Source of the DNA: Selenomonas sp. TAMA-11512
GTDB lineage: Bacteria; Bacillota; Negativicutes; Selenomonadales; Selenomonadaceae
Assembly: GCF_037076525.1 (NCBI RefSeq)
Contig: NZ_AP029018.1
Coordinates: 1,426,001 to 1,490,000, forward strand
Direction of reading: 5' to 3'
DNA: 64,000 nucleotides
Made by a program: the position numbers and the translations under genes. The notes below the pieces were generated by a model. The model was not told the origin of the DNA, ran no database searches, and saw only the letters and a list, made by a program, of their open reading frames with translations. Positions 1 through 64,000 of this stretch are shown piece after piece. Positions within the stretch are counted from its first letter, which is position 1. Each line of letters starts with the position of its first letter.

Positions 1-45
1 CCACGTTATTATGGCGGAAAAAAAATATTAAAGTAGACCTGCACA

Positions 46-86
46 AAGAGAGCCTGCCTGCACAAACTGTGCAAGCAGGCTCTCTT
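46..86. terminator. Strong hairpin left of csaB
   Basis: A 12-bp outer stem (AAGAGAGCCTGC with its complement), then an inner TGCAC/GTGCA stem, closes on AAACT. It lies past the csaB operon on the side where minus-strand transcripts would end. Neither side has a clear T run, so its role as a terminator is inferred from position. Nothing else was seen in bases 1-110. Confidence 0.45.
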
Positions 87-110
87 CGTAATGGCTTTAT
101 TCCTTTTTAA

Positions 111-270
111 GGAAGCGCTGATAAAATGAAGTCTGTCAGATTGGTGTAGATTTTTCGTTCTATCAAGGAGGCAAACCGGACGCAGAATGGTACTCTGTGG
201 AGGATTTGCTGACGCAGAGAGAGCGGAAAAGATGCGCCAAGGTGGCTGTACTGCATTTATCAGTGTTTCC
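111..270 (+). repeat. MITE-like repeat, copy 1 (full length)
   Basis: A 160-bp element that begins GGAAGCGCTGATAAA and ends with the complement of GGAAACACTGATAAA, so it has imperfect terminal inverted repeats. TTAA occurs on both sides and may be a target duplication. It is closely similar to copies at 17535, 42718, 47491 and 53260. The last three codons and stop of csaB lie inside its right end. Confidence 0.85.
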
Positions 271-1354
271 TTAAAATTCCAAGTGCCAATTCAGCGTTCT
301 TCGCCGCGAGGTGGCGCAGCGGAGCAAGCAAAGCTCGATTCTTCTCTCTGCATTCCTCACGACAACCCCACTTGATGCGCACTTCTTTCATCAATGCATC
401 TACCGTCGTCGCCTGCAGATCTCCAACTGCATGTTCACCAACAGATGAAAGGAACCGATCTATCTTAGGGTCGTAGGAGAGCCCGACCATCGGTACGCCC
501 ATGACACCGGCAAAGATCAGCGCATGCAGGCGAATGCTGACAAGCAGATCCATATTTCCTACAATAGAGAGCAGCTCACTCGTCGTATACTCGGCATCAA
601 GAACAATTGAATCCTCCTGCATCATATCATGAATCAGCTGCGCAACTTTAACATCTTCGGGATATTGCATCGGCAGGAACACGACACGTGCGCCAAGCTC
701 ATGAACCATCTGATCCGCTGCCTTTGCAAGCATCTCTTTATAGTGCTTCCAGCCCTTCCATTCACGGACAGATATGCCGATAACCGGTCGAATCCCATCC
801 GCATTATTCCATTTTAAAATTTCATGGCCAATATCCTTTGTTACCGGATGTATGGCGAGTACAGGGTCTGCCGTCGCCTCGATGGGAGGCTTATCAATAC
901 CGAGTTCTAAAAGCTCCGATAAAGAGCCCTGATCCCGCACCGTGATAAGAGCTGAACGATTGCAGAGTTTCTGCATGATCTTTCGTGCAGCAAAACCGAG
1001 AATCGGACCAATCCCCTGCGCATAAAGCATGACCGGTACGGAGCGAAGCTGCGCCATAAAGATAATGGACAGATAGTAATATAGACTTCGCTTGCTCGTG
1101 ACATTCTGCAATAACGAGCCGCCGCCCGACAAAAGGAGATCTGCCTCTCCCAAGGCCTTCCATATTCGCAGCAGAGAGAGCCATGGAATGGATTCTACAC
1201 CATGACGGCGCTTCGTATCCACAGGATTTGCAGATATAACCTTGATATGAAGTTTTGGGTCGAGATCGGATAGGACTTCGATCATCGCAGCGAGCATTGC
1301 TTCGTCACCTGCGTTTTTTGATCCGTAGTACCCCGATATCACGATGTTCTTCAT
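260..1354 (-). CDS. csaB: Polysaccharide pyruvyl transferase CsaB
   Basis: A 364-residue protein of the pyruvyl transferase family. CsaB proteins add a pyruvate ketal to a cell-wall-linked polysaccharide, and that group is what SLH-domain proteins bind. Seen here: the N-terminal VISGYYGSKNAGDEA block, the LLSGGGSLLQ glycine-rich stretch, a YAQGIGP motif, and a C-terminal SIRLHALIFA segment, all typical of the family. It starts at ATG with AAAGGAG about 13 nt upstream, 4 nt after the DUF5693 stop. The C-terminal Arg-Lys-His and the TGA stop are encoded by the right end of repeat copy 1, so the original C-terminus was probably changed by a few residues. An SLH protein is encoded at 58.1 kb, which fits the role. 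Confidence 0.9.
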   Translation of the reverse strand: MKNIVISGYYGSKNAGDEAMLAAMIEVLSDLDPKLHIKVISANPVDTKRRHGVESIPWLSLLRIWKALGEADLLLSGGGSLLQNVTSKRSLYYYLSIIFMAQLRSVPVMLYAQGIGPILGFAARKIMQKLCNRSALITVRDQGSLSELLELGIDKPPIEATADPVLAIHPVTKDIGHEILKWNNADGIRPVIGISVREWKGWKHYKEMLAKAADQMVHELGARVVFLPMQYPEDVKVAQLIHDMMQEDSIVLDAEYTTSELLSIVGNMDLLVSIRLHALIFAGVMGVPMVGLSYDPKIDRFLSSVGEHAVGDLQATTVDALMKEVRIKWGCREECREKNRALLAPLRHLAAKNAELALGILRKH

Positions 1355-1358
1355 GTCG

Positions 1359-3419
1359 TTAAGAACGCTCCTTTACCGAGCGAATAATACGCTGCCATAG
1401 ATCAATTGCCAGAACCGCTGCAGCACCTATAATACCACCAAAAAGAATTCCCCCCAGCCCGCGGAAGAAGGACATCTCTACCGGTGTTCGCATATGTGCA
1501 AAAGTCTCAACCATCGATCCCTGTCCGATTGTCGCAACAATGACAAAGAGGAAAAGTACCATCGTGGGCCATCTTCGCTGCCATGCCAATGCCGCAAGCA
1601 TAAAGGCCGGATGCCCGATCATAAGCTCTTTTGACCGAGGCCTCGCGTAGAAGAGATGCTCGAGCATATTGCGGAACTTAATTTCCAAGCCGGCGACAGG
1701 CAGCCCTGAGGTATGTCCCGAACGCAGCACAAAGACGACCATTGCCCCAACCCCGAAGAGAATAAAGAGCAGCGTCTTAACCTTGATTGGCATATCAAGA
1801 AGCTCTTTGAGCTGTCCAACAATGCCGGCACTGTTGTCAAATTTACCGTCAAATATATCGTAGCGCGCCAGGAATGCTATTGCAACAAGCACAAGCGGCA
1901 GAACAAAGGTGAGTTTGATTCCTCGGAAAATCCCAAACTCCAAGAAATACGACGTATCGGAGAGTGCGGCTGACAGATAGGCTGCCCCCACATAAGAGAG
2001 TGCACCGCACGCGAGGAGAGCTGAGAATGCCGACACAAGCAGTCGTATAATGCCCAGCTGCTCCGGACGCCTTTTCCGAATGAAATCGAGCATAGAAATG
2101 ACGGCAAGTGTCGGAAATAAGTTTGCACTCATAAGTGCGGCGACTATGCGCACCTTGCCGCCTACTCCCATCCAAATGGGAATGACAAAGACGAGCGCAC
2201 CCAAGAAAAAGAGGGCATACTGCCAAGCAGATTTTCGATTGATCCACTGCGAGACAAGAGATAGATAGAGAACTCCCGCAGCCACAACGCCGGCAAGCAC
2301 CAGTGCGCGCAAAAGGCGTGACGGCTGATAGTCTACAAAGGTTGATGCTTTGCCGATGGTAAAACCATGCGCCTCCAATGCCTCTTTCGTTGCACGGAAG
2401 TATGTAAGATTCGTTTCCAAAAGTGTCATATTGGGCGCAGGCTTCTCGTAGATCCGCATCAAATTGATACGGATGTTTCGCTCACGATCTGTCGATACCC
2501 ATCGATCCACTGCGTCGGAAATTTTAAGCTTGAGCATCTCATCCTTGGTAATCGTATAGAGACGAGCTATTTTATCGTATCCTACACCAATGGCCAAATC
2601 CTCAAGCCCCGCCTGCTTGACGAACTGGAGCTGCGTCATGTCCTCAAGAAGCCCGAGGGTCATGTTACGCTCTTTCATAAATTCGGCAGTATCGTCAATA
2701 GACTTCAACGCCCCCAGCATTTCCGGGCCCGAGTATACAACTTCAGAGATACGGATTCCCTCAAGGCGTTGAAACACGAAAGCGACGTCCTCTCGTGTCG
2801 CATTTTGGAAGTTTGTCGGACGAGCGAGAACGTAAAATCCGGCATCATTAACAATGCGCATCTCATCTGTCGGCATCCCCATATCAAGCTTAAGGAAGGA
2901 TTCGTAGTGCGCAGCACAGGCAATTATTTCTTCGTTGCCCACCTGTAGAAATTCAACACGATCTGATCCCAAACGACGCACAAGATCTTCCTTGAGCTCG
3001 CGGAAGGTACTCTCCTGATGCCCTGTCACATAGACTTTCGTCGGCGCAATCTTCCCTGACTCGACGAGAGCGCGCCACATAGGGTCAACAAGACGACCGC
3101 TGTGATAAGCCGTCAATATATCCGCACCGTTTGTAGCATGCGCCTTGCCGTTTAGATTGAGCTTTTTAAATGTCGTATCATAGACGGCAAGCGAAGTAAT
3201 CCCCGCCTCCTTCGCCTGTGCAAGAACTTCAGGGACAGGTACGCCTTCCCGTTCTGCCAGCTCGACGAGTCCTTCATAGTCAATAGCGAGATCAACTGTC
3301 TGATTTGCCTCTTCCACATGATACCGTTCAATGTTTATGACAAGACTGGCAATAAAGCCAATGAGAATGACGAAAAGTAATATTCTGTTATAGGAAAAGT
3401 GCTTCATTGTTTCACTCAT
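1359..3419 (-). CDS. DUF5693 membrane protein
   Basis: About 686 residues. There is one N-terminal membrane segment (ILLFVILIGFIASLVI), then a soluble extracytoplasmic region of roughly 350 residues, then about eight hydrophobic segments in the C-terminal half. It matches the DUF5693 family, which is usually encoded next to csaB; the biochemical role is unknown. By context it may act in export or assembly of the pyruvylated wall polymer (inference). The chosen ATG lies within the last codons of the upstream gene (ATGAGTGA overlap), suggesting translational coupling. An ATG 12 nt further in is also possible. Confidence 0.75.
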   Translation of the reverse strand: MSETMKHFSYNRILLFVILIGFIASLVINIERYHVEEANQTVDLAIDYEGLVELAEREGVPVPEVLAQAKEAGITSLAVYDTTFKKLNLNGKAHATNGADILTAYHSGRLVDPMWRALVESGKIAPTKVYVTGHQESTFRELKEDLVRRLGSDRVEFLQVGNEEIIACAAHYESFLKLDMGMPTDEMRIVNDAGFYVLARPTNFQNATREDVAFVFQRLEGIRISEVVYSGPEMLGALKSIDDTAEFMKERNMTLGLLEDMTQLQFVKQAGLEDLAIGVGYDKIARLYTITKDEMLKLKISDAVDRWVSTDRERNIRINLMRIYEKPAPNMTLLETNLTYFRATKEALEAHGFTIGKASTFVDYQPSRLLRALVLAGVVAAGVLYLSLVSQWINRKSAWQYALFFLGALVFVIPIWMGVGGKVRIVAALMSANLFPTLAVISMLDFIRKRRPEQLGIIRLLVSAFSALLACGALSYVGAAYLSAALSDTSYFLEFGIFRGIKLTFVLPLVLVAIAFLARYDIFDGKFDNSAGIVGQLKELLDMPIKVKTLLFILFGVGAMVVFVLRSGHTSGLPVAGLEIKFRNMLEHLFYARPRSKELMIGHPAFMLAALAWQRRWPTMVLFLFVIVATIGQGSMVETFAHMRTPVEMSFFRGLGGILFGGIIGAAAVLAIDLWQRIIRSVKERS

Positions 3420-4098
3420 TCTTGCAGTCAATAACCACCTTTACATAGCCTTCTGCCTGCTCAATTTTACGCACCTCTGCACGAAGCGGCAATGTTTTTA
3501 GCTGCACCAAAGGTATATCATCAAAAAAACCGGCAATCGCGGCCCGTCCAAAGGACGCATTCTTGATGTCGATTCGGCGCAGGTGGAGATAGATATTTTC
3601 CGTCTCCTCTAAAAGTTCTCCCTCAATGTAAATGCGAATCGGGCTCTTCAAAAGACGAGCCTCCGCTGTCACATAGATGCCATCCGGATGCATTTCGACC
3701 TGAATATTTTCAAGCTTATCATATTCTCTCGCTAGAAATTTCGACAGCGTATCAGCTGTAATTTGCCCCGTCAACACCAATCTGTCTGCGGAGATAATCT
3801 TAAAATTTCTATTTGTATATGCCTCAATGGCATCAAATTGAACATTTTCTCCATCAACGGCAGCATCGGATAAAACGAGCTTACCCAGCACTATATCCTT
3901 TGCCTCTGCCTTGAGTGTGTCTGCCTGGCCCAAAAGTAATCGCAAGGACGGAGCAGCATCGACCTCTGCATGGACGTTTGATGCACCAAGATTAGAAAGA
4001 TACATCTCCGCCCTCGACGACAGCCACATCGGCAACAGGAGTGAAGACATCAGTGTGATGGCCAGGATGACCACAGCAAGAAATAGGTATTTTTTCAT
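3412..4098 (-). CDS. DUF2993 (LmeA-like) secreted or membrane-anchored protein
   Basis: 228 residues with an N-terminal hydrophobic segment (LFLAVVILAITLMSSLLLP) that serves as signal or anchor. The remainder, containing the YLSNLGASNVHAEVDAAPS region and a beta-rich body, resembles DUF2993 proteins. The best-known relative, mycobacterial LmeA, acts on lipomannan in the envelope; that activity should not be assumed here. AGGAGA lies 9 nt before the ATG. It overlaps the DUF5693 gene and forms one unit with it and csaB, which points to a role at the cell envelope. Confidence 0.65.
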   Translation of the reverse strand: MKKYLFLAVVILAITLMSSLLLPMWLSSRAEMYLSNLGASNVHAEVDAAPSLRLLLGQADTLKAEAKDIVLGKLVLSDAAVDGENVQFDAIEAYTNRNFKIISADRLVLTGQITADTLSKFLAREYDKLENIQVEMHPDGIYVTAEARLLKSPIRIYIEGELLEETENIYLHLRRIDIKNASFGRAAIAGFFDDIPLVQLKTLPLRAEVRKIEQAEGYVKVVIDCKNE

Positions 4099-4187
4099 GA
4101 AAGATAAATCTCCTATACTTCACCGGGCTCCCTTTGCCCAGCACCTTTCATCGTTAAGAAACACGGATCGTTTAAGACAAAACAACA

Positions 4188-5295
4188 TCAAATCTGATGG
4201 TTTGCCTTTGCCGATAAATATGACTCAATGAAAGGATCGATTTCTCCATCCATGACTGCCTGCACATTGCCCGTTTCCGTATTCGTGCGATGATCCTTGA
4301 CCATCGTATACGGCTGGAATACATAAGAGCGAATCTGGCTTCCCCACTCAATTTTCTGCTGATCGCCTTCAAGCTTGGCAAGCTCAGCTTCCTTCTTCTC
4401 AAGTTCCAGCTCAAAGAGCTTCGCGCGGAGCATCTTTAGACATTGCTCTCGATTCTGGAGCTGACTGCGCTCATTCTGACACTGAACGACAATCCCTGTC
4501 GGCTCATGCGTCATACGGACAGCGGACGATGTTTTATTTATGTGCTGCCCGCCGGCACCGGAGGCACGATAGGTATCAACGCGAACATCCTTCATGTCGA
4601 TATCGACCTCGACAGCATCGTCAACTTCCGGCATGATATCACAGGCGCAAAAGGATGTATGACGACGTGCATTGGAGTCAAACGGGGAAATTCGTACGAG
4701 ACGGTGCACTCCTTTTTCTGACTTTAAATAACCGTAAGCATTGTGTCCATTGATGAAAAGCGTCGCCGACTTAACTCCTGCTTCATCTCCCGGAAGAAGG
4801 TCAGCCGTGACAACCGTAAAGCCATGGCGCTCCGCCCAACGGCCATACATGCGCAGAAGCATCTGTGTCCAGTCCTGTGCCTCTGTACCGCCGGCACCTG
4901 CATGAAGGTTCAGAATGGCATTGTTTTTATCATAGGGACCCGATAAAAGCAGTTCGAGCTCAAGACTGCGCATCCCTGTCTTAATCTCTTCTACGCTTGT
5001 CTTAATCTCTTCCTCGAGCTCTGCATCTCCATCTTCCATGGCAAGCTCAAGAAGTGTCATTGCATCATCTGCCTTGCCTACAAGCTCTTTGTACTTATCG
5101 ACGCCTCCCTTGAGGTCAGCGACCTCTTGGTTAATCCTCTGGGCTTCTTCGGTGTCATCCCAGAAGCTCGGCTCACTCATCTTGTACTCTAGTTCAGCAA
5201 TTTTTTCTTCCTTGCGAGCAACGTCAAAGTGAATCCCCCATTTCAGAGAGCTTCAACTGAAGCGCTGTTAGTTCAGGCTTATAATCTTCCAGCAA
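4188..5295 (-). CDS. prfB: Peptide chain release factor 2 with programmed +1 frameshift
   Basis: RF2 ends translation at UGA and UAA. The main frame (4188 to about 5224) carries the SPF tripeptide (RISPFDSNARR) that reads the stop codon and the GGQ motif (SGAGGQHINKT) that triggers peptide release. The 5' part is in another frame: a TTG start at 5295 with AAGGATG upstream, 23 sense codons, then CTT TGA C at 5223-5229. Slipping by +1 on CTT continues as Asp-Val-Ala-Arg into the main frame, giving about 368 residues, close to the usual length. A Shine-Dalgarno-like GGGGGA precedes the slip site, two bases further away than in the textbook site. Low RF2 would favour the shift and restore the factor (known autoregulation). 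Confidence 0.93.
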
Positions 5296-5404
5296 TCTAT
5301 GTTCACATCCTTCTATTATGTCGCTCTGTCAACGTCACCGGCAGGTAAGATTAAAACAGAAGCTTGATATTATATCTCGACCATACGAATACGGCAATGT
5401 GTCA

Positions 5405-7936
5405 TTATTTATCTCTGCCGTGGCAATTCTTATACTTCTTACCGGAGCCGCACGGGCACGGATCATTTCGTCCCGGCTCATTGCCTTTGCGTACAGGCGA
5501 CTTCTTGACCTCCGCATCACTTGACTCGTCACCATGTGATGCGCGCGCCGTAGCAAGACGATCCTGCAGCTGCTGCTCCTCCTGACGAACAACCTGCACG
5601 CGATACATGAGGTTTGCAATGTCATTCTGAATGAGGCGTTCCATCTCCTCGAACATATCAAGTGCTTCGATCTTGTACTCGACAAGCGGATTTCGCTGTC
5701 CATAGGCACGTAGGTTTATGCCCTCTCGCAGCATATCCATATGATCAAGATGCTCCATCCAGCGGTTGTCGACAACACGAAGCATGACAACCTTCTCGAG
5801 CTCCCGCATGTTCTCTTCGCCAAAAGCATCCTCACGCTGTTGATAAGCATCCTCCGCCGTCTTCATGAGGAATTCCTCAAGTTCATCACGGCTGAGCTTC
5901 TCAAGCTCGTCTTTGACAAGCAGTCCCTTCGGCGCATACGTCTTCTCCGCATCCTCGATGAGACCGTCGAGCGTCCACTCCTCCGGATACAGCTTTGCAT
6001 TTGCGTACTGATCCATCTGCTGACGAATGATCTCGCTGACCATGAAAAGAATATTTTCTTTAAGATTGTCTCCCAACAAGATCTTGCGGCGTTCTTTATA
6101 GATGACTTCTCTCTGCTGGTTCATAACATCATCGTACTCGAGGACATGCTTTCGAATGTCGAAGTTACGTGCTTCAACCTTTTTCTGCGCGTGCTCAATG
6201 GATCTCGTGATAAGCTTGTGCTCAATGGGGTCATTTTCATCCATACCAAGTCGATCCATAATGGATGAGATATTATCCGACGCAAAGAGGCGCAGAAGAT
6301 CATCTTCCAGCGAAAGATAGAACTTTGAGACACCGGGGTCTCCCTGACGCCCCGCACGACCGCGAAGCTGATTGTCAATACGACGAGACTCATGACGTTC
6401 CGTGCCCAGGATATATAGGCCGCCAAGCTCTTTGACGCCATCCCCCAACACGATATCCGTACCGCGGCCGGCCATATTCGTAGCAATCGTGACAGCATTC
6501 ATTTGACCTGCGTCCTTGATGATGTCGGCTTCCTTTTCGTGGAACTTCGCATTGAGAACATTGTGCTCGATGCCATTCTTTCGAAGAATGGCAGACAGTT
6601 CTTCTGACTGTGTGATGGACGTCGTGCCTATGAGGATCGGCTGTCCTGTCTTGTGTATTTCACTGACCGCCTGTCCGACAGCACGGTACTTCGCCTTTTT
6701 TGTTTTGTAAATGACATCCGGCTCGTCAATACGCTGTACCTTGCGATTCGTCGGTACGACGATGACAGGCAGCTTGTAGATTTTAAGGAACTCATCCTCC
6801 TCCGTCTTTGCCGTACCCGTCATACCTGAGAGTTTTCCATACATGCGGAAATAGTTCTGGAAGGTGATGGAAGCAAGCGTCTGCGATTGACGCTGCACCT
6901 TGACTCCTTCCTTCGCCTCAATCGCCTGATGGAGCCCATCCGAATAGCGACGCCCATCCATGAGACGCCCTGTAAATTCATCGACAATGACAATCTCATC
7001 ATCACGGACAACGTAGTCTCTGTCACGCTTCATGATTGCCTTGGCACGCAGAGATGCCGTAAAGCAGTGCGAGAGCTCGATGTTCTCCGGCGCATAAAGG
7101 TTGTCTATACCGATGATTTTTTCAATCTTGGCGACAGCCTCATCCGCCGGCGCAACTGTCTTCTGCTTTTCATCGACCGTATAGTCCTCGCCTTCTTTGA
7201 GCGTCGCCACGGCACGCGCCATGACAACGTACTTATCCGTCGATTTCTGCCCCGGCCCCGAGATGATAAGCGGTGTACGAGCTTCATCAATCAGAATGCT
7301 GTCAACCTCATCGACAATAGCATAGTGCAATGGACGCTGCACCATCTGCTCTTCATAGATAACCATGTTATCACGAAGGTAATCAAATCCGAACTCGTTA
7401 TTTGTCCCGTAAGTGATATCTGCAGCATACGCCATCTTGCGCTCGGGAAAATCCATATCATGACGGATCAATCCCGTCGTGAGTCCGAGGAAATGATAGA
7501 GATGCCCCATCCACTCGCTATCACGCCCGGCAAGGTATTCATTGACTGTGACGACATGGACCCCTTTGCCCGTAAGCGCATTAAGATACGTCGGCAGAGT
7601 GGCTACAAGTGTCTTGCCTTCACCTGTGCGCATCTCTGCAATTTTTCCCTCGTGAAGGCAGATGCCGCCAACCATCTGTGCATCGAAGTGACGCATCCCC
7701 AGAACGCGGCGAGATGCCTCACGGCAAACCGCATATGCTTCCGGCAGGATATCCTCAAGTGTCTCGCCATTTGCCAGATGCTCCCGAAACTTCTTCGTAT
7801 AGCCTGCCAGACGATCGTCTGTGAGACTCTGCAATGCGGCCTCATGACTGTTGATCGTGTCAACAATGCCATACATGCGTTTGACTTCCGCCTCATTATT
7901 ATCGCCCAAAAATCGCTTGATAAATCCAAACAACAA
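5405..7936 (-). CDS. secA: Preprotein translocase ATPase SecA
   Basis: 843 residues, the usual length. SecA binds preproteins and drives them through SecYEG using ATP. Visible in order: the nucleotide-binding [14 protein letters not shown] (near residue 100), the [15 protein letters not shown] Walker B region, the preprotein cross-linking domain, [13 protein letters not shown], the helicase motifs [12 protein letters not shown] and [13 protein letters not shown], and a C-terminal zinc motif [14 protein letters not shown]. The order secA then prfB on the same strand is common in Firmicutes; the 109-nt gap between them lacks an obvious terminator, so they may be co-transcribed. Confidence 0.98.
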
Positions 7937-8173
7937 AATCGCTCCTTATATACCCAGCACGGATGCTTATGATGTTCACACAGCACACCCTATTTTACCA
8001 TTTATTGATTGTAGCAGATGTAGCTCAATAAGTCAAAAAGAACAGCAGATGGAGCATCCACACATATAGATACCTTCATCAAATAGATAAGATGCCTGCG
8101 CATTTCTGCAATTACTAAGAGTGTACCATAGGATGTAAAAAGGGACAATGTTCTTTTCCATTTTATACTATGC

Positions 8174-8179
8174 TATAAT
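8174..8179 (+). promoter_or_regulatory. Possible -10 element for the DUF4127 gene
   Basis: TATAAT lies 41 nt before the preferred ATG at 8221. No good -35 hexamer is seen at 17 nt, so only the -10 is called. The rest of the 284-bp gap between secA and this gene shows no other recognisable element. Confidence 0.4.
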
Positions 8180-8220
8180 ATATTCATTCGGGAATTATGG
8201 AACTGACAAAGAGAGACATC

Positions 8221-9900
8221 ATGACAAAATATGCTTTTGAAATTCTATTTTTACTGTTGCTTGCCTCTTCTCTTGCCGTCTACACTTTATATCGTTCGGA
8301 ACCGTCCGGTGATCCGATTACAGCACCTATTGAGACGTCGAAAAAACTCCTCCTTTTGCCACTCGACGGCCGTCCTCCATGTAAGAGCGATGTCATTGAA
8401 CGAGGACGACTTGTCGGCTACGAGGTGATCACACCTCCCGCCGACATTTCCGACTACTATACAAAAAAAGCCGATACAAAAGCGCTTGAGGAGTTCCTTG
8501 AGGTACACATTGATGAAGCAGACTTTGTCCTGCTTTCTATGGACTGTCTCCTCTATGGGAGTCTCTTGGCTTCCCGCGAAGGCGATGTAGGAGAGAATGA
8601 TCTCACCTCTTCCCTTGAATTTCTGCGTCGCCTGCACGTGAAACATCCGAATATTCCTATCGAGGCATTCTTCATCCTCCCCAGACTTGCCCCACCTGCT
8701 GCCGTTGAAGACTATTTTGACAATAAAAATCTCATCGAGTACTCCAAGCACATTGACCGATATACACTCACGGGCGACGAAAATGATGCTCGATGCATCA
8801 CCGAGCTTGAAAAAAGCATCAGCCCCGACGCCCGCAATTTATACCTCCGTCGCTTTGAGGAAAATGAGCGTATCGCCCATGCACTCATCGATATGACACA
8901 AGACGGCACTTTGACACGCCTTTGGATCGGACAGGATGACGGAGCGGTCTACAGCATCGGTAATCTGGAAAAGCGGCGGCTTCAAGAGAGACTCGCTCGC
9001 GAGAGCATCCCCGGCGAAAGAGTCGCGATTCTTCACGGTGCCGATGAGCTTGCCCTCACGATGCTCACAGCACATGAGGCAAATGCGGCTGCCTATTCGC
9101 CGCGCATCTATCTGGACTACAACCATCCGGCAACCCCCGATGCCGTCCTCCCCTATATGGCGATTTCTATGGAGCAAGCTGCCAAAGAAAAAATTCACCT
9201 TCTCGGGGGCAAAGTCGTCTCCGATTTGGAAGATGCAGACCTTATCCTCTACCTCTCCGAAGGAAGTACGGAGACATTATCATCACGACGTACAGCGGCA
9301 AAGAAGATAAAAGAATATTTGACGAGCGGCATTCCCATCGCTCTTGTCGACCTGTCTGAACACTTCCTTGCCGAGGAAACCATCTTCCCTTTTCTGCTCG
9401 AACTGTCGGTGCCGCTTCATGCGCTGACCTCCTACGCGGGCTGGAACACAACAAGCAACTCTGTCGGCACCGCACTTTCCGACGCCCTCCTCTATCAGAT
9501 TGCACTATCAAGGGCAACGGACGATGATGCTTGTCTTGCAATCATCCGTGAGCACATCGCTATCCTCGATGCAAGCTTTATCGAAGATTACTATTACTTA
9601 AAGGATGTCATTGACCTCATCAATACAGGACTAAAAACGCAAGGATACAAAAACGTAAACGATCTTGACCTCTCAGGAAATTATTTATGGGCTGCTGCCC
9701 GCCTTCAAGAACTCTTAGTCGAGCGCAGCAACACGCTTGCAGCCACACAAGCGTACCGCGCACCTTTCTCTGTATCATCGTCCATGGGTAACTACACCCT
9801 CCGAACGAATACACTTCGTATAGACGCCTCCTTCCCTTGGCCCCGCACCTTTGAAATTTATCTTCGTGTAATCCCTGCTGTACTGTGGATCAGGCAATAG
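8221..9900 (+). CDS. DUF4127 family protein
   Basis: About 559 residues, beginning with a hydrophobic signal or anchor (FEILFLLLLASSLAVYTL). The soluble part opens with LLLLPLDGRPPCKSDV and continues with MDCLLYGSLLASR and the YAGWNTTSNSVGTAL motif, which are the hallmarks of DUF4127. Members are found in Firmicutes; function is not established, although the LDxRP start recalls enzymes handling nucleotides or sugars (weak inference). An ATG at 8197 is in frame, but the one at 8221 has AAAGAGAG before it and leaves a better leader after the -10 element. The gene stands alone, followed by a terminator. Confidence 0.7.
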   Translation: MTKYAFEILFLLLLASSLAVYTLYRSEPSGDPITAPIETSKKLLLLPLDGRPPCKSDVIERGRLVGYEVITPPADISDYYTKKADTKALEEFLEVHIDEADFVLLSMDCLLYGSLLASREGDVGENDLTSSLEFLRRLHVKHPNIPIEAFFILPRLAPPAAVEDYFDNKNLIEYSKHIDRYTLTGDENDARCITELEKSISPDARNLYLRRFEENERIAHALIDMTQDGTLTRLWIGQDDGAVYSIGNLEKRRLQERLARESIPGERVAILHGADELALTMLTAHEANAAAYSPRIYLDYNHPATPDAVLPYMAISMEQAAKEKIHLLGGKVVSDLEDADLILYLSEGSTETLSSRRTAAKKIKEYLTSGIPIALVDLSEHFLAEETIFPFLLELSVPLHALTSYAGWNTTSNSVGTALSDALLYQIALSRATDDDACLAIIREHIAILDASFIEDYYYLKDVIDLINTGLKTQGYKNVNDLDLSGNYLWAAARLQELLVERSNTLAATQAYRAPFSVSSSMGNYTLRTNTLRIDASFPWPRTFEIYLRVIPAVLWIRQ

Positions 9901-9933
9901 CAAACAGCCCTCTGAAAAACAGGGGGCTGTTTG
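9901..9933. terminator. Bidirectional terminator between DUF4127 gene and hyf operon
   Basis: CAAACAGCCC pairs with GGGCTGTTTG around a CTG/CAG extension and an A5 loop. It sits between two convergent genes and can serve both. Confidence 0.75.
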
Positions 9934-9981
9934 CTTATAATATTCGTATGCATTTCTATTTTCTTATTGTTTATCTCGCTT

Positions 9982-10752
9982 CTATTCATTGTGCACTTCA
10001 AGAAGCTCCTTTTTACTTCTTGATTTCATTCGATCGTTAAGCATATCGGCAGCGGCGAGAAGTGCGATAAGCATCGCTGCCGGACGCGGAGGGCAGCCAG
10101 GCACATAGATATCAACCGGCAGCACCTGATCAACCGCACCGACAGTCGCATAGGACGCCCCGTATGTCTCACCGCCTGCGGCACAAGCTCCTGTCGCCAT
10201 GACAAGGCGAGGCTCCGGCATTGCCTCATAGGCAGACTGCAGAGCATACTCAAGATTTCGCGTAACGACCCCTGTCACCATCAAGAGATCGGCATGGCGC
10301 GGTGACGCGACAAAGTGCACACCGAAACGGGCTAAATCGTAATATGGATTGGATAGCGCCCCCATCTCAAAATCACATGCGTTACAGGATCCTGCGTCGA
10401 GGTGCCGAACATGAAGAGAGCGACCTATACGCTTTTGAAAGGCGAGATCGACTGAGGTCAGCGTACCGTCCCCTTCAAAGGGCTGCGCATCCTCGCTCTT
10501 GTGCTGAAGCGTCGTCTGTGGTGTAACCGCAAGGGCCGCATCAACACATCGACCGCAAAAGATGCAGCGTTTATAGTCGATCGTACCATCCTCGCTTCCG
10601 ATGGCTCCTACAGGGCATGCAGCAACAGCCTTCTCAAGAGCCTCACCTCGCACAGACCCGACCAGCTTCCCGCGATAACGGGCACTCCCGGCTAAAGATA
10701 TCGTTTCGGTCGCTATACGGTCTCGAAAAATTCGCTCTAGTACTTTAAACAT
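9982..10752 (-). CDS. Group 4 [NiFe] hydrogenase small subunit fused to a ferredoxin domain (HyfH/HyfI-like)
   Basis: 256 residues. The first ~80 hold a reduced ferredoxin domain: CPVGAI plus CIFCGRC, enough ligands for one [4Fe-4S] cluster, with the second CP replaced (VDAALAVTP). Residues from about 105 form the hydrogenase small subunit, with cysteine ligands in AGSCNACDFE, TGACAAGG and PGCPPRP for the proximal cluster next to the NiFe site. In E. coli Hyf the ferredoxin (HyfH) and small subunit (HyfI) are separate proteins, so this is a fusion. The ATG at 10752 is chosen because AGAAGGTG precedes it; an in-frame upstream ATG lacks a ribosome site and would add 25 unlike residues. It is the last gene of the operon. 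Confidence 0.85.
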   Translation of the reverse strand: MFKVLERIFRDRIATETISLAGSARYRGKLVGSVRGEALEKAVAACPVGAIGSEDGTIDYKRCIFCGRCVDAALAVTPQTTLQHKSEDAQPFEGDGTLTSVDLAFQKRIGRSLHVRHLDAGSCNACDFEMGALSNPYYDLARFGVHFVASPRHADLLMVTGVVTRNLEYALQSAYEAMPEPRLVMATGACAAGGETYGASYATVGAVDQVLPVDIYVPGCPPRPAAMLIALLAAADMLNDRMKSRSKKELLEVHNE

Positions 10753-10844
10753 ATATACACCTTCTATAGAAACCATCTGTCCGGAACGAGGAACACATGG
10801 AGACATATCTCCGTCCTTACATGACACTCTTCCATCTTGGCAGA

Positions 10845-12386
10845 TTAGCGATCAATACACGCATAGCAGAGCTCAAAGCTCTTATTGATCAGAGGAAAAT
10901 CCGGAATGATATCGCCATGCACGGCAACGGGAACAGCAGGCCAGTTCGCGTAGGAAGCGCTGCGGACAAAGATCCGATCAATGCACCCGTTTGCATCAAG
11001 TGCGACATAGTGAAAATTCGATCCGCGGGCTGACTCGCTTATACCGTACCCCTCTCCTTCCTTTGGAGAAAACGATACCGTCATAGTATCACTCATATCC
11101 AATTCCAAGAGATCAAGTAAATACTCAATGAGTGTAATGGATGTGTTGATTTCCGCAATACGCACGGCAATACGAGCCGACACATCGCCTGTATTTTCCA
11201 TAGCCGCAGAAAACTCCAAGGCGGGATAAAGTCCATAGGAAAAATCTTTACGGCTGTCATGTAAAAAGCCGCTGGCTCGAGCACCGACACCAACCATTGC
11301 AAGGTCAACTGCTGTCTTATAGGTGATGATGCCTGTCGTCTGTACACGATTCCGGAAGCTCTCCTGCTCTGAAAACTCCTGTGCGATATCGGCAGCGTCT
11401 TTCGATACGCTGTCCATAAGTTCACGAATCTCCGCTCGCAGCTCCCTCGATATATCAAACCGAACGCCACCGGGAATGATGAGTCCTCGCAGGAATCGAT
11501 TGCCCGTCAAAGCCTCCGCCATACGCATCAAACGCTCCTTTGCACGGGAGCCCAGACTGATGGCCGGAGAAAATCCGACACCGGCAGGAATATTCCCCAA
11601 GTCACCGACGTGATTAATCAATCGTTCATACTCTAACAGCAAGGTGCGAATGCATTCTGCACGCTTCGGCACTTCAGCACCTGCAATGCTTTCAACTGCC
11701 TGTACATAACTCCATGTATTTGCCACGGAGCAGGCACCGCAGATTCGTTCGATGATTGGAAGAGCATCGTTTACCGTCTTCCCCTCCATCGTTTTCTCCA
11801 GTCCGCGATGCGTGTAGAATAGCTTTGCATCAAGATTAAGCATCGCTTCCCCTGCTTGTGTGAATCGAAAATGTCCCGGTTCAATGATTCCGGCATGAAT
11901 CGGACCCACAGGCACCTCGAAAAGCCCCTCTCCGCGCGCAATGTGCATAAAGGGTATGTGTTTATCCTCTGCTGAACGCGGCGCTGTACTGTTCGCCGTC
12001 GACTTCAAGAGCGGATGGTACCCCTCAGGGAAGTTTTCGTGCAGGACAAGAGGCCGCGGATCGGGATGCCCCGCCGAGCGAAGCCCGAACATATCCTGTA
12101 TCTCTCTCTCATACCAAGCTGCCGCCGGCACAATCTGTGTAATCGTTGGAAAGCTTAGCTCATCCCCCTGCGCGAACTCAAGCTTTAACGTATGCATGCG
12201 CTGCTCTTCAAGAATTTCAAAGACAATGTAAATAGAAAGAAATCGTTTTCCATCGCTCACAACACTTTCATCGCGTCCAAACATCGCCGTCAGGGGATGT
12301 GCTCCCGCTGCCGAAAGCTCCTTTACTCTCGATAGAAGCGTCTCTTGTGCAGTAATCTCAATTCCAAGTGTATTGTCTAAAGCCAT
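10845..12386 (-). CDS. Group 4 [NiFe] hydrogenase large subunit with NuoC-like domain (HyfG-like)
   Basis: 513 residues. Residues 1-125 are a 30-kDa/NuoC-like domain ending in EIQDMFGL and a proline-rich linker. The rest is the NuoD/HycE-type catalytic domain. Both nickel-binding CxxC pairs remain (ERICGACS and ELCYACIDR), so this is a hydrogenase rather than a complex I subunit, which lacks them. The protein ends three residues after the last cysteine: there is no C-terminal peptide for a maturation protease to remove, unlike HycE and HyfG. Its ATG overlaps the TGA of the upstream hyfF-like gene (TGATG). The ferredoxin-small-subunit gene follows after 92 nt. Confidence 0.9.
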   Translation of the reverse strand: MALDNTLGIEITAQETLLSRVKELSAAGAHPLTAMFGRDESVVSDGKRFLSIYIVFEILEEQRMHTLKLEFAQGDELSFPTITQIVPAAAWYEREIQDMFGLRSAGHPDPRPLVLHENFPEGYHPLLKSTANSTAPRSAEDKHIPFMHIARGEGLFEVPVGPIHAGIIEPGHFRFTQAGEAMLNLDAKLFYTHRGLEKTMEGKTVNDALPIIERICGACSVANTWSYVQAVESIAGAEVPKRAECIRTLLLEYERLINHVGDLGNIPAGVGFSPAISLGSRAKERLMRMAEALTGNRFLRGLIIPGGVRFDISRELRAEIRELMDSVSKDAADIAQEFSEQESFRNRVQTTGIITYKTAVDLAMVGVGARASGFLHDSRKDFSYGLYPALEFSAAMENTGDVSARIAVRIAEINTSITLIEYLLDLLELDMSDTMTVSFSPKEGEGYGISESARGSNFHYVALDANGCIDRIFVRSASYANWPAVPVAVHGDIIPDFPLINKSFELCYACIDR

Positions 12387-13891
12387 CAGACTGCACCTCC
12401 TACGATGATTGCTGCGGCATTCTTAAGAAGTGCACCAAGATGAGGCAGCTCCTCGATTGTCGCGCCCAAAAGTCCGCTCCCGAAAAGCAGGATTGTAAGC
12501 ACAATTGTATCCGCCGTACCAAGAAGTTCACCTGCCGATCGACGTGTCGGCCGATTGCCAACCATGCGCAAAACATGATAGAGAATACCAAAGAGGATCC
12601 CTGCAAGAAGTACAAGTGTGAGAATCCCCTGCCACGCATGTCCCGCCTTAAAGAAACCAGAAATAATGTAGAACTTGCTAAAGAATATCCCCATCGGCGG
12701 CATACCCAGGATGCCGACAATGCCGATAAGCCAAAAAAATGCCGTTCGCGGTGATTGACTAAACATCCCGTGAATTCGCATCATGTTTTTCGTGCTGTAC
12801 GCTTCCATGATGGTGCCGGCCGTGTAGAAAAGCGCATACTTGACAAGTGCATGGTTCATCATGTGCAGAAGACCGGCCTCTGTCGAAATTGGTAAAAAGA
12901 GACCGAAGCCGGCAATCATCAAGCCAAAATTTTCCATTGACGAGTAGGCCAGCATGCGCTTCAAATCGCGCTGCACAACAACAAACGGAATCGCAAGACC
13001 AATTGTCAGAAGACCGAAGACAAGACACAATTCGCTGATAAAATCCACACCTATCGCGGGCAGCAGCACAATGATGTTTCTGAGCATTACATAGATAGCG
13101 CAAATGCAAAGCGCTCCCGAGAGAAGCCCGCTCGTCAGTGCGGGCGCCTCCGAGTGCGCATCCGGCAGCCAAGCGTGCATCGGTGCCAAACCGGCCTTCG
13201 TTCCATAACCAACGAATACAAAACAGAAAGCAATCGTGGCAAGCATCGGATTAAACCCACTGCTATTCGCCGCGAGATACTGCCAATCAAGTGCGTTTTG
13301 TGTAGTTCCCAACGCATCAATCTGCGCATAATAGATGAGTATTGTGCCAAGAAGTGCCAAACATATGCCAACCGTGCATACCATGACGTATTTCCATGCA
13401 GCCTCCAGGGACGTACGCGTATATTTAAAGGCGACAAGAAGCGTCGAGACGAGCGTTGTCATCTCGATCGTAACCCACATCAGCCCGAGATTATTCACAA
13501 CAACGACAAGGAGCATCGTCCAGACAAAGAGATGCGAAAGTGCATAGAAACGCCCCTCTAAGTGCTGAAAGCGCCGCAAATAGCCATAACGTATATTTTT
13601 ATCGCGGTCAAGATACGCACGGCTCGTCCAAGCGAATGCCTGATAAAGCGTTATAATGATAAGAACCATCCATAGGCTCAAAGAATCCATGTAAAAATAC
13701 CAATCGTTAAACACCTCATCTGCATCAAACTGAACAAGAAAACAGGCAGCCGCCGCACCAACGGATAGAGCAACCAGGCGATTGATCCAGTGTAAAAAAT
13801 CCCCTTTTAAAAGCCCTGTTGCCGCAATTGCGGCAAAAATCGGCGGTGCCAATAGAATGAAGTAAAAGAGCTCAGTGAGTGAAAATGTCAT
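12386..13891 (-). CDS. Hydrogenase-4 component F-like proton-pumping subunit
   Basis: 501 residues, multi-spanning, with the proton-translocating antiporter signature shared with NuoL/M/N: a membrane glutamate in TIEMTTLVSTLLVAF, the GTKAGLAPMHAWLPDAHSEA loop, and the conserved lysines and histidine of following helices. Closest by layout to HyfF. In such complexes electron flow between ferredoxin and protons drives ion pumping across the membrane. It overlaps the large subunit gene by one base and lies 9 nt after the hyfE-like gene. Confidence 0.87.
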   Translation of the reverse strand: MTFSLTELFYFILLAPPIFAAIAATGLLKGDFLHWINRLVALSVGAAAACFLVQFDADEVFNDWYFYMDSLSLWMVLIIITLYQAFAWTSRAYLDRDKNIRYGYLRRFQHLEGRFYALSHLFVWTMLLVVVVNNLGLMWVTIEMTTLVSTLLVAFKYTRTSLEAAWKYVMVCTVGICLALLGTILIYYAQIDALGTTQNALDWQYLAANSSGFNPMLATIAFCFVFVGYGTKAGLAPMHAWLPDAHSEAPALTSGLLSGALCICAIYVMLRNIIVLLPAIGVDFISELCLVFGLLTIGLAIPFVVVQRDLKRMLAYSSMENFGLMIAGFGLFLPISTEAGLLHMMNHALVKYALFYTAGTIMEAYSTKNMMRIHGMFSQSPRTAFFWLIGIVGILGMPPMGIFFSKFYIISGFFKAGHAWQGILTLVLLAGILFGILYHVLRMVGNRPTRRSAGELLGTADTIVLTILLFGSGLLGATIEELPHLGALLKNAAAIIVGGAV

Positions 13892-13900
13892 ATTCGCACC

Positions 13901-14536
13901 TTACCCTTTCAGTTTTCGCATAACGGTCGTATCGGTCGTCATAAAGGAGAGAGACATATGATTTGTCAGAATGACAAGCACGACGACAGCAATCAGAACA
14001 TCAAGAAATACACCGAGCTCAACAACGAGAGGCAAGCCTTCCGTGATGAGAAGCCCCAGCAAGTAGATTCCGTTTTCCATCGTGATAAGTCCGATAACCT
14101 GCATGATTGCGCGCCTGCGAATTGCCATGAGAGCCAATCCCGTCATGATCATCATGATAGAAGAAGCAATGATGCTGCGCACTTCCTTGGAAACACCGAT
14201 CTGTTCAGCAAGAAGATAGCCAAGCACAAGAAAAATCGCCGCTGCCGCCGTTGAGTAGTTGACATTGGAATCCGAGAAAATTTCTCTCTCATCTTGAATT
14301 TTCCCGGCAAGACGCCAGAGGGCTCCGGGTATGAAGAGAACTTTTACAATAAGCGTAAGAATCCCGGGCAGAAGCGTATGCAGAGCAGTGTCCTCCCCGC
14401 TCATCAGCGTCAATAATACACAGGTGCCGGCGACGATGCCCGACTGGAGCGCAAGACAGAGAATCGCCCTCTTAAGATTTGCAATTCGTGTCTCTAAAAA
14501 GACAACAAATAGAAGCGATACGACAATATATTCCAT
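13901..14536 (-). CDS. Hydrogenase-4 component E-like membrane subunit
   Basis: 211 residues with about six membrane segments. The middle stretch (MMIMTGLALMAIRRRAIMQVIGLITMENGIYLLGLLI) contains the glutamate and packing pattern of NuoK-like domains, and the protein corresponds to HyfE by size and by position between the C-like and F-like genes. It is expected to form part of the membrane ion path. ATG is preceded by GAAGGGAAC. The N-terminal region resembles little else. Confidence 0.82.
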   Translation of the reverse strand: MEYIVVSLLFVVFLETRIANLKRAILCLALQSGIVAGTCVLLTLMSGEDTALHTLLPGILTLIVKVLFIPGALWRLAGKIQDEREIFSDSNVNYSTAAAAIFLVLGYLLAEQIGVSKEVRSIIASSIMMIMTGLALMAIRRRAIMQVIGLITMENGIYLLGLLITEGLPLVVELGVFLDVLIAVVVLVILTNHMSLSFMTTDTTVMRKLKG

Positions 14537-14548
14537 GAGGTTCCCTTC

Positions 14549-15433
14549 TTATTCTGCAATGATAGCGACAAAAAGCAGCGCAGTGGCTGCTGCAAGATAG
14601 ACACGCACCTTAAAGAGACGCATCTTGTTGTTAAGCGTCTCCACAATACCGATCACAATAGCAGTGAGCAGCATCTTTATCGAAACAGGAATATCGAGAG
14701 GCAGATAAAGTGTACTGAAAAGCGACAGAAACACGGTCAATTTCAGCATGCTTCCAAGGTGAATAAGGGAAAGTAATCGCCCTGAATACTCGAGCGTCAT
14801 TCCCTCATGGATCATTGTAAGCTCAAGATGCGTGTCCGGATTATCAACAGGCAAACGACCATTTTCCGCTAAAATCACAAGAAAAAAAGCCACTGCCGTA
14901 AGAACCGCCGGTACTGTGAAGTAAAATGTCGAGTAGTCAATAACCATCGCCGAGAGCGTCGTTGATCCATAACGCATCGCGTTGACCAGGACAGCAAGCA
15001 TTACCGCAGGCTCCACAAATACCGATATGTAGATTTCGCGTGATCCTCCCATGCCGCCAAAAGCAGTCCCTGCATCCATTGATCCAAGCGTCATAAAGAA
15101 GCGTCCCAACGCCAGAATGTAGACAAATACAAATGCGTCTCCAAATTGCAGTTCACCACTTGCCAATAATCCCGGCGACATCACGGCGGCCATTATACTG
15201 GTTGCAAAGTAAATTGCAGGAGCTGCAATGAAAATTCGGCTCGTATAAGGTGTCAAGAGCACAGGCTTCCGCCACCACTTATAAAGATCAAAATACTCCT
15301 GCCAAATACTCGCGCCACGACGCTTTTGGAGGAACGCTTTCGTCTTGTTGATAATGCCGAAGAAAAGCGGCGAAACAAAAAGCAGAACAATTCCCTGCAA
15401 GAAGTGCTCACCCATACCAGATAACAGCATCAT
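14549..15433 (-). CDS. Hydrogenase-4 component C-like (NuoH-type) membrane subunit
   Basis: About 294 residues with eight or so membrane helices. KRRGASIWQEYFDLYKWWRKP near residues 35-55 and ENGRLPVDNPDTHLELTMIHEGM in the middle are the NuoH/HyfC loop motifs that connect the soluble hydrogenase module to the membrane arm. The start is taken at the ATG that overlaps the hyfB-like stop by four bases (ATGATG over TGA), with GGGGG upstream; a TTG 15 nt earlier is possible. It corresponds to HyfC in E. coli. Confidence 0.85.
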   Translation of the reverse strand: MMLLSGMGEHFLQGIVLLFVSPLFFGIINKTKAFLQKRRGASIWQEYFDLYKWWRKPVLLTPYTSRIFIAAPAIYFATSIMAAVMSPGLLASGELQFGDAFVFVYILALGRFFMTLGSMDAGTAFGGMGGSREIYISVFVEPAVMLAVLVNAMRYGSTTLSAMVIDYSTFYFTVPAVLTAVAFFLVILAENGRLPVDNPDTHLELTMIHEGMTLEYSGRLLSLIHLGSMLKLTVFLSLFSTLYLPLDIPVSIKMLLTAIVIGIVETLNNKMRLFKVRVYLAAATALLFVAIIAE

Positions 15434-17472
15434 CTCATTAACCCCCAAAGCAATACAAGGAGCATAGCCACCATCGTATAGCCGATATAAAGCCGCACAC
15501 TTCCTTGCTGAATGCGGCGAATTGTATTTGCTAAGCGCACGACAACCTGCTCTGCCGGATGGTAGAGCTTTTCATGAAAGGCATCCGGTATCTCTAACTT
15601 GTAGTGTATCTCGCGACCAAAATAGTCATGCGCCTTCTTGATAAATGTGCGTTCACGACGTGGATGCAAGATCCAGTCAAATGCACGGCGGAGAGGCTTT
15701 GAAAATCCCGTCGCCGTATACTGCTCTCGGCGTGTCGGATCTGTGCCGCAGTTCCAAGTAATATCCCGCATCTCATAAAGTGTTTTCTTTCGCAGCAAGA
15801 GCATGAGTACGATAGTCAAAACAATTCCAAAGGCAGCTAAAATCAACGGACTAAAGACGCTGTATGATCCTCCGTCCGACACGCCTGCTGAACCGTACCA
15901 ATAGAGCGCCTCGCCGGCAACGACCTGCGCCGATGCTCCCGGTCCCAATAAGACTTCTGACATCACCAAAACAAAAGGTGCCGGGAAAATCCCCATGAAA
16001 ATAATGAACACCGCTTCAATTCCCATGCCGACAAGCATATAGATCGGCATTTCGTGCGCCGAAAGAACAAGACTCGAACGACGCCGTCCCAGAAATACCA
16101 CACTGTATAGACGAACAAAACAACCAAGTGCCAATGCCCCTGTGAGGCCCAGTAACAGAAATGCGGCAATAACAAGGAGACGATATCCCTCACTGCCTCC
16201 CTGCCAGGCAATTGTCACAAAGCTCTGCAGCGTCAGCCATTCACCGATAAGCCCGCTTGTAAAAGGCAGCGATGCCAACGCCATTGAACCGATGAGCGTA
16301 AATATCGCCGTATATGGCATACGAGAAAAAAGTGCGCCCAACTGCTCTATATTCTTACTTCCCGTTGCCTGCATGACAGCACCTGCGCTCATGAAGAGCA
16401 GCGACTTCATCATGCTGTGGCTGAAGGCATGCACCAGCGCCGCTGTATAGCCCAGGACAGCAAGCTCCGGAAGGTTCATCGAAGACAGCAACATTCCGGC
16501 TCCAAAGGCTGCAAAAATAATGCCCATATTTTCCACCGAAGAATAAGCGAGGATACGTTTCATATCCGTTTCCATTGTCGCATAAAGAACACCGAGAAAA
16601 GCAGAGATAAGACCTACTGCCGTCACAAGAAATCCATAGGCAAAAATATCCGTACCGAAGAACACAAAGAAAAAACGACCGAATCCGTATAGTGCGATCT
16701 TAAGCATGACACCGCTCATCAGTGCCGAGACATGACTAGGTGCCGCCGGATGCGCATTTGGCAGCCAAATGTGAAGAGGCATGAGTCCCGCCTTTAGAGC
16801 AAATCCGATAAATGCGGAAAAGAAAGCGACGTGTCGCATCGGATAGTCAAGCGTATTTTGTGCCAGTGCCGCAAAAGAAAGATTCTCCGAAGCGCTGCCG
16901 AGAAGATAGAAAGAGACGAGTATCGCCGCCGTTCCGAGATGCGTCATAACCATGTACTGGTATGCCGCGTGTACCGTTTTTTTCTTCTCACTCTCATGAT
17001 TGACAAGGAGGAATGAGACGAGTGCCATAATTTCCCACGATAGAATAAATGTAAATGCATCCGCCGCAACAAGAACGAGAGTCATCGATAGCAGGAAGAG
17101 GTTCCAAAGTCCCGTAAGTGCACGCAGACCATTCCCTTTGTAGTGCTTCGTGTAGTCCACGGCATAGAGGCTGACAGCAACGCCTGCTAATCCCAAAATC
17201 ACTAAAAAGGCGGCACTCCAAGCATCCGCAAAAATGGAGAAATGCCCCCACGACCAAGACAGTAAGGTTACCTCCGACTCCGGAAGGAAGATAGACGCCA
17301 TGTCAAAACGGATACCCAAAAGATACCCGCCTGCTGTAAACAATATCGAGAGTGATGCCACGCCGGCAATCTTTAATCCGACTTCTCTGGCACTATCTTC
17401 GTATTTTTGCGGAACGAGCATCGCCAACGTCCCGCATGCCAAGAGAACAAAACTCCAAATTAACCCTATCAT
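15430..17472 (-). CDS. Hydrogenase-4 component B-like proton-pumping subunit
   Basis: 680 residues; first gene of the operon. A large antiporter-like (NuoL/HyfB) protein with about sixteen membrane segments, the key glutamate in FILSWEIMALVSFLLV, and the conserved FALKAGLMPLHIWLPNAHPAAPS loop. After the antiporter core (to about residue 480) there is a soluble stretch with CGTDPTRREQYTATGFSKP, typical of HyfB. GAGGGG precedes the ATG. With the C, E, F, G and H/I-like genes it builds an energy-converting hydrogenase. Formate dehydrogenase and nickel-maturation genes are absent nearby. Repeat copy 2 lies 62 bp upstream of the start. Confidence 0.88.
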   Translation of the reverse strand: MIGLIWSFVLLACGTLAMLVPQKYEDSAREVGLKIAGVASLSILFTAGGYLLGIRFDMASIFLPESEVTLLSWSWGHFSIFADAWSAAFLVILGLAGVAVSLYAVDYTKHYKGNGLRALTGLWNLFLLSMTLVLVAADAFTFILSWEIMALVSFLLVNHESEKKKTVHAAYQYMVMTHLGTAAILVSFYLLGSASENLSFAALAQNTLDYPMRHVAFFSAFIGFALKAGLMPLHIWLPNAHPAAPSHVSALMSGVMLKIALYGFGRFFFVFFGTDIFAYGFLVTAVGLISAFLGVLYATMETDMKRILAYSSVENMGIIFAAFGAGMLLSSMNLPELAVLGYTAALVHAFSHSMMKSLLFMSAGAVMQATGSKNIEQLGALFSRMPYTAIFTLIGSMALASLPFTSGLIGEWLTLQSFVTIAWQGGSEGYRLLVIAAFLLLGLTGALALGCFVRLYSVVFLGRRRSSLVLSAHEMPIYMLVGMGIEAVFIIFMGIFPAPFVLVMSEVLLGPGASAQVVAGEALYWYGSAGVSDGGSYSVFSPLILAAFGIVLTIVLMLLLRKKTLYEMRDITWNCGTDPTRREQYTATGFSKPLRRAFDWILHPRRERTFIKKAHDYFGREIHYKLEIPDAFHEKLYHPAEQVVVRLANTIRRIQQGSVRLYIGYTMVAMLLVLLWGLMR

Positions 17473-17534
17473 CGATTCTACCCCTCGTTTGCTTTCATAT
17501 ATGATGAAGCTAAAATTGCATGCTTTATTTATAA

Positions 17535-17602
17535 GGAAGCGCTGATAAAATGAAGTCAGTCAGATACGCCAAGATGGCTGTGCTGCATTTATCAGTGTTT
17601 CC
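17535..17602 (+). repeat. MITE-like repeat, copy 2 (internally deleted)
   Basis: A 68-bp version keeping both termini (GGAAGCGCTGATAAA and the complement of GGAAACACTGATAAA) but missing about 90 bp of the middle. ATAA flanks both sides. It lies between the hyf operon start and the metK terminator, in the 331-bp gap that holds nothing else recognisable. Confidence 0.85.
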
Positions 17603-17713
17603 ATAAGACTCCAAGAGGTCAAGCAGAAGATGTGACCAATTGGAGAGTGACACAGATGCAGTTTATTATACACCCATTAGAGAGAAGATTGCAAAAAATA
17701 TTAGTAACACATG

Positions 17714-17751
17714 AAAAAACAGACCGCTGCACAATTTTGTACAGTGGTCTG
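17714..17751 (-). terminator. metK terminator
   Basis: On the minus strand CAGACC-CTG pairs with CAG-GGTCTG and is followed by TTTTTT. It lies about 50 bp past the metK stop. Confidence 0.85.
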
Positions 17752-17803
17752 TCAGAAAAATATGCTATGTTGTCAAGCACTTATGCGTTCTGCGAACTAA
17801 GCT

Positions 17804-18991
17804 TTATAGCCCTGCAACCTTCTTAAGCGCATCTGCTTTGTCTGTATGCTCCCAAGGAAGATCGACATCCGTGCGGCCAAAGTGACCATAGGCGGCCGTC
17901 TGAGCATAGATAGGACGGCGTAAGTTCAGCGTCTCAATAATGGACGCCGGACGAAGATCGAAGGTCTTCTTGATTGCCTCTTCAATCTTCATTTCATCGA
18001 TCTTATTTGTACCGAATGTCTCAACCATGATAGAGACAGGGCGCGCTACGCCAATCGCATAAGCAAGCTGAATTTCGCAGCGATCTGCCAGCCCTGCAGC
18101 TACAACATTCTTCGCTACATAACGTGCCGCATATGCTGCCGATCGGTCAACCTTTGTGGGATCTTTGCCCGAGAACGCACCGCCGCCGTGACGAGCCATG
18201 CCGCCATAGGTATCGACGATAATCTTTCGGCCTGTAAGTCCGGAATCCCCCTGCGGACCGCCAATGACAAACTTGCCCGTTGGGTTGATATAGTATTTCG
18301 TATCGTCCGTCAAGAGCTCTGCCGGAACAATTGGTTTAATAACCTTTTCGATGAGATCCTTTTTGATCTGCTCAAGGCTGACCGCTTCATCATGCTGCGT
18401 AGAAATAACAATGGTATCGATAGCGACAGGCTTGCCGTCTTCATAGGCAACCGTAACCTGCGTCTTGCCGTCCGGACGAAGATATGCAAGCTCTCCCGAC
18501 TTCCGCACCTCAGCGAGACGACGTGCAAGACGATGTGACAGTGAAATCGGAAGCGGCATGTACTCCGGCGTTTCATTCGTTGCATACCCGAACATCATGC
18601 CCTGATCACCGGCACCAATGGCGTCTGCAGCATCTGTCTCACCGGATTTTGCCTCAAGAGCCTTGTCGACACCAAGAGCGATATCCGCCGACTGCTCATC
18701 AAGCGAGACGAGAATGCCGCACGTCGCACAATCAAATCCATACTTCGCGCGTGTATAACCGATCTTCTTAATCGTATCGCGGATGATGTGCGGAATATCG
18801 ATATAGCACGATGTCGAAATCTCACCAACGACATGTACCTGCCCTGTCGTGACAAGAGTCTCACAAGCGACACGTCCTAATGGATCTTCTTTGAGAATTG
18901 CATCAAGAATACTATCCGAAATCTGGTCTGCCATCTTATCAGGATGACCTTCTGTGACCGACTCCGACGTGAATAGAGCACGCTTTGCCAT
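17804..18991 (-). CDS. metK: S-adenosylmethionine synthase
   Basis: 395 residues, the normal size. MetK makes S-adenosylmethionine from methionine and ATP. Visible: N-terminal [20 protein letters not shown] with the ATP-binding histidine, [12 protein letters not shown], the phosphate-binding [21 protein letters not shown] and [21 protein letters not shown] precedes the ATG. The leader carries a SAM-I riboswitch and terminator, so abundant product should stop its own transcription (known S-box logic). Confidence 0.98.
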
Positions 18992-19039
18992 GAATTTACC
19001 TCCTTACCCATCTGCATGCCATAGACGCATACAGAAAAC

Positions 19040-19070
19040 AAAAAACGCTCCCCTATAAAAGAGAGCGTAT
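19040..19070 (-). terminator. Riboswitch expression-platform terminator before metK
   Basis: On the minus strand ACGCTC..GAGCGT forms a stem with TTTTTT directly after it. It begins about 18 nt after the aptamer and ends about 50 nt before the metK start, as expected for S-box transcriptional attenuation. Confidence 0.88.
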
Positions 19071-19087
19071 ATAATCAATGTACGTCT

Positions 19088-19192
19088 CTCATCTTATAGG
19101 CGCTGCCTAAAGGACTTGGCACCATTTTGCAGGACATCCCGCAACGGTTGCCGCAGCTTCATAGGGCCATTCCCTCCACTGCTCTGGATGAG
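19088..19192 (-). promoter_or_regulatory. SAM-I (S-box) riboswitch aptamer
   Basis: The minus-strand RNA starts CUCAUCCAGAGCAGUGGAGG and contains the conserved AUGAAGCUGCGGCAACC and GGUGCCAAGUCC blocks, closing with GAUGAG, which pairs with CUCAUC as P1. This is the classic four-way-junction S-box. Binding of S-adenosylmethionine should favour the downstream terminator and lower metK expression. Confidence 0.96.
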
Positions 19193-19214
19193 TGATTAAT
19201 TGTGATCCGTGTTC

Positions 19215-19243
19215 ATTATAGCCAATCTTTATTTTTTTGTCAA
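19215..19243 (-). promoter_or_regulatory. metK promoter
   Basis: On the minus strand TTGACA (19238-19243) and TATAAT (19215-19220) are separated by exactly 17 bp, a perfect sigma-A-type promoter. It places the start of transcription just before the S-box. Confidence 0.9.
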
Positions 19244-19368
19244 TTCCTTTTTAGTAAAAATTACCATAAAAATTGTCGAAGTTTAAAACCGGTGCTTCTA
19301 TGCACAGAGAAGCAAATGTGATAAAATTTGTTATTACAAATATAAAGCCATTCTAAAGGAGATATCTC

Positions 19369-20625
19369 ATGGAAATAACTGCTGGCACACTGCAGGAGCT
19401 GCTTATCGCCAGACCTCTTCTCAATACCTCTGTCTACCAAACTCTGCTTCGATACCTCGAGGAAAAAAACGATCGTGATGGTTATGCTCTATCGTCTCTT
19501 CTCCTAGAACAGGCGGAAACATATGGTATACACGGGAATGTCTTAGCCGGCTATCTGGCCTGTGAACTCATCGCGAACCGTAACCTTGTCAACCATACGC
19601 TTGAACAGAACCAAGGCGAACTTGGCAGCAATCTTTTCGTTGCTTTTCGCCATGATTTTGATGTTCTTGCTCCTCTCTTTGCTTCTCCTATTCCTTTTCC
19701 AATCCCGCAGTACGGATCACTGTCTTCCTATCAGCCGACAAAAGCACAGAAAAACACTGTTCTGCACGATTTTCTCGCCCTTCTGAAAGAGGCTGAAAAG
19801 ACGCCGTCAAATCTCTCTGATCTTTTTCTCGCCTTTTATCGTCGCTTTGGCTATGGATCTCTTGCCCTACACTCTGCATTTACATGGGATGCGGAAAACA
19901 ACGCCCTTCTGGGTATTAAACACTTTGAAACGCAGACACTTAACGACATTATCGGATACGACCGTCAAAAAGCGCAGCTCGTTGACAACACGCTGGCCTT
20001 TCTAAGCGGCAAACCGGCCAATAACGTTCTTTTGATTGGCGCTCGTGGCACGGGTAAATCTTCCTCTATCAAGGCGCTCGTCAGCGAATATCACGATCGG
20101 GGGCTTCGTCTTATTCAGCTTACAAAAATGCAGCTTGTAGAGCTCCCACATATTCTTGAATACTTACGCAGCTTTCCCTCCAAGCGCTTCCTCCTATTCT
20201 TTGACGACCTCTCCTTTGAACCTTTTGAGGTTGAGTATAAGTATCTCAAATCCGCCATGGAAGGCGGTGTTTCCTCCAAGCCTGAAAACGTTCTTATCTG
20301 TGCCACCTCCAACCGTCGTCATCTTGTAAAAGAAACTTGGCATGACCGCGATGAAGGTCAGGATGAGCTATTTAAAGCAGACAGCATGAATGAGACGATC
20401 TCACTCTCGGATCGCTTCGGACTTATTATTACCTTTCTCGCGCCGGATCAGGCACAGTATCATGCCATCATTCGACATTATCTCGACAAGGAAGGTATTC
20501 AACTTGATTCTGAAGATCTTCGCATTCTCGCCCAGCGATGGGAGCTTGAGCACTCCGGACGCTCCGGTCGCACGGCGCAGCAGTTCGTCCAACACTACCT
20601 CGGACAGATTCACGGAAACGTGTAG
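19369..20625 (+). CDS. DUF815 family ATP-binding protein
   Basis: 418 residues. The central part is an AAA-type ATPase domain with Walker A LLIGARGTGKSSSIKAL (near residue 225) and Walker B FLLFFDDLSFEPFE. The sequence CATSNRRHLVKETWHDR and SLSDRFGLIITF match DUF815, an ATPase family whose substrate is unknown. The first ~190 residues are helical and family-specific. AAAGGAG lies 8 nt before the ATG. It points away from metK and precedes the phosphatase gene by about 50 nt, so the two may be co-transcribed. Confidence 0.78.
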   Translation: MEITAGTLQELLIARPLLNTSVYQTLLRYLEEKNDRDGYALSSLLLEQAETYGIHGNVLAGYLACELIANRNLVNHTLEQNQGELGSNLFVAFRHDFDVLAPLFASPIPFPIPQYGSLSSYQPTKAQKNTVLHDFLALLKEAEKTPSNLSDLFLAFYRRFGYGSLALHSAFTWDAENNALLGIKHFETQTLNDIIGYDRQKAQLVDNTLAFLSGKPANNVLLIGARGTGKSSSIKALVSEYHDRGLRLIQLTKMQLVELPHILEYLRSFPSKRFLLFFDDLSFEPFEVEYKYLKSAMEGGVSSKPENVLICATSNRRHLVKETWHDRDEGQDELFKADSMNETISLSDRFGLIITFLAPDQAQYHAIIRHYLDKEGIQLDSEDLRILAQRWELEHSGRSGRTAQQFVQHYLGQIHGNV

Positions 20626-20678
20626 AGCACATATGCTTCGGTATATGAAAATAATTGAAGGAAAGGATTTCTACCAAG

Positions 20679-21143
20679 ATGTATAAGATATGTTTTGTTT
20701 GCCATGGTAACATTTGCCGCTCAACCATGGCAGAGTTTGTCATGAAAGATCTGCTCGAAAAAACGGGTTTATCCGAAGAAGTTGCCGTTATATCTCGAGG
20801 ATGCAGTGCAGAAGAGGTCGGAAGCGATACATATCCCGACACGAAAGCAATCCTGCGAAAGTATAACATCCCTTTCTCCTCTCGTCATGCAAGGAAGCTT
20901 TCCGCGGATGATTATGCCGCCTCCGATCTTATTCTCGGTATGGATGCATCCAATATGCGTCTTTTAGATCGCCTTACAGAAGGCGATCCTGCGAACAAGA
21001 ACCGTCTTTTCCTTTCTCTTGTCGGTGAGCACCGTGACGTACGAGACCCTTGGTATTCCGGAAATTTTGAGGAAACATATCGTGATGTAAAAAAGGGTTG
21101 CGAGGCTCTTTTAGAGAAGTACAAGAAGGGTGGAAAAATATAA
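20679..21143 (+). CDS. Low-molecular-weight protein tyrosine phosphatase
   Basis: 154 residues. The N-terminus holds the phosphate-binding loop FVCHGNICRSTMAEF, fitting C-x5-R-S, and the C-terminal part has the general-acid DPWYSGNFEETY. This family removes phosphate from tyrosine, or in some relatives arginine, side chains. The start at ATG 20679 is preceded by GGAAAGGA and puts the P-loop near residue 8, as in the family. It sits 25 nt before the SDR gene. Confidence 0.92.
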   Translation: MYKICFVCHGNICRSTMAEFVMKDLLEKTGLSEEVAVISRGCSAEEVGSDTYPDTKAILRKYNIPFSSRHARKLSADDYAASDLILGMDASNMRLLDRLTEGDPANKNRLFLSLVGEHRDVRDPWYSGNFEETYRDVKKGCEALLEKYKKGGKI

Positions 21144-21168
21144 TCACATACATGTAGGAGGCGATTTC

Positions 21169-21915
21169 ATGTCAAGAACGGTAATGGTAACAGGTGCGAC
21201 CTCAGGGATTGGCTGGAAGACAGCAAAGGCCTTTGCAAAGTACGGAGACAATCTTGTCATTTGCGGGCGTCGCGCCGATCTCCTGGAGGCACGCAAAAAA
21301 AAGCTCGAGCAGTATGGTGCCAAAGTCTACGCTTTCACGTTGAACGTACGTGACCGTCAAGATGTCGAAGCAACCATCCCGAAGATACCGCCCCCTATCG
21401 ATATCCTTGTCAACAACGCAGGCCTTGCGCAGGGTCTCGATGACTATCAGGACAGCAGCTTGGACGATGTAGAAACAATGATCGACACGAATGTCAAGGG
21501 ACTGCTCTACATAACTCGTCTTGTTCTTCCACAGATGATTGCTCGCGATCAGGGACACATCATCAACATCGGCTCTACTGCAGGCATCTATGCTTATGCT
21601 AAAGGAGCCGTTTACTGTGCGACAAAAGCAGCTGTCAAGACCCTGTCGGATGGCATACGCATCGATGTCATCAAAAGCAACATCAAGGTCACGACAATTC
21701 AGCCCGGTCTCGTTGAGACAGATTTCAGCAAAGTGCGTTTTCATGGTGATTCGGAGCGGGCCGCCACCGTTTATCAAGGTGTCGAACCTCTCCAACCGGA
21801 GGATATCGCGGATATCATCCTCTATACGGCGAACCAGCCGCGTTGGGTCCAGATATCGGATGTTACCATTATGGCAACTAAGCAGGCTACCGGGTTTATG
21901 ATTGCTCGAGATTGA
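21169..21915 (+). CDS. SDR family NAD(P)-dependent oxidoreductase
   Basis: 248 residues, classic short-chain dehydrogenase. Cofactor motif TGATSGIG near the N-terminus, NNAGLAQG, the catalytic serine in INIGSTAGIYAYA and the YCATK (Y-x3-K) pair. The arginine after the first strand (CGRRADL) suggests NADP preference. It resembles YdfG-type 3-hydroxy acid dehydrogenases, but the substrate cannot be told. GGAGG lies before the ATG at 21169. The IS481-like element has inserted about 70 bp past its stop. Confidence 0.9.
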   Translation: MSRTVMVTGATSGIGWKTAKAFAKYGDNLVICGRRADLLEARKKKLEQYGAKVYAFTLNVRDRQDVEATIPKIPPPIDILVNNAGLAQGLDDYQDSSLDDVETMIDTNVKGLLYITRLVLPQMIARDQGHIINIGSTAGIYAYAKGAVYCATKAAVKTLSDGIRIDVIKSNIKVTTIQPGLVETDFSKVRFHGDSERAATVYQGVEPLQPEDIADIILYTANQPRWVQISDVTIMATKQATGFMIARD

Positions 21916-21957
21916 CCATCTGAATAAACCTTCGTATGCAGCCGATGTATAGCTGAA

Positions 21958-21983
21958 TTTAGCGGCGTCACGCACATCCTTTT
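21958..21983. repeat. Left 26-bp direct repeat flanking the IS481-like element
   Basis: Begins TTTAGCGGCGTCAC and ends CATCCTTTT. Identical to 23142-23167 and directly abutting the left IS terminus, so it is read as a target-site duplication. Confidence 0.88.
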
Positions 21984-23141
21984 TGTAGGAATGTCAATGA
22001 TGTGAGACCGAAAATTTAAGAAGCGGGAGACCCATAAATAAATGTCATAGCATCCACTGTAATTCTCTTAGCTTTGACTACCGGATATTCTTGCAGCAGT
22101 TCCTTGCGTTTCTCGAAAGGAGACTTCCATCCGAGAACCTTGGTGGGAATGCGATTAGATCGATGGAGATAACGGCGCATTTGCTCTTTCAAATCATCGA
22201 GGGAGAAGAATTTCAGTTTGTTGTAAAATCGCTCCTGATCGTTCCTGTGGCTGCGTTCCACCTTCCCATTATGCCGTGGTGTTCGAGGTCGGATGCGTTT
22301 GTGCCGGATACCGAGTTTCTCGCAGAGAGCATCAAGCGGGTGGACTCGTTCTGTCTTGCACGTGTGGGCAAACTCCGGACCATTGTCAGTCTGGAGGGTC
22401 TGCGGCTGGTAGCCGAAAAAGGTGATTGCACGGAGCAGGAAATCGCAAGTGGAGGCACTGCTAACCTCTTCATAGGGATGGATGTAACGCTCGCGGGAGG
22501 CCTCGTCTATAACGGTGTACTGAAAAAATGCTTGTGGCGTACTTCCGACATAACAGGCAGAGGGAACATATTTGACATCCATCTGCCATTTTACGCCGGG
22601 TTGTTGCGGGGTATGATAGGGTTGCGGTTTCCTGGATGCTGTTTTGGTGTCGGTGCGTGACGGACGCAAGCCAAGACGGATAAGTACGCGGTAGAGCGAG
22701 TCCGGGTGGCGTTGATAGCCTTTGTGCATTTTGAGTTTACCATACATTTCTCCGACGGAAATATGCGGGTTGCGCCTATGGAGGTTGCAAATCCAAGTTT
22801 GTTCCTCTTCGGTATGTGCTTTCGGGTGTTGTGTGTGTGGTCGATGGGATTTGTCCATCAAGGATTCCGGCGTGCCGTCATATTTTTTGTTCCAACGCAT
22901 AAGTGAGGCTTTGGAGATTTTGTAACGACGGCAGACAAAGGATATATCCTCTTCATGGCGATAAAGCTGGACGGCATAGATGCGTGTCTTAAGTTCATGT
23001 GGCAGATAGCGTTTGATTTGTGTTATACTGGACATGGCGATGAAACCTCCTTTGGTCATGTTGTTGGTGCTAAACACATTCTAAAGGATTTCATCGCTTT
23101 TGTATATCCTGTTCCAGTCTCACATCTATTGTAATCCTACA
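21984..23141 (-). mobile_element. IS481-like insertion sequence (1158 bp)
   Basis: Termini TGTAGGA and TCCTACA; read inward, both ends continue through CAAT and GATGTGAGAC with few mismatches, making imperfect inverted repeats of about 28 bp. One transposase gene fills it. Flanked by 26-bp exact direct repeats, much longer than the duplications usual for IS481 members. The element appears complete. Confidence 0.9.
22016..23035 (-). CDS. IS481-like DDE transposase
   Basis: 339 residues. An N-terminal helix-turn-helix region (DISFVCRRYKISKASLMRWNKKY) is followed by an rve integrase core with the acidic triad in KWQMDVKYV, LQTDNGPEF and GKVERSHRND. This is the IS481/IS3-type layout in a single frame. 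ATG at 23035 is preceded by AAAGGAGG. No frameshift or stop interrupts the gene, so it is probably functional. Confidence 0.92.
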   Translation of the reverse strand: MSSITQIKRYLPHELKTRIYAVQLYRHEEDISFVCRRYKISKASLMRWNKKYDGTPESLMDKSHRPHTQHPKAHTEEEQTWICNLHRRNPHISVGEMYGKLKMHKGYQRHPDSLYRVLIRLGLRPSRTDTKTASRKPQPYHTPQQPGVKWQMDVKYVPSACYVGSTPQAFFQYTVIDEASRERYIHPYEEVSSASTCDFLLRAITFFGYQPQTLQTDNGPEFAHTCKTERVHPLDALCEKLGIRHKRIRPRTPRHNGKVERSHRNDQERFYNKLKFFSLDDLKEQMRRYLHRSNRIPTKVLGWKSPFEKRKELLQEYPVVKAKRITVDAMTFIYGSPAS

Positions 23142-23167
23142 TTTAGCGGCGTCACGCACATCCTTTT
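23142..23167. repeat. Right 26-bp direct repeat flanking the IS481-like element
   Basis: Exact copy of 21958-21983, directly after the right IS terminus and 4 bp before the -35 element of the next gene. Confidence 0.88.
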
Positions 23168-23171
23168 GCTC

Positions 23172-23200
23172 ATGACACATTCCTTTTCCTGTGGTATAAT
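23172..23200 (+). promoter_or_regulatory. Promoter of the CNNM/CorC-type gene
   Basis: ATGACA (23172-23177) and TATAAT (23195-23200) with 17 bp between them. The IS target duplication ends 4 bp upstream, so the insertion left the core promoter intact. Confidence 0.75.
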
Positions 23201-23241
23201 GAAAATGTTGTGTTTTAGTAGCAAAAGGATGTGTATTATTT

Positions 23242-24567
23242 TTGGACAGTCCCGGGATTATATTTCCACTTATAGGCGCATTTGTTTTAATTTTTGCAAA
23301 TGGATTTTTTATATTATCTGAGACCGCACTCGTTGAGAGTCACAAAAACCGTTTGGAGAAACTGACAGAAGCGGGAACACCGGGTGCACAGGCAGCGCTT
23401 CTTATCTTAGAGAACCCCGCGCAGCTCTTATTGGTCGTACAGATCGGTATCACTTTTACCAGTATACTAAACGGGGTTCTGATCGGGGCCCTCATCACAC
23501 CAATCTTAGCTGCACATTTTTCCTTCCCATATGCAGGAGAAGTTGCACTTGCCCTCTCCATTATCTTTATCACCTATCTCCATCTCCTCATAGGAGAAGT
23601 GCTTCCTCAAAAGATTTCGATGCAGAATCCCGAACGATATCTGATGAAATATCATACCTGCCTCACCACACTGGAGCTCATCACACGCCCCGCAGTTGCC
23701 TGCCTCACCGGTGCTGCAAACTTTATACTTCTTCTCATTGGTATCAATCCTCAAATCGATGACAGCGTCACTGAAGACGAGGTCAAGGATCTCATTGATC
23801 AAGCTACAGAGGACGGCACACTTGAGAAAATGGAGCAGACAATGGTCGACCACATTTTTCACATGAGCGATCAAACGGCATACGCTCTAATGACGCCTAG
23901 AACACAGGTCACATGGATTGATTTAGAAGATTCTCTTGCACACAATCTTTCACGTATTGTCGAGCACGATGACACCATTTATCCTGTCGGTCGAGGCAGC
24001 TTAGATGATTTTGCGGGCATCCTGCACACAAAAGATCTTCTCACATCTGCACTTGAAGCAAAGGACATCGATCTCATACTTCTTCTGCGAACTCCGCTCT
24101 TCGTTCCACGCTCCATGGAGACATTTCGCGTACTCGAAAAATTCCGTGAAAGCGGTACCCGCGAAGCTGTTGTTCTTGATGAATACGGCGGTGTTATAGG
24201 TTTTTTGACACTGGATGATATTGTTGAGGCAATCATTGGTGATACGACGAAAGCTAACGAGCCCGATCCGGTTCAGCTTATCCCAAGATCAGAGAATTCA
24301 TGGTTTATGGACGGTCTATACTCTATTGATGACTTTAAAGGGAAATTTGACTTGGATGAACTCTTGCCCGATGAAGAAAAGGCTCATTTCCAAACAATGG
24401 GAGGATTTTTGACTTCTTATTTTGGTTACATCCCAAAAGTTGGTGAAAAGTGCACTTGGAGAAACTTTGATTTTGAAATCATCGACATGGATCGAGCACG
24501 CATCGATAAAGTCATCGTAACACATCACGAGCCGATGACGGCAAAGTCTGCCGACCTTAACAAATAA
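23242..24567 (+). CDS. CNNM/CorC-type membrane protein with CBS domains
   Basis: 441 residues. Residues 1-190 are a DUF21 (CNNM) transmembrane domain with a SETALVESHKNRLEKL stretch after the first helix. A tandem CBS pair follows (MTPRTQVTWIDLED; VLDEYGGVIGFLTLDDIVEAIIGD), and the C-terminus (about 360-430) is a CorC_HlyC domain. Such proteins are annotated as hemolysin-like, but related members are linked to magnesium or cobalt export; ion choice here is unknown. TTG start at 23242 with AAAGGA upstream. The TRAP genes follow after 28 bp. Confidence 0.85.
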   Translation: MDSPGIIFPLIGAFVLIFANGFFILSETALVESHKNRLEKLTEAGTPGAQAALLILENPAQLLLVVQIGITFTSILNGVLIGALITPILAAHFSFPYAGEVALALSIIFITYLHLLIGEVLPQKISMQNPERYLMKYHTCLTTLELITRPAVACLTGAANFILLLIGINPQIDDSVTEDEVKDLIDQATEDGTLEKMEQTMVDHIFHMSDQTAYALMTPRTQVTWIDLEDSLAHNLSRIVEHDDTIYPVGRGSLDDFAGILHTKDLLTSALEAKDIDLILLLRTPLFVPRSMETFRVLEKFRESGTREAVVLDEYGGVIGFLTLDDIVEAIIGDTTKANEPDPVQLIPRSENSWFMDGLYSIDDFKGKFDLDELLPDEEKAHFQTMGGFLTSYFGYIPKVGEKCTWRNFDFEIIDMDRARIDKVIVTHHEPMTAKSADLNK

Positions 24568-24595
24568 GTTATACCGTATTTTAAAAGGAGACATT

Positions 24596-25636
24596 ATGCG
24601 TCATAGCGTATACCTGACGCTCACACTTTTTATCTTTGCAGCAGTCCTTGCATCCGGCTGCGGATTGGGACGCATTGCACGTGAGCATCAGAAAGAAAGC
24701 GGCGACTCCATAAACCTTAAGCTTGCTTATCATCTTCCACAGGAGCACTATCTTTCCCGCAATATCGAAAATTTTGCCCAAAATGTAGAGATGAAATCCA
24801 ATGGAAAAATAAGGATTGTTGTCTATCCGGCAGGCCAGCTCTACACGGATAAAAGTATGAACGACGCCATCATGTCAGGCGGTCTCGATATAGGATTGAA
24901 CTCCACAGCAATGTGGACAAGTGTTATTCCGGCACTGAACGTTCTTGATCTCCCCTATGTACTCATGGATTACGAAGCCGTTACCCGTGCCATGAAAGGC
25001 CAGCTCGGCAAGACCCTCACACTGGAAATGGAAAAAAAGGGCGTCCACCCGCTGATCTGGTGCGACTACGGCTACGTCCAGTTCGCCAACAACAAACATG
25101 AACTGCGTGATCCTGCAGATTTCAAAGGATTGCAGCTTCGCGGCTATGGAGAAATCCCCGCGGAAACGATCAAGGCACTTGGTGCCTCTCCTGTCACCAT
25201 GAGTTCCGGTGAAGTCTATCTCGCCATGCAGCGCGGCACGATTGACGGTCAGACCTCCGGCACAACAGCCATGTACGATCGCAAAATCTACGAGGTCGCC
25301 CCCTATCTTACGATGAGTAACCACGCTTATTGTGAGTTTGTCCTTGCAATGAATGCAGCAACATGGAGCCGTCTAACACCGGATCAACAACAAATCCTTG
25401 AAGAATGCGCCGAAGAAGTCAGAACCTCTATTCAGGCTGCCGCCGAGCAAGAAGACCGAGATGCGATGAAAAATCTGGAAGCGGCAGGTATGCAGGTTTA
25501 CATTGTTCCACCGGAAAATTACTCTAAGTGGGCAGCTGCTACCGCAAGCGTCGTCGACAGCTTTATCATAAGAAATGGTGACCTCGGCCGTCAGCTTGTC
25601 GCGGCCTGCCAAGCAGCAAATACATCCAAAGACTAA
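24596..25636 (+). CDS. dctP: TRAP transporter solute-binding protein (DctP)
   Basis: 346 residues with a lipoprotein signal (FIFAAVLASGCGLG) that would tether it to the membrane by the lipobox cysteine. The body is a DctP-type binding protein: AYHLPQEHYLSRNIENFA near the start, the ligand-arginine region LQLRGYGEIP and MQRGTIDGQTSG. It would capture an organic acid and hand it to the DctQM permease encoded next. The ligand (C4-dicarboxylate, sialic acid or another) cannot be read from sequence alone. AAAGGAG before the ATG. Confidence 0.93.
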   Translation: MRHSVYLTLTLFIFAAVLASGCGLGRIAREHQKESGDSINLKLAYHLPQEHYLSRNIENFAQNVEMKSNGKIRIVVYPAGQLYTDKSMNDAIMSGGLDIGLNSTAMWTSVIPALNVLDLPYVLMDYEAVTRAMKGQLGKTLTLEMEKKGVHPLIWCDYGYVQFANNKHELRDPADFKGLQLRGYGEIPAETIKALGASPVTMSSGEVYLAMQRGTIDGQTSGTTAMYDRKIYEVAPYLTMSNHAYCEFVLAMNAATWSRLTPDQQQILEECAEEVRTSIQAAAEQEDRDAMKNLEAAGMQVYIVPPENYSKWAAATASVVDSFIIRNGDLGRQLVAACQAANTSKD

Positions 25637-25654
25637 GGAGGATCCATTTACATT

Positions 25655-26200
25655 ATGAAGCAAAAATCATCCGTCGTCGAATACTTGGATTCCATCCTAT
25701 CAATATTGACTCATCTTGCCGCTTTCCTTGCAGGAATCTTCATCCTGGCAACCGCTCTCATCATCGTCTATGAAATTATTTCTCGCGGAGTTTTTCACGC
25801 ACCGACAGAGTGGGCACTTGAGATCTCGACGTACCTCATTTTATGCTCCGGTTTTTTAGGACTTGCCATCACGGCCAGGAAAAATGCGCATATTCGTGTA
25901 GATCTTTTCATTAATCGTTTTTCCACGAGGAATCGCTTGCGTATCAATGCTTTTCTCTCTGTCCTCTCCCTTCTCTTTTTTCTCGTCTTCATTACCGAAA
26001 GCACGGATGTCGTTCAGGATTCTATTCTGCTGGATAGAACATCTCCCTCGACACTGCGCTTTCCGCTCTTCATTCCGCAGCTCTCCCTCGTTCTCGGCGG
26101 CTCTTTGCTCTTTGGTGAAATTAGCCGCAGCCTTCTTCATGATATACGAGGCTTGCGCCTTCAGCTTGTAAAAGAGCTGCGCAAAGGAGGAGCGGACTGA
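25655..26200 (+). CDS. dctQ: TRAP transporter small permease (DctQ)
   Basis: 181 residues with four membrane helices, as usual for DctQ. ISRGVFHAPTEWALEISTYLI is the characteristic segment of the second helix. It forms a complex with the large permease. AAGGAGGA precedes the ATG by 13 nt; its stop overlaps the next start (TGATG). Confidence 0.9.
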   Translation: MKQKSSVVEYLDSILSILTHLAAFLAGIFILATALIIVYEIISRGVFHAPTEWALEISTYLILCSGFLGLAITARKNAHIRVDLFINRFSTRNRLRINAFLSVLSLLFFLVFITESTDVVQDSILLDRTSPSTLRFPLFIPQLSLVLGGSLLFGEISRSLLHDIRGLRLQLVKELRKGGAD

Positions 26201-27480
26201 TGTTGCTTCTATTCCTGCTCAGTGTCATTGTTCTTCTGCTTCTCGGCATGCCGGTCGCCTATGCACTTTCCTTTGCCGGTATGATTGGCATGTACTTCTT
26301 CATCGGCGGTGCTATCTCCTTTCCGCAGATACCCGGTATTGCTTACAAAACACTGGATGATTTTGTTATCACGGCTGTACCTCTCTATATTCTTATGAGC
26401 TATATTCTTTTAAAGGGTAAAGTCGGGACCGACCTCTTTGATCTCGGTAATAAATGGCTGCGCCATCTCCCCGGAGGACTCGCTGTTGCTACCATATTGG
26501 CCTGCGCTATCTTTGCCTCTATCTCCGGATCCTCTGTTGCAACCGCTGTCACCATCGGTACTATTGCCATTCCGGAGATGCTTCGACGCGGCTATCCCAA
26601 AACTATCGTCTACGGTACTGTCGCTGCCGGCGGAACGCTCGGTATTCTCATCCCGCCCAGCATACCGATGATTCTATATGGTTCCATCACAGGGGTCTCC
26701 GTCGGTAAGCTTTTTCTTTCCGGCATAGTCCCAGGGGTACTTTTGACAGGGCTCTTCATGCTTTACATTGTCGTTCGTTCGCGACATGGAGTTATTCTCC
26801 AGGAAGCAGCACCTTGGTCTGAACGTATTGCCGCACTTAAGCACTCCGCTTGGGGATTGTTTCTTCCCCTGCTCATCATCGGCGGCATCTACACGGGGCT
26901 CTTTACACCAACGGAAGCGGCTGCTGTCGGTACTTTCTATGCACTTTTTATAACGTTCTTTATATATAAGAGTTTGACCTTATCCGATATGCGCGAAGTA
27001 CTCGAGGAAAGTGCCAAGACGACCTCGATGATTTTTGCCATCATGATCGGTGCCATGCTCTTCGGCTTTGTTCTAACCGTTCTACAGGCTCCGCAGCTAT
27101 TGGTAAGCTTTGTCACCGAAGTAACCGCCGGCCGATGGGTGATCTTTATTGGTATCAATATTGTCCTTCTCGCCCTGGGGTGTATGCTTGAGACGGTTTC
27201 TATCATTCTCATTACCTTGCCTATACTCTATCCGATTGTTCGCCTGCTTGGCTTTGATCTCATCTGGTTCAACGTGATTATGCTTATCAATATGGAGCTG
27301 GCTCTAATCACTCCGCCTGTCGGAATGAATCTCTTTGTCATTAAGGGCATTGCGAAAAACGGAACTATTAGCGATATTGTTCGCGGTTCTATTCCCTTTG
27401 CCATCCTCATGGTCTCTGAAATTATTCTTCTTTGCCTCGTTCCGGAACTTGCAACTTGGCTCCCGAAGGTATTACAGTAG
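26200..27480 (+). CDS. dctM: TRAP transporter large permease (DctM)
   Basis: 426 residues with about twelve membrane segments. The ISGSSVATAVTIGTIAIPEM and AAGGTLGILIPPSIPMILYG motifs are DctM signatures; LITPPVGMNLFVIKGIA near the C-terminus completes the repeat. It carries out sodium-coupled uptake with DctQ and DctP. Overlaps dctQ by one base. Confidence 0.93.
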   Translation: MLLLFLLSVIVLLLLGMPVAYALSFAGMIGMYFFIGGAISFPQIPGIAYKTLDDFVITAVPLYILMSYILLKGKVGTDLFDLGNKWLRHLPGGLAVATILACAIFASISGSSVATAVTIGTIAIPEMLRRGYPKTIVYGTVAAGGTLGILIPPSIPMILYGSITGVSVGKLFLSGIVPGVLLTGLFMLYIVVRSRHGVILQEAAPWSERIAALKHSAWGLFLPLLIIGGIYTGLFTPTEAAAVGTFYALFITFFIYKSLTLSDMREVLEESAKTTSMIFAIMIGAMLFGFVLTVLQAPQLLVSFVTEVTAGRWVIFIGINIVLLALGCMLETVSIILITLPILYPIVRLLGFDLIWFNVIMLINMELALITPPVGMNLFVIKGIAKNGTISDIVRGSIPFAILMVSEIILLCLVPELATWLPKVLQ

Positions 27481-27510
27481 GTGTAATATAAGCATAGAGA
27501 GGAGACCTCC

Positions 27511-29154
27511 ATGAATATCGCCATACGCATCTTACAACTGAAAGGAAGGGCACATGATCTTGTCCGTCGCTTCCCTGTCGCTATTTTCTGGCAAACGGTC
27601 GGCTTCCTTGTCGGTGCAGGTATTATCCTTCTGCGCCCTGATGTCGAAATCTTATCCTCAGATGCTTGGAACAGGGAAATTTATGAACATCTCCTGCACC
27701 TTGCACCGGCGGTCTTCGGTGCATGGCTTTCGGCGATCACATGCCGCTTACTCACGGATATATTCCCCGTGCAAAAGAGTGTGCTGCTCCAAATTGCCCT
27801 GTCCGGTCTCATCTTCATCGCACTCGCCTATACGTGGCATGGAGCGGAACCTCCAAACAGTCATCTCATTGTAGGGACGGCGGGAGTATATCTCTCACTC
27901 GGATTCCTCGCGCTTTTTCTCCTGGAACGTGCGAATCAAGCACTCGGCTTGCCCGCTTTTCTCTTTGCCGCACTTTTTTCTCTGGGAACCAGTATCCTGC
28001 TCTCTCTCGGATTGATTGTCTGCGTCGCAGCCTTTTGGGCGCTGATCATAACGGATGCCTCTTTGTGGATTACCGAGACCTCCTATCTTTTTGTCGCTCT
28101 TATTACCTATAATGTCTGGGGGGTGAGCGCATTTTTGAGCACTCTCCCAAAAGCAGGAGACCGCTATGAATTCTCCGGAACCGGACAAAAATTGCTCCTC
28201 TATCTGTTCTTTCCTGTCTATATACTGCTGCTCATTGTCCTCTACCTTTACGTCTGCAAGATTCTCTTCTCGGGCGAGATGCCTGTAGGCACAATGAACT
28301 GGTATGCCTCATTTTCTCTATTGGGCTTTGCATTTTTCTTCGGAACTCTTGCCCTGCAGACTCGTCTTCCGCTCTTTTCCCGCTTTTTGAAATGGGCATT
28401 CATCCTCTTCCTTCCCATTCTTGCCGTCCAAATCTACGGTGTATATCTCCGCTATGAGGCATACGGACTGACGACGCTGCGCTACACTTCAATGATTTGC
28501 ACCTTCTGCGGCATCTATACACTCATTATGGCTTTTTTTAAGCAAAAGCCCAATCAGATTTATCTTTGTGCGGCCATCCTTTCTCTTATCTTCAGCCTTA
28601 CTCCGCTCAACGTCGTTGATGTGCCCCTACACAATCAGGAAGCACGCCTTCATCGGATTCTCACAGAATATAACCTCCTGAAAGACGGACATGTCATCTC
28701 TCGTGATGACATTCCTCCCGATGTCGTCGCTAAAATCATTGACATAGCCTTCTACATGAGCAAGGAGTCCTCTCCTCTTGCCAAAGAAATCCTCAGTGAA
28801 TCCTGGGGAGTGAACGGTTTTCCGCGGGAAAAATTCTTCCATATTTCATTTGAGTCGCTTGATGCAGTAGATATTACAGGATATTCGACGCTTATGCCAT
28901 TGCAGGATATAAATTCCGATGGCTTTTTGGTAATCAAGCAGCGTGACGGGAGCAATGCGTATGTCAATCTGCGCCCCTATGCAGATCAACTGGTGCAATA
29001 CACAGAAGAGCACAACACATCTGTACTGCCAAGCAAAATGCAGAGTTATGATCACGGCGATTTTCGTATCCACTTCTATTCCGTTTTCTTTCACCGAACA
29101 GCAGACGACATGATCCTCTGGGAGAACGTGGATGGCTTTATACTGATTCGTTAA
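27511..29154 (+). CDS. DUF4153 membrane protein
   Basis: 547 residues: about ten to eleven membrane helices in the first ~370 residues, then a soluble C-terminal domain of ~175 residues. The helix pattern and ITYNVWGVSAFLSTLPK stretch fit DUF4153, a family without a known function. GAGGAGA precedes the ATG 30 nt after dctM, so it may be read with the TRAP operon, although no functional link is known. A strong terminator follows. Confidence 0.7.
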   Translation: MNIAIRILQLKGRAHDLVRRFPVAIFWQTVGFLVGAGIILLRPDVEILSSDAWNREIYEHLLHLAPAVFGAWLSAITCRLLTDIFPVQKSVLLQIALSGLIFIALAYTWHGAEPPNSHLIVGTAGVYLSLGFLALFLLERANQALGLPAFLFAALFSLGTSILLSLGLIVCVAAFWALIITDASLWITETSYLFVALITYNVWGVSAFLSTLPKAGDRYEFSGTGQKLLLYLFFPVYILLLIVLYLYVCKILFSGEMPVGTMNWYASFSLLGFAFFFGTLALQTRLPLFSRFLKWAFILFLPILAVQIYGVYLRYEAYGLTTLRYTSMICTFCGIYTLIMAFFKQKPNQIYLCAAILSLIFSLTPLNVVDVPLHNQEARLHRILTEYNLLKDGHVISRDDIPPDVVAKIIDIAFYMSKESSPLAKEILSESWGVNGFPREKFFHISFESLDAVDITGYSTLMPLQDINSDGFLVIKQRDGSNAYVNLRPYADQLVQYTEEHNTSVLPSKMQSYDHGDFRIHFYSVFFHRTADDMILWENVDGFILIR

Positions 29155-29251
29155 GAAAAGAGCACGTCTGCACAGAGATGCAGTGCTCCCAAGGGCTGCT
29201 TTAATAAAATGGTACAATACAGTCACGACTTTTCGAGCCAATTCTGTGCGT

Positions 29252-29303
29252 AAAAAGAGAGATTCGCAGCGTCAACTATGACGCATAGAATCCCTCTTTT
29301 TTA
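29252..29303. terminator. Bidirectional terminator
   Basis: AAAAAGAG-GATTC-GCGTC pairs with GACGC-GAATC-CTCTTTTTT. It separates the convergent DUF4153 and VWA genes and has an A run on one side and a T run on the other. Confidence 0.85.
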
Positions 29304-29366
29304 TTGACCTTTATAGGATACTCAATCTAAACAGGATCTACCGCAAAAGATTTCGTATGAAGCGGC

Positions 29367-30080
29367 TCAGTTTTTCACTTCGTCCTTTTCCACATGATCC
29401 TTCCAGTCGTCGCTCGAGTTTTCTACAGCTCCCGCCACATAGGCACTGACCGCCTCAAAGTTTCTGCGAACACCGGTGCCCGTGCTTCGATAGGTTACAG
29501 CATTCTTCTGATCGACACCGATACTTGACGCTTCCTTCGCTGCATCAATGTTCGCTCCGAGATAGATAAAATCCCAGCCCGCCTTTTCCTGCTTGTCGGA
29601 AATCATCTCCTTGACCTTCGTCTGCGTAAATTCCTTGCTGGCGTTTTCCATACCGTCCGTGATGATGACAAAGACGACCTTCGTGCCCTTTTTCTCGATA
29701 TCCTTTGTTCTCGACACCTTGAGAATTGTTGAGCCTACGGCGTCTAAGAGTGCCGTCATCCCTCCAACCTCATACTTTTCATCCGTCAGCGGCTGAATGT
29801 GCCGGATATCCTCACGATCGTAGATCGTATCAATTACATCGCTGAAGAAAACCGTCGTGACGTTGACTTTCGCATCGAGCTTTTTCTCCTTCGCAATCAT
29901 GGCGTTAAACCCGCCGATCGTGTCCGATTCCAGTCCTGCCATTGAGCCGCTTTTATCGAGAACAAGCACAAGCTCCACACAATCCGGTTTCTCCTTCTGC
30001 GCCGCCGCAATCGGCGAAGCACTACAGAAAAATGAACAAAGTACAAGAGTAAGAACAAAAGCCGGCCATTTTTTCCGCAT
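29367..30080 (-). CDS. Secreted von Willebrand factor A domain protein
   Basis: 237 residues. A signal peptide (FVLTLVLCSFFCSASPIAAA) is followed by a single VWA domain with a complete metal-binding site: DKSGS, the threonine in GGMTALLDAV and the aspartate in ITDGMENAS. Such domains bind partners through a divalent cation. The ATG at 30080 has AGGAGG ahead of it; longer in-frame starts lack one and would place a poor sequence before the signal peptide. Located 43 bp after nhaA on the same strand; partner unknown. Confidence 0.82.
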   Translation of the reverse strand: MRKKWPAFVLTLVLCSFFCSASPIAAAQKEKPDCVELVLVLDKSGSMAGLESDTIGGFNAMIAKEKKLDAKVNVTTVFFSDVIDTIYDREDIRHIQPLTDEKYEVGGMTALLDAVGSTILKVSRTKDIEKKGTKVVFVIITDGMENASKEFTQTKVKEMISDKQEKAGWDFIYLGANIDAAKEASSIGVDQKNAVTYRSTGTGVRRNFEAVSAYVAGAVENSSDDWKDHVEKDEVKN

Positions 30081-30123
30081 GATATAACCTCCTTTTTCTA
30101 TAATAGCTTCCACGATTCTTATC

Positions 30124-31329
30124 CTATTGCATGTTCGTCTCATTTGTACTGCTTCTCCCCTTTGCCAGCAAAAAGACGAGTGCGCCCAAGGTGCCGGAAA
30201 GCAGCGAGGCGGCAATAATTCCAAGCTTTGCAGTAGCGAGATGCTCCGGGTTTGGAAATGCTAAAGAGGCAATGAATAACGACATGGTAAAACCGATGCC
30301 GGCAAGACATCCTGATCCGAGGACGTTCCACCGGCCAAAGGAAGTCGGCAATGAAAGGCGCAGGACGCGACTGAACAAAAATACCATGCAGCAGATGCCC
30401 AAGGGTTTTCCAATGCACAGTCCGAGCACAATGCCGAGAGCAATAGGGTCAAGGAGTGCCGAAATGTCTCCTGGCAAGCGAACGCCCGCATTGGCTAACG
30501 CAAAGATCGGCATAATGACATATGCCGACCACGGCTCCAAGGCATGCTCGATCTTGTAGAGCACAGATCTTTCAGGATGGTGACGATCAATCGGGATAGC
30601 GAAGGCAAGTACGACACCCGCAATCGTTGGATGGATCCCGGCGTTTAGAAAAAAGAGCCAAGCGATGAGTCCAAAAATGAGATACGCTATAAAGTTTTTC
30701 ACTCCCTTTCGATTGACAAAGAATGCACATCCCAAGGATGCAAGGCCTCCGAAAAGCGCTGCTGCCGAAAATCCGCTTGTATAGAAGAGTGCAATGACGA
30801 TGATGGCACCCAGATCGTCGACGATGGCAAGCGCCGTCAAGAAGATGACAATGGCAATGGGTACACCCTGCGCTACAATAGCAAGGATACCGAGCGAGAA
30901 TGCGATGTCCGTCGCCATCGGGATTCCCCAACCGGCCATCGCTTCAGGTGCTCCCCCGGCATTGACAATAACGTAGATAAAAGCAGGTATAAGCATGCCG
31001 CCCAAAGCAGCACAGATGGGCAAAATCGTCGCTGACAACGACTGCAGCTCGCCAAAGAAAAACTCTCGCTTGATCTCAAGACCGATGACAAAAAAGAAAA
31101 TTGCCATGAGTCCGTCATTGACCAAGTGCAGCACACTCAGATCGAGATGGTATTCAGCAGGAGCAAACGGCAGCTTAAGGGCGAGCACCGATTCATAGCT
31201 TTCCGCCCATGGGCTGTTGGCCAAAATCATGGCAAGCACGGCAAAAAAGAGCAACAGTATACCACTTGATGCTTCATATCGGAAAAATGCTTGGATGGGC
31301 CCCAGTGCAATGGCTATTTTCTGTCGAAT
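30124..31329 (-). CDS. nhaA: Na+/H+ antiporter NhaA, probable ATT start
   Basis: 401 residues if translation starts at ATT 31329. NhaA exports sodium in exchange for protons. The transport-site aspartates lie in TALAIVDDLGAI, and the N-terminal LMAIFFFVIGLEIKREFFFGEL is typical. The first canonical start (TTG 31254) would cut into membrane helix 1, while the conserved text YEASSGILLLFFAVLAMILA begins upstream of it. No ATG, GTG or TTG occurs in frame before it; AAGGAAG sits 8 nt before ATT. A rare AUU start, as known for infC, is therefore the best reading. Confidence 0.9.
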   Translation of the reverse strand: MRQKIAIALGPIQAFFRYEASSGILLLFFAVLAMILANSPWAESYESVLALKLPFAPAEYHLDLSVLHLVNDGLMAIFFFVIGLEIKREFFFGELQSLSATILPICAALGGMLIPAFIYVIVNAGGAPEAMAGWGIPMATDIAFSLGILAIVAQGVPIAIVIFLTALAIVDDLGAIIVIALFYTSGFSAAALFGGLASLGCAFFVNRKGVKNFIAYLIFGLIAWLFFLNAGIHPTIAGVVLAFAIPIDRHHPERSVLYKIEHALEPWSAYVIMPIFALANAGVRLPGDISALLDPIALGIVLGLCIGKPLGICCMVFLFSRVLRLSLPTSFGRWNVLGSGCLAGIGFTMSLFIASLAFPNPEHLATAKLGIIAASLLSGTLGALVFLLAKGRSSTNETNMQ

Positions 31330-31752
31330 GAGACTCTTCCTTTCTATAATTCGTTAGCATGTTTTTGTTATTTCCAGTGTTCTACATAGAATGACTTATC
31401 ACTTTATAAAGCTTGAGCGCGAGAAATGATCGATGGAGTGAGTGGCATCAGCACTCTTTATGTCGTAGTAAGTTGGCGAGGACAAGGAAAACCTTCCTGA
31501 CTAGTCTTTACTTCCAGCATCTTCAATCCATTCGGCGGTCGAGAACGTTACTTTTTCATTATTATACATTTTTCATTATCCCAACGTCAACCAGTATACA
31601 TCTCGTTTCATGCCCTTGTTTCATGCACAAGTCTGCAGCTGCCCGACACAATCTCTTGCAAAAACAAGGATATATTTTCTCCATTTTTCATAGCAAGTAC
31701 CATTCTTATAAAAAATCTGTGTATGAGTATCTGCTGTCTTTATGATTCCCAT
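31330..31752. other. Long gap upstream of nhaA without a recognised gene
   Basis: About 420 bp. Short open frames here have no ribosome site and no protein-like character. The minus-strand side could hold a structured nhaA leader, since GCTGATGCC and several short complementary stretches are visible, but no known riboswitch was recognised. Confidence 0.4.
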
Positions 31753-31790
31753 ATAATAAAAGACACTGCTCATCCAGTGTCTTTTATTAT
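31753..31790. terminator. cobI terminator
   Basis: ATAATAAAAGACACTG pairs with CAGTGTCTTTTATTAT around CTCATC: a 16-bp perfect stem just past the cobI stop, with an A/T-rich arm acting as the T run on either strand. Confidence 0.8.
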
Positions 31791-31813
31791 TATATATACT
31801 GCTTTTCATATAT

Positions 31814-32512
31814 TCATTTCGCAGCTAAAATCGTAGATAGATAGTTGAGTTCCAGTCCTTTAGCACCTTTAATATCATTGATTCGAACTTCATCATCCAG
31901 TCCTGCACGAGAGACGAGGATCGCATCCTCTGCCATACCGTTCGCATCCAGCAAATCCACCATGTCGTCAAAGTTTTTGTAGACCTTCATCATAACAACG
32001 CTTTCGGATGATTCAAGGGCCTTCCTTATCGCCTCTTCCTTCGCAGTCGCAGGGATGACAGTCAATATGTCATCGCCCTCGACGATAGGTCTCCCCAGAA
32101 GACTTGCAATCGCACAGAAGGCAGGCACACCGGGAATTGTATCAATGCGGGCTCCTGCATCTTTCAGCAGTCGAAACACATAGATATACGTGCTGTAAAA
32201 CATCGGATCTCCAAGCGTCAAAAAGACGACATTTTTCCCCTGCTCCAGAAGCATTAAAATCTCGTCCTTATTCTTATCCCAAGAATCCGACTCGTTTTCT
32301 TGGAAGTGCTTGACCATCGGAAATACCTGATAGACAATCTCTATGTTTTCTTTAAGATAAGGTTTCGCAATAGTAAGCGCCACGGATCCTTCTTTTTTCT
32401 CCGTCTTTGGCGCAATGATGACATCTGCTGCCTCCATGGCACGAACGGCCTTTACCGTCAAGAGCTCCGGATCACCCGGTCCCACACCGATTCCGTAAAA
32501 AGTGCCTTGCAT
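31814..32512 (-). CDS. cobI: Precorrin-2/cobalt-factor II C20-methyltransferase
   Basis: 232 residues. It methylates C20 of the corrin precursor with S-adenosylmethionine in B12 synthesis. The N-terminal FYGIGVGPGDPELLTVKAV, the VFLTLGDPMFYSTY loop and TIPGVPAFCAIASLLGRP are the SAM-binding motifs of the family. In a strict anaerobe it would act on cobalt-factor II (CbiL type). The gene stands alone with its own terminator; no riboswitch fits in the 78 bp between it and the divergent ABC operon. Other corrin genes are outside the window, except the chelatase at 34.1 kb. Confidence 0.92.
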   Translation of the reverse strand: MQGTFYGIGVGPGDPELLTVKAVRAMEAADVIIAPKTEKKEGSVALTIAKPYLKENIEIVYQVFPMVKHFQENESDSWDKNKDEILMLLEQGKNVVFLTLGDPMFYSTYIYVFRLLKDAGARIDTIPGVPAFCAIASLLGRPIVEGDDILTVIPATAKEEAIRKALESSESVVMMKVYKNFDDMVDLLDANGMAEDAILVSRAGLDDEVRINDIKGAKGLELNYLSTILAAK

Positions 32513-32590
32513 AATTTCCTCCGTTTAGTTTTCGATTAACTTGTGATATAATACCATACATCTTATGTGAAAACAAGAAAGGAGACCATC

Positions 32591-33334
32591 TTGATTGAAC
32601 TGTCTCATCTGACACGTACATTTCAAAGAAAAGACGGCAGTGAAAAAGTCGCCGTCTCCGACCTCTCTCTCTCGATAAAAGAAGGCGAAATCTTTGCACT
32701 TCTAGGGCCTAACGGTGCAGGTAAGACAACAACAATCCGCATGCTTACAATGCTTCTCACACCCACCTCGGGCACCATTACTTACGATGGTTTTCCGCTT
32801 ACAGGCAACGAGCTTGAACTCAAAAAGCATCTTGGCGTTGTACCGCAGCACATCAATTTTGATCAAGATCTGTCCGTCGAGGAGAATATGCAGCTCTTTG
32901 CACGGCTCTATCGCATTCCACCAAATGAACGTATGATCCGTATCAAAGAACTGCTCAACTACGTTGAACTCACGGACGTCGCCAAAGAAAGTACGAGGAC
33001 ACTTTCCGGAGGTATGAAACGTCGACTGCTCATTGCCCGTGCACTGCTTCATCGCCCTTCCATACTTGTGCTTGACGAACCGACGGTCGCTCTCGACCCA
33101 CAGGTCCGCCGCCTCATCTGGTCGCTCATTCGCAAGCTGGCATCGGACGGCGCAGCAGTACTTCTTACCACACATTACATCGAGGAGGCGGAGGCTCTTG
33201 CATCGCGTGTTGCTATCCTGGACCACGGCAAATGTGTCGCGCTTGCCACTCCCGATGCCATTAAGCATATGACAAATAGCGAAACGCTCGAAGATGCCTT
33301 CATCGCATTGACGGGAAAGCGAGGTAATTTCTGA
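32591..33334 (+). CDS. ABC transporter ATP-binding protein (ABC-2 type)
   Basis: 247 residues. Walker A LLGPNGAGKTTTIRML, signature TLSGGMKRRLLIARAL, Walker B SILVLDEPTVALDP and the switch histidine (TTHYIEEAE). It resembles DrrA/NodI-type exporters. The TTG at 32591 is chosen because AAAGGAG lies 6 nt upstream; an in-frame ATG at 32567 precedes that site and lacks one. Its stop overlaps the permease start. Confidence 0.9.
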   Translation: MIELSHLTRTFQRKDGSEKVAVSDLSLSIKEGEIFALLGPNGAGKTTTIRMLTMLLTPTSGTITYDGFPLTGNELELKKHLGVVPQHINFDQDLSVEENMQLFARLYRIPPNERMIRIKELLNYVELTDVAKESTRTLSGGMKRRLLIARALLHRPSILVLDEPTVALDPQVRRLIWSLIRKLASDGAAVLLTTHYIEEAEALASRVAILDHGKCVALATPDAIKHMTNSETLEDAFIALTGKRGNF

Positions 33335-34074
33335 TGCTATACGATGTATGGACTGTGTTCTGGCGCGACTGGATTGTCCTACGACACCATCTTGTGAAGT
33401 ACATCTTAAGCCGCATGGTACCTCCTCTTCTCTACCTGGTTGCCTTCGGCTGGGGGCTGGGGCGAAGTATCACGGTTACGGACGGCTCAAGCTATCTCGA
33501 TTTTCTTGTGCCCGGCATCCTTGCACTGAACTCCATGATGATTGCTTTCTCCAGTATCATTACGGTACATGCAGAAAGAGTCTATCACAAGAGTCTGGAT
33601 GTCTATCTCTCTGCACCGATTCATCCGTCCGCCTTTGTCCTTGGAAAACTTCTCGGCGCCTCTTTCCGCAGTCTTTTATCTTCGATTATCATTCTTGTAC
33701 TCGCCTATATCTCCGGTGCGCGGCTTGAGCTTACGCCGCTTTTTCTTCTCGTGCTCCTGGTAAACTCCATGATCTTTGCAGCGATTGGCTTCTATGCCTC
33801 TATGAAAATCGATACGTATGCGGAGATGGGACAAGTCAATACCTATATCTTGCTGCCGATGTCATTTCTATGCGGCACCTTTTTTTCCGTGGCAACACTT
33901 CCGAGCGCCATACGGATGCTGCTCGAACTTCTCCCTCTAACGCACACCAGCCAACTCCTCAGGACGTTGGCTGGTGGTGGGGACGGCAGCCCGACAAGCT
34001 ATCTCATCCTTCTTCTCTATGCATTTATCAGCTTTTTGCTCGCACAAAAGGCTTTTGTAGACTTGAAGCGATAA
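33334..34074 (+). CDS. ABC-2 type transporter permease
   Basis: 246 residues with six membrane helices and the LPLTHTSQLLRTLAGG stretch near the C-terminus typical of NodJ/DrrB permeases. It makes a two-gene exporter with the ATPase, overlapping it by one base (TGATG). Substrate unknown: such pairs export drugs, lipids or polysaccharides. It ends 18 bp from the convergent chelatase gene. Confidence 0.87.
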   Translation: MLYDVWTVFWRDWIVLRHHLVKYILSRMVPPLLYLVAFGWGLGRSITVTDGSSYLDFLVPGILALNSMMIAFSSIITVHAERVYHKSLDVYLSAPIHPSAFVLGKLLGASFRSLLSSIIILVLAYISGARLELTPLFLLVLLVNSMIFAAIGFYASMKIDTYAEMGQVNTYILLPMSFLCGTFFSVATLPSAIRMLLELLPLTHTSQLLRTLAGGGDGSPTSYLILLLYAFISFLLAQKAFVDLKR

Positions 34075-34092
34075 GGAGGTAATCCTGTCTGC

Positions 34093-35091
34093 TTACTTCC
34101 GAAGAGCTTTCCAGCTATCCTCGGCACGTGCAGCAAACAGGTCACGAACCGCCTTGTTCTCACCAAGTCCATGGAGATATGTGGAGACCTTGAAGCCTTC
34201 TTTTTCAAGAATAGACTTCTGTGAGTCATCTTCGTCACCTGCCATGTCATTGTTTGCATGATCGCCTGCAACCATCATCATCGGCATGAGAGTGACGTTT
34301 TTTATGCCCTTTTCATGGAGCTTTGGAATGATTGTTTCCAAGGATGGCCAACCTTCGACGGTGTAGATGTAGACATTGTCCATGCCCATTTCAGCAAGTC
34401 TTGCCTGCATAACGGAGTAGTAAGCATTTGACGGATGCGGCGTGCCGTGGTTCATGAGCAGAATCGCATCTTTTTTCCCGGTCTTTGGAAATTGTGTCGA
34501 GATTGCCTTGAGCGCCTCGGTGACATCATCAGCCTGATCTTCCTGTCCTTGCCAGTAAATGAGCGGCGTACCAAGCGTTAACTTCTTAAAGTTGTTCTTA
34601 TACAAATGGAAGACAGCACGATTATAGTCGTATTCCATACCCGGAATGACGTTCAGACTTGTCATAGCGACTCTCGTATAGCCCTCTGCCTTAAGCTGCG
34701 CTAATGCTTCTTCAGGTGTCGGATACGTAATTCCCTCATTCTTTTTTATGCGATCAATGATGATATGTGAGGTAAACGCCGTCACAACCTTGACTCCCGG
34801 ATGCTGTGCCTCGATTCTCTTGACTGTCGCACCAATGGTCGCAGCTCTGGTATCCGTATATGTTGTACCGAAACTCATGACAAGAATCGCATCCTTATTG
34901 GGAAGCTTGGAGAGGTCAGTATTGCCTCCTTCCAGCACACCGATTTGCGTTGCATTGAGGAGTGCGGGCGTTGCCGTCGTAACTTCATCCGACAGACTGT
35001 ATGCTGCCTCCGCATCCATCTGCGGCGAAAGAGAAAACGCCATAGCCGAGACGGCAAGTGTACATAGCAGCTGCTTCTTCCATTTTTTCAT
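34093..35091 (-). CDS. cbiK: Exported sirohydrochlorin cobaltochelatase, CbiK family
   Basis: 332 residues. A signal peptide (LLCTLAVSAMAFSLSPQMDAEA) precedes a CbiK-type chelatase: ILVMSFGTTYTDTRAATI, LLMNHGTPHPSNAYYSVMQ with a metal-site histidine, and MMMVAGDHANNDMAGDEDD with the second. Cytoplasmic CbiK inserts cobalt into sirohydrochlorin; a secreted relative, CbiK-P, is known from Desulfovibrio vulgaris and has been linked to heme or iron handling. A cobalamin riboswitch lies upstream, tying this gene to B12. ATAGGAGG precedes the ATG. Confidence 0.88.
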   Translation of the reverse strand: MKKWKKQLLCTLAVSAMAFSLSPQMDAEAAYSLSDEVTTATPALLNATQIGVLEGGNTDLSKLPNKDAILVMSFGTTYTDTRAATIGATVKRIEAQHPGVKVVTAFTSHIIIDRIKKNEGITYPTPEEALAQLKAEGYTRVAMTSLNVIPGMEYDYNRAVFHLYKNNFKKLTLGTPLIYWQGQEDQADDVTEALKAISTQFPKTGKKDAILLMNHGTPHPSNAYYSVMQARLAEMGMDNVYIYTVEGWPSLETIIPKLHEKGIKNVTLMPMMMVAGDHANNDMAGDEDDSQKSILEKEGFKVSTYLHGLGENKAVRDLFAARAEDSWKALRK

Positions 35092-35301
35092 AATAATTCC
35101 TCCTATAAAAATAAAATGACTATGACGTTATCGCTCTTTTGACATCATCCGTTACGGCTACACCATACTGCCGACTCTTTTATGAGCGGTTTCTGTGATT
35201 CCAAAAGGGTACAACACCATAGTTGCATCTATACAAGGTAGTCTGAGACTACGTTGTATCCAATCCCCTTCCCATCGCTCGTGGGTCATAGCGGTGATTT
35301 T

Positions 35302-35463
35302 TGGGCAGGCAGTTCTCCTGGCTTAGATTCATTGCAATGAACGCGCCTTCCCACGACAGTTTCCCTGCCGCAGTGACATATCTGCGTCATGCTCCTCTTA
35401 CAGTGGCGGGACCGCATCGGCTTCTACCGACTTCTCTCTTAGGTCATATCGACACCTGCTCAA
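35302..35463 (-). promoter_or_regulatory. Cobalamin riboswitch upstream of cbiK
   Basis: On the minus strand the RNA holds the conserved GCGGUCCCGCCACUGU, GGGAAGGCGCG and AAGCCAGGAGAACUGCC blocks, with GCAGG/CCUGC closing as P1. A CCCA-CGAGCGA-TGGG hairpin follows and may be the P13 arm. Cobalamin is expected to reduce expression of the chelatase; no U-tract terminator is evident in the 210 nt before the ATG. Confidence 0.93.
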
Positions 35464-35484
35464 TATATGAAGTTTTCATTTATT

Positions 35485-35513
35485 AGATTACTCCGATATA
35501 GTGGCTTTGTCAA
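35485..35513 (-). promoter_or_regulatory. Promoter for the cbiK riboswitch
   Basis: On the minus strand TTGACA (35508-35513), a 17-bp spacer, then TAATCT (35485-35490), a weak -10. It is placed about 20 bp before the aptamer. Confidence 0.6.
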
Positions 35514-35617
35514 TATTATTTATCGAACGATATACTTCTTTTATCCATTTTTATTATAATAAAGGCTTGAAAGTAAATGATGTCTTCCGGCAAAATACCG
35601 GCTAAATATCTAAACGC

Positions 35618-35656
35618 AAATATCCCTGACGCATCGACATTGCGTCAGGGATATTC
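35618..35656. terminator. Hairpin terminator past the mut operon
   Basis: AATATCCCTGACGC pairs perfectly with GCGTCAGGGATATT. It lies at the end of the mutA-mutB-meaB unit, and the terminal ATATT provides a modest T-rich end. Confidence 0.7.
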
Positions 35657-35678
35657 TGTCCCCTCGTAGCTTACAGGG

Positions 35679-35828
35679 TTACGAGGAGGATTGATATCTC
35701 GACATGATACCAATCCTATACACTCTGCTGAAGTGTTTTGGAGGAGGAAGCTCTCTTATGAGCAATGAGATATGGGAGAGCTTCTCAATGGGAAACGGGA
35801 GGACGTTCATCTTGCCCTCCAAGGGCAT
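35679..35828 (-). CDS. Possible 49-residue ORF at the end of the mut operon
   Basis: An open frame with ATG at 35828, or TTG at 35822, starting 28 nt past the MsrA-like stop. AAAGGAG lies immediately upstream and spaces best with the TTG (8 nt). The product begins MPLEGKMNVLPFPIEKLSHI and ends SRYQSSS; I do not recognise it and see no membrane segment. A hairpin (35662-35686) covers its stop, then the operon terminator. It could instead be decayed coding sequence. Confidence 0.35.
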   Translation of the reverse strand: MPLEGKMNVLPFPIEKLSHISLLIRELPPPKHFSRVYRIGIMSRYQSSS

Positions 35829-35856
35829 CACTCCTTTCCATGTGCACAGCCTATTT

Positions 35857-36399
35857 TCAAGCCGGACGCTCTATTATCCCGGCAGCAAAAAGACCCGCAT
35901 AGTCAATCGAAGACTTGGCCGGAGGCGTTGCATCACGATACTGTGCGTCTTCTTCCAGCGGTGAGAAGCGGTGTATCCGACCGACCTCAATTTGGCAGCG
36001 TCTTACCCCCCTCTCTTGCGGCATCGGATCATTAACCGTAATGCACGCGCTGCTCACGAGAGGCTCTCTGCCTCGACTGTTAAGGAAATTGATGTAGTAT
36101 TCAATCTGCGGCTCATCCTCCAGGCTATTGTAGTAAATACCTTTTGGCATCTCTCCCTCTTTTGTCTGCGCATAGGGATTGACAACAGCATAGATCGTAT
36201 CAAAGAGTGTCGACAGATCCAGGTATTTGGGATTGTAGCGGATAGAGACGCCGAAGCGCATCTCTTGTCCTCCATCATCTGACTCGCTCTCAAGGATAAT
36301 CTGTCCTGCCGTCACATCTACGACACCCCGGATTCGTCCGCATAGGTACTGGAGGTCTTCGTATGCTCCACCAGAAAGATAGATGTGCTTCAAGTACAT
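35857..36399 (-). CDS. MsrA-like protein lacking the catalytic cysteine
   Basis: 180 residues. The sequence follows peptide methionine sulfoxide reductase A along most of its length: IYLSGGAYEDLQYLCGRIRG matches the active-site helix, VSIRYNPKYLDLSTLFDTIY matches the central strand and helix, KEGEMPKGIYYNS the next loop, and HRFSPLEEDAQYRD the C-terminal block. The catalytic motif G-C-F-W has become G-A-Y-E, so reductase activity by the known route is not possible. Three other cysteines are present but not at the normal site. Start at ATG 36399 (AAAGGGG 8 nt upstream); a GTG 6 nt earlier overlaps the meaB stop. Part of the mut operon. Confidence 0.7.
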   Translation of the reverse strand: MYLKHIYLSGGAYEDLQYLCGRIRGVVDVTAGQIILESESDDGGQEMRFGVSIRYNPKYLDLSTLFDTIYAVVNPYAQTKEGEMPKGIYYNSLEDEPQIEYYINFLNSRGREPLVSSACITVNDPMPQERGVRRCQIEVGRIHRFSPLEEDAQYRDATPPAKSSIDYAGLFAAGIIERPA

Positions 36400-36401
36400 G
36401 T

Positions 36402-37625
36402 TCACGTCCCCTTTCCCGTATAGAAGAAATCCGTCGCATGGCGTGACACGGCACGCTCGACATCGAAGAGTCGGACAAGTTCAGCAACCCCCTGCGTCGG
36501 CGATATCGTCCCGGAAATCACAGCTTGCTTGATCTCAGGCATACGTCCCGTAATGACGGGATCGTCAAAGAAGATGTTGTGCAGATGCTCATCAATCATA
36601 CTGTGCATCCAGTCGAGAAGTTGGCTTTCTCTGCGTTTTTGAAAAGAACCCTTTCTCATTGTCACTTGCTGGAAATATTGAATGACTTGCCAGAGTTCTT
36701 TCAGACCCGTCTTCTTGATGGCCGAGGCCAGATAGGCATGTGTCTGCCAGCCTGGCGTTGCAGGCCGAATGAACTCAATCATGCGCTCGTACTCGCCTCT
36801 TGCAATCTTTGCTTTGAGAAGATTATCACCATCGGCCTTGTTGACTACGATGGCATCGGCAAGCTCCATAATGCCTTTCTTTATGCCCTGTAAATCATCT
36901 CCCGCGCCTGTCAGGACAACGAGCAGGAAGAAATCCACCATGGATCGAACGGTCGTCTCTGACTGCCCGACACCGACGGTTTCAATGATGATGACATCGT
37001 AGCCTGCCGCTTCACAAAGGAGCATCGTCTCACGAGACTTTCTCGCAACACCGCCAAGTGTTCCCCCTGCCGGTGAAGGGCGAATAAACGCCTCCGCACG
37101 TCTGGAGAGCGATCCCATACGCGTCTTATCTCCAAGAATGGATCCGCGTGTGACGGAACTCGTCGGGTCGACAGTGAGAACAGCAACTCGATGCCCCATA
37201 TCGCACAGCATATTGCCAAATGCCTCAATCATCGTTGATTTACCGGCACCGGGCACGCCTGTAATACCGATGCGAAGAGCTTTTCCTATCCGTGGCAGCA
37301 GCGATTGGAGGACAGCTTGAGCCTTTTTGAAATGTCTTGGACTATTGCTTTCAATGAGAGTGATTGCCCGAGAAAGCACCATGCGATCCCCCGCCGCAAC
37401 ACCCTTGACATAGTCGTCCACGGAGAGAATCATCTTGCCTTTGCTCTTTTTCGTACCGTTTAATATGGCCGGATTGATGTTGCCGACGGTCGTGTCCTGC
37501 ACTCCTTCAATTCCGCTCATAACACTGGTAGTAAAAGCTTCACCCGCATTTTGGGGTACCCAATCGGGGCGCGTCTCCGTGTATTTCTTGACTTGCTGTG
37601 TCCTTGTAAACGTCTTTTCTTCCAT
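36402..37625 (-). CDS. meaB: Methylmalonyl-CoA mutase-associated GTPase MeaB
   Basis: 407 residues. MeaB guards methylmalonyl-CoA mutase by using GTP to gate delivery and removal of adenosylcobalamin. Visible: P-loop ITGVPGAGKSTMIEAF (near residue 130), LTVDPTSSVTRGSILGDKTRM, the DVIIIETVGVGQSE switch region and the VVNKADGDN base-recognition motif. The family normally begins nearer the VLSRAITLIES helix; here about 60 extra residues precede it. GGAGG lies 6 nt before the ATG. It follows mutB by 105 nt, and the MsrA-like gene begins at its stop. Confidence 0.95.
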   Translation of the reverse strand: MEEKTFTRTQQVKKYTETRPDWVPQNAGEAFTTSVMSGIEGVQDTTVGNINPAILNGTKKSKGKMILSVDDYVKGVAAGDRMVLSRAITLIESNSPRHFKKAQAVLQSLLPRIGKALRIGITGVPGAGKSTMIEAFGNMLCDMGHRVAVLTVDPTSSVTRGSILGDKTRMGSLSRRAEAFIRPSPAGGTLGGVARKSRETMLLCEAAGYDVIIIETVGVGQSETTVRSMVDFFLLVVLTGAGDDLQGIKKGIMELADAIVVNKADGDNLLKAKIARGEYERMIEFIRPATPGWQTHAYLASAIKKTGLKELWQVIQYFQQVTMRKGSFQKRRESQLLDWMHSMIDEHLHNIFFDDPVITGRMPEIKQAVISGTISPTQGVAELVRLFDVERAVSRHATDFFYTGKGT

Positions 37626-37730
37626 ATCGCTACCTCCCCCCTCTCGCACCGCCTCTGCCTCTCCTTTTGAAGAAGCTCTTGCTGCGTAACCGTCGGAAGG
37701 GTACTGTATGCACCTTTCTTTTTCGGAATT

Positions 37731-39920
37731 TTACTCCTCTATTTCTTCCTTAGCCCGTGCGATGAGAAGCTTAAGAAGTTTTATACCGGCTTCCGGAATA
37801 TTCGTTCCGGGAGCAAAAATAGCGACTGCACCGCCTTCGTATAGGCAGTCATAATCCTGCACCGGGATAACCCCTCCGATGGCAACCATGATATCCTCTC
37901 TTCCACGCTTAGCGAGTTCCTGAACGAGCTGTGGCAAAAGCGTATTATGCCCTGCAGCGAGCGAACTGAACCCGACCATGTGGACATCATTATCCACGGC
38001 ATCTTGTGCCGTCTCCTCAGGCGTCTGGAAGAGCGGCCCGACATCGACATCCCAGCCCATATCTGCAAAGGAAGAAGCAATAACCTTCTGCCCTCGGTCA
38101 TGTCCATCCTGGCCCATTTTTGCAACAAAGATTCTCGGACGACGACCGGTGAGTTTCTCAAAGTCATCGGCAAGGCCGCGAGCCTTATCAAGCTCTGTCT
38201 TGTCGGTAAACTCTGAAGAGTAAACGCCCGAAATCGTATGAATAACCGCCTGGAATCGTCCGGAAACCTTTTCGACGGCATCGGAAATTTCACCCAGAGA
38301 ACAACGTACGCGAGCCGCCTCTACAGCGCACTCGAGAAGATTTCCGTTATCGCGGCTCTCGGCAGCCTTTGTAATGGCTTCCAGAGCACGATGCACGTCA
38401 TCTTCGTTGCGCTCTGCACGAAGCTTTTCAAGACGTTCGATCTGTGAGTTGCGAACAGCAGTGTTGTCAATCGCCAGAATTTCGAGCGGATCTTCCTTAT
38501 CAAGCCGGAACTTATTAAGACCCACAATGGTCTCATTCCCCGAATCAATACGCGCTTGACGACGAGCGGCCGCCTCTTCAATGCGCATCTTCGGCAGTCC
38601 TGTTGAAATTGCCTTTGCCATACCTCCGAGGTGCTCAACCTCTTGGATATGTGCCCAGGAACGTCGGATGATCTCATTCGTCAGAGCTTCTACATAGTAA
38701 GATCCGCCCCATGGATCAATAATCTTGCAGACACTCGTCTCGTCTTGGATATAAAGCTGCGTATTGCGTGCGATACGCGCCGAGAAGTCCGTCGGAAGCG
38801 CGATGGCCTCATCCAACGCATTCGTATGCAGGCTCTGCGTGTGACCGAGCGCCGCACCCATTGCCTCCATCGCCGTGCGGGCGATATTATTGAATGGATC
38901 CTGCGCTGTAAGCGACCAACCGGAGGTCTGTGAATGTGTTCGAAGAGCCATGGACTTCGGGTCTTGCGCACCAAAGGACTTGACGATTTTAGCCCAAAGG
39001 ACACGGGCCGCACGCATTTTTGCAACTTCCATAAAGTAGTTCTTACCGATCGCCCAGAAGAACGAAAGACGTTTTGCAAAGGCATCGACAGGAAGCCCCG
39101 CTTTAATGCCTGTACGTATATATTCGAGTCCGTCGGCAAGTGTATACCCGAGTTCAATATCCGCCGGCGCACCGGCCTCCTGCATATGATATCCGGAGAT
39201 GGAGATGGAATTGAACTTCGGCATGTACTTTGTCGTATACTCGAAGATATCTCCAATGATACGCATTGACATATCCGGTGGGTATATGTAGGTATTGCGA
39301 ACCATAAACTCTTTAAGAATGTCGTTCTGAATCGTTCCCGCTAAAACCTTTTTATCGACTCCCTGCTCGATTCCCGACTGAATAAAGAAGGAAAGAATCG
39401 GCAATACCGCTCCATTCATCGTCATTGAAACCGACATCTGATCGAGCGGAATGCCCGAAAAGAGAATGTTCATATCCAGCATGGAGCAAACAGAAACACC
39501 TGCCTTGCCGACATCGCCCAGCACGCGGGGATTGTCTGCATCGTAGCCGCGATGCGTCGGCAGGTCGAAGGCAATCGACAGACCCTTTTGCCCGGCGGCA
39601 AGGTTGCGTCGATAAAATGCGTTGGACTCTTCTGCGGTGGAAAAACCGGCATACTGTCGAACCGTCCACGGACGAAACACATACATGGTCGAGTAAGGGC
39701 CCCGCAGACAAGGCGGTATACCGCTGGCGAACTCAAGGTGGTTCATGTGATCGTATTCGTCATGATTATAGAACGGTTTGACGGGAATTTTCTCCATCGT
39801 GCGAGTGATAAGAGAATCATAGCTCATGCCCGTCGCCTTTTCGAGACGCGTTCTCCACATCGACTCTTCCTGTGCCGGAGCTTCCTCTAAGGATAGTTTT
39901 GATAAGTCTGGATATGTCAT
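37731..39920 (-). CDS. mutB: Methylmalonyl-CoA mutase large (catalytic) subunit
   Basis: 729 residues. It interconverts succinyl-CoA and methylmalonyl-CoA with adenosylcobalamin, the step that links succinate to propionate. N-terminal barrel with [22 protein letters not shown] and the substrate-binding [22 protein letters not shown]-terminal cobalamin domain with [14 protein letters not shown], whose histidine replaces the lower ligand of B12, then [10 protein letters not shown] and AIGGVIP. ATG overlaps the mutA stop by one base (TGATG); a GTG one codon earlier is possible. Confidence 0.98.
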
Positions 39921-42106
39921 CACTCTACCATGCCTTTCTTCTTCTGGAGAAAATCAAGGATCTGATAACAGTTTGCACGCACAGAGATAAAATCGTCTAC
40001 ACCGGCCTCTCGGTAGACAGGCTCAAGCTCTTTTGGCGCAGCACCTGCCAAATAGATCGTCGCAGCCGGTAAAGCTGCCTTGAGCTTTGGTGCAATCTCG
40101 GGCACAATCTCCGGATACGTCGCATCGGTCGAACAAATGACGCAGACATCGGCACCCGACTCTTTTGCAGCTGCCGCTGCATCATCCGTCGTCTGAAAAC
40201 CGTCGTTTAACAGCACCTGGAATCCGCCAACCTGCAAGAATCCAGTCGTAAAGTCCGCTCTAGCCTTATGCTGCGGAATGGGTCCCATGTTGGCGAGAAA
40301 GACTTTGACGTTATCGCCGTCGTGCGTCTTGCTATAGGTTTCCGTACGCTTACGAAGAGCCTCAAAACGCTCACTCCAGCGGTGTGGCAGAATGGCGTTA
40401 ATTTTCTCAGATACGGCTGCGTTTTCGAGGAGCACTGCGCGCAGTTCGACAAGCGTCGCACCTGCCTTGGCGGCAAAGATTGCCTCACCGACGCCTTTGT
40501 ATTTCCTAAAGTCAGCGAGTTTCTCAAGCTTGTACTCTTCGTCAATGTCTGAAAGATACGCAAGAATGGCATCCTCTCGCGCCTTCTTGAGCTCCTCAGG
40601 GTCCTCTGTGCGGGGATCAAGGAGTTCTTCCGTCATATTGGGGTACATATTGTTTCCGACGATACGATCCCGGCGAAGTTCCGCCGCCTTAAATCGTGCC
40701 GATAAAATTTCGCCGATCGCACTTTGCCACGAGCCGTCTTTTAACAACTCTGTGATGCCGCCCTTTGCCTCAATGGACTGAAAGCTTTCCCAAATTCGCT
40801 CCTTCATCTGCTTTGTCAGTGTCTCAACCGCCCATGAGCCGCCCGCCGGATCAATCGGCTGAAGCAGTCCGAACTCTTCTTGCAGCATAATTTGTACATT
40901 TCGAGCGATGCGGCGAGAAAAAGCATCTCCCTTGCGGATCGGCTCATCAAACGGGGCATTCTCATAGGAATCAATACCGCCGACTACGCCGGAAAAAATC
41001 TCCGTTGTGTTTCGAAGCATATTGACATAAGGATCATAAATCGTGTTAAAGAACGATGCCGGACGCCCGTGTACATGGATGCGCTGAGCATCCTCCGAGC
41101 CTCCAAAGGCCTTGATGATATTTGCCCAAAGCGGCCGAAGCGCACGTAGCTTCGCTATCTGCAGGAAGAAGTTGACACCCATCGAGAGTCCGAACGCAAT
41201 CTGGCCGGCCGCTTCATCAATCGTAAGACCTCGATCCATGAGCGCACGCAAATAGGTGACGGCAGTTGCAAGGACAGCTGCAACCTCCTGCACATCATTT
41301 GCTCCACCGCGGCTATAGACGTCGCTGCGAACAAATACCGTACGAAGCTTGGGAGCATTTTTCACAGACCACTTTGAAACCTCTGCCATTTCATCATAGA
41401 GTACATCGAGAGAAGCATAGTTCTCGCCTCGTTCGACAAGTTCTCCTAAGGGGTCTGCACCGAATATGCCGCGGAGCTTTGCAACATCACGCCCGTCGGC
41501 TTCCAAGGCGGCCGCAGCCATCGATAGGAGCGGCAATGCCGAAGCCCCTGCATAGAGCAGGAGGGGACGCTTCTCCAGGTCGAGCTCCGCGAGGAGCGTA
41601 TGGACATCATCGAGTGTCGACAGGCTCGTCCCTTCGTCGCCGATGACAACAGCCTCGTCGTTTATTCCTTTATTCTCTCTCGTCGCACGATCGAGGCGAA
41701 TATGGTAAATTGTCGATCCCTTTGACGCCTCTTCTTTCAATAGCTTGTTGTTTTCACTCGGCAAGGTCTCGTCACAAGCCTGTGCAATTCCCCAAGGCTT
41801 TTCAATGTAGCCGTTTACCCTTGCGCCACGCAGGAAATCATCCATGCCCGGAAAAGATGCTTTTGGCAATATATCCTCCGTATCCTTGCGGAAGTACATC
41901 GGATCAAAGGTGATGCCCTCGTATGTCTTTGTGAACATCTTCTTCTCAAAGGGCGCGCCCTTCAGAAGTGCCTCACAGGCTTCCTTCCACTCCTCGAACG
42001 TTGGCGGGATGAACTCATCCAAGGGGACATCCGGAAAACTCTCTTCGGCATCGGCTTTTCTCAGCATCGCCATGAGATCCAGCTCTTCCGCTTTCTCCTC
42101 GCGCAT
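39920..42106 (-). CDS. mutA: Methylmalonyl-CoA mutase small subunit
   Basis: 728 residues. Same fold as mutB but non-catalytic: in the C-terminal domain [13 protein letters not shown] stands where the cobalamin-binding D-x-H-x-x-G should be, as known for small subunits of heterodimeric mutases. The N-terminal part is more divergent ([19 protein letters not shown]). The ATG at 42106 is best spaced from GGAGG; an ATG 6 nt earlier sits too close. It is the first gene after a promoter, a cobalamin riboswitch and a terminator. Confidence 0.95.
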
Positions 42107-42271
42107 CGTCATGCCTCCTTTTCCTTCTACAAAAACGAGACGCCCGCTATTCGTACTTCTTCAAATACATACACCCTCACTTCATGAACTCTCCCTAAAA
42201 GATAACGGATGATGCAACGAATGTACGCATTACTGTGACAGTCTCATACGTCTCCGGCAAGTCCGGCAAAT

Positions 42272-42298
42272 AAAAAACCGATACCTAAACGGTATCGG
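42272..42298 (-). terminator. Intrinsic terminator between cobalamin riboswitch and mutA
   Basis: On the minus strand CCGATACC-GTTTA-GGTATCGG is followed by TTTTTT. It lies about 120 nt past the aptamer and 165 nt before mutA, in the position of an attenuator. Confidence 0.88.
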
Positions 42299-42421
42299 GA
42301 TGTAGCAAAATAAAGCCAGTCTTGCCAAATCCCCTTCCCATCGCTCGCAGGTTCAAATGTCAGTGCATCTCCTGTACGCTGCCCTTGCACACAGGAATAC
42401 ACCACATCAACGGTGATTCTC

Positions 42422-42619
42422 AAACAGGCGGTTATCCTGGCTCCAGGTCTTCATCTCTCTTGCGCCTTCCCAAGGTACTCATTTCTACCCCAGTGACTGT
42501 CTTTCGACGTGCAAGGAAACTCGCTGTTACAGTGGCGGGACCGCTCCGGCTTGTACCGGATTCCCCATTGAGTCTTACCATGAACAACTCTGCATTGTCC
42601 ACAGGTTTGACACCTGTTC
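42422..42619 (-). promoter_or_regulatory. Cobalamin riboswitch upstream of mutA
   Basis: On the minus strand AACAGGUG pairs with CGCCUGUU as P1. Inside are GCGGUCCCGCCACUGU, GGGAAGGCGC and GAGCCAGGAUAACCGCC, the conserved core of the family. A 20-nt segment after it (42328-42347) is identical to the one past the cbiK riboswitch. It has its own promoter and terminator and is directed at the B12-dependent mutase genes. Confidence 0.93.
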
Positions 42620-42641
42620 ATCATATTCAATTCGCAATTTT

Positions 42642-42670
42642 ATCCTACCCCGATTAAGTGCATTTGTCAA
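42642..42670 (-). promoter_or_regulatory. Promoter for the mut operon riboswitch
   Basis: On the minus strand TTGACA (42665-42670), 17 bp, TAGGAT (42642-42647). It lies between the importer ATPase gene and the riboswitch, so the mut operon is a separate transcription unit. Confidence 0.78.
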
Positions 42671-42717
42671 TAGGCATTTATCTTTCGATACATAATTTTT
42701 ATTCTATGGAAGCCCTG

Positions 42718-42865
42718 ATAAAATGAAGTCTGTCAGACTTGTACAGATTTTTCGGTCGAACAAAGCAGCCCTCGGACGCAGCGTGATGCTCTGTGGAGGA
42801 TGGAGAGCAAAGAGAGGACGGAAACAATACGCCAAGATGGCTGTGCTGCATTTATCCGCGTTTCC
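42718..42865 (+). repeat. MITE-like repeat, copy 3 (diverged)
   Basis: 148 bp. Termini GGAAGCCCTGATAAA and the complement of GGAAACGCGGATAAA; the most altered of the five copies and without a clear flanking duplication. It ends 10 bp past the stop of the importer ATPase gene. Confidence 0.8.
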
Positions 42866-42875
42866 CCGGTAAGCA

Positions 42876-43658
42876 TCATCGTAACAGGCCTATCGGAGCA
42901 AGGATTGTATCACCCCTTGCATTTGTAAACGGCTCCACCTCTACACCGTAGATAGTGCGCAGCGTGTCTATCGTCAGAACCTCGGATGGCGGACCTGCCT
43001 GATATAAACCTTGGTCTTTGATGCAGACGACTTCATCCGCGTATGCGGCTGCATGCTGAATATCATGCAGTACCATGATGACAGTGAGTGCACAATCTCT
43101 ATGAAGTCTTGCTATGATCTCCATGACTTCCAGCTGATGCGCGATATCGAGATATGTGGTCGGCTCGTCAAGTAAGAGAATCTCCGGCTCCTGTGCCAAT
43201 GCCATTGCAAGCCATGCGCGCTGCCGCTCTCCGCCGGAGAGCGAGGCGACCGGGCGATCTGCCATCGCTTCAAGCTGACAAGCTGTGATTGCCTTTTCGA
43301 CAGCGCTTTTATCTCTCTCTTTGTCCTCCGGGCGATACCAGCGTCGATACGGAGACCTTCCATAATCGACGAGAGAACGCACGTCCACATCAGCTGGCGC
43401 AAAAAGTCCTTGTGAGAGGATTGCCATTCGCTGTGCCAGTATATGTCGAGGTAAATCATGTATATCTGTATCATCAAGGTATATCGTTCCTGTACGTATC
43501 TTTTGGAGACCTGCAATCGCCCGCAGAAATGTCGATTTACCGGCGCCATTCGGACCTAAGATGGCTGTGCGAACGCCTTTGCGAAAAGTATGACTGACAT
43601 CTCGTAAGACTTCTTTTCCGCCCAGCTCAACCGTGATATGCTCAGCTCGAAGCGCCAT
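42876..43658 (-). CDS. FecE/BtuD-type ABC importer ATPase
   Basis: 260 residues. Walker A ILGPNGAGKSTFLRAI, signature LSGGERQRAWLAMALA, Walker B ILLLDEPTTYLDIAHQ and the HDIQHAAAYAD switch region: an importer ATPase of the iron-siderophore/heme/B12 class. With the permease and binding protein it forms a complete importer. The B12 genes on either side favour cobalamin or a corrinoid as cargo, but iron chelates are equally possible from the sequence. Overlaps the permease stop by one base. Confidence 0.9.
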   Translation of the reverse strand: MALRAEHITVELGGKEVLRDVSHTFRKGVRTAILGPNGAGKSTFLRAIAGLQKIRTGTIYLDDTDIHDLPRHILAQRMAILSQGLFAPADVDVRSLVDYGRSPYRRWYRPEDKERDKSAVEKAITACQLEAMADRPVASLSGGERQRAWLAMALAQEPEILLLDEPTTYLDIAHQLEVMEIIARLHRDCALTVIMVLHDIQHAAAYADEVVCIKDQGLYQAGPPSEVLTIDTLRTIYGVEVEPFTNARGDTILAPIGLLR

Positions 43659-44635
43659 TACAGCTCCCTCCTTAAGAGATAGAGAAAGAACGGTGCGCCG
43701 AAGACCGCCATCAAAATACCGACGGGAAGCTCCACGGGTGCAAAGAGAATACGCGCCAACGTATCACTGAAGATGAGGACGCAGGCGCCAAGGATTGCCG
43801 AGGCGGGAAGCAGATAGCGATAATCCGAACCGATGAGAAGCCTGGCTCCATGTGGTACAATGAGCCCCACAAAACCGAGGAGACCGACGACAGATACCGA
43901 GCTGGCGGCAAGAAGAGCAGCAACCGCCGTGAGGAAGATGCGCGAGCGCTCAACGGATGTACCAAGTCCCTTGGCGATATCATCTCCAAGCTGTAGAATG
44001 TTTAATGTACGTGCGGCTAAGAACGCGAGTGCACCGCCGCCTATTGCGTAAGGAAGAATCATAGAAAGCTGCCCCCAACTGCGCCCGGAAAGTCCGCCTA
44101 CCATAAAGAGCAGTGCGCCCTGTACGCGATCACTGTAGAAGATCAAGAGTCCCGATATTCCTGCGCCAAGGAAAGCAGAGACGGCGACCCCGGCAAGGAT
44201 GATGCGAATCGGTCGAATACCGTTCTTCCATGCAAGGATGTAGATGGCAATTGCCGCCCCCATCGCGCCGACAAAGGCAGCCGGCGTTACGAGATACGCA
44301 TATGCAGGAAATACAAGAATCATCAGGATGCCCGTTAACCCTGCACCCGAAGAAATCCCAATGATATGCGGATCGGCGAGCGGATTTTTCATAATGGCTT
44401 GGAGGATAGCGCCGGAAAGGGCAAGGTTCATACCGACAAGACCTGCAAGCAGCGTACGGGGCAAGCGGATGTTCATGATGATTTGCTCATGGACTCCGAC
44501 GGAATTGCCGGACAGTGCTTCTGTAATCTCTGCAAATTCTATATCAACAGATCCTTTAATTACGCTAAACAGAGCACTTGCCACAGCCAAGACGGCAAAG
44601 AGTCCGAGTAAAGCGATCCTGTTCTGCTTTCGCAT
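43658..44635 (-). CDS. FecCD/BtuC-type ABC importer permease
   Basis: 325 residues with about ten membrane segments. RLPRTLLAGLVGMNLALSGA, GISSGAGLTGIL and GLIVPHGARLLIGSDYR are hallmarks of the FecCD family. ATG 44635 is chosen over an in-frame ATG 15 nt earlier because AAGGGG lies between the two. It would form the membrane channel for the cargo delivered by the lipoprotein encoded upstream. Confidence 0.92.
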   Translation of the reverse strand: MRKQNRIALLGLFAVLAVASALFSVIKGSVDIEFAEITEALSGNSVGVHEQIIMNIRLPRTLLAGLVGMNLALSGAILQAIMKNPLADPHIIGISSGAGLTGILMILVFPAYAYLVTPAAFVGAMGAAIAIYILAWKNGIRPIRIILAGVAVSAFLGAGISGLLIFYSDRVQGALLFMVGGLSGRSWGQLSMILPYAIGGGALAFLAARTLNILQLGDDIAKGLGTSVERSRIFLTAVAALLAASSVSVVGLLGFVGLIVPHGARLLIGSDYRYLLPASAILGACVLIFSDTLARILFAPVELPVGILMAVFGAPFFLYLLRREL

Positions 44636-44727
44636 CGTATTCCCCTTCATCCATCAAATCGTCGGTTCCTTTCCTCTCCATACGAAGTCCGCTCTATTCG
44701 TCACTCCATGCTCTTCCATCCCCTATC

Positions 44728-45666
44728 TTACGGATATACACATTTCGCCATTGTTTCGACAGCCGTAGGGTACTCGAGTCCCGGACTTAAAAGGAAAAGC
44801 TCCTGCGGCAGGTAGTAGACGTGTCCCTCACGGACGGCAGGTATCGTCTGCCACGCGGGATTAGAGGCGATACGCGCCTCCATGTCTGCCTTGATTTCCT
44901 CCAACTTGCCCATACTTGTGATGAAGAGGATCTCCGGATTCTGCTCGACAAGAGTCTCCATTGAATATGGTGCTGCATCGGGATTTTTCGCCAGTGGCGT
45001 CATCTCTGAGGCGACATTTTCCCAGCCCAGCAGTGTGACGATTGATCCGGCAATGGATCCCTCGAGCTGAACGGAAAGACCCTGTGATGTGCTGTGAAGG
45101 ATGGCGACTCGCTTCTTCTCTCCGGGCAGCTTCTCCTTGATGTGCTCGATGGCGCTGTCCATGGAGGCAATCCGTTCCCTTCCTTTCGTCTCCTCACCTG
45201 TGAGCTTTGACAGGATATCGATATCTCTCTTGACATCCGCATAGCTTTTCATTTCGAGCACGACATTTTGAATGCCGTTATCCTCAAGCATCTGTATGTA
45301 TTTCTCATGCATTCCTTTGTGCAGAAGGACAAGGTCCGGCTTCTGTGCGATGACTTGCTCTATATCGATCTGCCCTGCAGTTCCGATATTGACAGCGTCT
45401 TTTGCCCAATCCGGGTTGACGAGACGGGATTCCGGCTTAGCGACAACCGTGCCGCCAACAGCGTGCAGAGGTTCTAAAAAAGAGGTCGACAGCGTCACGA
45501 TACGCTCCGGCTTCTTTGTCAGTGTCACAGTTCGTTCGGCATCATCGGTGACGACGGCAAAAACTTTATCCGCTGCATCTTCTTTTTTTGCGGTATCCGC
45601 TCCACAGCCTGCAATAAAAAATACTGTCAGTAAAAAAACGCCCGATATAAACCATCTATATCTCAT
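44728..45666 (-). CDS. ABC importer substrate-binding lipoprotein (BtuF/FecB class)
   Basis: 312 residues. Lipoprotein signal ending FFIAGCGAD, then a two-lobed TroA/BtuF-type binding domain beginning RTVTLTKKPERIVTLS, with DIEQVIAQKPDLVLLHKG and the C-terminal AVREGHVYYLPQELF. Its ligand is not evident: no distinctive heme or siderophore motif was seen. GGGGGATG precedes the ATG at 45666. First gene of the importer operon, with the ISLre2-type element about 90 bp upstream. Confidence 0.9.
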   Translation of the reverse strand: MRYRWFISGVFLLTVFFIAGCGADTAKKEDAADKVFAVVTDDAERTVTLTKKPERIVTLSTSFLEPLHAVGGTVVAKPESRLVNPDWAKDAVNIGTAGQIDIEQVIAQKPDLVLLHKGMHEKYIQMLEDNGIQNVVLEMKSYADVKRDIDILSKLTGEETKGRERIASMDSAIEHIKEKLPGEKKRVAILHSTSQGLSVQLEGSIAGSIVTLLGWENVASEMTPLAKNPDAAPYSMETLVEQNPEILFITSMGKLEEIKADMEARIASNPAWQTIPAVREGHVYYLPQELFLLSPGLEYPTAVETMAKCVYP

Positions 45667-45742
45667 TGTACATCCCCCATAACATATATAGTTGTCATAT
45701 GTTCGATTATCATACCGCAGAAAAAATCCACTTGTCAAACAT

Positions 45743-45755
45743 CAATCTTTACAGG
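45743..45755. repeat. Left 13-bp direct repeat at the ISLre2-type element
   Basis: CAATCTTTACAGG, repeated exactly at 47347-47359 across the element; likely target duplication. Confidence 0.65.
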
Positions 45756-47346
45756 GTATGTGTCAAGATTTTCTCGGTGGTGAGTTTTCACCCTTGATGT
45801 GTCTGCCTTCGTGGCATAGTCTTTTTTTGCCTCTAAGCAAAGCATTTGGACAAATGTCCAATCCCACTGCTCATCGGCGCACTTACTGTAATCCTCCCAT
45901 GTCGGACCCCGTCATACGTCGTCCTCTTGCTTCTTTTCAATGCCTCTCGCACGGCTCCGCGGAAGTCTCTTCCTGCCTTCGCATTGAACCACTCCGCCTT
46001 CGCCGCCATGGCCTCTCGCAGATCACCATTCTTCAATCCCGTGATGATCTTTACCATCGCTTCGCCACCGGCTCGACTCCATCGTCTACCTTGCTTCTTC
46101 ATCCGGTAGCTGTAGAGCCTATGGTTGCTTTCACACGTCCCCAAAAGCTTCCTGTATTCCCCGATCCCTCGTTCTTCCAAGCCGGCAAGGTATATCCAGT
46201 TTCTTTCTATGTACTTTCGAAGAAGCTCCACTTGTTCCGTTTGTCGCTCATCTTGGGACATAGATTCCACGGTATCCAATACTAGGCCCATTTCCTCGCG
46301 TTCATGGGTATACAGCGCTTTGTATAGTTTCTTGTATAGGGTCGAATTTGCCCATAAAAGGCGTTCTCTGCATTTCCTTTGTACGTGGTACCAATCCAGA
46401 AAGTGCTCATGCTGGCCGACGCTTCCAAGGATTTCTTCAAAGACGCCGCAGGTGTAACCGGCACCTCCATCACTGTTGCTCAGAACCAGGGTATGGGTTA
46501 GATCATAGTGGCTCCCCAGATAGTGCAGCAGACTCTCTTTGGCTTTCTCGTGATCGAGATTCGCTACATAGTGGGTGCCAATAAGGGTACGACGGTTGCC
46601 GTTTTCTTGTACGCCTTCGGCGATTTGGAATCGATGGAGCTCGAGCTGTTTCTTATTCTGCCCGTGCAGCATGAGTCCATCCCCTTCGATGTAGAGAACT
46701 TCCGGCCGGCGCAGTTCTGTCTCTTCCATGGGATCGGTGCTTTCCTGCAATTTCTCCCAAGCACCATAGGTTTCTCCTACTCGTCTCACGACATGTGCAA
46801 CTTGTTGGTGGCTTATCGTGACGGGACTCAGCAGGTTGACGACAGCGGCTGTATCACGGTAGACGCTCTTGGCTGCAATACAGGCAATAACGTATTCCAA
46901 ATAGGCGGTGTATCTCCGGTAAGGGCGAATACCCACTTCTTTGTCCAAGGGGTATATACTGGCTTCTCCTTCTTTTTTCATGCGCCTGCGACGGATTTGA
47001 ATCGTTCCGTAGCTTGCTTGCACGCACCGTGCATCAAGCCGTTCCACGTGCCAGCCTTTGGCTGCGTATCGCTTTGCCAGTTCTTTGTCAATTCGTTCGA
47101 ATGCCTCACTAACTGCACGGCATATCAGGGTTTCAAAGTAACTGCGCAGTTGTTCTTCTTGGGAGATATTGTCTTTTGTACCCTTTATTATTTCCAGGAT
47201 TTCTGTTACAATAGTTTCCATAAGAGACCTTCCTTCTTGTGTATTCGCCTCGTTAGCATACACTTTAGGGTACTGGTCTCTTTCTCTTTTTGCAACCCCC
47301 TCCGAGAACTATTTTACACTTACCTTTACAGGATTTTCTGGCTACA
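45756..47346 (-). mobile_element. ISLre2-type insertion sequence (about 1.6 kb)
   Basis: Bounded by 13-bp direct repeats and filled by one intact transposase gene. The exact ends are uncertain: TGTGT appears reading inward from both sides but the termini otherwise match poorly. GATTTTCT occurs close to both ends and may be part of a transposase binding site. Confidence 0.78.
45833..47221 (-). CDS. ISLre2-family (UPF0236) transposase
   Basis: 462 residues. IEGDGLMLHGQNKK carries the first acidic residue of the core, SNSDGGAGYTCGVFEEIL the second, and HFLDWYHVQRKCRE follows; the C-terminal CESNHRLYSYRMKKQGRRWS is typical of the family. The N-terminal part is helical, with a basic RRRRMKKEG patch. 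ATG at 47221 follows GAAGGAAGG. Intact, so the element may be active. Confidence 0.92.
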   Translation of the reverse strand: METIVTEILEIIKGTKDNISQEEQLRSYFETLICRAVSEAFERIDKELAKRYAAKGWHVERLDARCVQASYGTIQIRRRRMKKEGEASIYPLDKEVGIRPYRRYTAYLEYVIACIAAKSVYRDTAAVVNLLSPVTISHQQVAHVVRRVGETYGAWEKLQESTDPMEETELRRPEVLYIEGDGLMLHGQNKKQLELHRFQIAEGVQENGNRRTLIGTHYVANLDHEKAKESLLHYLGSHYDLTHTLVLSNSDGGAGYTCGVFEEILGSVGQHEHFLDWYHVQRKCRERLLWANSTLYKKLYKALYTHEREEMGLVLDTVESMSQDERQTEQVELLRKYIERNWIYLAGLEERGIGEYRKLLGTCESNHRLYSYRMKKQGRRWSRAGGEAMVKIITGLKNGDLREAMAAKAEWFNAKAGRDFRGAVREALKRSKRTTYDGVRHGRITVSAPMSSGIGHLSKCFA

Positions 47347-47359
47347 CAATCTTTACAGG
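47347..47359. repeat. Right 13-bp direct repeat at the ISLre2-type element
   Basis: Exact copy of 45743-45755. A longer CTTTACAGGATTTTCTG unit also occurs here (47351-47367) and inside the element's end (47324-47340), spaced by 27 bp. From here to 47490 nothing else was recognised. Confidence 0.65.
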
Positions 47360-47490
47360 ATTTTCTGCCTCATCGACAAAATTAGCAAGATAGAAGGAAT
47401 CCCTTCTTACATTTTCCGGATTGAATTCATCGGCGATTCTCTTGCAATATTCACTTTTCTCGTTTATAGTACAACTGTCTATACAATTTA

Positions 47491-47649
47491 GGAAACACTG
47501 ATAAATGCAGCACAGCCATCTTGGCGTATCTTTTCCGCCCTCTCTGCTCCCTCCATCCTCCACAGAGCACCACTCTGCATCTGGTTTGCCTCCTTGATAG
47601 AACGAAAAATCTACACCAACCTGACAGACTTCATTTTATCAGCGCTTCC
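47491..47649 (-). repeat. MITE-like repeat, copy 4
   Basis: 159 bp, opposite orientation to copy 1. Starts GGAAACACTGATAAA and ends with the complement of GGAAGCGCTGATAAA; TTA on both sides. It lies between the ISLre2-type element and thrE. Confidence 0.85.
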
Positions 47650-47709
47650 TTAGAATCTCTTTATCATACTATCGTGAAGCTTTTATCTTAAACAACGAAA
47701 GGAACCGTC

Positions 47710-49044
47710 ATGTGTGCAAATTTCTCTGAGGAAGAGCTTCTGCCCACCTATGGCAACATTTATTACAAAATGCGTCTCCTTCTTCGTACCGGCGAGCTGC
47801 TGATGACGAACGGCGCAGATACTGAGCGCATCCTGCGGGACATACGACGCGCGGCACTCTATATGGGCATACCCACAGAAAACATTCACCTTCACATCGC
47901 CTATACGACACTGATGCTGAACATTAACGACGACGAGCACTCCTACACAGAGTTTCGAAAATGTCCCCACCACGGGGTCAATATGACAGTCGTCAGCGGC
48001 ATCAGCCGTCTCACATGGCGTGCTATTCGTGAGAACTACACTCTCAAACAGTACGAGGAGTCACTCGATCGAGTCAGCCATCTTCCCCGACACTACTCAC
48101 CGATCCTGACAACACTTGCTGCGGGAGCTGCCTGCGGCGCCTTTACCATTCTCTTTGGCGGTGACATTCCCGCCTTTTTCTCAACATGGCTTGCAGCCTC
48201 GATTGGCTTCTTTATACGTCGTTACATCTTAGGCTTTGGTGTACATCTGTATGCAGGCATCTCCATTGCTGCCTTTATTTCCACGATGGCTGCGTGGTCA
48301 ACACAGTTCTTCTCCGGCTCTGTTACACCCCACTACCCCTTGATTGCCTGTACACTTTTCATCATCCCCGGAGTCCCTCTCATCAATTCTATTGACGATC
48401 TTCTAAACAACTATGTCATCTCCTCTGTCACACGCAGCATCAACACATTTTCCATCCTCTGTTCAATGACGTTCGGTATCGTCATCGCTCTTATCTTGAC
48501 GAATGTGCAGGACTTCACGAATATCCCCATCGCACCGCATGAACTCTATTTTTCGCAAGGCGTCGCCTCCATTCTCGGTGCGGTCGGTTTCTCCATCATC
48601 TTCAACGTACCGAAACGAACCCTCTGGGGCATCGCTCTGGGCGGTCTTATCGCTGTTACAACACGTAATATTCTGACCATCGAGCTGGACTTCTCAACGA
48701 CATTGGCCACGTTTGTTGCAGCGTGCTTGATTGGTATCATTGCTATGAAAGCCGTCCACATCTTCCATGTGCCCAATGTCATTCTCACAATTCCATCAGT
48801 CATCCCGCTTATCCCGGGAGTTATGCTCTATCGCCTGCTTTTCGGTATCATGCATATCCACACACTGACTCCCGATGAGCTGCTCTTAGCACAGCGAAGC
48901 GGTGTCGAAGCAGCGACGATTCTGATTGCCATTGCTGTCGGAGTTACCATTCCAACCATCTTTATTCGCCCATACCTTGAAAAATATTACGAAGAACACA
49001 TCGCTGAACTCTTAAAAGACCGCTATGAAAACGAGGATTCTTGA
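47710..49044 (+). CDS. Threonine/serine exporter family protein (ThrE)
   Basis: 444 residues. The first ~140 residues form the soluble DUF1212 domain (TGELLMTNGADTERILRDIRRA; YTTLMLNI). About ten membrane helices follow, with HYPLIACTLFIIPGVPLINSIDDLL from DUF1212 and a second set corresponding to the DUF3815 part (IPSVIPLIPGVMLYRLLFG). Single-chain ThrE of this kind exports threonine and serine using the proton gradient. GAAAGGAA before the ATG. A terminator lies past the stop. Confidence 0.87.
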   Translation: MCANFSEEELLPTYGNIYYKMRLLLRTGELLMTNGADTERILRDIRRAALYMGIPTENIHLHIAYTTLMLNINDDEHSYTEFRKCPHHGVNMTVVSGISRLTWRAIRENYTLKQYEESLDRVSHLPRHYSPILTTLAAGAACGAFTILFGGDIPAFFSTWLAASIGFFIRRYILGFGVHLYAGISIAAFISTMAAWSTQFFSGSVTPHYPLIACTLFIIPGVPLINSIDDLLNNYVISSVTRSINTFSILCSMTFGIVIALILTNVQDFTNIPIAPHELYFSQGVASILGAVGFSIIFNVPKRTLWGIALGGLIAVTTRNILTIELDFSTTLATFVAACLIGIIAMKAVHIFHVPNVILTIPSVIPLIPGVMLYRLLFGIMHIHTLTPDELLLAQRSGVEAATILIAIAVGVTIPTIFIRPYLEKYYEEHIAELLKDRYENEDS

Positions 49045-49142
49045 TATTACCATCACACCTCATCCTTCTATACAGGAACTGTGAAGTATACAGCCTGCCT
49101 GCACCAACTTGTTGACATCCCGACACCGTTATAAGCACCAAA

Positions 49143-49170
49143 AGGGGACTGCCGATCACGACAGTCCCCT
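49143..49170. terminator. Bidirectional terminator between thrE and the LUD gene
   Basis: AGGGGACTG pairs with CAGTCCCCT. It sits between convergent genes; an A run precedes it on the plus strand and would be the T run for the minus-strand LUD operon. Confidence 0.75.
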
Positions 49171-49188
49171 CGTCTGCACTCCTGCATC

Positions 49189-49830
49189 TCAATACCCGAC
49201 ATCTTCGCCGACAAGAACAACTTTGATTCGATATGGAATAATAGATGACCGTGTCACAACGATCTGACAGCAAATCGTATGCGGAAGACAGTCCGCGCAG
49301 ACACCTGTATTCGTACATGGCGTATCACAGTTCAGACGCACAGTGTTGGCTGTTGCAGCTATATTGCGCGCACGCTTCAGACCATCCTCGACATCGCGTG
49401 TAACCTTGTTCATCCCCGTGAGAATGATGACCTGCTCGGGTCCATAGATCATATAGGAGACACGATTGCCGCGCCCATCGACGTTGATAAGCTCTCCGTC
49501 AAGCGTAATGGCATTCGTACTCATTAAAAAAGTATCCGCGTTTACCTGCCGCGCCTTGAGCGCCTTTTGTGACGCAGGTGTTTGATCGTAGTCTTCTCGA
49601 ACGACCAACTCGTGCCCCGCGGCTTTGATTTCATCTTTCAAAGTCGTCTCATCAATGGTCATAGAGCCGCCATAGGCGACGCTTTTCTTTCCCTCTCCAA
49701 TGAGCTCAATGACCTTTTTCTTTGCCTCTTCCATCGTTAAGCAATAGTAGCCTTCCATTTTTCGCATGTTGAGCTTCTTAATGATGGTTGCAGCTTGGTG
49801 CTTGTAATTTTCCTTCTTGGGTGCATGCAT
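49189..49830 (-). CDS. LUD domain protein (DUF162)
   Basis: 213 residues. AYGGSMTIDETTLKDEIKAAG, ADTFLMSTNAITLDGELINVDGRGNRVS and IYGPEQVIILTGMNKV are the conserved blocks of the LUD family, whose better known members LutB and LutC act in lactate oxidation. This short version ends in a four-cysteine cluster (NCDTPCTNTGVCADCLPHTICC), consistent with metal or Fe-S binding. The LutA and LutB partners are absent here. The ATG lies 2 bp past the upstream stop with GGGAGAG before it. Confidence 0.85.
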   Translation of the reverse strand: MHAPKKENYKHQAATIIKKLNMRKMEGYYCLTMEEAKKKVIELIGEGKKSVAYGGSMTIDETTLKDEIKAAGHELVVREDYDQTPASQKALKARQVNADTFLMSTNAITLDGELINVDGRGNRVSYMIYGPEQVIILTGMNKVTRDVEDGLKRARNIAATANTVRLNCDTPCTNTGVCADCLPHTICCQIVVTRSSIIPYRIKVVLVGEDVGY

Positions 49831-49832
49831 GG

Positions 49833-50636
49833 TCAGTCTCTCCCTGAATCGGTCAATTCACGCTTTATTTCTGCATACGTCGCCTCGATAAGGATATTAT
49901 CCACATCCTCTTTTCGCATAAAAATAAGAGTTTTCCCCTCGACAGCGTTCATCATCTTCTTTTTTTGCAAATGATGAACGGGTACCAGGACGATAAGATG
50001 CCTGATTTCATCCTGCATTGAAAATGCCGTTTCAAGCGGTATAAGGACAATCTCGCCGCGCTTCACTTGATCCTTCTGTAAGCGCTGCAAGCCGTCCAAG
50101 CGCAGATACCACGGGATACCGTCCTTTACGAGATAATCTTCTGCCTTAACCCACTTCAGCGAATTACCGTCCTCTCTCGAAGTTATAGGCATCAAAGAGC
50201 CTTCGGATAAAATTTTATAATCCGCCTGCAACGCGTCCCCTTTTTTCGATATGACAAGTTTTGTCTGATACTTTGTATCTGTATTTTCCAGCGCCTTTTT
50301 CATCTCGGAACGCACGACATCGACGGACTTTGATTCGACAATCTTTTCTCCAATCGTCTGCCCCAGTGTTTGCATCTCTATGGATTGCAGCTGCTCCATG
50401 AGCTCTTCAGCCAACACCCACGTGCCGATGAGGTCATCCGCACGAAGCTCGGATAAGGTTTTCTCATCCTTTTTCGGCGTCTCCATCCGCTGCACCTTTC
50501 CCCCATCCGAATCAGCTGCGCGCTGTACCTTCTCGAAAATCTCTGCTTCCGCTGCATCGACAACTCCTGCAAAGGAAATCCAACCGAGAAATATACCTGC
50601 AAGAAGTACGCCGCACTGTCTCCTCATATTCATCAT
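49833..50636 (-). CDS. Unrecognised secreted protein
   Basis: About 267 residues. A signal peptide (GVLLAGIFLGWISFAGVVDAAEA) is followed by a charged, largely helical region, then a beta-rich half with WVLAEELMEQLQ, YKILSEGSLMPIT and RGEIVLIPLETAFSMQDEIR. No family was recognised. A lipocalin-like reading (GTWVLAEE near the start of the body) is weak. GGAGGAAGG before the ATG at 50636. It lies directly upstream of the LUD gene in one unit. Confidence 0.65.
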   Translation of the reverse strand: MMNMRRQCGVLLAGIFLGWISFAGVVDAAEAEIFEKVQRAADSDGGKVQRMETPKKDEKTLSELRADDLIGTWVLAEELMEQLQSIEMQTLGQTIGEKIVESKSVDVVRSEMKKALENTDTKYQTKLVISKKGDALQADYKILSEGSLMPITSREDGNSLKWVKAEDYLVKDGIPWYLRLDGLQRLQKDQVKRGEIVLIPLETAFSMQDEIRHLIVLVPVHHLQKKKMMNAVEGKTLIFMRKEDVDNILIEATYAEIKRELTDSGRD

Positions 50637-50824
50637 ATATCCTTCCTCCTCGTTTTCTTGCATGTATTCACTTCACATACTCCTCACTGCATACAATCTG
50701 CCGCATCCCTCCTCTCCATTACATGCCGAAAAGCGAATTTGATGCCCACTATTGCAGCTCCTTAAAAAGTTCTATATACTTGAGATAAGTTCCCCTATCA
50801 TTATACTGACAAAGGTATGATTCC

Positions 50825-51757
50825 ATGATACTGAATACGGGCAATCGCACAGATATTCCGGGCTTTTACTCCACCTGGCTTTACAATCGCATTGAAGCCG
50901 GTGAGGTGCTCACTCGCAATCCGTACAATCCGACATATCTCACCCGCTACCGCCTCACGCCCGATCTCGTCGATATCATCATCTTTACGACAAAAAATCC
51001 GGAGCCCATGCTTGATCGTCTGAATTTCCTCTCCGCCTATCGCACGTTTTGGGGCATCACAATCACTCCTTACAGCAGCGATATAGAGCCCTACGTGCCG
51101 CCTGTCAATACCGTTATTGATCAAGTCATTGCTTTGTCTAAGCACATCGGTAAAAGATGCGTCCACTGGCGTTATGATCCTATCTGCATCACGGATAAAT
51201 ACACCATCGAATATCATAAACGCGCTTTTCGGAACATCGCAGAAAAACTCTCTTCACATATCGATGCCTGTGTTATCAGCTTTATCGACCTCTATAAAAA
51301 GACACGGCGCAACTTCCCTGAGGCGAGAGAAGTCAGCCGCGAAGAGCAGCACGAACTCTCCGCGTATTTTTCATCGATTGCAAAGGAAACAGGCATCACT
51401 CTCCGCACCTGTCTGGAAGGCGAAGATCTCCGTATGTACGGTATCGATACCACCGGCTGTATGACAAAAGCCGTCCTTGAACACGCCATCGGCGAGACAC
51501 TTCACATTCCAGTTCTTTCAAGGGCTCGTGACGGCTGCGACTGCCTCCTCGGCAACGACATCGGCACATACAACACCTGCGGTCACTTTTGCCGCTACTG
51601 TTATGCCAATGAAGATCCCCATCTTGTCAGGCATTTTCGTGCCCGGCACGATCCGAGTTCACCGCTCCTCATCGGTCATGTCCACCCCGGCGACACCATC
51701 CATGACGCAAAGCAAGAGAGTTATATTCATCCGGTAACAGAGCTGACACTGTTTTAA
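50825..51757 (+). CDS. DUF1848 family protein with C-terminal cysteine cluster
   Basis: 310 residues. The TKNPEPMLDRL stretch, CVHWRYDPI and the terminal CLLGNDIGTYNTCGHFCRYC define DUF1848. The clustered C-terminal cysteines could bind an Fe-S cluster and recall radical-SAM-related enzymes (inference). Substrate unknown. It stands alone with no clear ribosome site beyond AAAGG. It ends 10 bp from the convergent apbE. Confidence 0.82.
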   Translation: MILNTGNRTDIPGFYSTWLYNRIEAGEVLTRNPYNPTYLTRYRLTPDLVDIIIFTTKNPEPMLDRLNFLSAYRTFWGITITPYSSDIEPYVPPVNTVIDQVIALSKHIGKRCVHWRYDPICITDKYTIEYHKRAFRNIAEKLSSHIDACVISFIDLYKKTRRNFPEAREVSREEQHELSAYFSSIAKETGITLRTCLEGEDLRMYGIDTTGCMTKAVLEHAIGETLHIPVLSRARDGCDCLLGNDIGTYNTCGHFCRYCYANEDPHLVRHFRARHDPSSPLLIGHVHPGDTIHDAKQESYIHPVTELTLF

Positions 51758-51767
51758 TACTCCTCGT

Positions 51768-52886
51768 TCATCCGGATTTTATCACTATGTTGACAGTTTT
51801 TCCGGCGTAGTCATCCAGCAGTGAAAATCGTCCATCAAGACCTTCACTAATATAAACTTCACCTGCACTCGTAACGAGGATAAAATCCAAGCCCTCATGC
51901 GCAAGATAAAAATCGATGGCGCCATCAAGCCCCAGAATATAGAGTGTTGTAGAGAATGCATCGGCACCTCTGCCATCTTTTGCAATCGCTGTGGCAGAGA
52001 GCAGATTTGTCTCTGCCGGCCACCCCGTCCTGGGATCCAGAATATGACCGTATCGAATGCCATTTTCTATAAAAAACCGTTCATACCCGCCGGATGTTGC
52101 AAGGCTCTCCTCTGACAGGTCTACTACCCCCATCATTCTCTCCGGTGCTGATGGATCCTTGATGGCGACACGCCATGGAGTGTTGTCCGGCTTCTTTCCC
52201 ATAACCGTGATATTGCCGCCCAAGCTTAGAATTGCGCTCGTGACACCATACTCTCGGAGTCGTGCTGCAACTATATCTGCAGCGTATCCCTTGCCGATCG
52301 CTCCGAAGTCCAGTTCAGCCCCCGCCGGCATTGTGACGGTATCGCCCTCGATCCGCAGCGCATCTATACCGCGTCTGGCAAGCATTCGAGCAATCACTTC
52401 ATCATTCGGCACATGCTGCGTATCACGCGTAAATCCCCACGCCGAGAGCAGCGGGAAGAGCGACACATCGAGCACTCCATCCGTCACCCGATAAAGTTCC
52501 TGCGCATAGCGCAGAGCGGAAAGCGTCTCTTGCGACACCTTCTCCGGCGTGCCTTCACTATGATTAAGCCGAGAAATCTCGCTCTCCGCCCTTGTCACTG
52601 ACCATAGGGCTTCCAATCTCTCTGCCTCTTCCCGAGCCGCCTTTAGGGCGTGTGCCTTATCCCCATCATAGACCGTAAAATGAAATATCGTATCCATCGC
52701 ATAGAACGACATTTCCTGTGCTTTTTCTTCTATGTGCGCAGTCTGCGATGATGATAGAGCTCCGCTTGTTCCCTCTGAACCTGTTCCCGATAAAACTTCA
52801 TCTTTCCACAGATATGCTGTCCAAAAAAGAACAAGGAGCAATCCTCCTATGATGATATATCTTTTTTTCTCAATCCTTTTCTTCAT
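51768..52886 (-). CDS. apbE: FAD:protein FMN transferase ApbE
   Basis: 372 residues. An N-terminal membrane anchor (YIIIGGLLLVLFWTAYLW) puts the enzyme outside the membrane. It moves FMN from FAD to a threonine in partner flavoproteins such as those of the Rnf or Nqr complexes. Motifs: SFYAMDTIFHFTVYDG, LDFGAIGKGYAADIVAARL, ILSLGGNITVMGKKP, TSGGYERFF and the DPRTGWPAE metal site. The ATG lies inside the last codons of the P-II gene (17-nt overlap), indicating coupled translation. Confidence 0.93.
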   Translation of the reverse strand: MKKRIEKKRYIIIGGLLLVLFWTAYLWKDEVLSGTGSEGTSGALSSSQTAHIEEKAQEMSFYAMDTIFHFTVYDGDKAHALKAAREEAERLEALWSVTRAESEISRLNHSEGTPEKVSQETLSALRYAQELYRVTDGVLDVSLFPLLSAWGFTRDTQHVPNDEVIARMLARRGIDALRIEGDTVTMPAGAELDFGAIGKGYAADIVAARLREYGVTSAILSLGGNITVMGKKPDNTPWRVAIKDPSAPERMMGVVDLSEESLATSGGYERFFIENGIRYGHILDPRTGWPAETNLLSATAIAKDGRGADAFSTTLYILGLDGAIDFYLAHEGLDFILVTSAGEVYISEGLDGRFSLLDDYAGKTVNIVIKSG

Positions 52887-53235
52887 GATTGATATCACGA
52901 ATGGCATCCTCACCGCAATCTCCCGTGCGGATGCGCATAGCATCCTCCATGTTGTATACGAAGATTTTTCCGTCTCCAATCTTCCCCGTCTTTAAGACCT
53001 TTTGCGCCGTCTCCATGACCGTTTTGACCGGAATCTCGCAGATGACCGTCTCCACCTTGATTTTCGGCAGAAGGTTGATTTCCACCGACTGCTTGCCATC
53101 CCGTTGTCCTCTCTGGAGTCCGGAGCCAAAGACCTGCGTGACAGTCAGTCCGAGCACACCGATATCATTCAATGCTGCGATAAGTTCATCGAGCTTATTC
53201 GCACGCGTGATGATTTCAATTTTTGTAAGTGCCAT
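52870..53235 (-). CDS. P-II family nitrogen regulator, short T-loop variant
   Basis: 121 residues. P-II trimers bind ATP/ADP and 2-oxoglutarate and control partners through the T-loop. Conserved: IEIITRANKLDELIAALNDIGV, LLPKIKVETVI, TGKIGDGKIFVYNMEDAMRIRTG (nucleotide site) and the glutamine in GSGLQRG that binds 2-oxoglutarate. The T-loop (RGQRDGKQSVEI) lacks the tyrosine that is uridylylated in enteric GlnB and is a few residues shorter. AAGGAG precedes the ATG. There is no amtB; instead it overlaps apbE. Repeat copy 5 ends 24 bp upstream of the start. Confidence 0.9.
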   Translation of the reverse strand: MALTKIEIITRANKLDELIAALNDIGVLGLTVTQVFGSGLQRGQRDGKQSVEINLLPKIKVETVICEIPVKTVMETAQKVLKTGKIGDGKIFVYNMEDAMRIRTGDCGEDAIRDINHEEKD

Positions 53236-53259
53236 TCTTTTTCTCCTTCTTTTATTTTT

Positions 53260-53417
53260 GGAAACACTGATAAATGCAGCACAGCCATCTTGGCATATCT
53301 TTTCCGCCCTCTCTTCGTCGGCAAATCCTCCACAGAGCACCACTCTGCGTCCGGTTTGCCTCCTATAGAACGAAAAAACTACACCAATCTGGCAGACTTC
53401 ATTTTATCAGCGCTTCC
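53260..53417 (-). repeat. MITE-like repeat, copy 5
   Basis: 158 bp. Starts GGAAACACTGATAAA and ends with the complement of GGAAGCGCTGATAAA. It fills the whole gap between the marR stop, which begins on the next base, and the P-II leader. Confidence 0.88.
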
Positions 53418-53873
53418 TTAACTCAATGCCTTAATAAGCTTATATAGTTCGGTACGCATGACATTGAGCTCCTCTTTTGTAAAAGCCGTCTTTTCATTGA
53501 GACGGCAGACCATCGACTCAGGTATTGACATTGCCTTGTTTTTCAGATCTGCCCCAGCCGCCGTCAGTTCGACGATGACAATTCGCTCATCCTCTTTACT
53601 CCTCGCACGTGTGATATAGCCCTGTGCTTCAAGCTTCTTAAGTAAGGGTGTCAACGTCCCCGAATCGAGATAAAGTCGCTCGCCAAGCTCCTTGACACTG
53701 ATGACTTTCCGCTCCCAGATAACCATCATCGTCACATACTGTGTGTAGGTCAATCCGATACACTCAAGAAACGGATGATACGCGGCGACAATTCTGCGGC
53801 TTGCCGCATAAAGCGGGAAGCACAGCTGGTTTTTTAAGAGAAGCGCCTCCTCTTTTTCTTTTTCCGTTGCCAT
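53418..53873 (-). CDS. MarR family regulator, OhrR-like
   Basis: 151 residues. A winged-helix regulator: SVKELGERLYLDSGTLTPLLKKLEAQGYI is the recognition region and the wing follows with RSKEDERIVIVELT. The N-terminal NQLCFPLYAASRRI keeps the reactive cysteine of OhrR-type peroxide sensors, so organic peroxide sensing is a fair guess, though no ohr gene is nearby. Its TAA stop is formed at the junction with repeat copy 5. Confidence 0.87.
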   Translation of the reverse strand: MATEKEKEEALLLKNQLCFPLYAASRRIVAAYHPFLECIGLTYTQYVTMMVIWERKVISVKELGERLYLDSGTLTPLLKKLEAQGYITRARSKEDERIVIVELTAAGADLKNKAMSIPESMVCRLNEKTAFTKEELNVMRTELYKLIKALS

Positions 53874-54095
53874 ATTTCCTCCTGCCGTTCACGCCTATTT
53901 GGATTGTTTCATTATACTATCTTTTTTTTTGCATTTCAACTTCAAGAAAAACTTTCAAAATTCTATTTTGCGAAATATACCTATGCATTTTCGATAAAAA
54001 TCTTTTCAGCTTATTCTCTATCGCTTTAGAGTCATACATAACGTCTCTTAAAAATCGTCATATATCATTTCTCGTTGCAGCCACCTGGATGCAAA

Positions 54096-54140
54096 AAATA
54101 AACCGCCATACAGGGAAGAAGCTCCCTATACGACGGTTTT
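54096..54140 (-). terminator. Terminator of the M48 protease gene
   Basis: On the minus strand AAAACCG-TAGGGAG..TCCCT-CGGTTT is followed by ATTTTTTG. The rest of the 281-bp gap to marR is A/T-rich without other features. Confidence 0.78.
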
Positions 54141-54154
54141 ACAAATGTCTGCTG

Positions 54155-55267
54155 TTATTTTAAGGTTAATAAACTGTTGAGCCGATCAGCAATGACGGAA
54201 GTGGACTCATCGCCGTTGGTGCAAGCGATAATTGGCTGCGACCCGAGATATACCGTATTCCCCTCAACGTGTGCACCGGCTTTATTATGCCCGCTCTTAA
54301 AGGCAGAGGCAAGGTTGCCAAAGACAAAGCAAGCACGCTCTGCACTGCTCATACCGCCGGCCGGTTCAGGCCGCAGCAGTGCCTTGCCTCCAACGCGCAC
54401 TTCATTACCTACAAGGTCAACCTTATTACCCGACATCTTTTTGATGGTCTGAATGTATTTTTCCTTTCGTTCACCGTTCGATGCGTGATTTGCCGGATTG
54501 AGAATTTCGGCAACCGTATTCTGTCGATTATCGCCCGCCTTCTCGATGAATCGCTGCCAGACTGCAGGTGCGGCTCCCGGGTTATACCCTGCTGCCATAA
54601 TGTATTCCAATGCGAGCGCATCTGCCTCCCATTCCTGTTTACCCGTAATTTGGACATTCATGATGTTCTTATACACAACGTTCATCACAACATTTGTCAG
54701 CACGCCGCCACTGATACTCTCGGCGACAAGGGCTGTACCGATGGTAGCATTAAGCTTTTTACGCATTCCCCTAGCACTGTGGCGCTTCATTCCGTGCGCC
54801 ATTTCGTGCCCTAAAACGACAGCAATCTCATCTTCGTTTTGAATGTAATCATAAAACCCATGATTGATACTCATAATGTGTCCCATGGAGCAGAATGCAT
54901 TGAAGCTCTTATCCGGATTAATGAACCAAAGAAACGGTTTATCCAAAATCGTCGGCTCAGTCTGCGCAATGCCCTGCGTCAAACGATCAATAGCACGTCT
55001 TGTCACCGCCTCGTAGGGAGATTCATGCACGACACCCAGTTCCTTTTTATAGTATTGAAAGAGCTCTTGTCTGCCCTCTTCGGTCTCATCGAGGTATTTG
55101 ACTTGTTGATCGATCTGATGTGACGCCTGCACACCGGCGATAACGGTGCCCAGGATACTTGCCTCTGCTGCGGGAATATCAGCTGTAAGAAGTGCAGCCA
55201 ACACCCAGGCACTCAATGCCACAGTGATTTTCTTCTTCCATACATGCAACGGTTTCACGTATTTCAT
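54155..55267 (-). CDS. M48 family metalloprotease
   Basis: 370 residues. Signal peptide (ALSAWVLAALLTADIPAAEA), then a zinc protease domain with LGHEMAHGMKRHS (HExxH, near residue 175) and the third zinc ligand region EWEADALALEYIMAAGY. This resembles BepA/LoiP-type periplasmic proteases that survey outer membrane proteins, which fits a diderm. A C-terminal ~90 residues has no recognised domain. Monocistronic, diverging from the permease gene. Confidence 0.88.
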   Translation of the reverse strand: MKYVKPLHVWKKKITVALSAWVLAALLTADIPAAEASILGTVIAGVQASHQIDQQVKYLDETEEGRQELFQYYKKELGVVHESPYEAVTRRAIDRLTQGIAQTEPTILDKPFLWFINPDKSFNAFCSMGHIMSINHGFYDYIQNEDEIAVVLGHEMAHGMKRHSARGMRKKLNATIGTALVAESISGGVLTNVVMNVVYKNIMNVQITGKQEWEADALALEYIMAAGYNPGAAPAVWQRFIEKAGDNRQNTVAEILNPANHASNGERKEKYIQTIKKMSGNKVDLVGNEVRVGGKALLRPEPAGGMSSAERACFVFGNLASAFKSGHNKAGAHVEGNTVYLGSQPIIACTNGDESTSVIADRLNSLLTLK

Positions 55268-55438
55268 CCTTTCTTGTCGGGATATATCTCTTCATGCTTT
55301 CAATCTTGTATTCTTTCTACACATCACGTTAAACTCCTGCCCGCCATTGCCTTGTAAAGATTTTCATCCCTTGCACCTGTATGCTAATCGTGATAGAGTA
55401 TAGCGAGTAAATTCTGCCGAAGGAAAGGAGTATATCTC

Positions 55439-56725
55439 ATGGAGCAAATGAACGATGTTTCATCACCTATACCGACCGAAAATCGCGCTATCGGTGTCAA
55501 TGAACGGCCGTCTCTGACGAAGACCATCCCTCTCAGCTTACAGCATCTTTTTGCAATGTTTGGAAGCACCGTCCTCGTACCTATTCTCTTTCACGTCAAC
55601 CCGGCGACCGTTCTCTTATTCAACGGCATCGGCACACTTTTTTATCTCATTCTCTGCAAGGGACGAATTCCGGCCTACTTGGGGTCGAGTTTTGCCTTCC
55701 TCTCTCCCGTCTTCCTCGTCCTTGGCGATTACAGTTATGAGTCGGCTCTTGGCGGATTTATCGCCGTTGGTATCATCTTTGTCCTCGTCTCCGGACTGAT
55801 CAACCGTATTGGCACAAAATGGATTGATGCAATCTTTCCGCCTGCTGCAATGGGCTCCATCGTCGCTGTCATCGGTCTCGAACTCATGCCCACCGCTGCC
55901 GGGATGGCCGGTCTCACGGCAGAGACTCCTGATATGACAACCCTTATTGTTTCTCTTTCGACACTCGCAATCACCATCATTGCTTCGGTCGCTGTCCGCG
56001 GATTTCTATCTATTATACCGATCCTGATCGGTATCCTTGGGGGCTGTATCGTCGCTGCAATGTACAGTCTCATCGATTTTACACTGATAAATGAGGCTCC
56101 CTTCTTTGCATTGCCTACCATATATACGCCTGAATGGAATCCCGCCGCCATCCTTATCATTGTTCCTGCCGCGCTCGTTGTCATTGTCGAGCATGTCGGT
56201 CATCTCATCGTCACAGGCAATATTGTCGGCAGCGATCTCACAAAAAATCCCGGTCTTGACCGATCTCTTCTCGGCAACGGTCTCTCCACAATCTTCTCCG
56301 GCTTTTTTGGATCCACACCGAACACGACTTATGGGGAAAACATCGGCGTCCTCGCTATTACAAAAGTATACTCTACCTATGTCATCGGCGGCGCTGCGAT
56401 TTTTGCCATTGTACTCAGCCTCTTTGGCAAGCTTGCCGCAGCCATTCAAAGTATACCGACACCTGTCATGGGTGGAGTCTCCCTTCTCCTCTTCGGTGTA
56501 ATTGCCGCCTCAGGCATCCGCATCCTCGTCGAGAGCAAAGTCAACTACAATAATCCGGTCAACCTTCTCCTGACCTCCATTGTCATGGGGCTGGGCGTCT
56601 CAAGCGCCAGCATCACCATAGGCTCCGTCACGCTCAAGGGCATGGCTCTCGCTACGGTTGTCGCCATCATCCTATCCACTGTTTTCCGCGTCATTGGCAG
56701 ACTTCGCGGCGAACCTATGGAATAG
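55439..56725 (+). CDS. uraA: Uracil/xanthine permease family transporter
   Basis: 428 residues, about fourteen membrane segments. LQHLFAMFGSTVLVPILF opens the NCS2 family; VEHVGHLIVTGNIVG with its glutamate, and GFFGSTPNTTYGENIGVLAITKV, which carries the second substrate-binding glutamate, point to a uracil permease of the UraA type. It imports the base with protons. AAAGGAG before the ATG. No pyrimidine riboswitch or attenuator was seen upstream. Confidence 0.9.
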   Translation: MEQMNDVSSPIPTENRAIGVNERPSLTKTIPLSLQHLFAMFGSTVLVPILFHVNPATVLLFNGIGTLFYLILCKGRIPAYLGSSFAFLSPVFLVLGDYSYESALGGFIAVGIIFVLVSGLINRIGTKWIDAIFPPAAMGSIVAVIGLELMPTAAGMAGLTAETPDMTTLIVSLSTLAITIIASVAVRGFLSIIPILIGILGGCIVAAMYSLIDFTLINEAPFFALPTIYTPEWNPAAILIIVPAALVVIVEHVGHLIVTGNIVGSDLTKNPGLDRSLLGNGLSTIFSGFFGSTPNTTYGENIGVLAITKVYSTYVIGGAAIFAIVLSLFGKLAAAIQSIPTPVMGGVSLLLFGVIAASGIRILVESKVNYNNPVNLLLTSIVMGLGVSSASITIGSVTLKGMALATVVAIILSTVFRVIGRLRGEPME

Positions 56726-56811
56726 GAAACGGATCCGGATGAATATACGGCGCCATCCGCCTTTCTCAGCTTTTTTCTGCATAACTTGCTATAAGCCGCT
56801 AACGCTCTCAT

Positions 56812-58038
56812 CTACTTTACCTTGCCGGTCTTTCCATAGATGAACCAATAAAAAGAAATAAGCGCCAGACCCTCACCGGCAAACATGATGATTGCCATCG
56901 GCATGGCATCTTGTTCACCGCGTATGCCGACTAAAGGAGTCATGAATCCGCCGGCAACATTTGAGAAGAATCCAATGAGAGCAGCCGCACTGCCTGCCCG
57001 TTTTCCATTGGCCTGCATGGCCAGTGAAAAACTCGCCGCCCCCATGACGGAGATTGTTGGAAGCGATACAAAGAGCGCTAAAGCAACCGGAAGGAAAGAT
57101 AGATGAAAATAGATGGCGAGAAGGAACAGGAATCCGCCTATTGCTGCCTGCCAAAGTGACCAGCGAAGCATGGACTCGTCTTTGATGCGCCCGGCAAGAC
57201 TCGCCGGCAGGACGCCGGCTATCATGACGAGAATGCCGATAAAGGCAAAAAGATAACTAAACTCCTGCGGCGAAAGCCCATAAATCTTCTGAAAGACAAA
57301 TGTCGAACCTGAAATATAAGCAAAGAAGGCAGCGAAAAAGAACGATTGTACGAGACTGTTGCCAATAAAGTAACGGTCTTTTAGGAGTTCTTTGTAGCTT
57401 TGGAAGCTTGCCCAAATGTTGTTAATTCGGTTCTCTTTTGTAAGTGTCTCCCGATAGTAAAAAGCACTCGTCAGATCGAGAAGAATGCCGATGCCGAGCA
57501 GGAGATAGAAAATACTTCGCCAATCCGAGTAAACGAGCATCTGGCCTCCCATGACAGGTGCCACAATCGGAGCCAACCCATTCACGAGCATCAGGAGTGC
57601 AAACAGCCGCGTCAAGTGCGCTCCCTCTGCCATATCTCTTGCTATTGCTCTTGCTCCCGTGATACCGAATGCTCCTGCTATCCCCTGCACCAGGCGGAAG
57701 AAGAGAAAAACATATATGTTCTCTGTCCATGCACAGAGTAACGAGGCAAGCCCGAACCCAAGCATACCGAGAACGACCGGCCTCTGTCTCCCGTAACAAT
57801 CAATGAAGGGACCGGAAAACAACATACCGACGGCAATTCCCACCATAGTCATCCCCAAGGAGAGCTGTGCCATTGCTGCGGGAACCCCGAAACTCTCACC
57901 GACAAGAGGCAGCGCGGGTAAATACATATCCGTCGCCCACGGAGCCATTGCCGAGAGCATGCCGAGATAGACGATAATCCATGTCGTCGGTGCCTGTCCG
58001 CACTTTAATTCTATGTCTGTTTCTTTCGATTCCTGCAT
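56812..58038 (-). CDS. Bcr/CflA-type multidrug exporter (MFS)
   Basis: 408 residues, twelve membrane segments. DMYLPALPLVGESFGVPAAMAQ in helix 1-2 and SGPFIDCYGRQRPVVLGM (motif A) are typical of the Bcr/CflA drug:proton antiporters; RLVQGIAGAFGITGARAIARD follows in helix 4-5. Start at 58038 with GGGAGG upstream at a long spacing; in-frame codons further up lack a site. It diverges from the SLH gene, sharing a roughly 100-bp promoter region. Confidence 0.88.
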   Translation of the reverse strand: MQESKETDIELKCGQAPTTWIIVYLGMLSAMAPWATDMYLPALPLVGESFGVPAAMAQLSLGMTMVGIAVGMLFSGPFIDCYGRQRPVVLGMLGFGLASLLCAWTENIYVFLFFRLVQGIAGAFGITGARAIARDMAEGAHLTRLFALLMLVNGLAPIVAPVMGGQMLVYSDWRSIFYLLLGIGILLDLTSAFYYRETLTKENRINNIWASFQSYKELLKDRYFIGNSLVQSFFFAAFFAYISGSTFVFQKIYGLSPQEFSYLFAFIGILVMIAGVLPASLAGRIKDESMLRWSLWQAAIGGFLFLLAIYFHLSFLPVALALFVSLPTISVMGAASFSLAMQANGKRAGSAAALIGFFSNVAGGFMTPLVGIRGEQDAMPMAIIMFAGEGLALISFYWFIYGKTGKVK

Positions 58039-58138
58039 TTTTTTACGGGGCCTCCCTTGACGGTTAATCTGAACAAATTTAGAATAAAAGATGTTCATGT
58101 ATTGCATACAAAAATTCATTCACTTGGAGGTTATACTT

Positions 58139-58804
58139 TTGCAGCACTTCATTTTTCGTACCTTTTTCACTCTATTGTTCTTATCCATAGTCATCGCCCC
58201 ATCTTACCACGCCTCCATGGCTCCTGCAAGTATGCCGTCAGCAAAAAGCCCCTACCTCAACGCTTCTTCGTGGGCGCAAGCGGAGCTTACAGATGCCTAT
58301 ATATTGGGCATTGTACCGGACAAACTCGTTGCAAGTGATATGCAGGCCCCCATCTCACGCGTGGAATTTGCATCCATTGTCGTCGCAGCCTATGAACTGC
58401 TAAACAAGACCTCGATTTTCGCTATGCCGGCGGATACTTTCCGTGACACAAAAGATGCCGACGCTCGAAAAGTTTCTGCCATCGGTGTCATGAAAGGCAC
58501 TTCCAACGGACGATTTTTCCCGGACAATACTGTATCCCGTGAAGATGCCGCCGTCATTCTTTCCTCTCTCTACAAGGAGATTCGTCAGCCCGGATGGCGA
58601 CGCTACGAAATGCAAATGGTCGGTGAACGTCGTTTTGCAGATGACTCCGACATCTCCCCCCATGCAAGGGAAAGCGTTTACTTTATGCGTAAATACGGCG
58701 TCATGAAAGGGCTCGGCGACAATCAATTTGCACCAAAGCTGGAGATGAATCGAGAGCAGAGCATTCTGCTCGTCCTTCGTATGTTTAAGGAGTTTTCAAT
58801 CTGA
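58139..58804 (+). CDS. SLH-domain exported protein
   Basis: 221 residues. Signal peptide (IFRTFFTLLFLSIVIAPSYHASMA), then three SLH-like repeats: ASSWAQAELTDAYILGIVPD with ISRVEFASIVV; FRDTKDADARKVSAIGVMKGTSNGRF with VSREDAAVILSS; FADDSDISPHARESVYFMRKYGVMKG with MNREQSILLVL. SLH modules attach proteins to wall-linked polymers; in Negativicutes they also link the outer membrane to peptidoglycan. There is no outer-membrane barrel here, so it is a small SLH-only protein. TTG start follows GGAGG by 8 nt. Confidence 0.82.
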   Translation: MQHFIFRTFFTLLFLSIVIAPSYHASMAPASMPSAKSPYLNASSWAQAELTDAYILGIVPDKLVASDMQAPISRVEFASIVVAAYELLNKTSIFAMPADTFRDTKDADARKVSAIGVMKGTSNGRFFPDNTVSREDAAVILSSLYKEIRQPGWRRYEMQMVGERRFADDSDISPHARESVYFMRKYGVMKGLGDNQFAPKLEMNREQSILLVLRMFKEFSI

Positions 58805-58918
58805 TATGACTGGTTAAGGTTATTCAATCTGACTCGATTGACATTTATCACCCTTTCATGATAGTCTATGAATAGATTTTTGTTGCCTTTTATTGGATGC
58901 AGGAGGAACCAATTCATC

Positions 58919-60343
58919 ATGAGTCTCCACGAAGAATGTGGTATTTTCGGTGTCTACGCACCACGTAACATAAATGCTGCCGCTTTGACTTACTACGGAC
59001 TCTATGCCCTACAGCATCGGGGGCAGGAAAGTGCCGGTATCGTAGTCAATAACGACGGCGTTTTTTCGTCTTACAAAGATCTTGGTCTGGTCAGCGATGT
59101 CTTCACGAATGACACTCTGAAAAATCTCCCTATGGGTACTATGGCGGTTGGTCACTGCCGCTATGGCACAACGGGGGAAACAAATCGAGCCAATGTTCAG
59201 CCTCTTGAAGTCAATCACCAAAAAGGCAAGCTCGCTCTTGCACACAACGGCAACCTGTCAAATACCGATATTCTGCGTGATGAGCTTGAGCTCAAGGGAG
59301 CCATCTTTCATACGACCATTGACACAGAGACCATCGTCTACCTTATTACACAGGAACGACTCAAGACGGACTCTATTGAAGAGGCAGTCAGCCGCGCCGT
59401 CGGTCGTCTTGAGGGAGCCTTCTCTCTGTGTCTTATGTCGAGTGCCAAGATGATCGCCGTCCGTGATCCGCAGGGAATGCGCCCTGTTTGTTACGGCATG
59501 ACCTCCGACGGGGTTTACGTTGTCGCCTCCGAAAGCTGCGCACTTACAGCTGTCGGTGCCAAGTTTATCCGTGATTTGAAACCGGGCGAAATTCTTGCCT
59601 TCACCGAAGACGGAGTCACTTCACGACTTGAACACTGCAATAAAAAACAGCGCAGCTCCTGTATCTTTGAGTATATCTACTTTGCTCGACCGGACTCCGA
59701 GATCGACGGCATCTCGATACACGCCTCCCGCCTGAAGGCAGGACGCATTCTCTACGAGAGCTTCCCCGTCGATGCAGATGTTGTCATCGGTGTTCCGGAC
59801 TCCGGTCTCGATGCCGCGCTGGGCTATTCGCAAGCTTCCGGTATCCCATACGGTATAGGGCTCATTAAGAACAAGTACATCGGTCGTACCTTTATCGCAC
59901 CGGGGCAGGAAAATCGTATGGACAAAGTGCGTATCAAACTTGCTCCGATCATAGATACCGTCAAAAATAAACGCGTCATTCTTATTGATGACTCTATTGT
60001 TCGAGGGACAACGAGCCAACGCATCGTCAATCTCCTTCGTCAGGCAGGAACAAAAGAGATTCATCTCTTTGTTACAGCGCCTCCATTCAAGCATCCTTGC
60101 TACTACGGCACCGACATTGACTCCGTGGAGCACCTCATTGCCTGTAATCACTCGATTGATGAGATCAAGACGCTTGTCGGCGCCGATAGTCTCGGATACT
60201 TTCCCATGGAGCGCCTCTCCGAACTATGTGACGGACTCGGTTACTGCAGCGCCTGTTTCAGCGGCTCCTATCCGACTGCAATACCGCGCAATACGAGAAA
60301 GGATCGCTTCGAAAGGCCCCTATCAGAGAAGAAAAAAGCATAA
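58919..60343 (+). CDS. purF: Amidophosphoribosyltransferase
   Basis: 474 residues. PurF makes phosphoribosylamine from PRPP and glutamine, the first step of purine synthesis. The start at 58919 gives MSLHEECGIFG, a short propeptide before the catalytic cysteine. ALQHRGQESAGI and VGHCRYGTTGE belong to the glutaminase domain; VILIDDSIVRGTTSQRIV is the PRPP-binding loop. Cysteines near CIFEYIYFARPDS and CYYGTDID/CSACFSG match the Fe-S type found in Bacillus. No other pur gene adjoins it. Confidence 0.95.
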   Translation: MSLHEECGIFGVYAPRNINAAALTYYGLYALQHRGQESAGIVVNNDGVFSSYKDLGLVSDVFTNDTLKNLPMGTMAVGHCRYGTTGETNRANVQPLEVNHQKGKLALAHNGNLSNTDILRDELELKGAIFHTTIDTETIVYLITQERLKTDSIEEAVSRAVGRLEGAFSLCLMSSAKMIAVRDPQGMRPVCYGMTSDGVYVVASESCALTAVGAKFIRDLKPGEILAFTEDGVTSRLEHCNKKQRSSCIFEYIYFARPDSEIDGISIHASRLKAGRILYESFPVDADVVIGVPDSGLDAALGYSQASGIPYGIGLIKNKYIGRTFIAPGQENRMDKVRIKLAPIIDTVKNKRVILIDDSIVRGTTSQRIVNLLRQAGTKEIHLFVTAPPFKHPCYYGTDIDSVEHLIACNHSIDEIKTLVGADSLGYFPMERLSELCDGLGYCSACFSGSYPTAIPRNTRKDRFERPLSEKKKA

Positions 60344-60383
60344 CGTTCACGCAGCACCTGATCATATACAAGAAATCGCTGCC

Positions 60384-60436
60384 AATCAAAGGGGCAGTGC
60401 CAAAATGAAAAATCATTTGGCACTGCCCCTTTGATT
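60384..60436. terminator. Bidirectional terminator between purF and ilvE
   Basis: A perfect 21-bp stem: AATCAAAGGGGCAGTGCC at one end with its complement, A/T-rich loop. It lies between the convergent purF and ilvE genes. Confidence 0.82.
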
Positions 60437-60513
60437 GCCTCATCGTAAAATCTGGATAGAAAAGCGACTACCGAACGAATTATACAGCAGCCGCATCTTT
60501 TTACATACAAAAC

Positions 60514-61533
60514 TCAGATCTCAACAAGCCACCCGTCAGGAGCCTCAATACGCCCCATCTGAATGCCGGTCAATGTATCGTATAGCTTTTGCATAACCGG
60601 TCCCATTTTTTCCATCCCGTTGGAGAATACAATTTCCTTCCCATGATCGTTGATTTTTCCAACCGGAGAAATGACGGCTGCCGTGCCGCAAAGGCCACAT
60701 TCCTTAAACCCACCGACCTCAGAGAGAAGAACTTCACGTTGTGTGACCTTGAGTCCAAGATAGTGTTCGGCAACGTAAGTAAGCGAGCGGCGGGTCACGG
60801 ACGGAAGAATGCTGTCCGACTTCGGTATGACAAGGTTGCCGTCCGCATCGACAAAGAGAATATTCGCTCCGCCCGTCTCCTCAATCTTTGTGCGTGTTGC
60901 AGGATCAAGATAGATATTCTCTGCAAACCCTTCCTTATGTGCCGTCACAATTGCATGAAGGCTCATCGCATAGTTGAGGCCGGCCTTAATATGACCTGTA
61001 CCGTGTGGAGCTGCACGATCAAAATCTGAAATTTTAACAGCAATCGGCTTCGCACCGTCCTTGAAGTAAGGACCTACAGGTGTCGTAAAGATACGGAACT
61101 GGTACTCATCCGCCGGCTTCACGCCGATAACAGGATTCGTCCCCATCATATACGGACGAATATAAAGAGTTGCACCGCTCCCGTAGGGAGGCACCCATGC
61201 CTCATTTGCCTTGACAACCTGTTTGACGGCTTTGACGAAGCGTCCCTCCGGAAGAGGAGGCATCTCTAAGCGCCGAGCGGAATCATTAAGACGCTCAGCA
61301 TTCAGATCCGGACGAAAACACACCGTGCGTCCATCTTCCGTTGTATACGCTTTCAATCCTTCAAAAATCGTCTGCGCATACTGGAAGACACCGGCATCCT
61401 CGGAAAGAGTAATCATAGGGTCCTCAATGAGAGCCCCCTCATCCCACACATTATTTTTGTAGTTCGTAACATAGCGCTTGTCTGTTACCTGATAGGTGAA
61501 GCTAAGATTGCCCCAGTCAATATCTTTTTTCAC
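60514..61533 (-). CDS. ilvE: Branched-chain amino acid aminotransferase
   Basis: 339 residues. A PLP enzyme that transaminates the keto acids of leucine, isoleucine and valine with glutamate. FEGLKAYTTEDGRTVCFRPDLNAERLN, YIRPYMMGTNPVIGVKPA, GTGHIKAGLNYAMSLHA with the PLP lysine, and ECGLCGTAAVISPVGKI are class IV aminotransferase blocks of the BCAT2-like type. Short leader, no T-box seen. Monocistronic, convergent with purF. Confidence 0.94.
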   Translation of the reverse strand: MKKDIDWGNLSFTYQVTDKRYVTNYKNNVWDEGALIEDPMITLSEDAGVFQYAQTIFEGLKAYTTEDGRTVCFRPDLNAERLNDSARRLEMPPLPEGRFVKAVKQVVKANEAWVPPYGSGATLYIRPYMMGTNPVIGVKPADEYQFRIFTTPVGPYFKDGAKPIAVKISDFDRAAPHGTGHIKAGLNYAMSLHAIVTAHKEGFAENIYLDPATRTKIEETGGANILFVDADGNLVIPKSDSILPSVTRRSLTYVAEHYLGLKVTQREVLLSEVGGFKECGLCGTAAVISPVGKINDHGKEIVFSNGMEKMGPVMQKLYDTLTGIQMGRIEAPDGWLVEI

Positions 61534-61621
61534 GGGAAGTCCTCCACATCTTTATAATGTTAGATACGGTTTTCATACTACAACGAATAAGAAGTATCGT
61601 CAAGGCAAATTTCATGGTCTT

Positions 61622-62515
61622 CTATGACCGATTGCGCATGGATTTCCAGCGATCATGCAGCCAAAACCATTCTGTCGGGTAAGCGCGGATATGCGCCTCT
61701 AAAATATTCTGGTATTGCTGCAATGCATCTGCTATATCTTTCTTCTTATCCTTTGTATGTGCAACTTCAATCGGAGGATGACAGATGACACGATGTCTGC
61801 CATCCTTTTGTTTCGTAATGAAAATGGGCACCATCGGCACATTTTGCGAGCGAGCCAGCGAGGCCGGTCCGGTGACGCAGTTGGTCGCATGCCCAAAGAA
61901 GTTCAATACGATGCCGTCCTTGCGATTTGCATCCTGATCTGCCAACAGCCCTATCGCCCATCCCTGTTTCATCATTTGAAACATCTCTCGTACATCATCC
62001 TTATAGGTGATATGCATGCCGATCATCGTACGATACCGATTGATAAATTTATCTGCGGCAGCCTCCTTTTGTCTCTGCGCTACACCTACAATCGGAAATC
62101 CTGCATGTGACAGTGCACCGCCCAGCAGCTCCCAATTCCCTGTATGTCCGGTAGCGATAATTCCTCCACGGCCGGCTGCTAACCCTGCGGCCATATGCTC
62201 TTTTCCTTCAATCGTTACAAAGTCCTCCATATGTCGATTGATATAGGGAAACCGCAATACCTCCAGAAGCATGGAACCGAATCGCAGCGTACTTTCCTTA
62301 GCGATATGTTTTGCCTCTGTTTCCGTGACACCCAGACAATCTATAATCTGTTTTACTGCAAGTTCTTTTCGTTTTTTAGGCAAAAAAGGCCACAGAACGA
62401 GTGCTATGCTTCTTCCGACAGCATCTGCCAATCTTCCGGGCATCAGGCAAGCAATGTAGCTTACCGCTAAAATCATATAGTAAATCATACGAAATCCCCA
62501 TCCGTATCCACTCAT
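61622..62515 (-). CDS. Lipid A acyltransferase (LpxL/HtrB family)
   Basis: 297 residues. One N-terminal membrane segment (IYYMILAVSYIACLMPG) and the acyltransferase domain with the catalytic IATGHTGNWELLGGAL (H-x4-E), VGVAQRQKEAAADKFINR, and LLADQDANRKDGIVLNFFG. It adds a secondary acyl chain to lipid A, so the organism should have an outer membrane. The ATG at 62515 overlaps the dnaE stop (ATGA); an ATG at 62488 with GGGGA upstream is an equally good start and would give 288 residues. Confidence 0.9.
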   Translation of the reverse strand: MSGYGWGFRMIYYMILAVSYIACLMPGRLADAVGRSIALVLWPFLPKKRKELAVKQIIDCLGVTETEAKHIAKESTLRFGSMLLEVLRFPYINRHMEDFVTIEGKEHMAAGLAAGRGGIIATGHTGNWELLGGALSHAGFPIVGVAQRQKEAAADKFINRYRTMIGMHITYKDDVREMFQMMKQGWAIGLLADQDANRKDGIVLNFFGHATNCVTGPASLARSQNVPMVPIFITKQKDGRHRVICHPPIEVAHTKDKKKDIADALQQYQNILEAHIRAYPTEWFWLHDRWKSMRNRS

Positions 62516-64000
62516 CGCAAGCGAATGCTTCCCTTGCCAAAAACGTCCTCCATTGCCGAAACAGCAGCCGGACTTACATCGATTGTAGCCTTTTCATCCA
62601 GCTTGCGCCATCTTCCTTTCAGCTGTAAATAAATCTGTGCTTCTCCCGGATGCGCTGTACGAAGATTTTTCAATACACCGTCATAGAGCTGCTTTTCCTT
62701 ATCCTCATGAACGATAATATAGCATCCCAACTTATACGCATCCAACGCACAGATTGTATTCGCAAGGAGTTTGACGCCTTCATCCGTATGATTGACTCGT
62801 GCATCGATGACAAGTGCCGTATCCGGTACGAGCAGATTGACGTTCTCATAGAACACTTTCGGGAATACGACAACCTCCATGGTGTCGGTATAATCCTCCA
62901 GTGTGAGGAAGCACATCGTATCTCCCTTTTTTGTCGTAAAGCGCTTTGCACTTGATACTAACCCGCCTACACGTACGATTTTTTCATCTTCATAGATACC
63001 GTCCGCGATATCATGCAGAGAAACAAGGTGTTCTATCGTGGTTCGATACACGTCGAGCGGATGTCCCGTTATATAGAACCCTGTTGTCTCTTTCTCCCAC
63101 TCCAAGAGAGTGTTTATAGAGACCTCGGCGATATTCGGCATCTCTATTTCGGTGCTCTTCATATCCTCTTCGCCAAAGAGCCCCATCTGCCCGCTGTTCG
63201 CATCCTTTTGCTCCTGTGCTGCCTGCGTCATAACGGTCTCAAGCACGGAGAGCAGCGCCGCTCTTGTATCACCTAAACTATCAAATGCACCGCATTTGAT
63301 CAAGCTTTCCAGCACACGCTTATTAACAGTCCTTGCATCCACTCGACTGCACAGGTCTGCCAGAGAAGTAAAGGGCGCGCCGTTCTCCCGCGCTTCACTG
63401 ATGGCACGGATCGCGTTTTCTCCTACGTTGCGTACAGCAGCAAGACCAAAGCGAATTGCACCGTCGACAGCGGTAAACTCTGCGTCACTGGCATTTATAT
63501 CCGGAGGCAGCACCTGTAAGTGCATCTTTTTGCACTGCTCAATATACGCACTGACTTTATCGTTTGTATCTTTGACACTCGAGAGTGTCGCCGCCATGAA
63601 TTCCGCGGGATAATGCGCCTTTAAATAAGCCGTCTGCCATGCCACCAGCGCGTAGGCGGCACTGTGGGACTTGTTGAAGCCATAGTCCGCAAAGTGCGTT
63701 AGCAGGTCAAAGATCTTTTCTGCCAAGGCCCGATCGATATGGTTGGCGTCCGTGCCTTTTAAATAGGTTTCTTTTTGAGACATCAGCACCGCATGCTTCT
63801 TTTTCCCCATAGCACGGCGCAGGATATCTGCCTGTCCGAGACTAAACCCTGCGAGAACCTGAACCACCTGCATGACTTGCTCCTGGTAGAGGACGACACC
63901 GAAAGTTTCCTTGAGGATAGGCTCTAAGGAGGGATGTAAATACTCTGCCACCTTCTTTCCATGTCTTCCGGCAATGAAATCCGTCACCATTCCACTTCCA
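62512..64000 (-). CDS. dnaE: DNA polymerase III alpha subunit, C-terminal part (runs off the window)
   Basis: About 495 residues are visible; the frame stays open through 64000 (Gly-Ser-Gly before MVTDFIAGRHG), so the 5' part of the gene lies outside. This is the replicative polymerase. GVVLYQEQVMQVVQVLAGFSLGQAD and YGFNKSHSAAYALVAWQTAYLKAHYP are fingers-region motifs, SLADLCSRVDARTVNKRVLESLIKCGAFD is the helix-hairpin-helix, and RVGGLVSSAKRFTTKKGDTMCFLTLED the OB domain. It is followed by the overlapping lpxL-like gene. Confidence 0.97.
   Translation of the reverse strand, partial: GSGMVTDFIAGRHGKKVAEYLHPSLEPILKETFGVVLYQEQVMQVVQVLAGFSLGQADILRRAMGKKKHAVLMSQKETYLKGTDANHIDRALAEKIFDLLTHFADYGFNKSHSAAYALVAWQTAYLKAHYPAEFMAATLSSVKDTNDKVSAYIEQCKKMHLQVLPPDINASDAEFTAVDGAIRFGLAAVRNVGENAIRAISEARENGAPFTSLADLCSRVDARTVNKRVLESLIKCGAFDSLGDTRAALLSVLETVMTQAAQEQKDANSGQMGLFGEEDMKSTEIEMPNIAEVSINTLLEWEKETTGFYITGHPLDVYRTTIEHLVSLHDIADGIYEDEKIVRVGGLVSSAKRFTTKKGDTMCFLTLEDYTDTMEVVVFPKVFYENVNLLVPDTALVIDARVNHTDEGVKLLANTICALDAYKLGCYIIVHEDKEKQLYDGVLKNLRTAHPGEAQIYLQLKGRWRKLDEKATIDVSPAAVSAMEDVFGKGSIRLR

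Follow-up and report, generated by a model that had tools for sequence, protein, structure and literature searches.

A cysteine-less MsrA relative as a candidate accessory protein of the methylmalonyl-CoA mutase MutAB and its chaperone MeaB

Why does a relative of the methionine sulfoxide reductase MsrA that lacks the reactive cysteine lie next to the genes for methylmalonyl-CoA mutase? The question is raised by a stretch of 64,000 nucleotides from Selenomonas sp. TAMA-11512, here called the window, which encodes a protein of 180 aa at 35857..36399 (- strand). We call this protein cMsrA, a pseudo-MsrA that is defined by its ORF, its predicted MsrA fold and its place in a set of 91 Cys-less members. 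How B12 is loaded onto methylmalonyl-CoA mutase and repaired there is a chaperone problem that has been studied thoroughly; its known parts are MeaB/MMAA and MMAB. MeaB, which binds MutAB tightly, gates AdoCbl loading by the adenosyltransferase and also removes cob(II)alamin that is damaged (PMC10356863). An earlier note on this DNA had suggested that a dead reductase fold could act as a binder of a protein or cofactor and serve the mutase or its GTPase.

In the window, the gene order is mutA-mutB-meaB-cMsrA, with all genes on the - strand. The small subunit of the mutase is encoded by mutA (39920..42112; Pfam MM_CoA_mutase, E 2.4e-137), the large subunit with the B12 domain by mutB (37731..39923; NF006944, 1230 bits) and the GTPase chaperone of the mutase by meaB (36402..37622; Pfam MeaB, E 9e-104; NF006958, 479.6 bits). 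A cobalamin riboswitch (42410..42631, - strand; Rfam RF00174, 76.7 bits, E 1.8e-17) is located 5′ of mutA. By proximity and strand, cMsrA is a member of the operon behind this riboswitch, and the gene order suggests that it is co-transcribed with the mut genes. The cMsrA frame begins with an ATG at 36399-36397 and reaches its stop within 35857-36399 (- strand), and the meaB stop TGA (36404-36402) lies 2 bases 5′ of this ATG. The earlier description of stop and start as touching thus holds, with a 2-base gap or, if translation begins at the alternative in-frame GTG (36405-36403), with an overlap as GTGA. A second cobalamin riboswitch in the window (35291-35474, - strand) is found 5′ of a cbiK-like gene (34093-35091).

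The kinship with MsrA, which the earlier note had claimed, is weak by sequence. On its own, the window protein scores 18.6 bits against Pfam PMSR (E 0.0023; cut-off 23.7) and 12.5 bits against TIGR00401 (cut-off 108.1), in both cases below the cut-off, and its top PDB sequence match is the MsrA/B 7e43 (E 4.8e-5). An AlphaFold2 model built on a family-based alignment has a pLDDT of 84.8 (87.6 with a wider alignment). Foldseek assigns the model to MsrA (E 1.4e-10), all 44 matches at E<=0.001 being MsrA, and VIA-align superimposes it on 5fa9_B with a Z of 17.5 and an rmsd of 2.5 Å over 143 residues. The model confidently matches MsrA structures and no other fold, showing at the level of the predicted structure that the fold of cMsrA is that of MsrA. 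Hence, the kinship holds, and no different fold emerged. Compared with MsrA (PF01625), cMsrA shares the fold, the order of secondary structure elements, the G-G loop and the Y-N-P and A-E-E-x-H-Q-x-Y-L motifs, but it lacks the catalytic Cys, the GYCH Cys, the Trp, the Asp and mostly also the Glu. It further differs from MsrA in an additional loop of ~20 residues and in its linkage to the mutase operon. A genuine MsrA with the loop AGGCFWG is encoded elsewhere in the same genome.

Next to meaB, the gene is a recurrent neighbor. Whole-genome searches find homologues that are 34-43% identical in other genomes from the window's family; a first contig scan of genomes with the window protein alone as the query gave no match. 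In the first 24 homologous loci, cMsrA is directly 3′ of meaB without exception (24/24). A scan of named genomes yields 80 loci in Selenomonas, Schwartzia, Pectinatus, Mitsuokella, Anaerovibrio, Centipeda and relatives, and many of the carriers are gut, rumen and oral anaerobes. At 67 of these loci, mostly with the order mutA-mutB-meaB-X, cMsrA directly follows meaB, 10 carry it clearly elsewhere and in 3 the contig is uninformative. The wider search adds relatives in three further families of the class (f33, f15, f34). Members in f33 show the order mutA-mutB-meaB-X again and have the Cys replaced by Pro or Ser, the f15 gene lies 5′ of mutA, and the f34 relative does not adjoin meaB. The idea that the gene always adjoins meaB therefore stands for most relatives, with exceptions in some genomes, and MeaB is retained without cMsrA in a few. 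Among 398 sampled genomes of the phylum, a spread beyond the class was rejected: matches outside the class cover roughly 2/3 of the profile or have much lower scores, and the two best of them carry C-F-W and are ordinary MsrAs, the remaining ones being judged by coverage or score.

A cobalamin riboswitch heads the mut operon in 10/10 related loci tested, including f15, where cMsrA is the first gene behind it, and none was found near orphan cMsrA copies in 10 loci. For mutA of Veillonella parvula, a riboswitch of this class is already known (PMC9600662). Fusions of cMsrA with MeaB or a mutase subunit were not found among the loci examined. An apparent MeaB-cMsrA fusion (L008) is an assembly artefact with the end of meaB duplicated at a contig end, in a 542-aa frame (G194) cMsrA ends at its own stop before the next gene, and frames of 315 and 330 aa (L128/L130) were judged by eye to be readthrough upstream of the normal start rather than a second domain. 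Some neighborhoods hold further genes. Downstream of meaB (in L145 also of cMsrA), four loci (L143, L144, L145, L209) carry varying sets of TIM-barrel-, TonB-receptor- or binding-protein-like genes, possibly for B12 uptake. In Anaerovibrio (L097, L119, L120, L127, L129), a second mutase with a separate B12-domain protein follows within a few kb, accompanied by a distant MeaB paralogue (33-34% identity) and no pseudo-MsrA.

In an uncultured rumen genus, mutB, meaB and cMsrA are often far apart or on separate contigs, and most genomes retain all three. In some of them, cMsrA has stayed with meaB after mutB moved; in others, mutB and meaB are together and cMsrA has moved. The retention of cMsrA after the scattering of the operon means that hitch-hiking in the operon alone is an insufficient explanation. 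Co-inheritance was counted in genomes of the window's family that are at least 90% complete, with G012, whose meaB is broken by an assembly duplication, scored as having both genes. MeaB and cMsrA occur together in ~83 genomes, MeaB alone in 6 (among them a genome with a contig end and another with a degenerate copy) and neither in 14; cMsrA never occurs alone. The Fisher p of ~6e-13 treats related genomes as independent and is thus overstated; metagenome bins make up many of the genomes surveyed. Within one genus, four genomes (G065, G069, G072, G075) retain MeaB and MutB and have no cMsrA, suggesting that cMsrA is of help but dispensable.

In the window's family, near-complete genomes have cMsrA only together with one MutAB-MeaB type. 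It is missing from three of the family's genomes whose MutAB-MeaB is more distant (MutB 75%, MeaB 57%), and in the MeaB tree these genomes group with other cMsrA-less lineages outside the cMsrA-carrying clade. Presence therefore tracks the type of mutase and not the family. MeaB sites that change in parallel in cMsrA-losing genomes gave nothing clear, and the rate correlation with cMsrA, in which MutA ranks first (partial 0.59), is confounded, as faster-evolving regions generally correlate better. Taken together, a dedication of cMsrA to the MutAB-MeaB system is well supported, and the earlier suggestion that it serves the mutase or its GTPase draws strong support from gene order, co-inheritance and retention after operon break-up. 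Alternatively, cMsrA might serve another B12 process under the same riboswitch, such as uptake or the adenosylation or remodelling of cobamides. The position of the operon behind a cobalamin riboswitch fits this, as does an orphan copy (L114, 6992-10107) that by eye lies just 5′ of cbiA/cobB-like and cobU-like cobalamin genes. However, the remaining orphans have unrelated neighbors and no riboswitch, and within one family presence follows the MutAB-MeaB type, which makes this alternative unlikely.

The loss of the active site bears on what the protein could still do. We aligned 91 Cys-less members, the window protein included, with 11 Cys-bearing active MsrAs, all of which (11/11) retain every catalytic residue. 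The former catalytic loop of the window protein (residues 9-15, 36355..36375, - strand), identified by alignment with the genome's own and other active MsrAs, reads S-G-G-A-Y-E-D in place of the A-G-G-C-F-W-G of MsrA, and the replacement of the reactive Cys by Ala (GGCFW to GGAYE) was read correctly in the earlier note. The catalytic Cys is absent from all Cys-less members (0/91), its position being occupied by D (51), S (28), N (5), P (3) or else by A, E, K or a gap. The active-site Trp and Asp are likewise absent (0/91 each), the catalytic Glu is left in 5/91, and the GYCH Cys (0/91) is a Thr in 75/91. Since the same losses recur in the same gene in 91 members, chance is excluded for the loss of the Cys. 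The missing catalytic residues in all members show, as far as residues can tell, that cMsrA is a catalytically inactive protein, so that the 'dead reductase' proposed earlier holds at the sequence level. In one genome that is 100% complete (G113), the copy L170 (2869-3303) is degenerate with HARDLSE at the G-G loop, possibly a gene that is being lost.

An inactive pocket might still bind. In this reading, cMsrA would still recognise methionine sulfoxide, either free or as part of a subunit, but leave it unreduced, and would act for the mutase as a redox sensor or reader. The MsrA fold persists and the pocket Tyr (QYR) is still a Tyr in 62/91 Cys-less members, but the QYR segment is deleted in the window member, the Trp, the Asp and mostly also the catalytic Glu are lost as counted above and the clade-specific conserved residues are different ones, so this reading is improbable. 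We consider it more doubtful still that the old loop has become the site of a new enzyme that uses its Asp/Ser, His/Tyr and Glu. The loop does have a consensus among Cys-less members, G-G-[D/S]-F-[H/Y]-E-L-Q, with the Glu in 83/91, but a substitute nucleophile, or any catalytic residue, would hardly vary as much as the residue at the Cys position does, and the loop is partly deleted in two f15 members.

Selection speaks to whether the gene has any role. The median dN/dS of cMsrA is 0.090 compared with 0.033 for MeaB over 96 mutually non-independent pairs; cMsrA is clearly under purifying selection. To a decaying, now functionless hitch-hiker in a strongly selected operon we give very little credence: its faster evolution (mean distance 0.47 vs. 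0.10-0.29 for the neighbors) and its loss on several occasions would fit, but the low dN/dS, 18 invariant residues among 24 cMsrA sequences and its maintenance in three families, also after separation from the operon, do not.

Three segments set cMsrA apart from canonical MsrA, the first two being clade-specific. The first patch (residues 57-61, 36217..36231, - strand) reads P-K-Y-L-D, with the consensus P-K-K-x-D; K58 and D61 are present in 100% of 80 family members, and the pair is absent from canonical MsrA. The second segment (residues 94-109, 36073..36120, - strand) corresponds to helix 93-108 of the model and contains E94, D95 and F105 (each 100%) and R109 (89% of the 80 members). The third (residues 112-133, 36001..36066, - strand) is the insertion of ~20 residues with N123-D124-P125 and R133, which is not found in canonical MsrA and is predicted to be flexible (pLDDT ~50). 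K58, D61, D67 and F105 are invariant in the 80 members and atypical for MsrA; R109, N123 and D124 are nearly invariant. In the strand order of the MsrA fold, β1 is antiparallel to β3. Reasoning from this topology, the K58-D61 turn and the start of helix 93-108 are expected at the edge across from the former Cys loop.

The origin of this surface can be approached through the tree. The 91 Cys-less proteins from three families form one clade (support 99/97), which adjoins the f34 enzymes and is set apart from ordinary MsrA (99/95); the window copy is the most divergent, with a terminal branch of 1.53. A single Cys-less clade implies that the active site was most simply lost once, and a single recruitment with a single loss of catalysis is the simplest history. 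The f34 relatives (L162-L165), the nearest in the tree, are complete Cys-bearing MsrAs that have the same insertion, shortened in two genomes (L164/L165). Unlike cMsrA, they have a full active site and are encoded away from mutAB-meaB. The f34 enzymes of L162/L163 share K58, D61, E94, F105 and N123 with cMsrA: the Cys-bearing MsrAs of the two genomes that have this MutAB-MeaB (G331, G332) carry these residues and also R109, whereas those of the two genomes without it (G333, G334) have Q, A, A, R and H at the five positions and retain the active site, with R109 changed in one of them. This is as predicted for a putative mutase-binding surface, in a single contrast with two genomes per side.

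We therefore favor, with a probability of roughly 0.6, the reading that cMsrA descends from MsrA, is inactive and serves as an accessory protein of the cofactor-loading/repair assembly MutAB-MeaB. As a non-enzymatic part of this system, cMsrA would bind MutAB-MeaB physically, with MeaB or MutAB as the contacted partner, and the contact might involve K58/K59/D61, E94/D95, F105, R109 and the flexible N-D-P loop. It may assist the GTPase in placing cobalamin on the mutase or in repairing it there, or it may stabilise the complex. As for its history, an MsrA may have gained the surface while it was still active, catalysis being lost once the gene had joined the operon. More tentatively, this third protein of cofactor maintenance might descend from an MsrA that bound the assembly already as an active reductase; genomes like G331 and G332 would then preserve the two-function stage, and only the binding would have been kept by the operon copy.

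Among the known systems, MeaB/MMAA and MMAB have in common with cMsrA the operon or pathway and the proposed action on the same assembly (PMC10356863). Their folds, those of a GTPase and an adenosyltransferase, respectively, are unrelated to that of cMsrA. An MsrA linked to MeaB or the mutase operon, or a Cys-less MsrA, was not found in the open-access full texts searched, in keeping with the earlier remark that no role had been described for such an operon protein. Pseudoenzymes turned regulatory or scaffold subunits are a known general class, with which cMsrA has in common that an enzyme fold without activity is retained by selection in the role of a partner; the open-access full texts searched yielded no example derived from MsrA. 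If the favored reading is true, it would add a new conserved part to B12 maintenance in anaerobes of the rumen, gut and mouth that use the propionate pathway. It would also show how a repair enzyme turns into a pure binding protein, in a case in which active-site-complete and inactive sisters can be compared. Since species that are in culture and have names carry cMsrA (Selenomonas ruminantium, Schwartzia, Pectinatus, Mitsuokella), the claim lends itself to direct tests.
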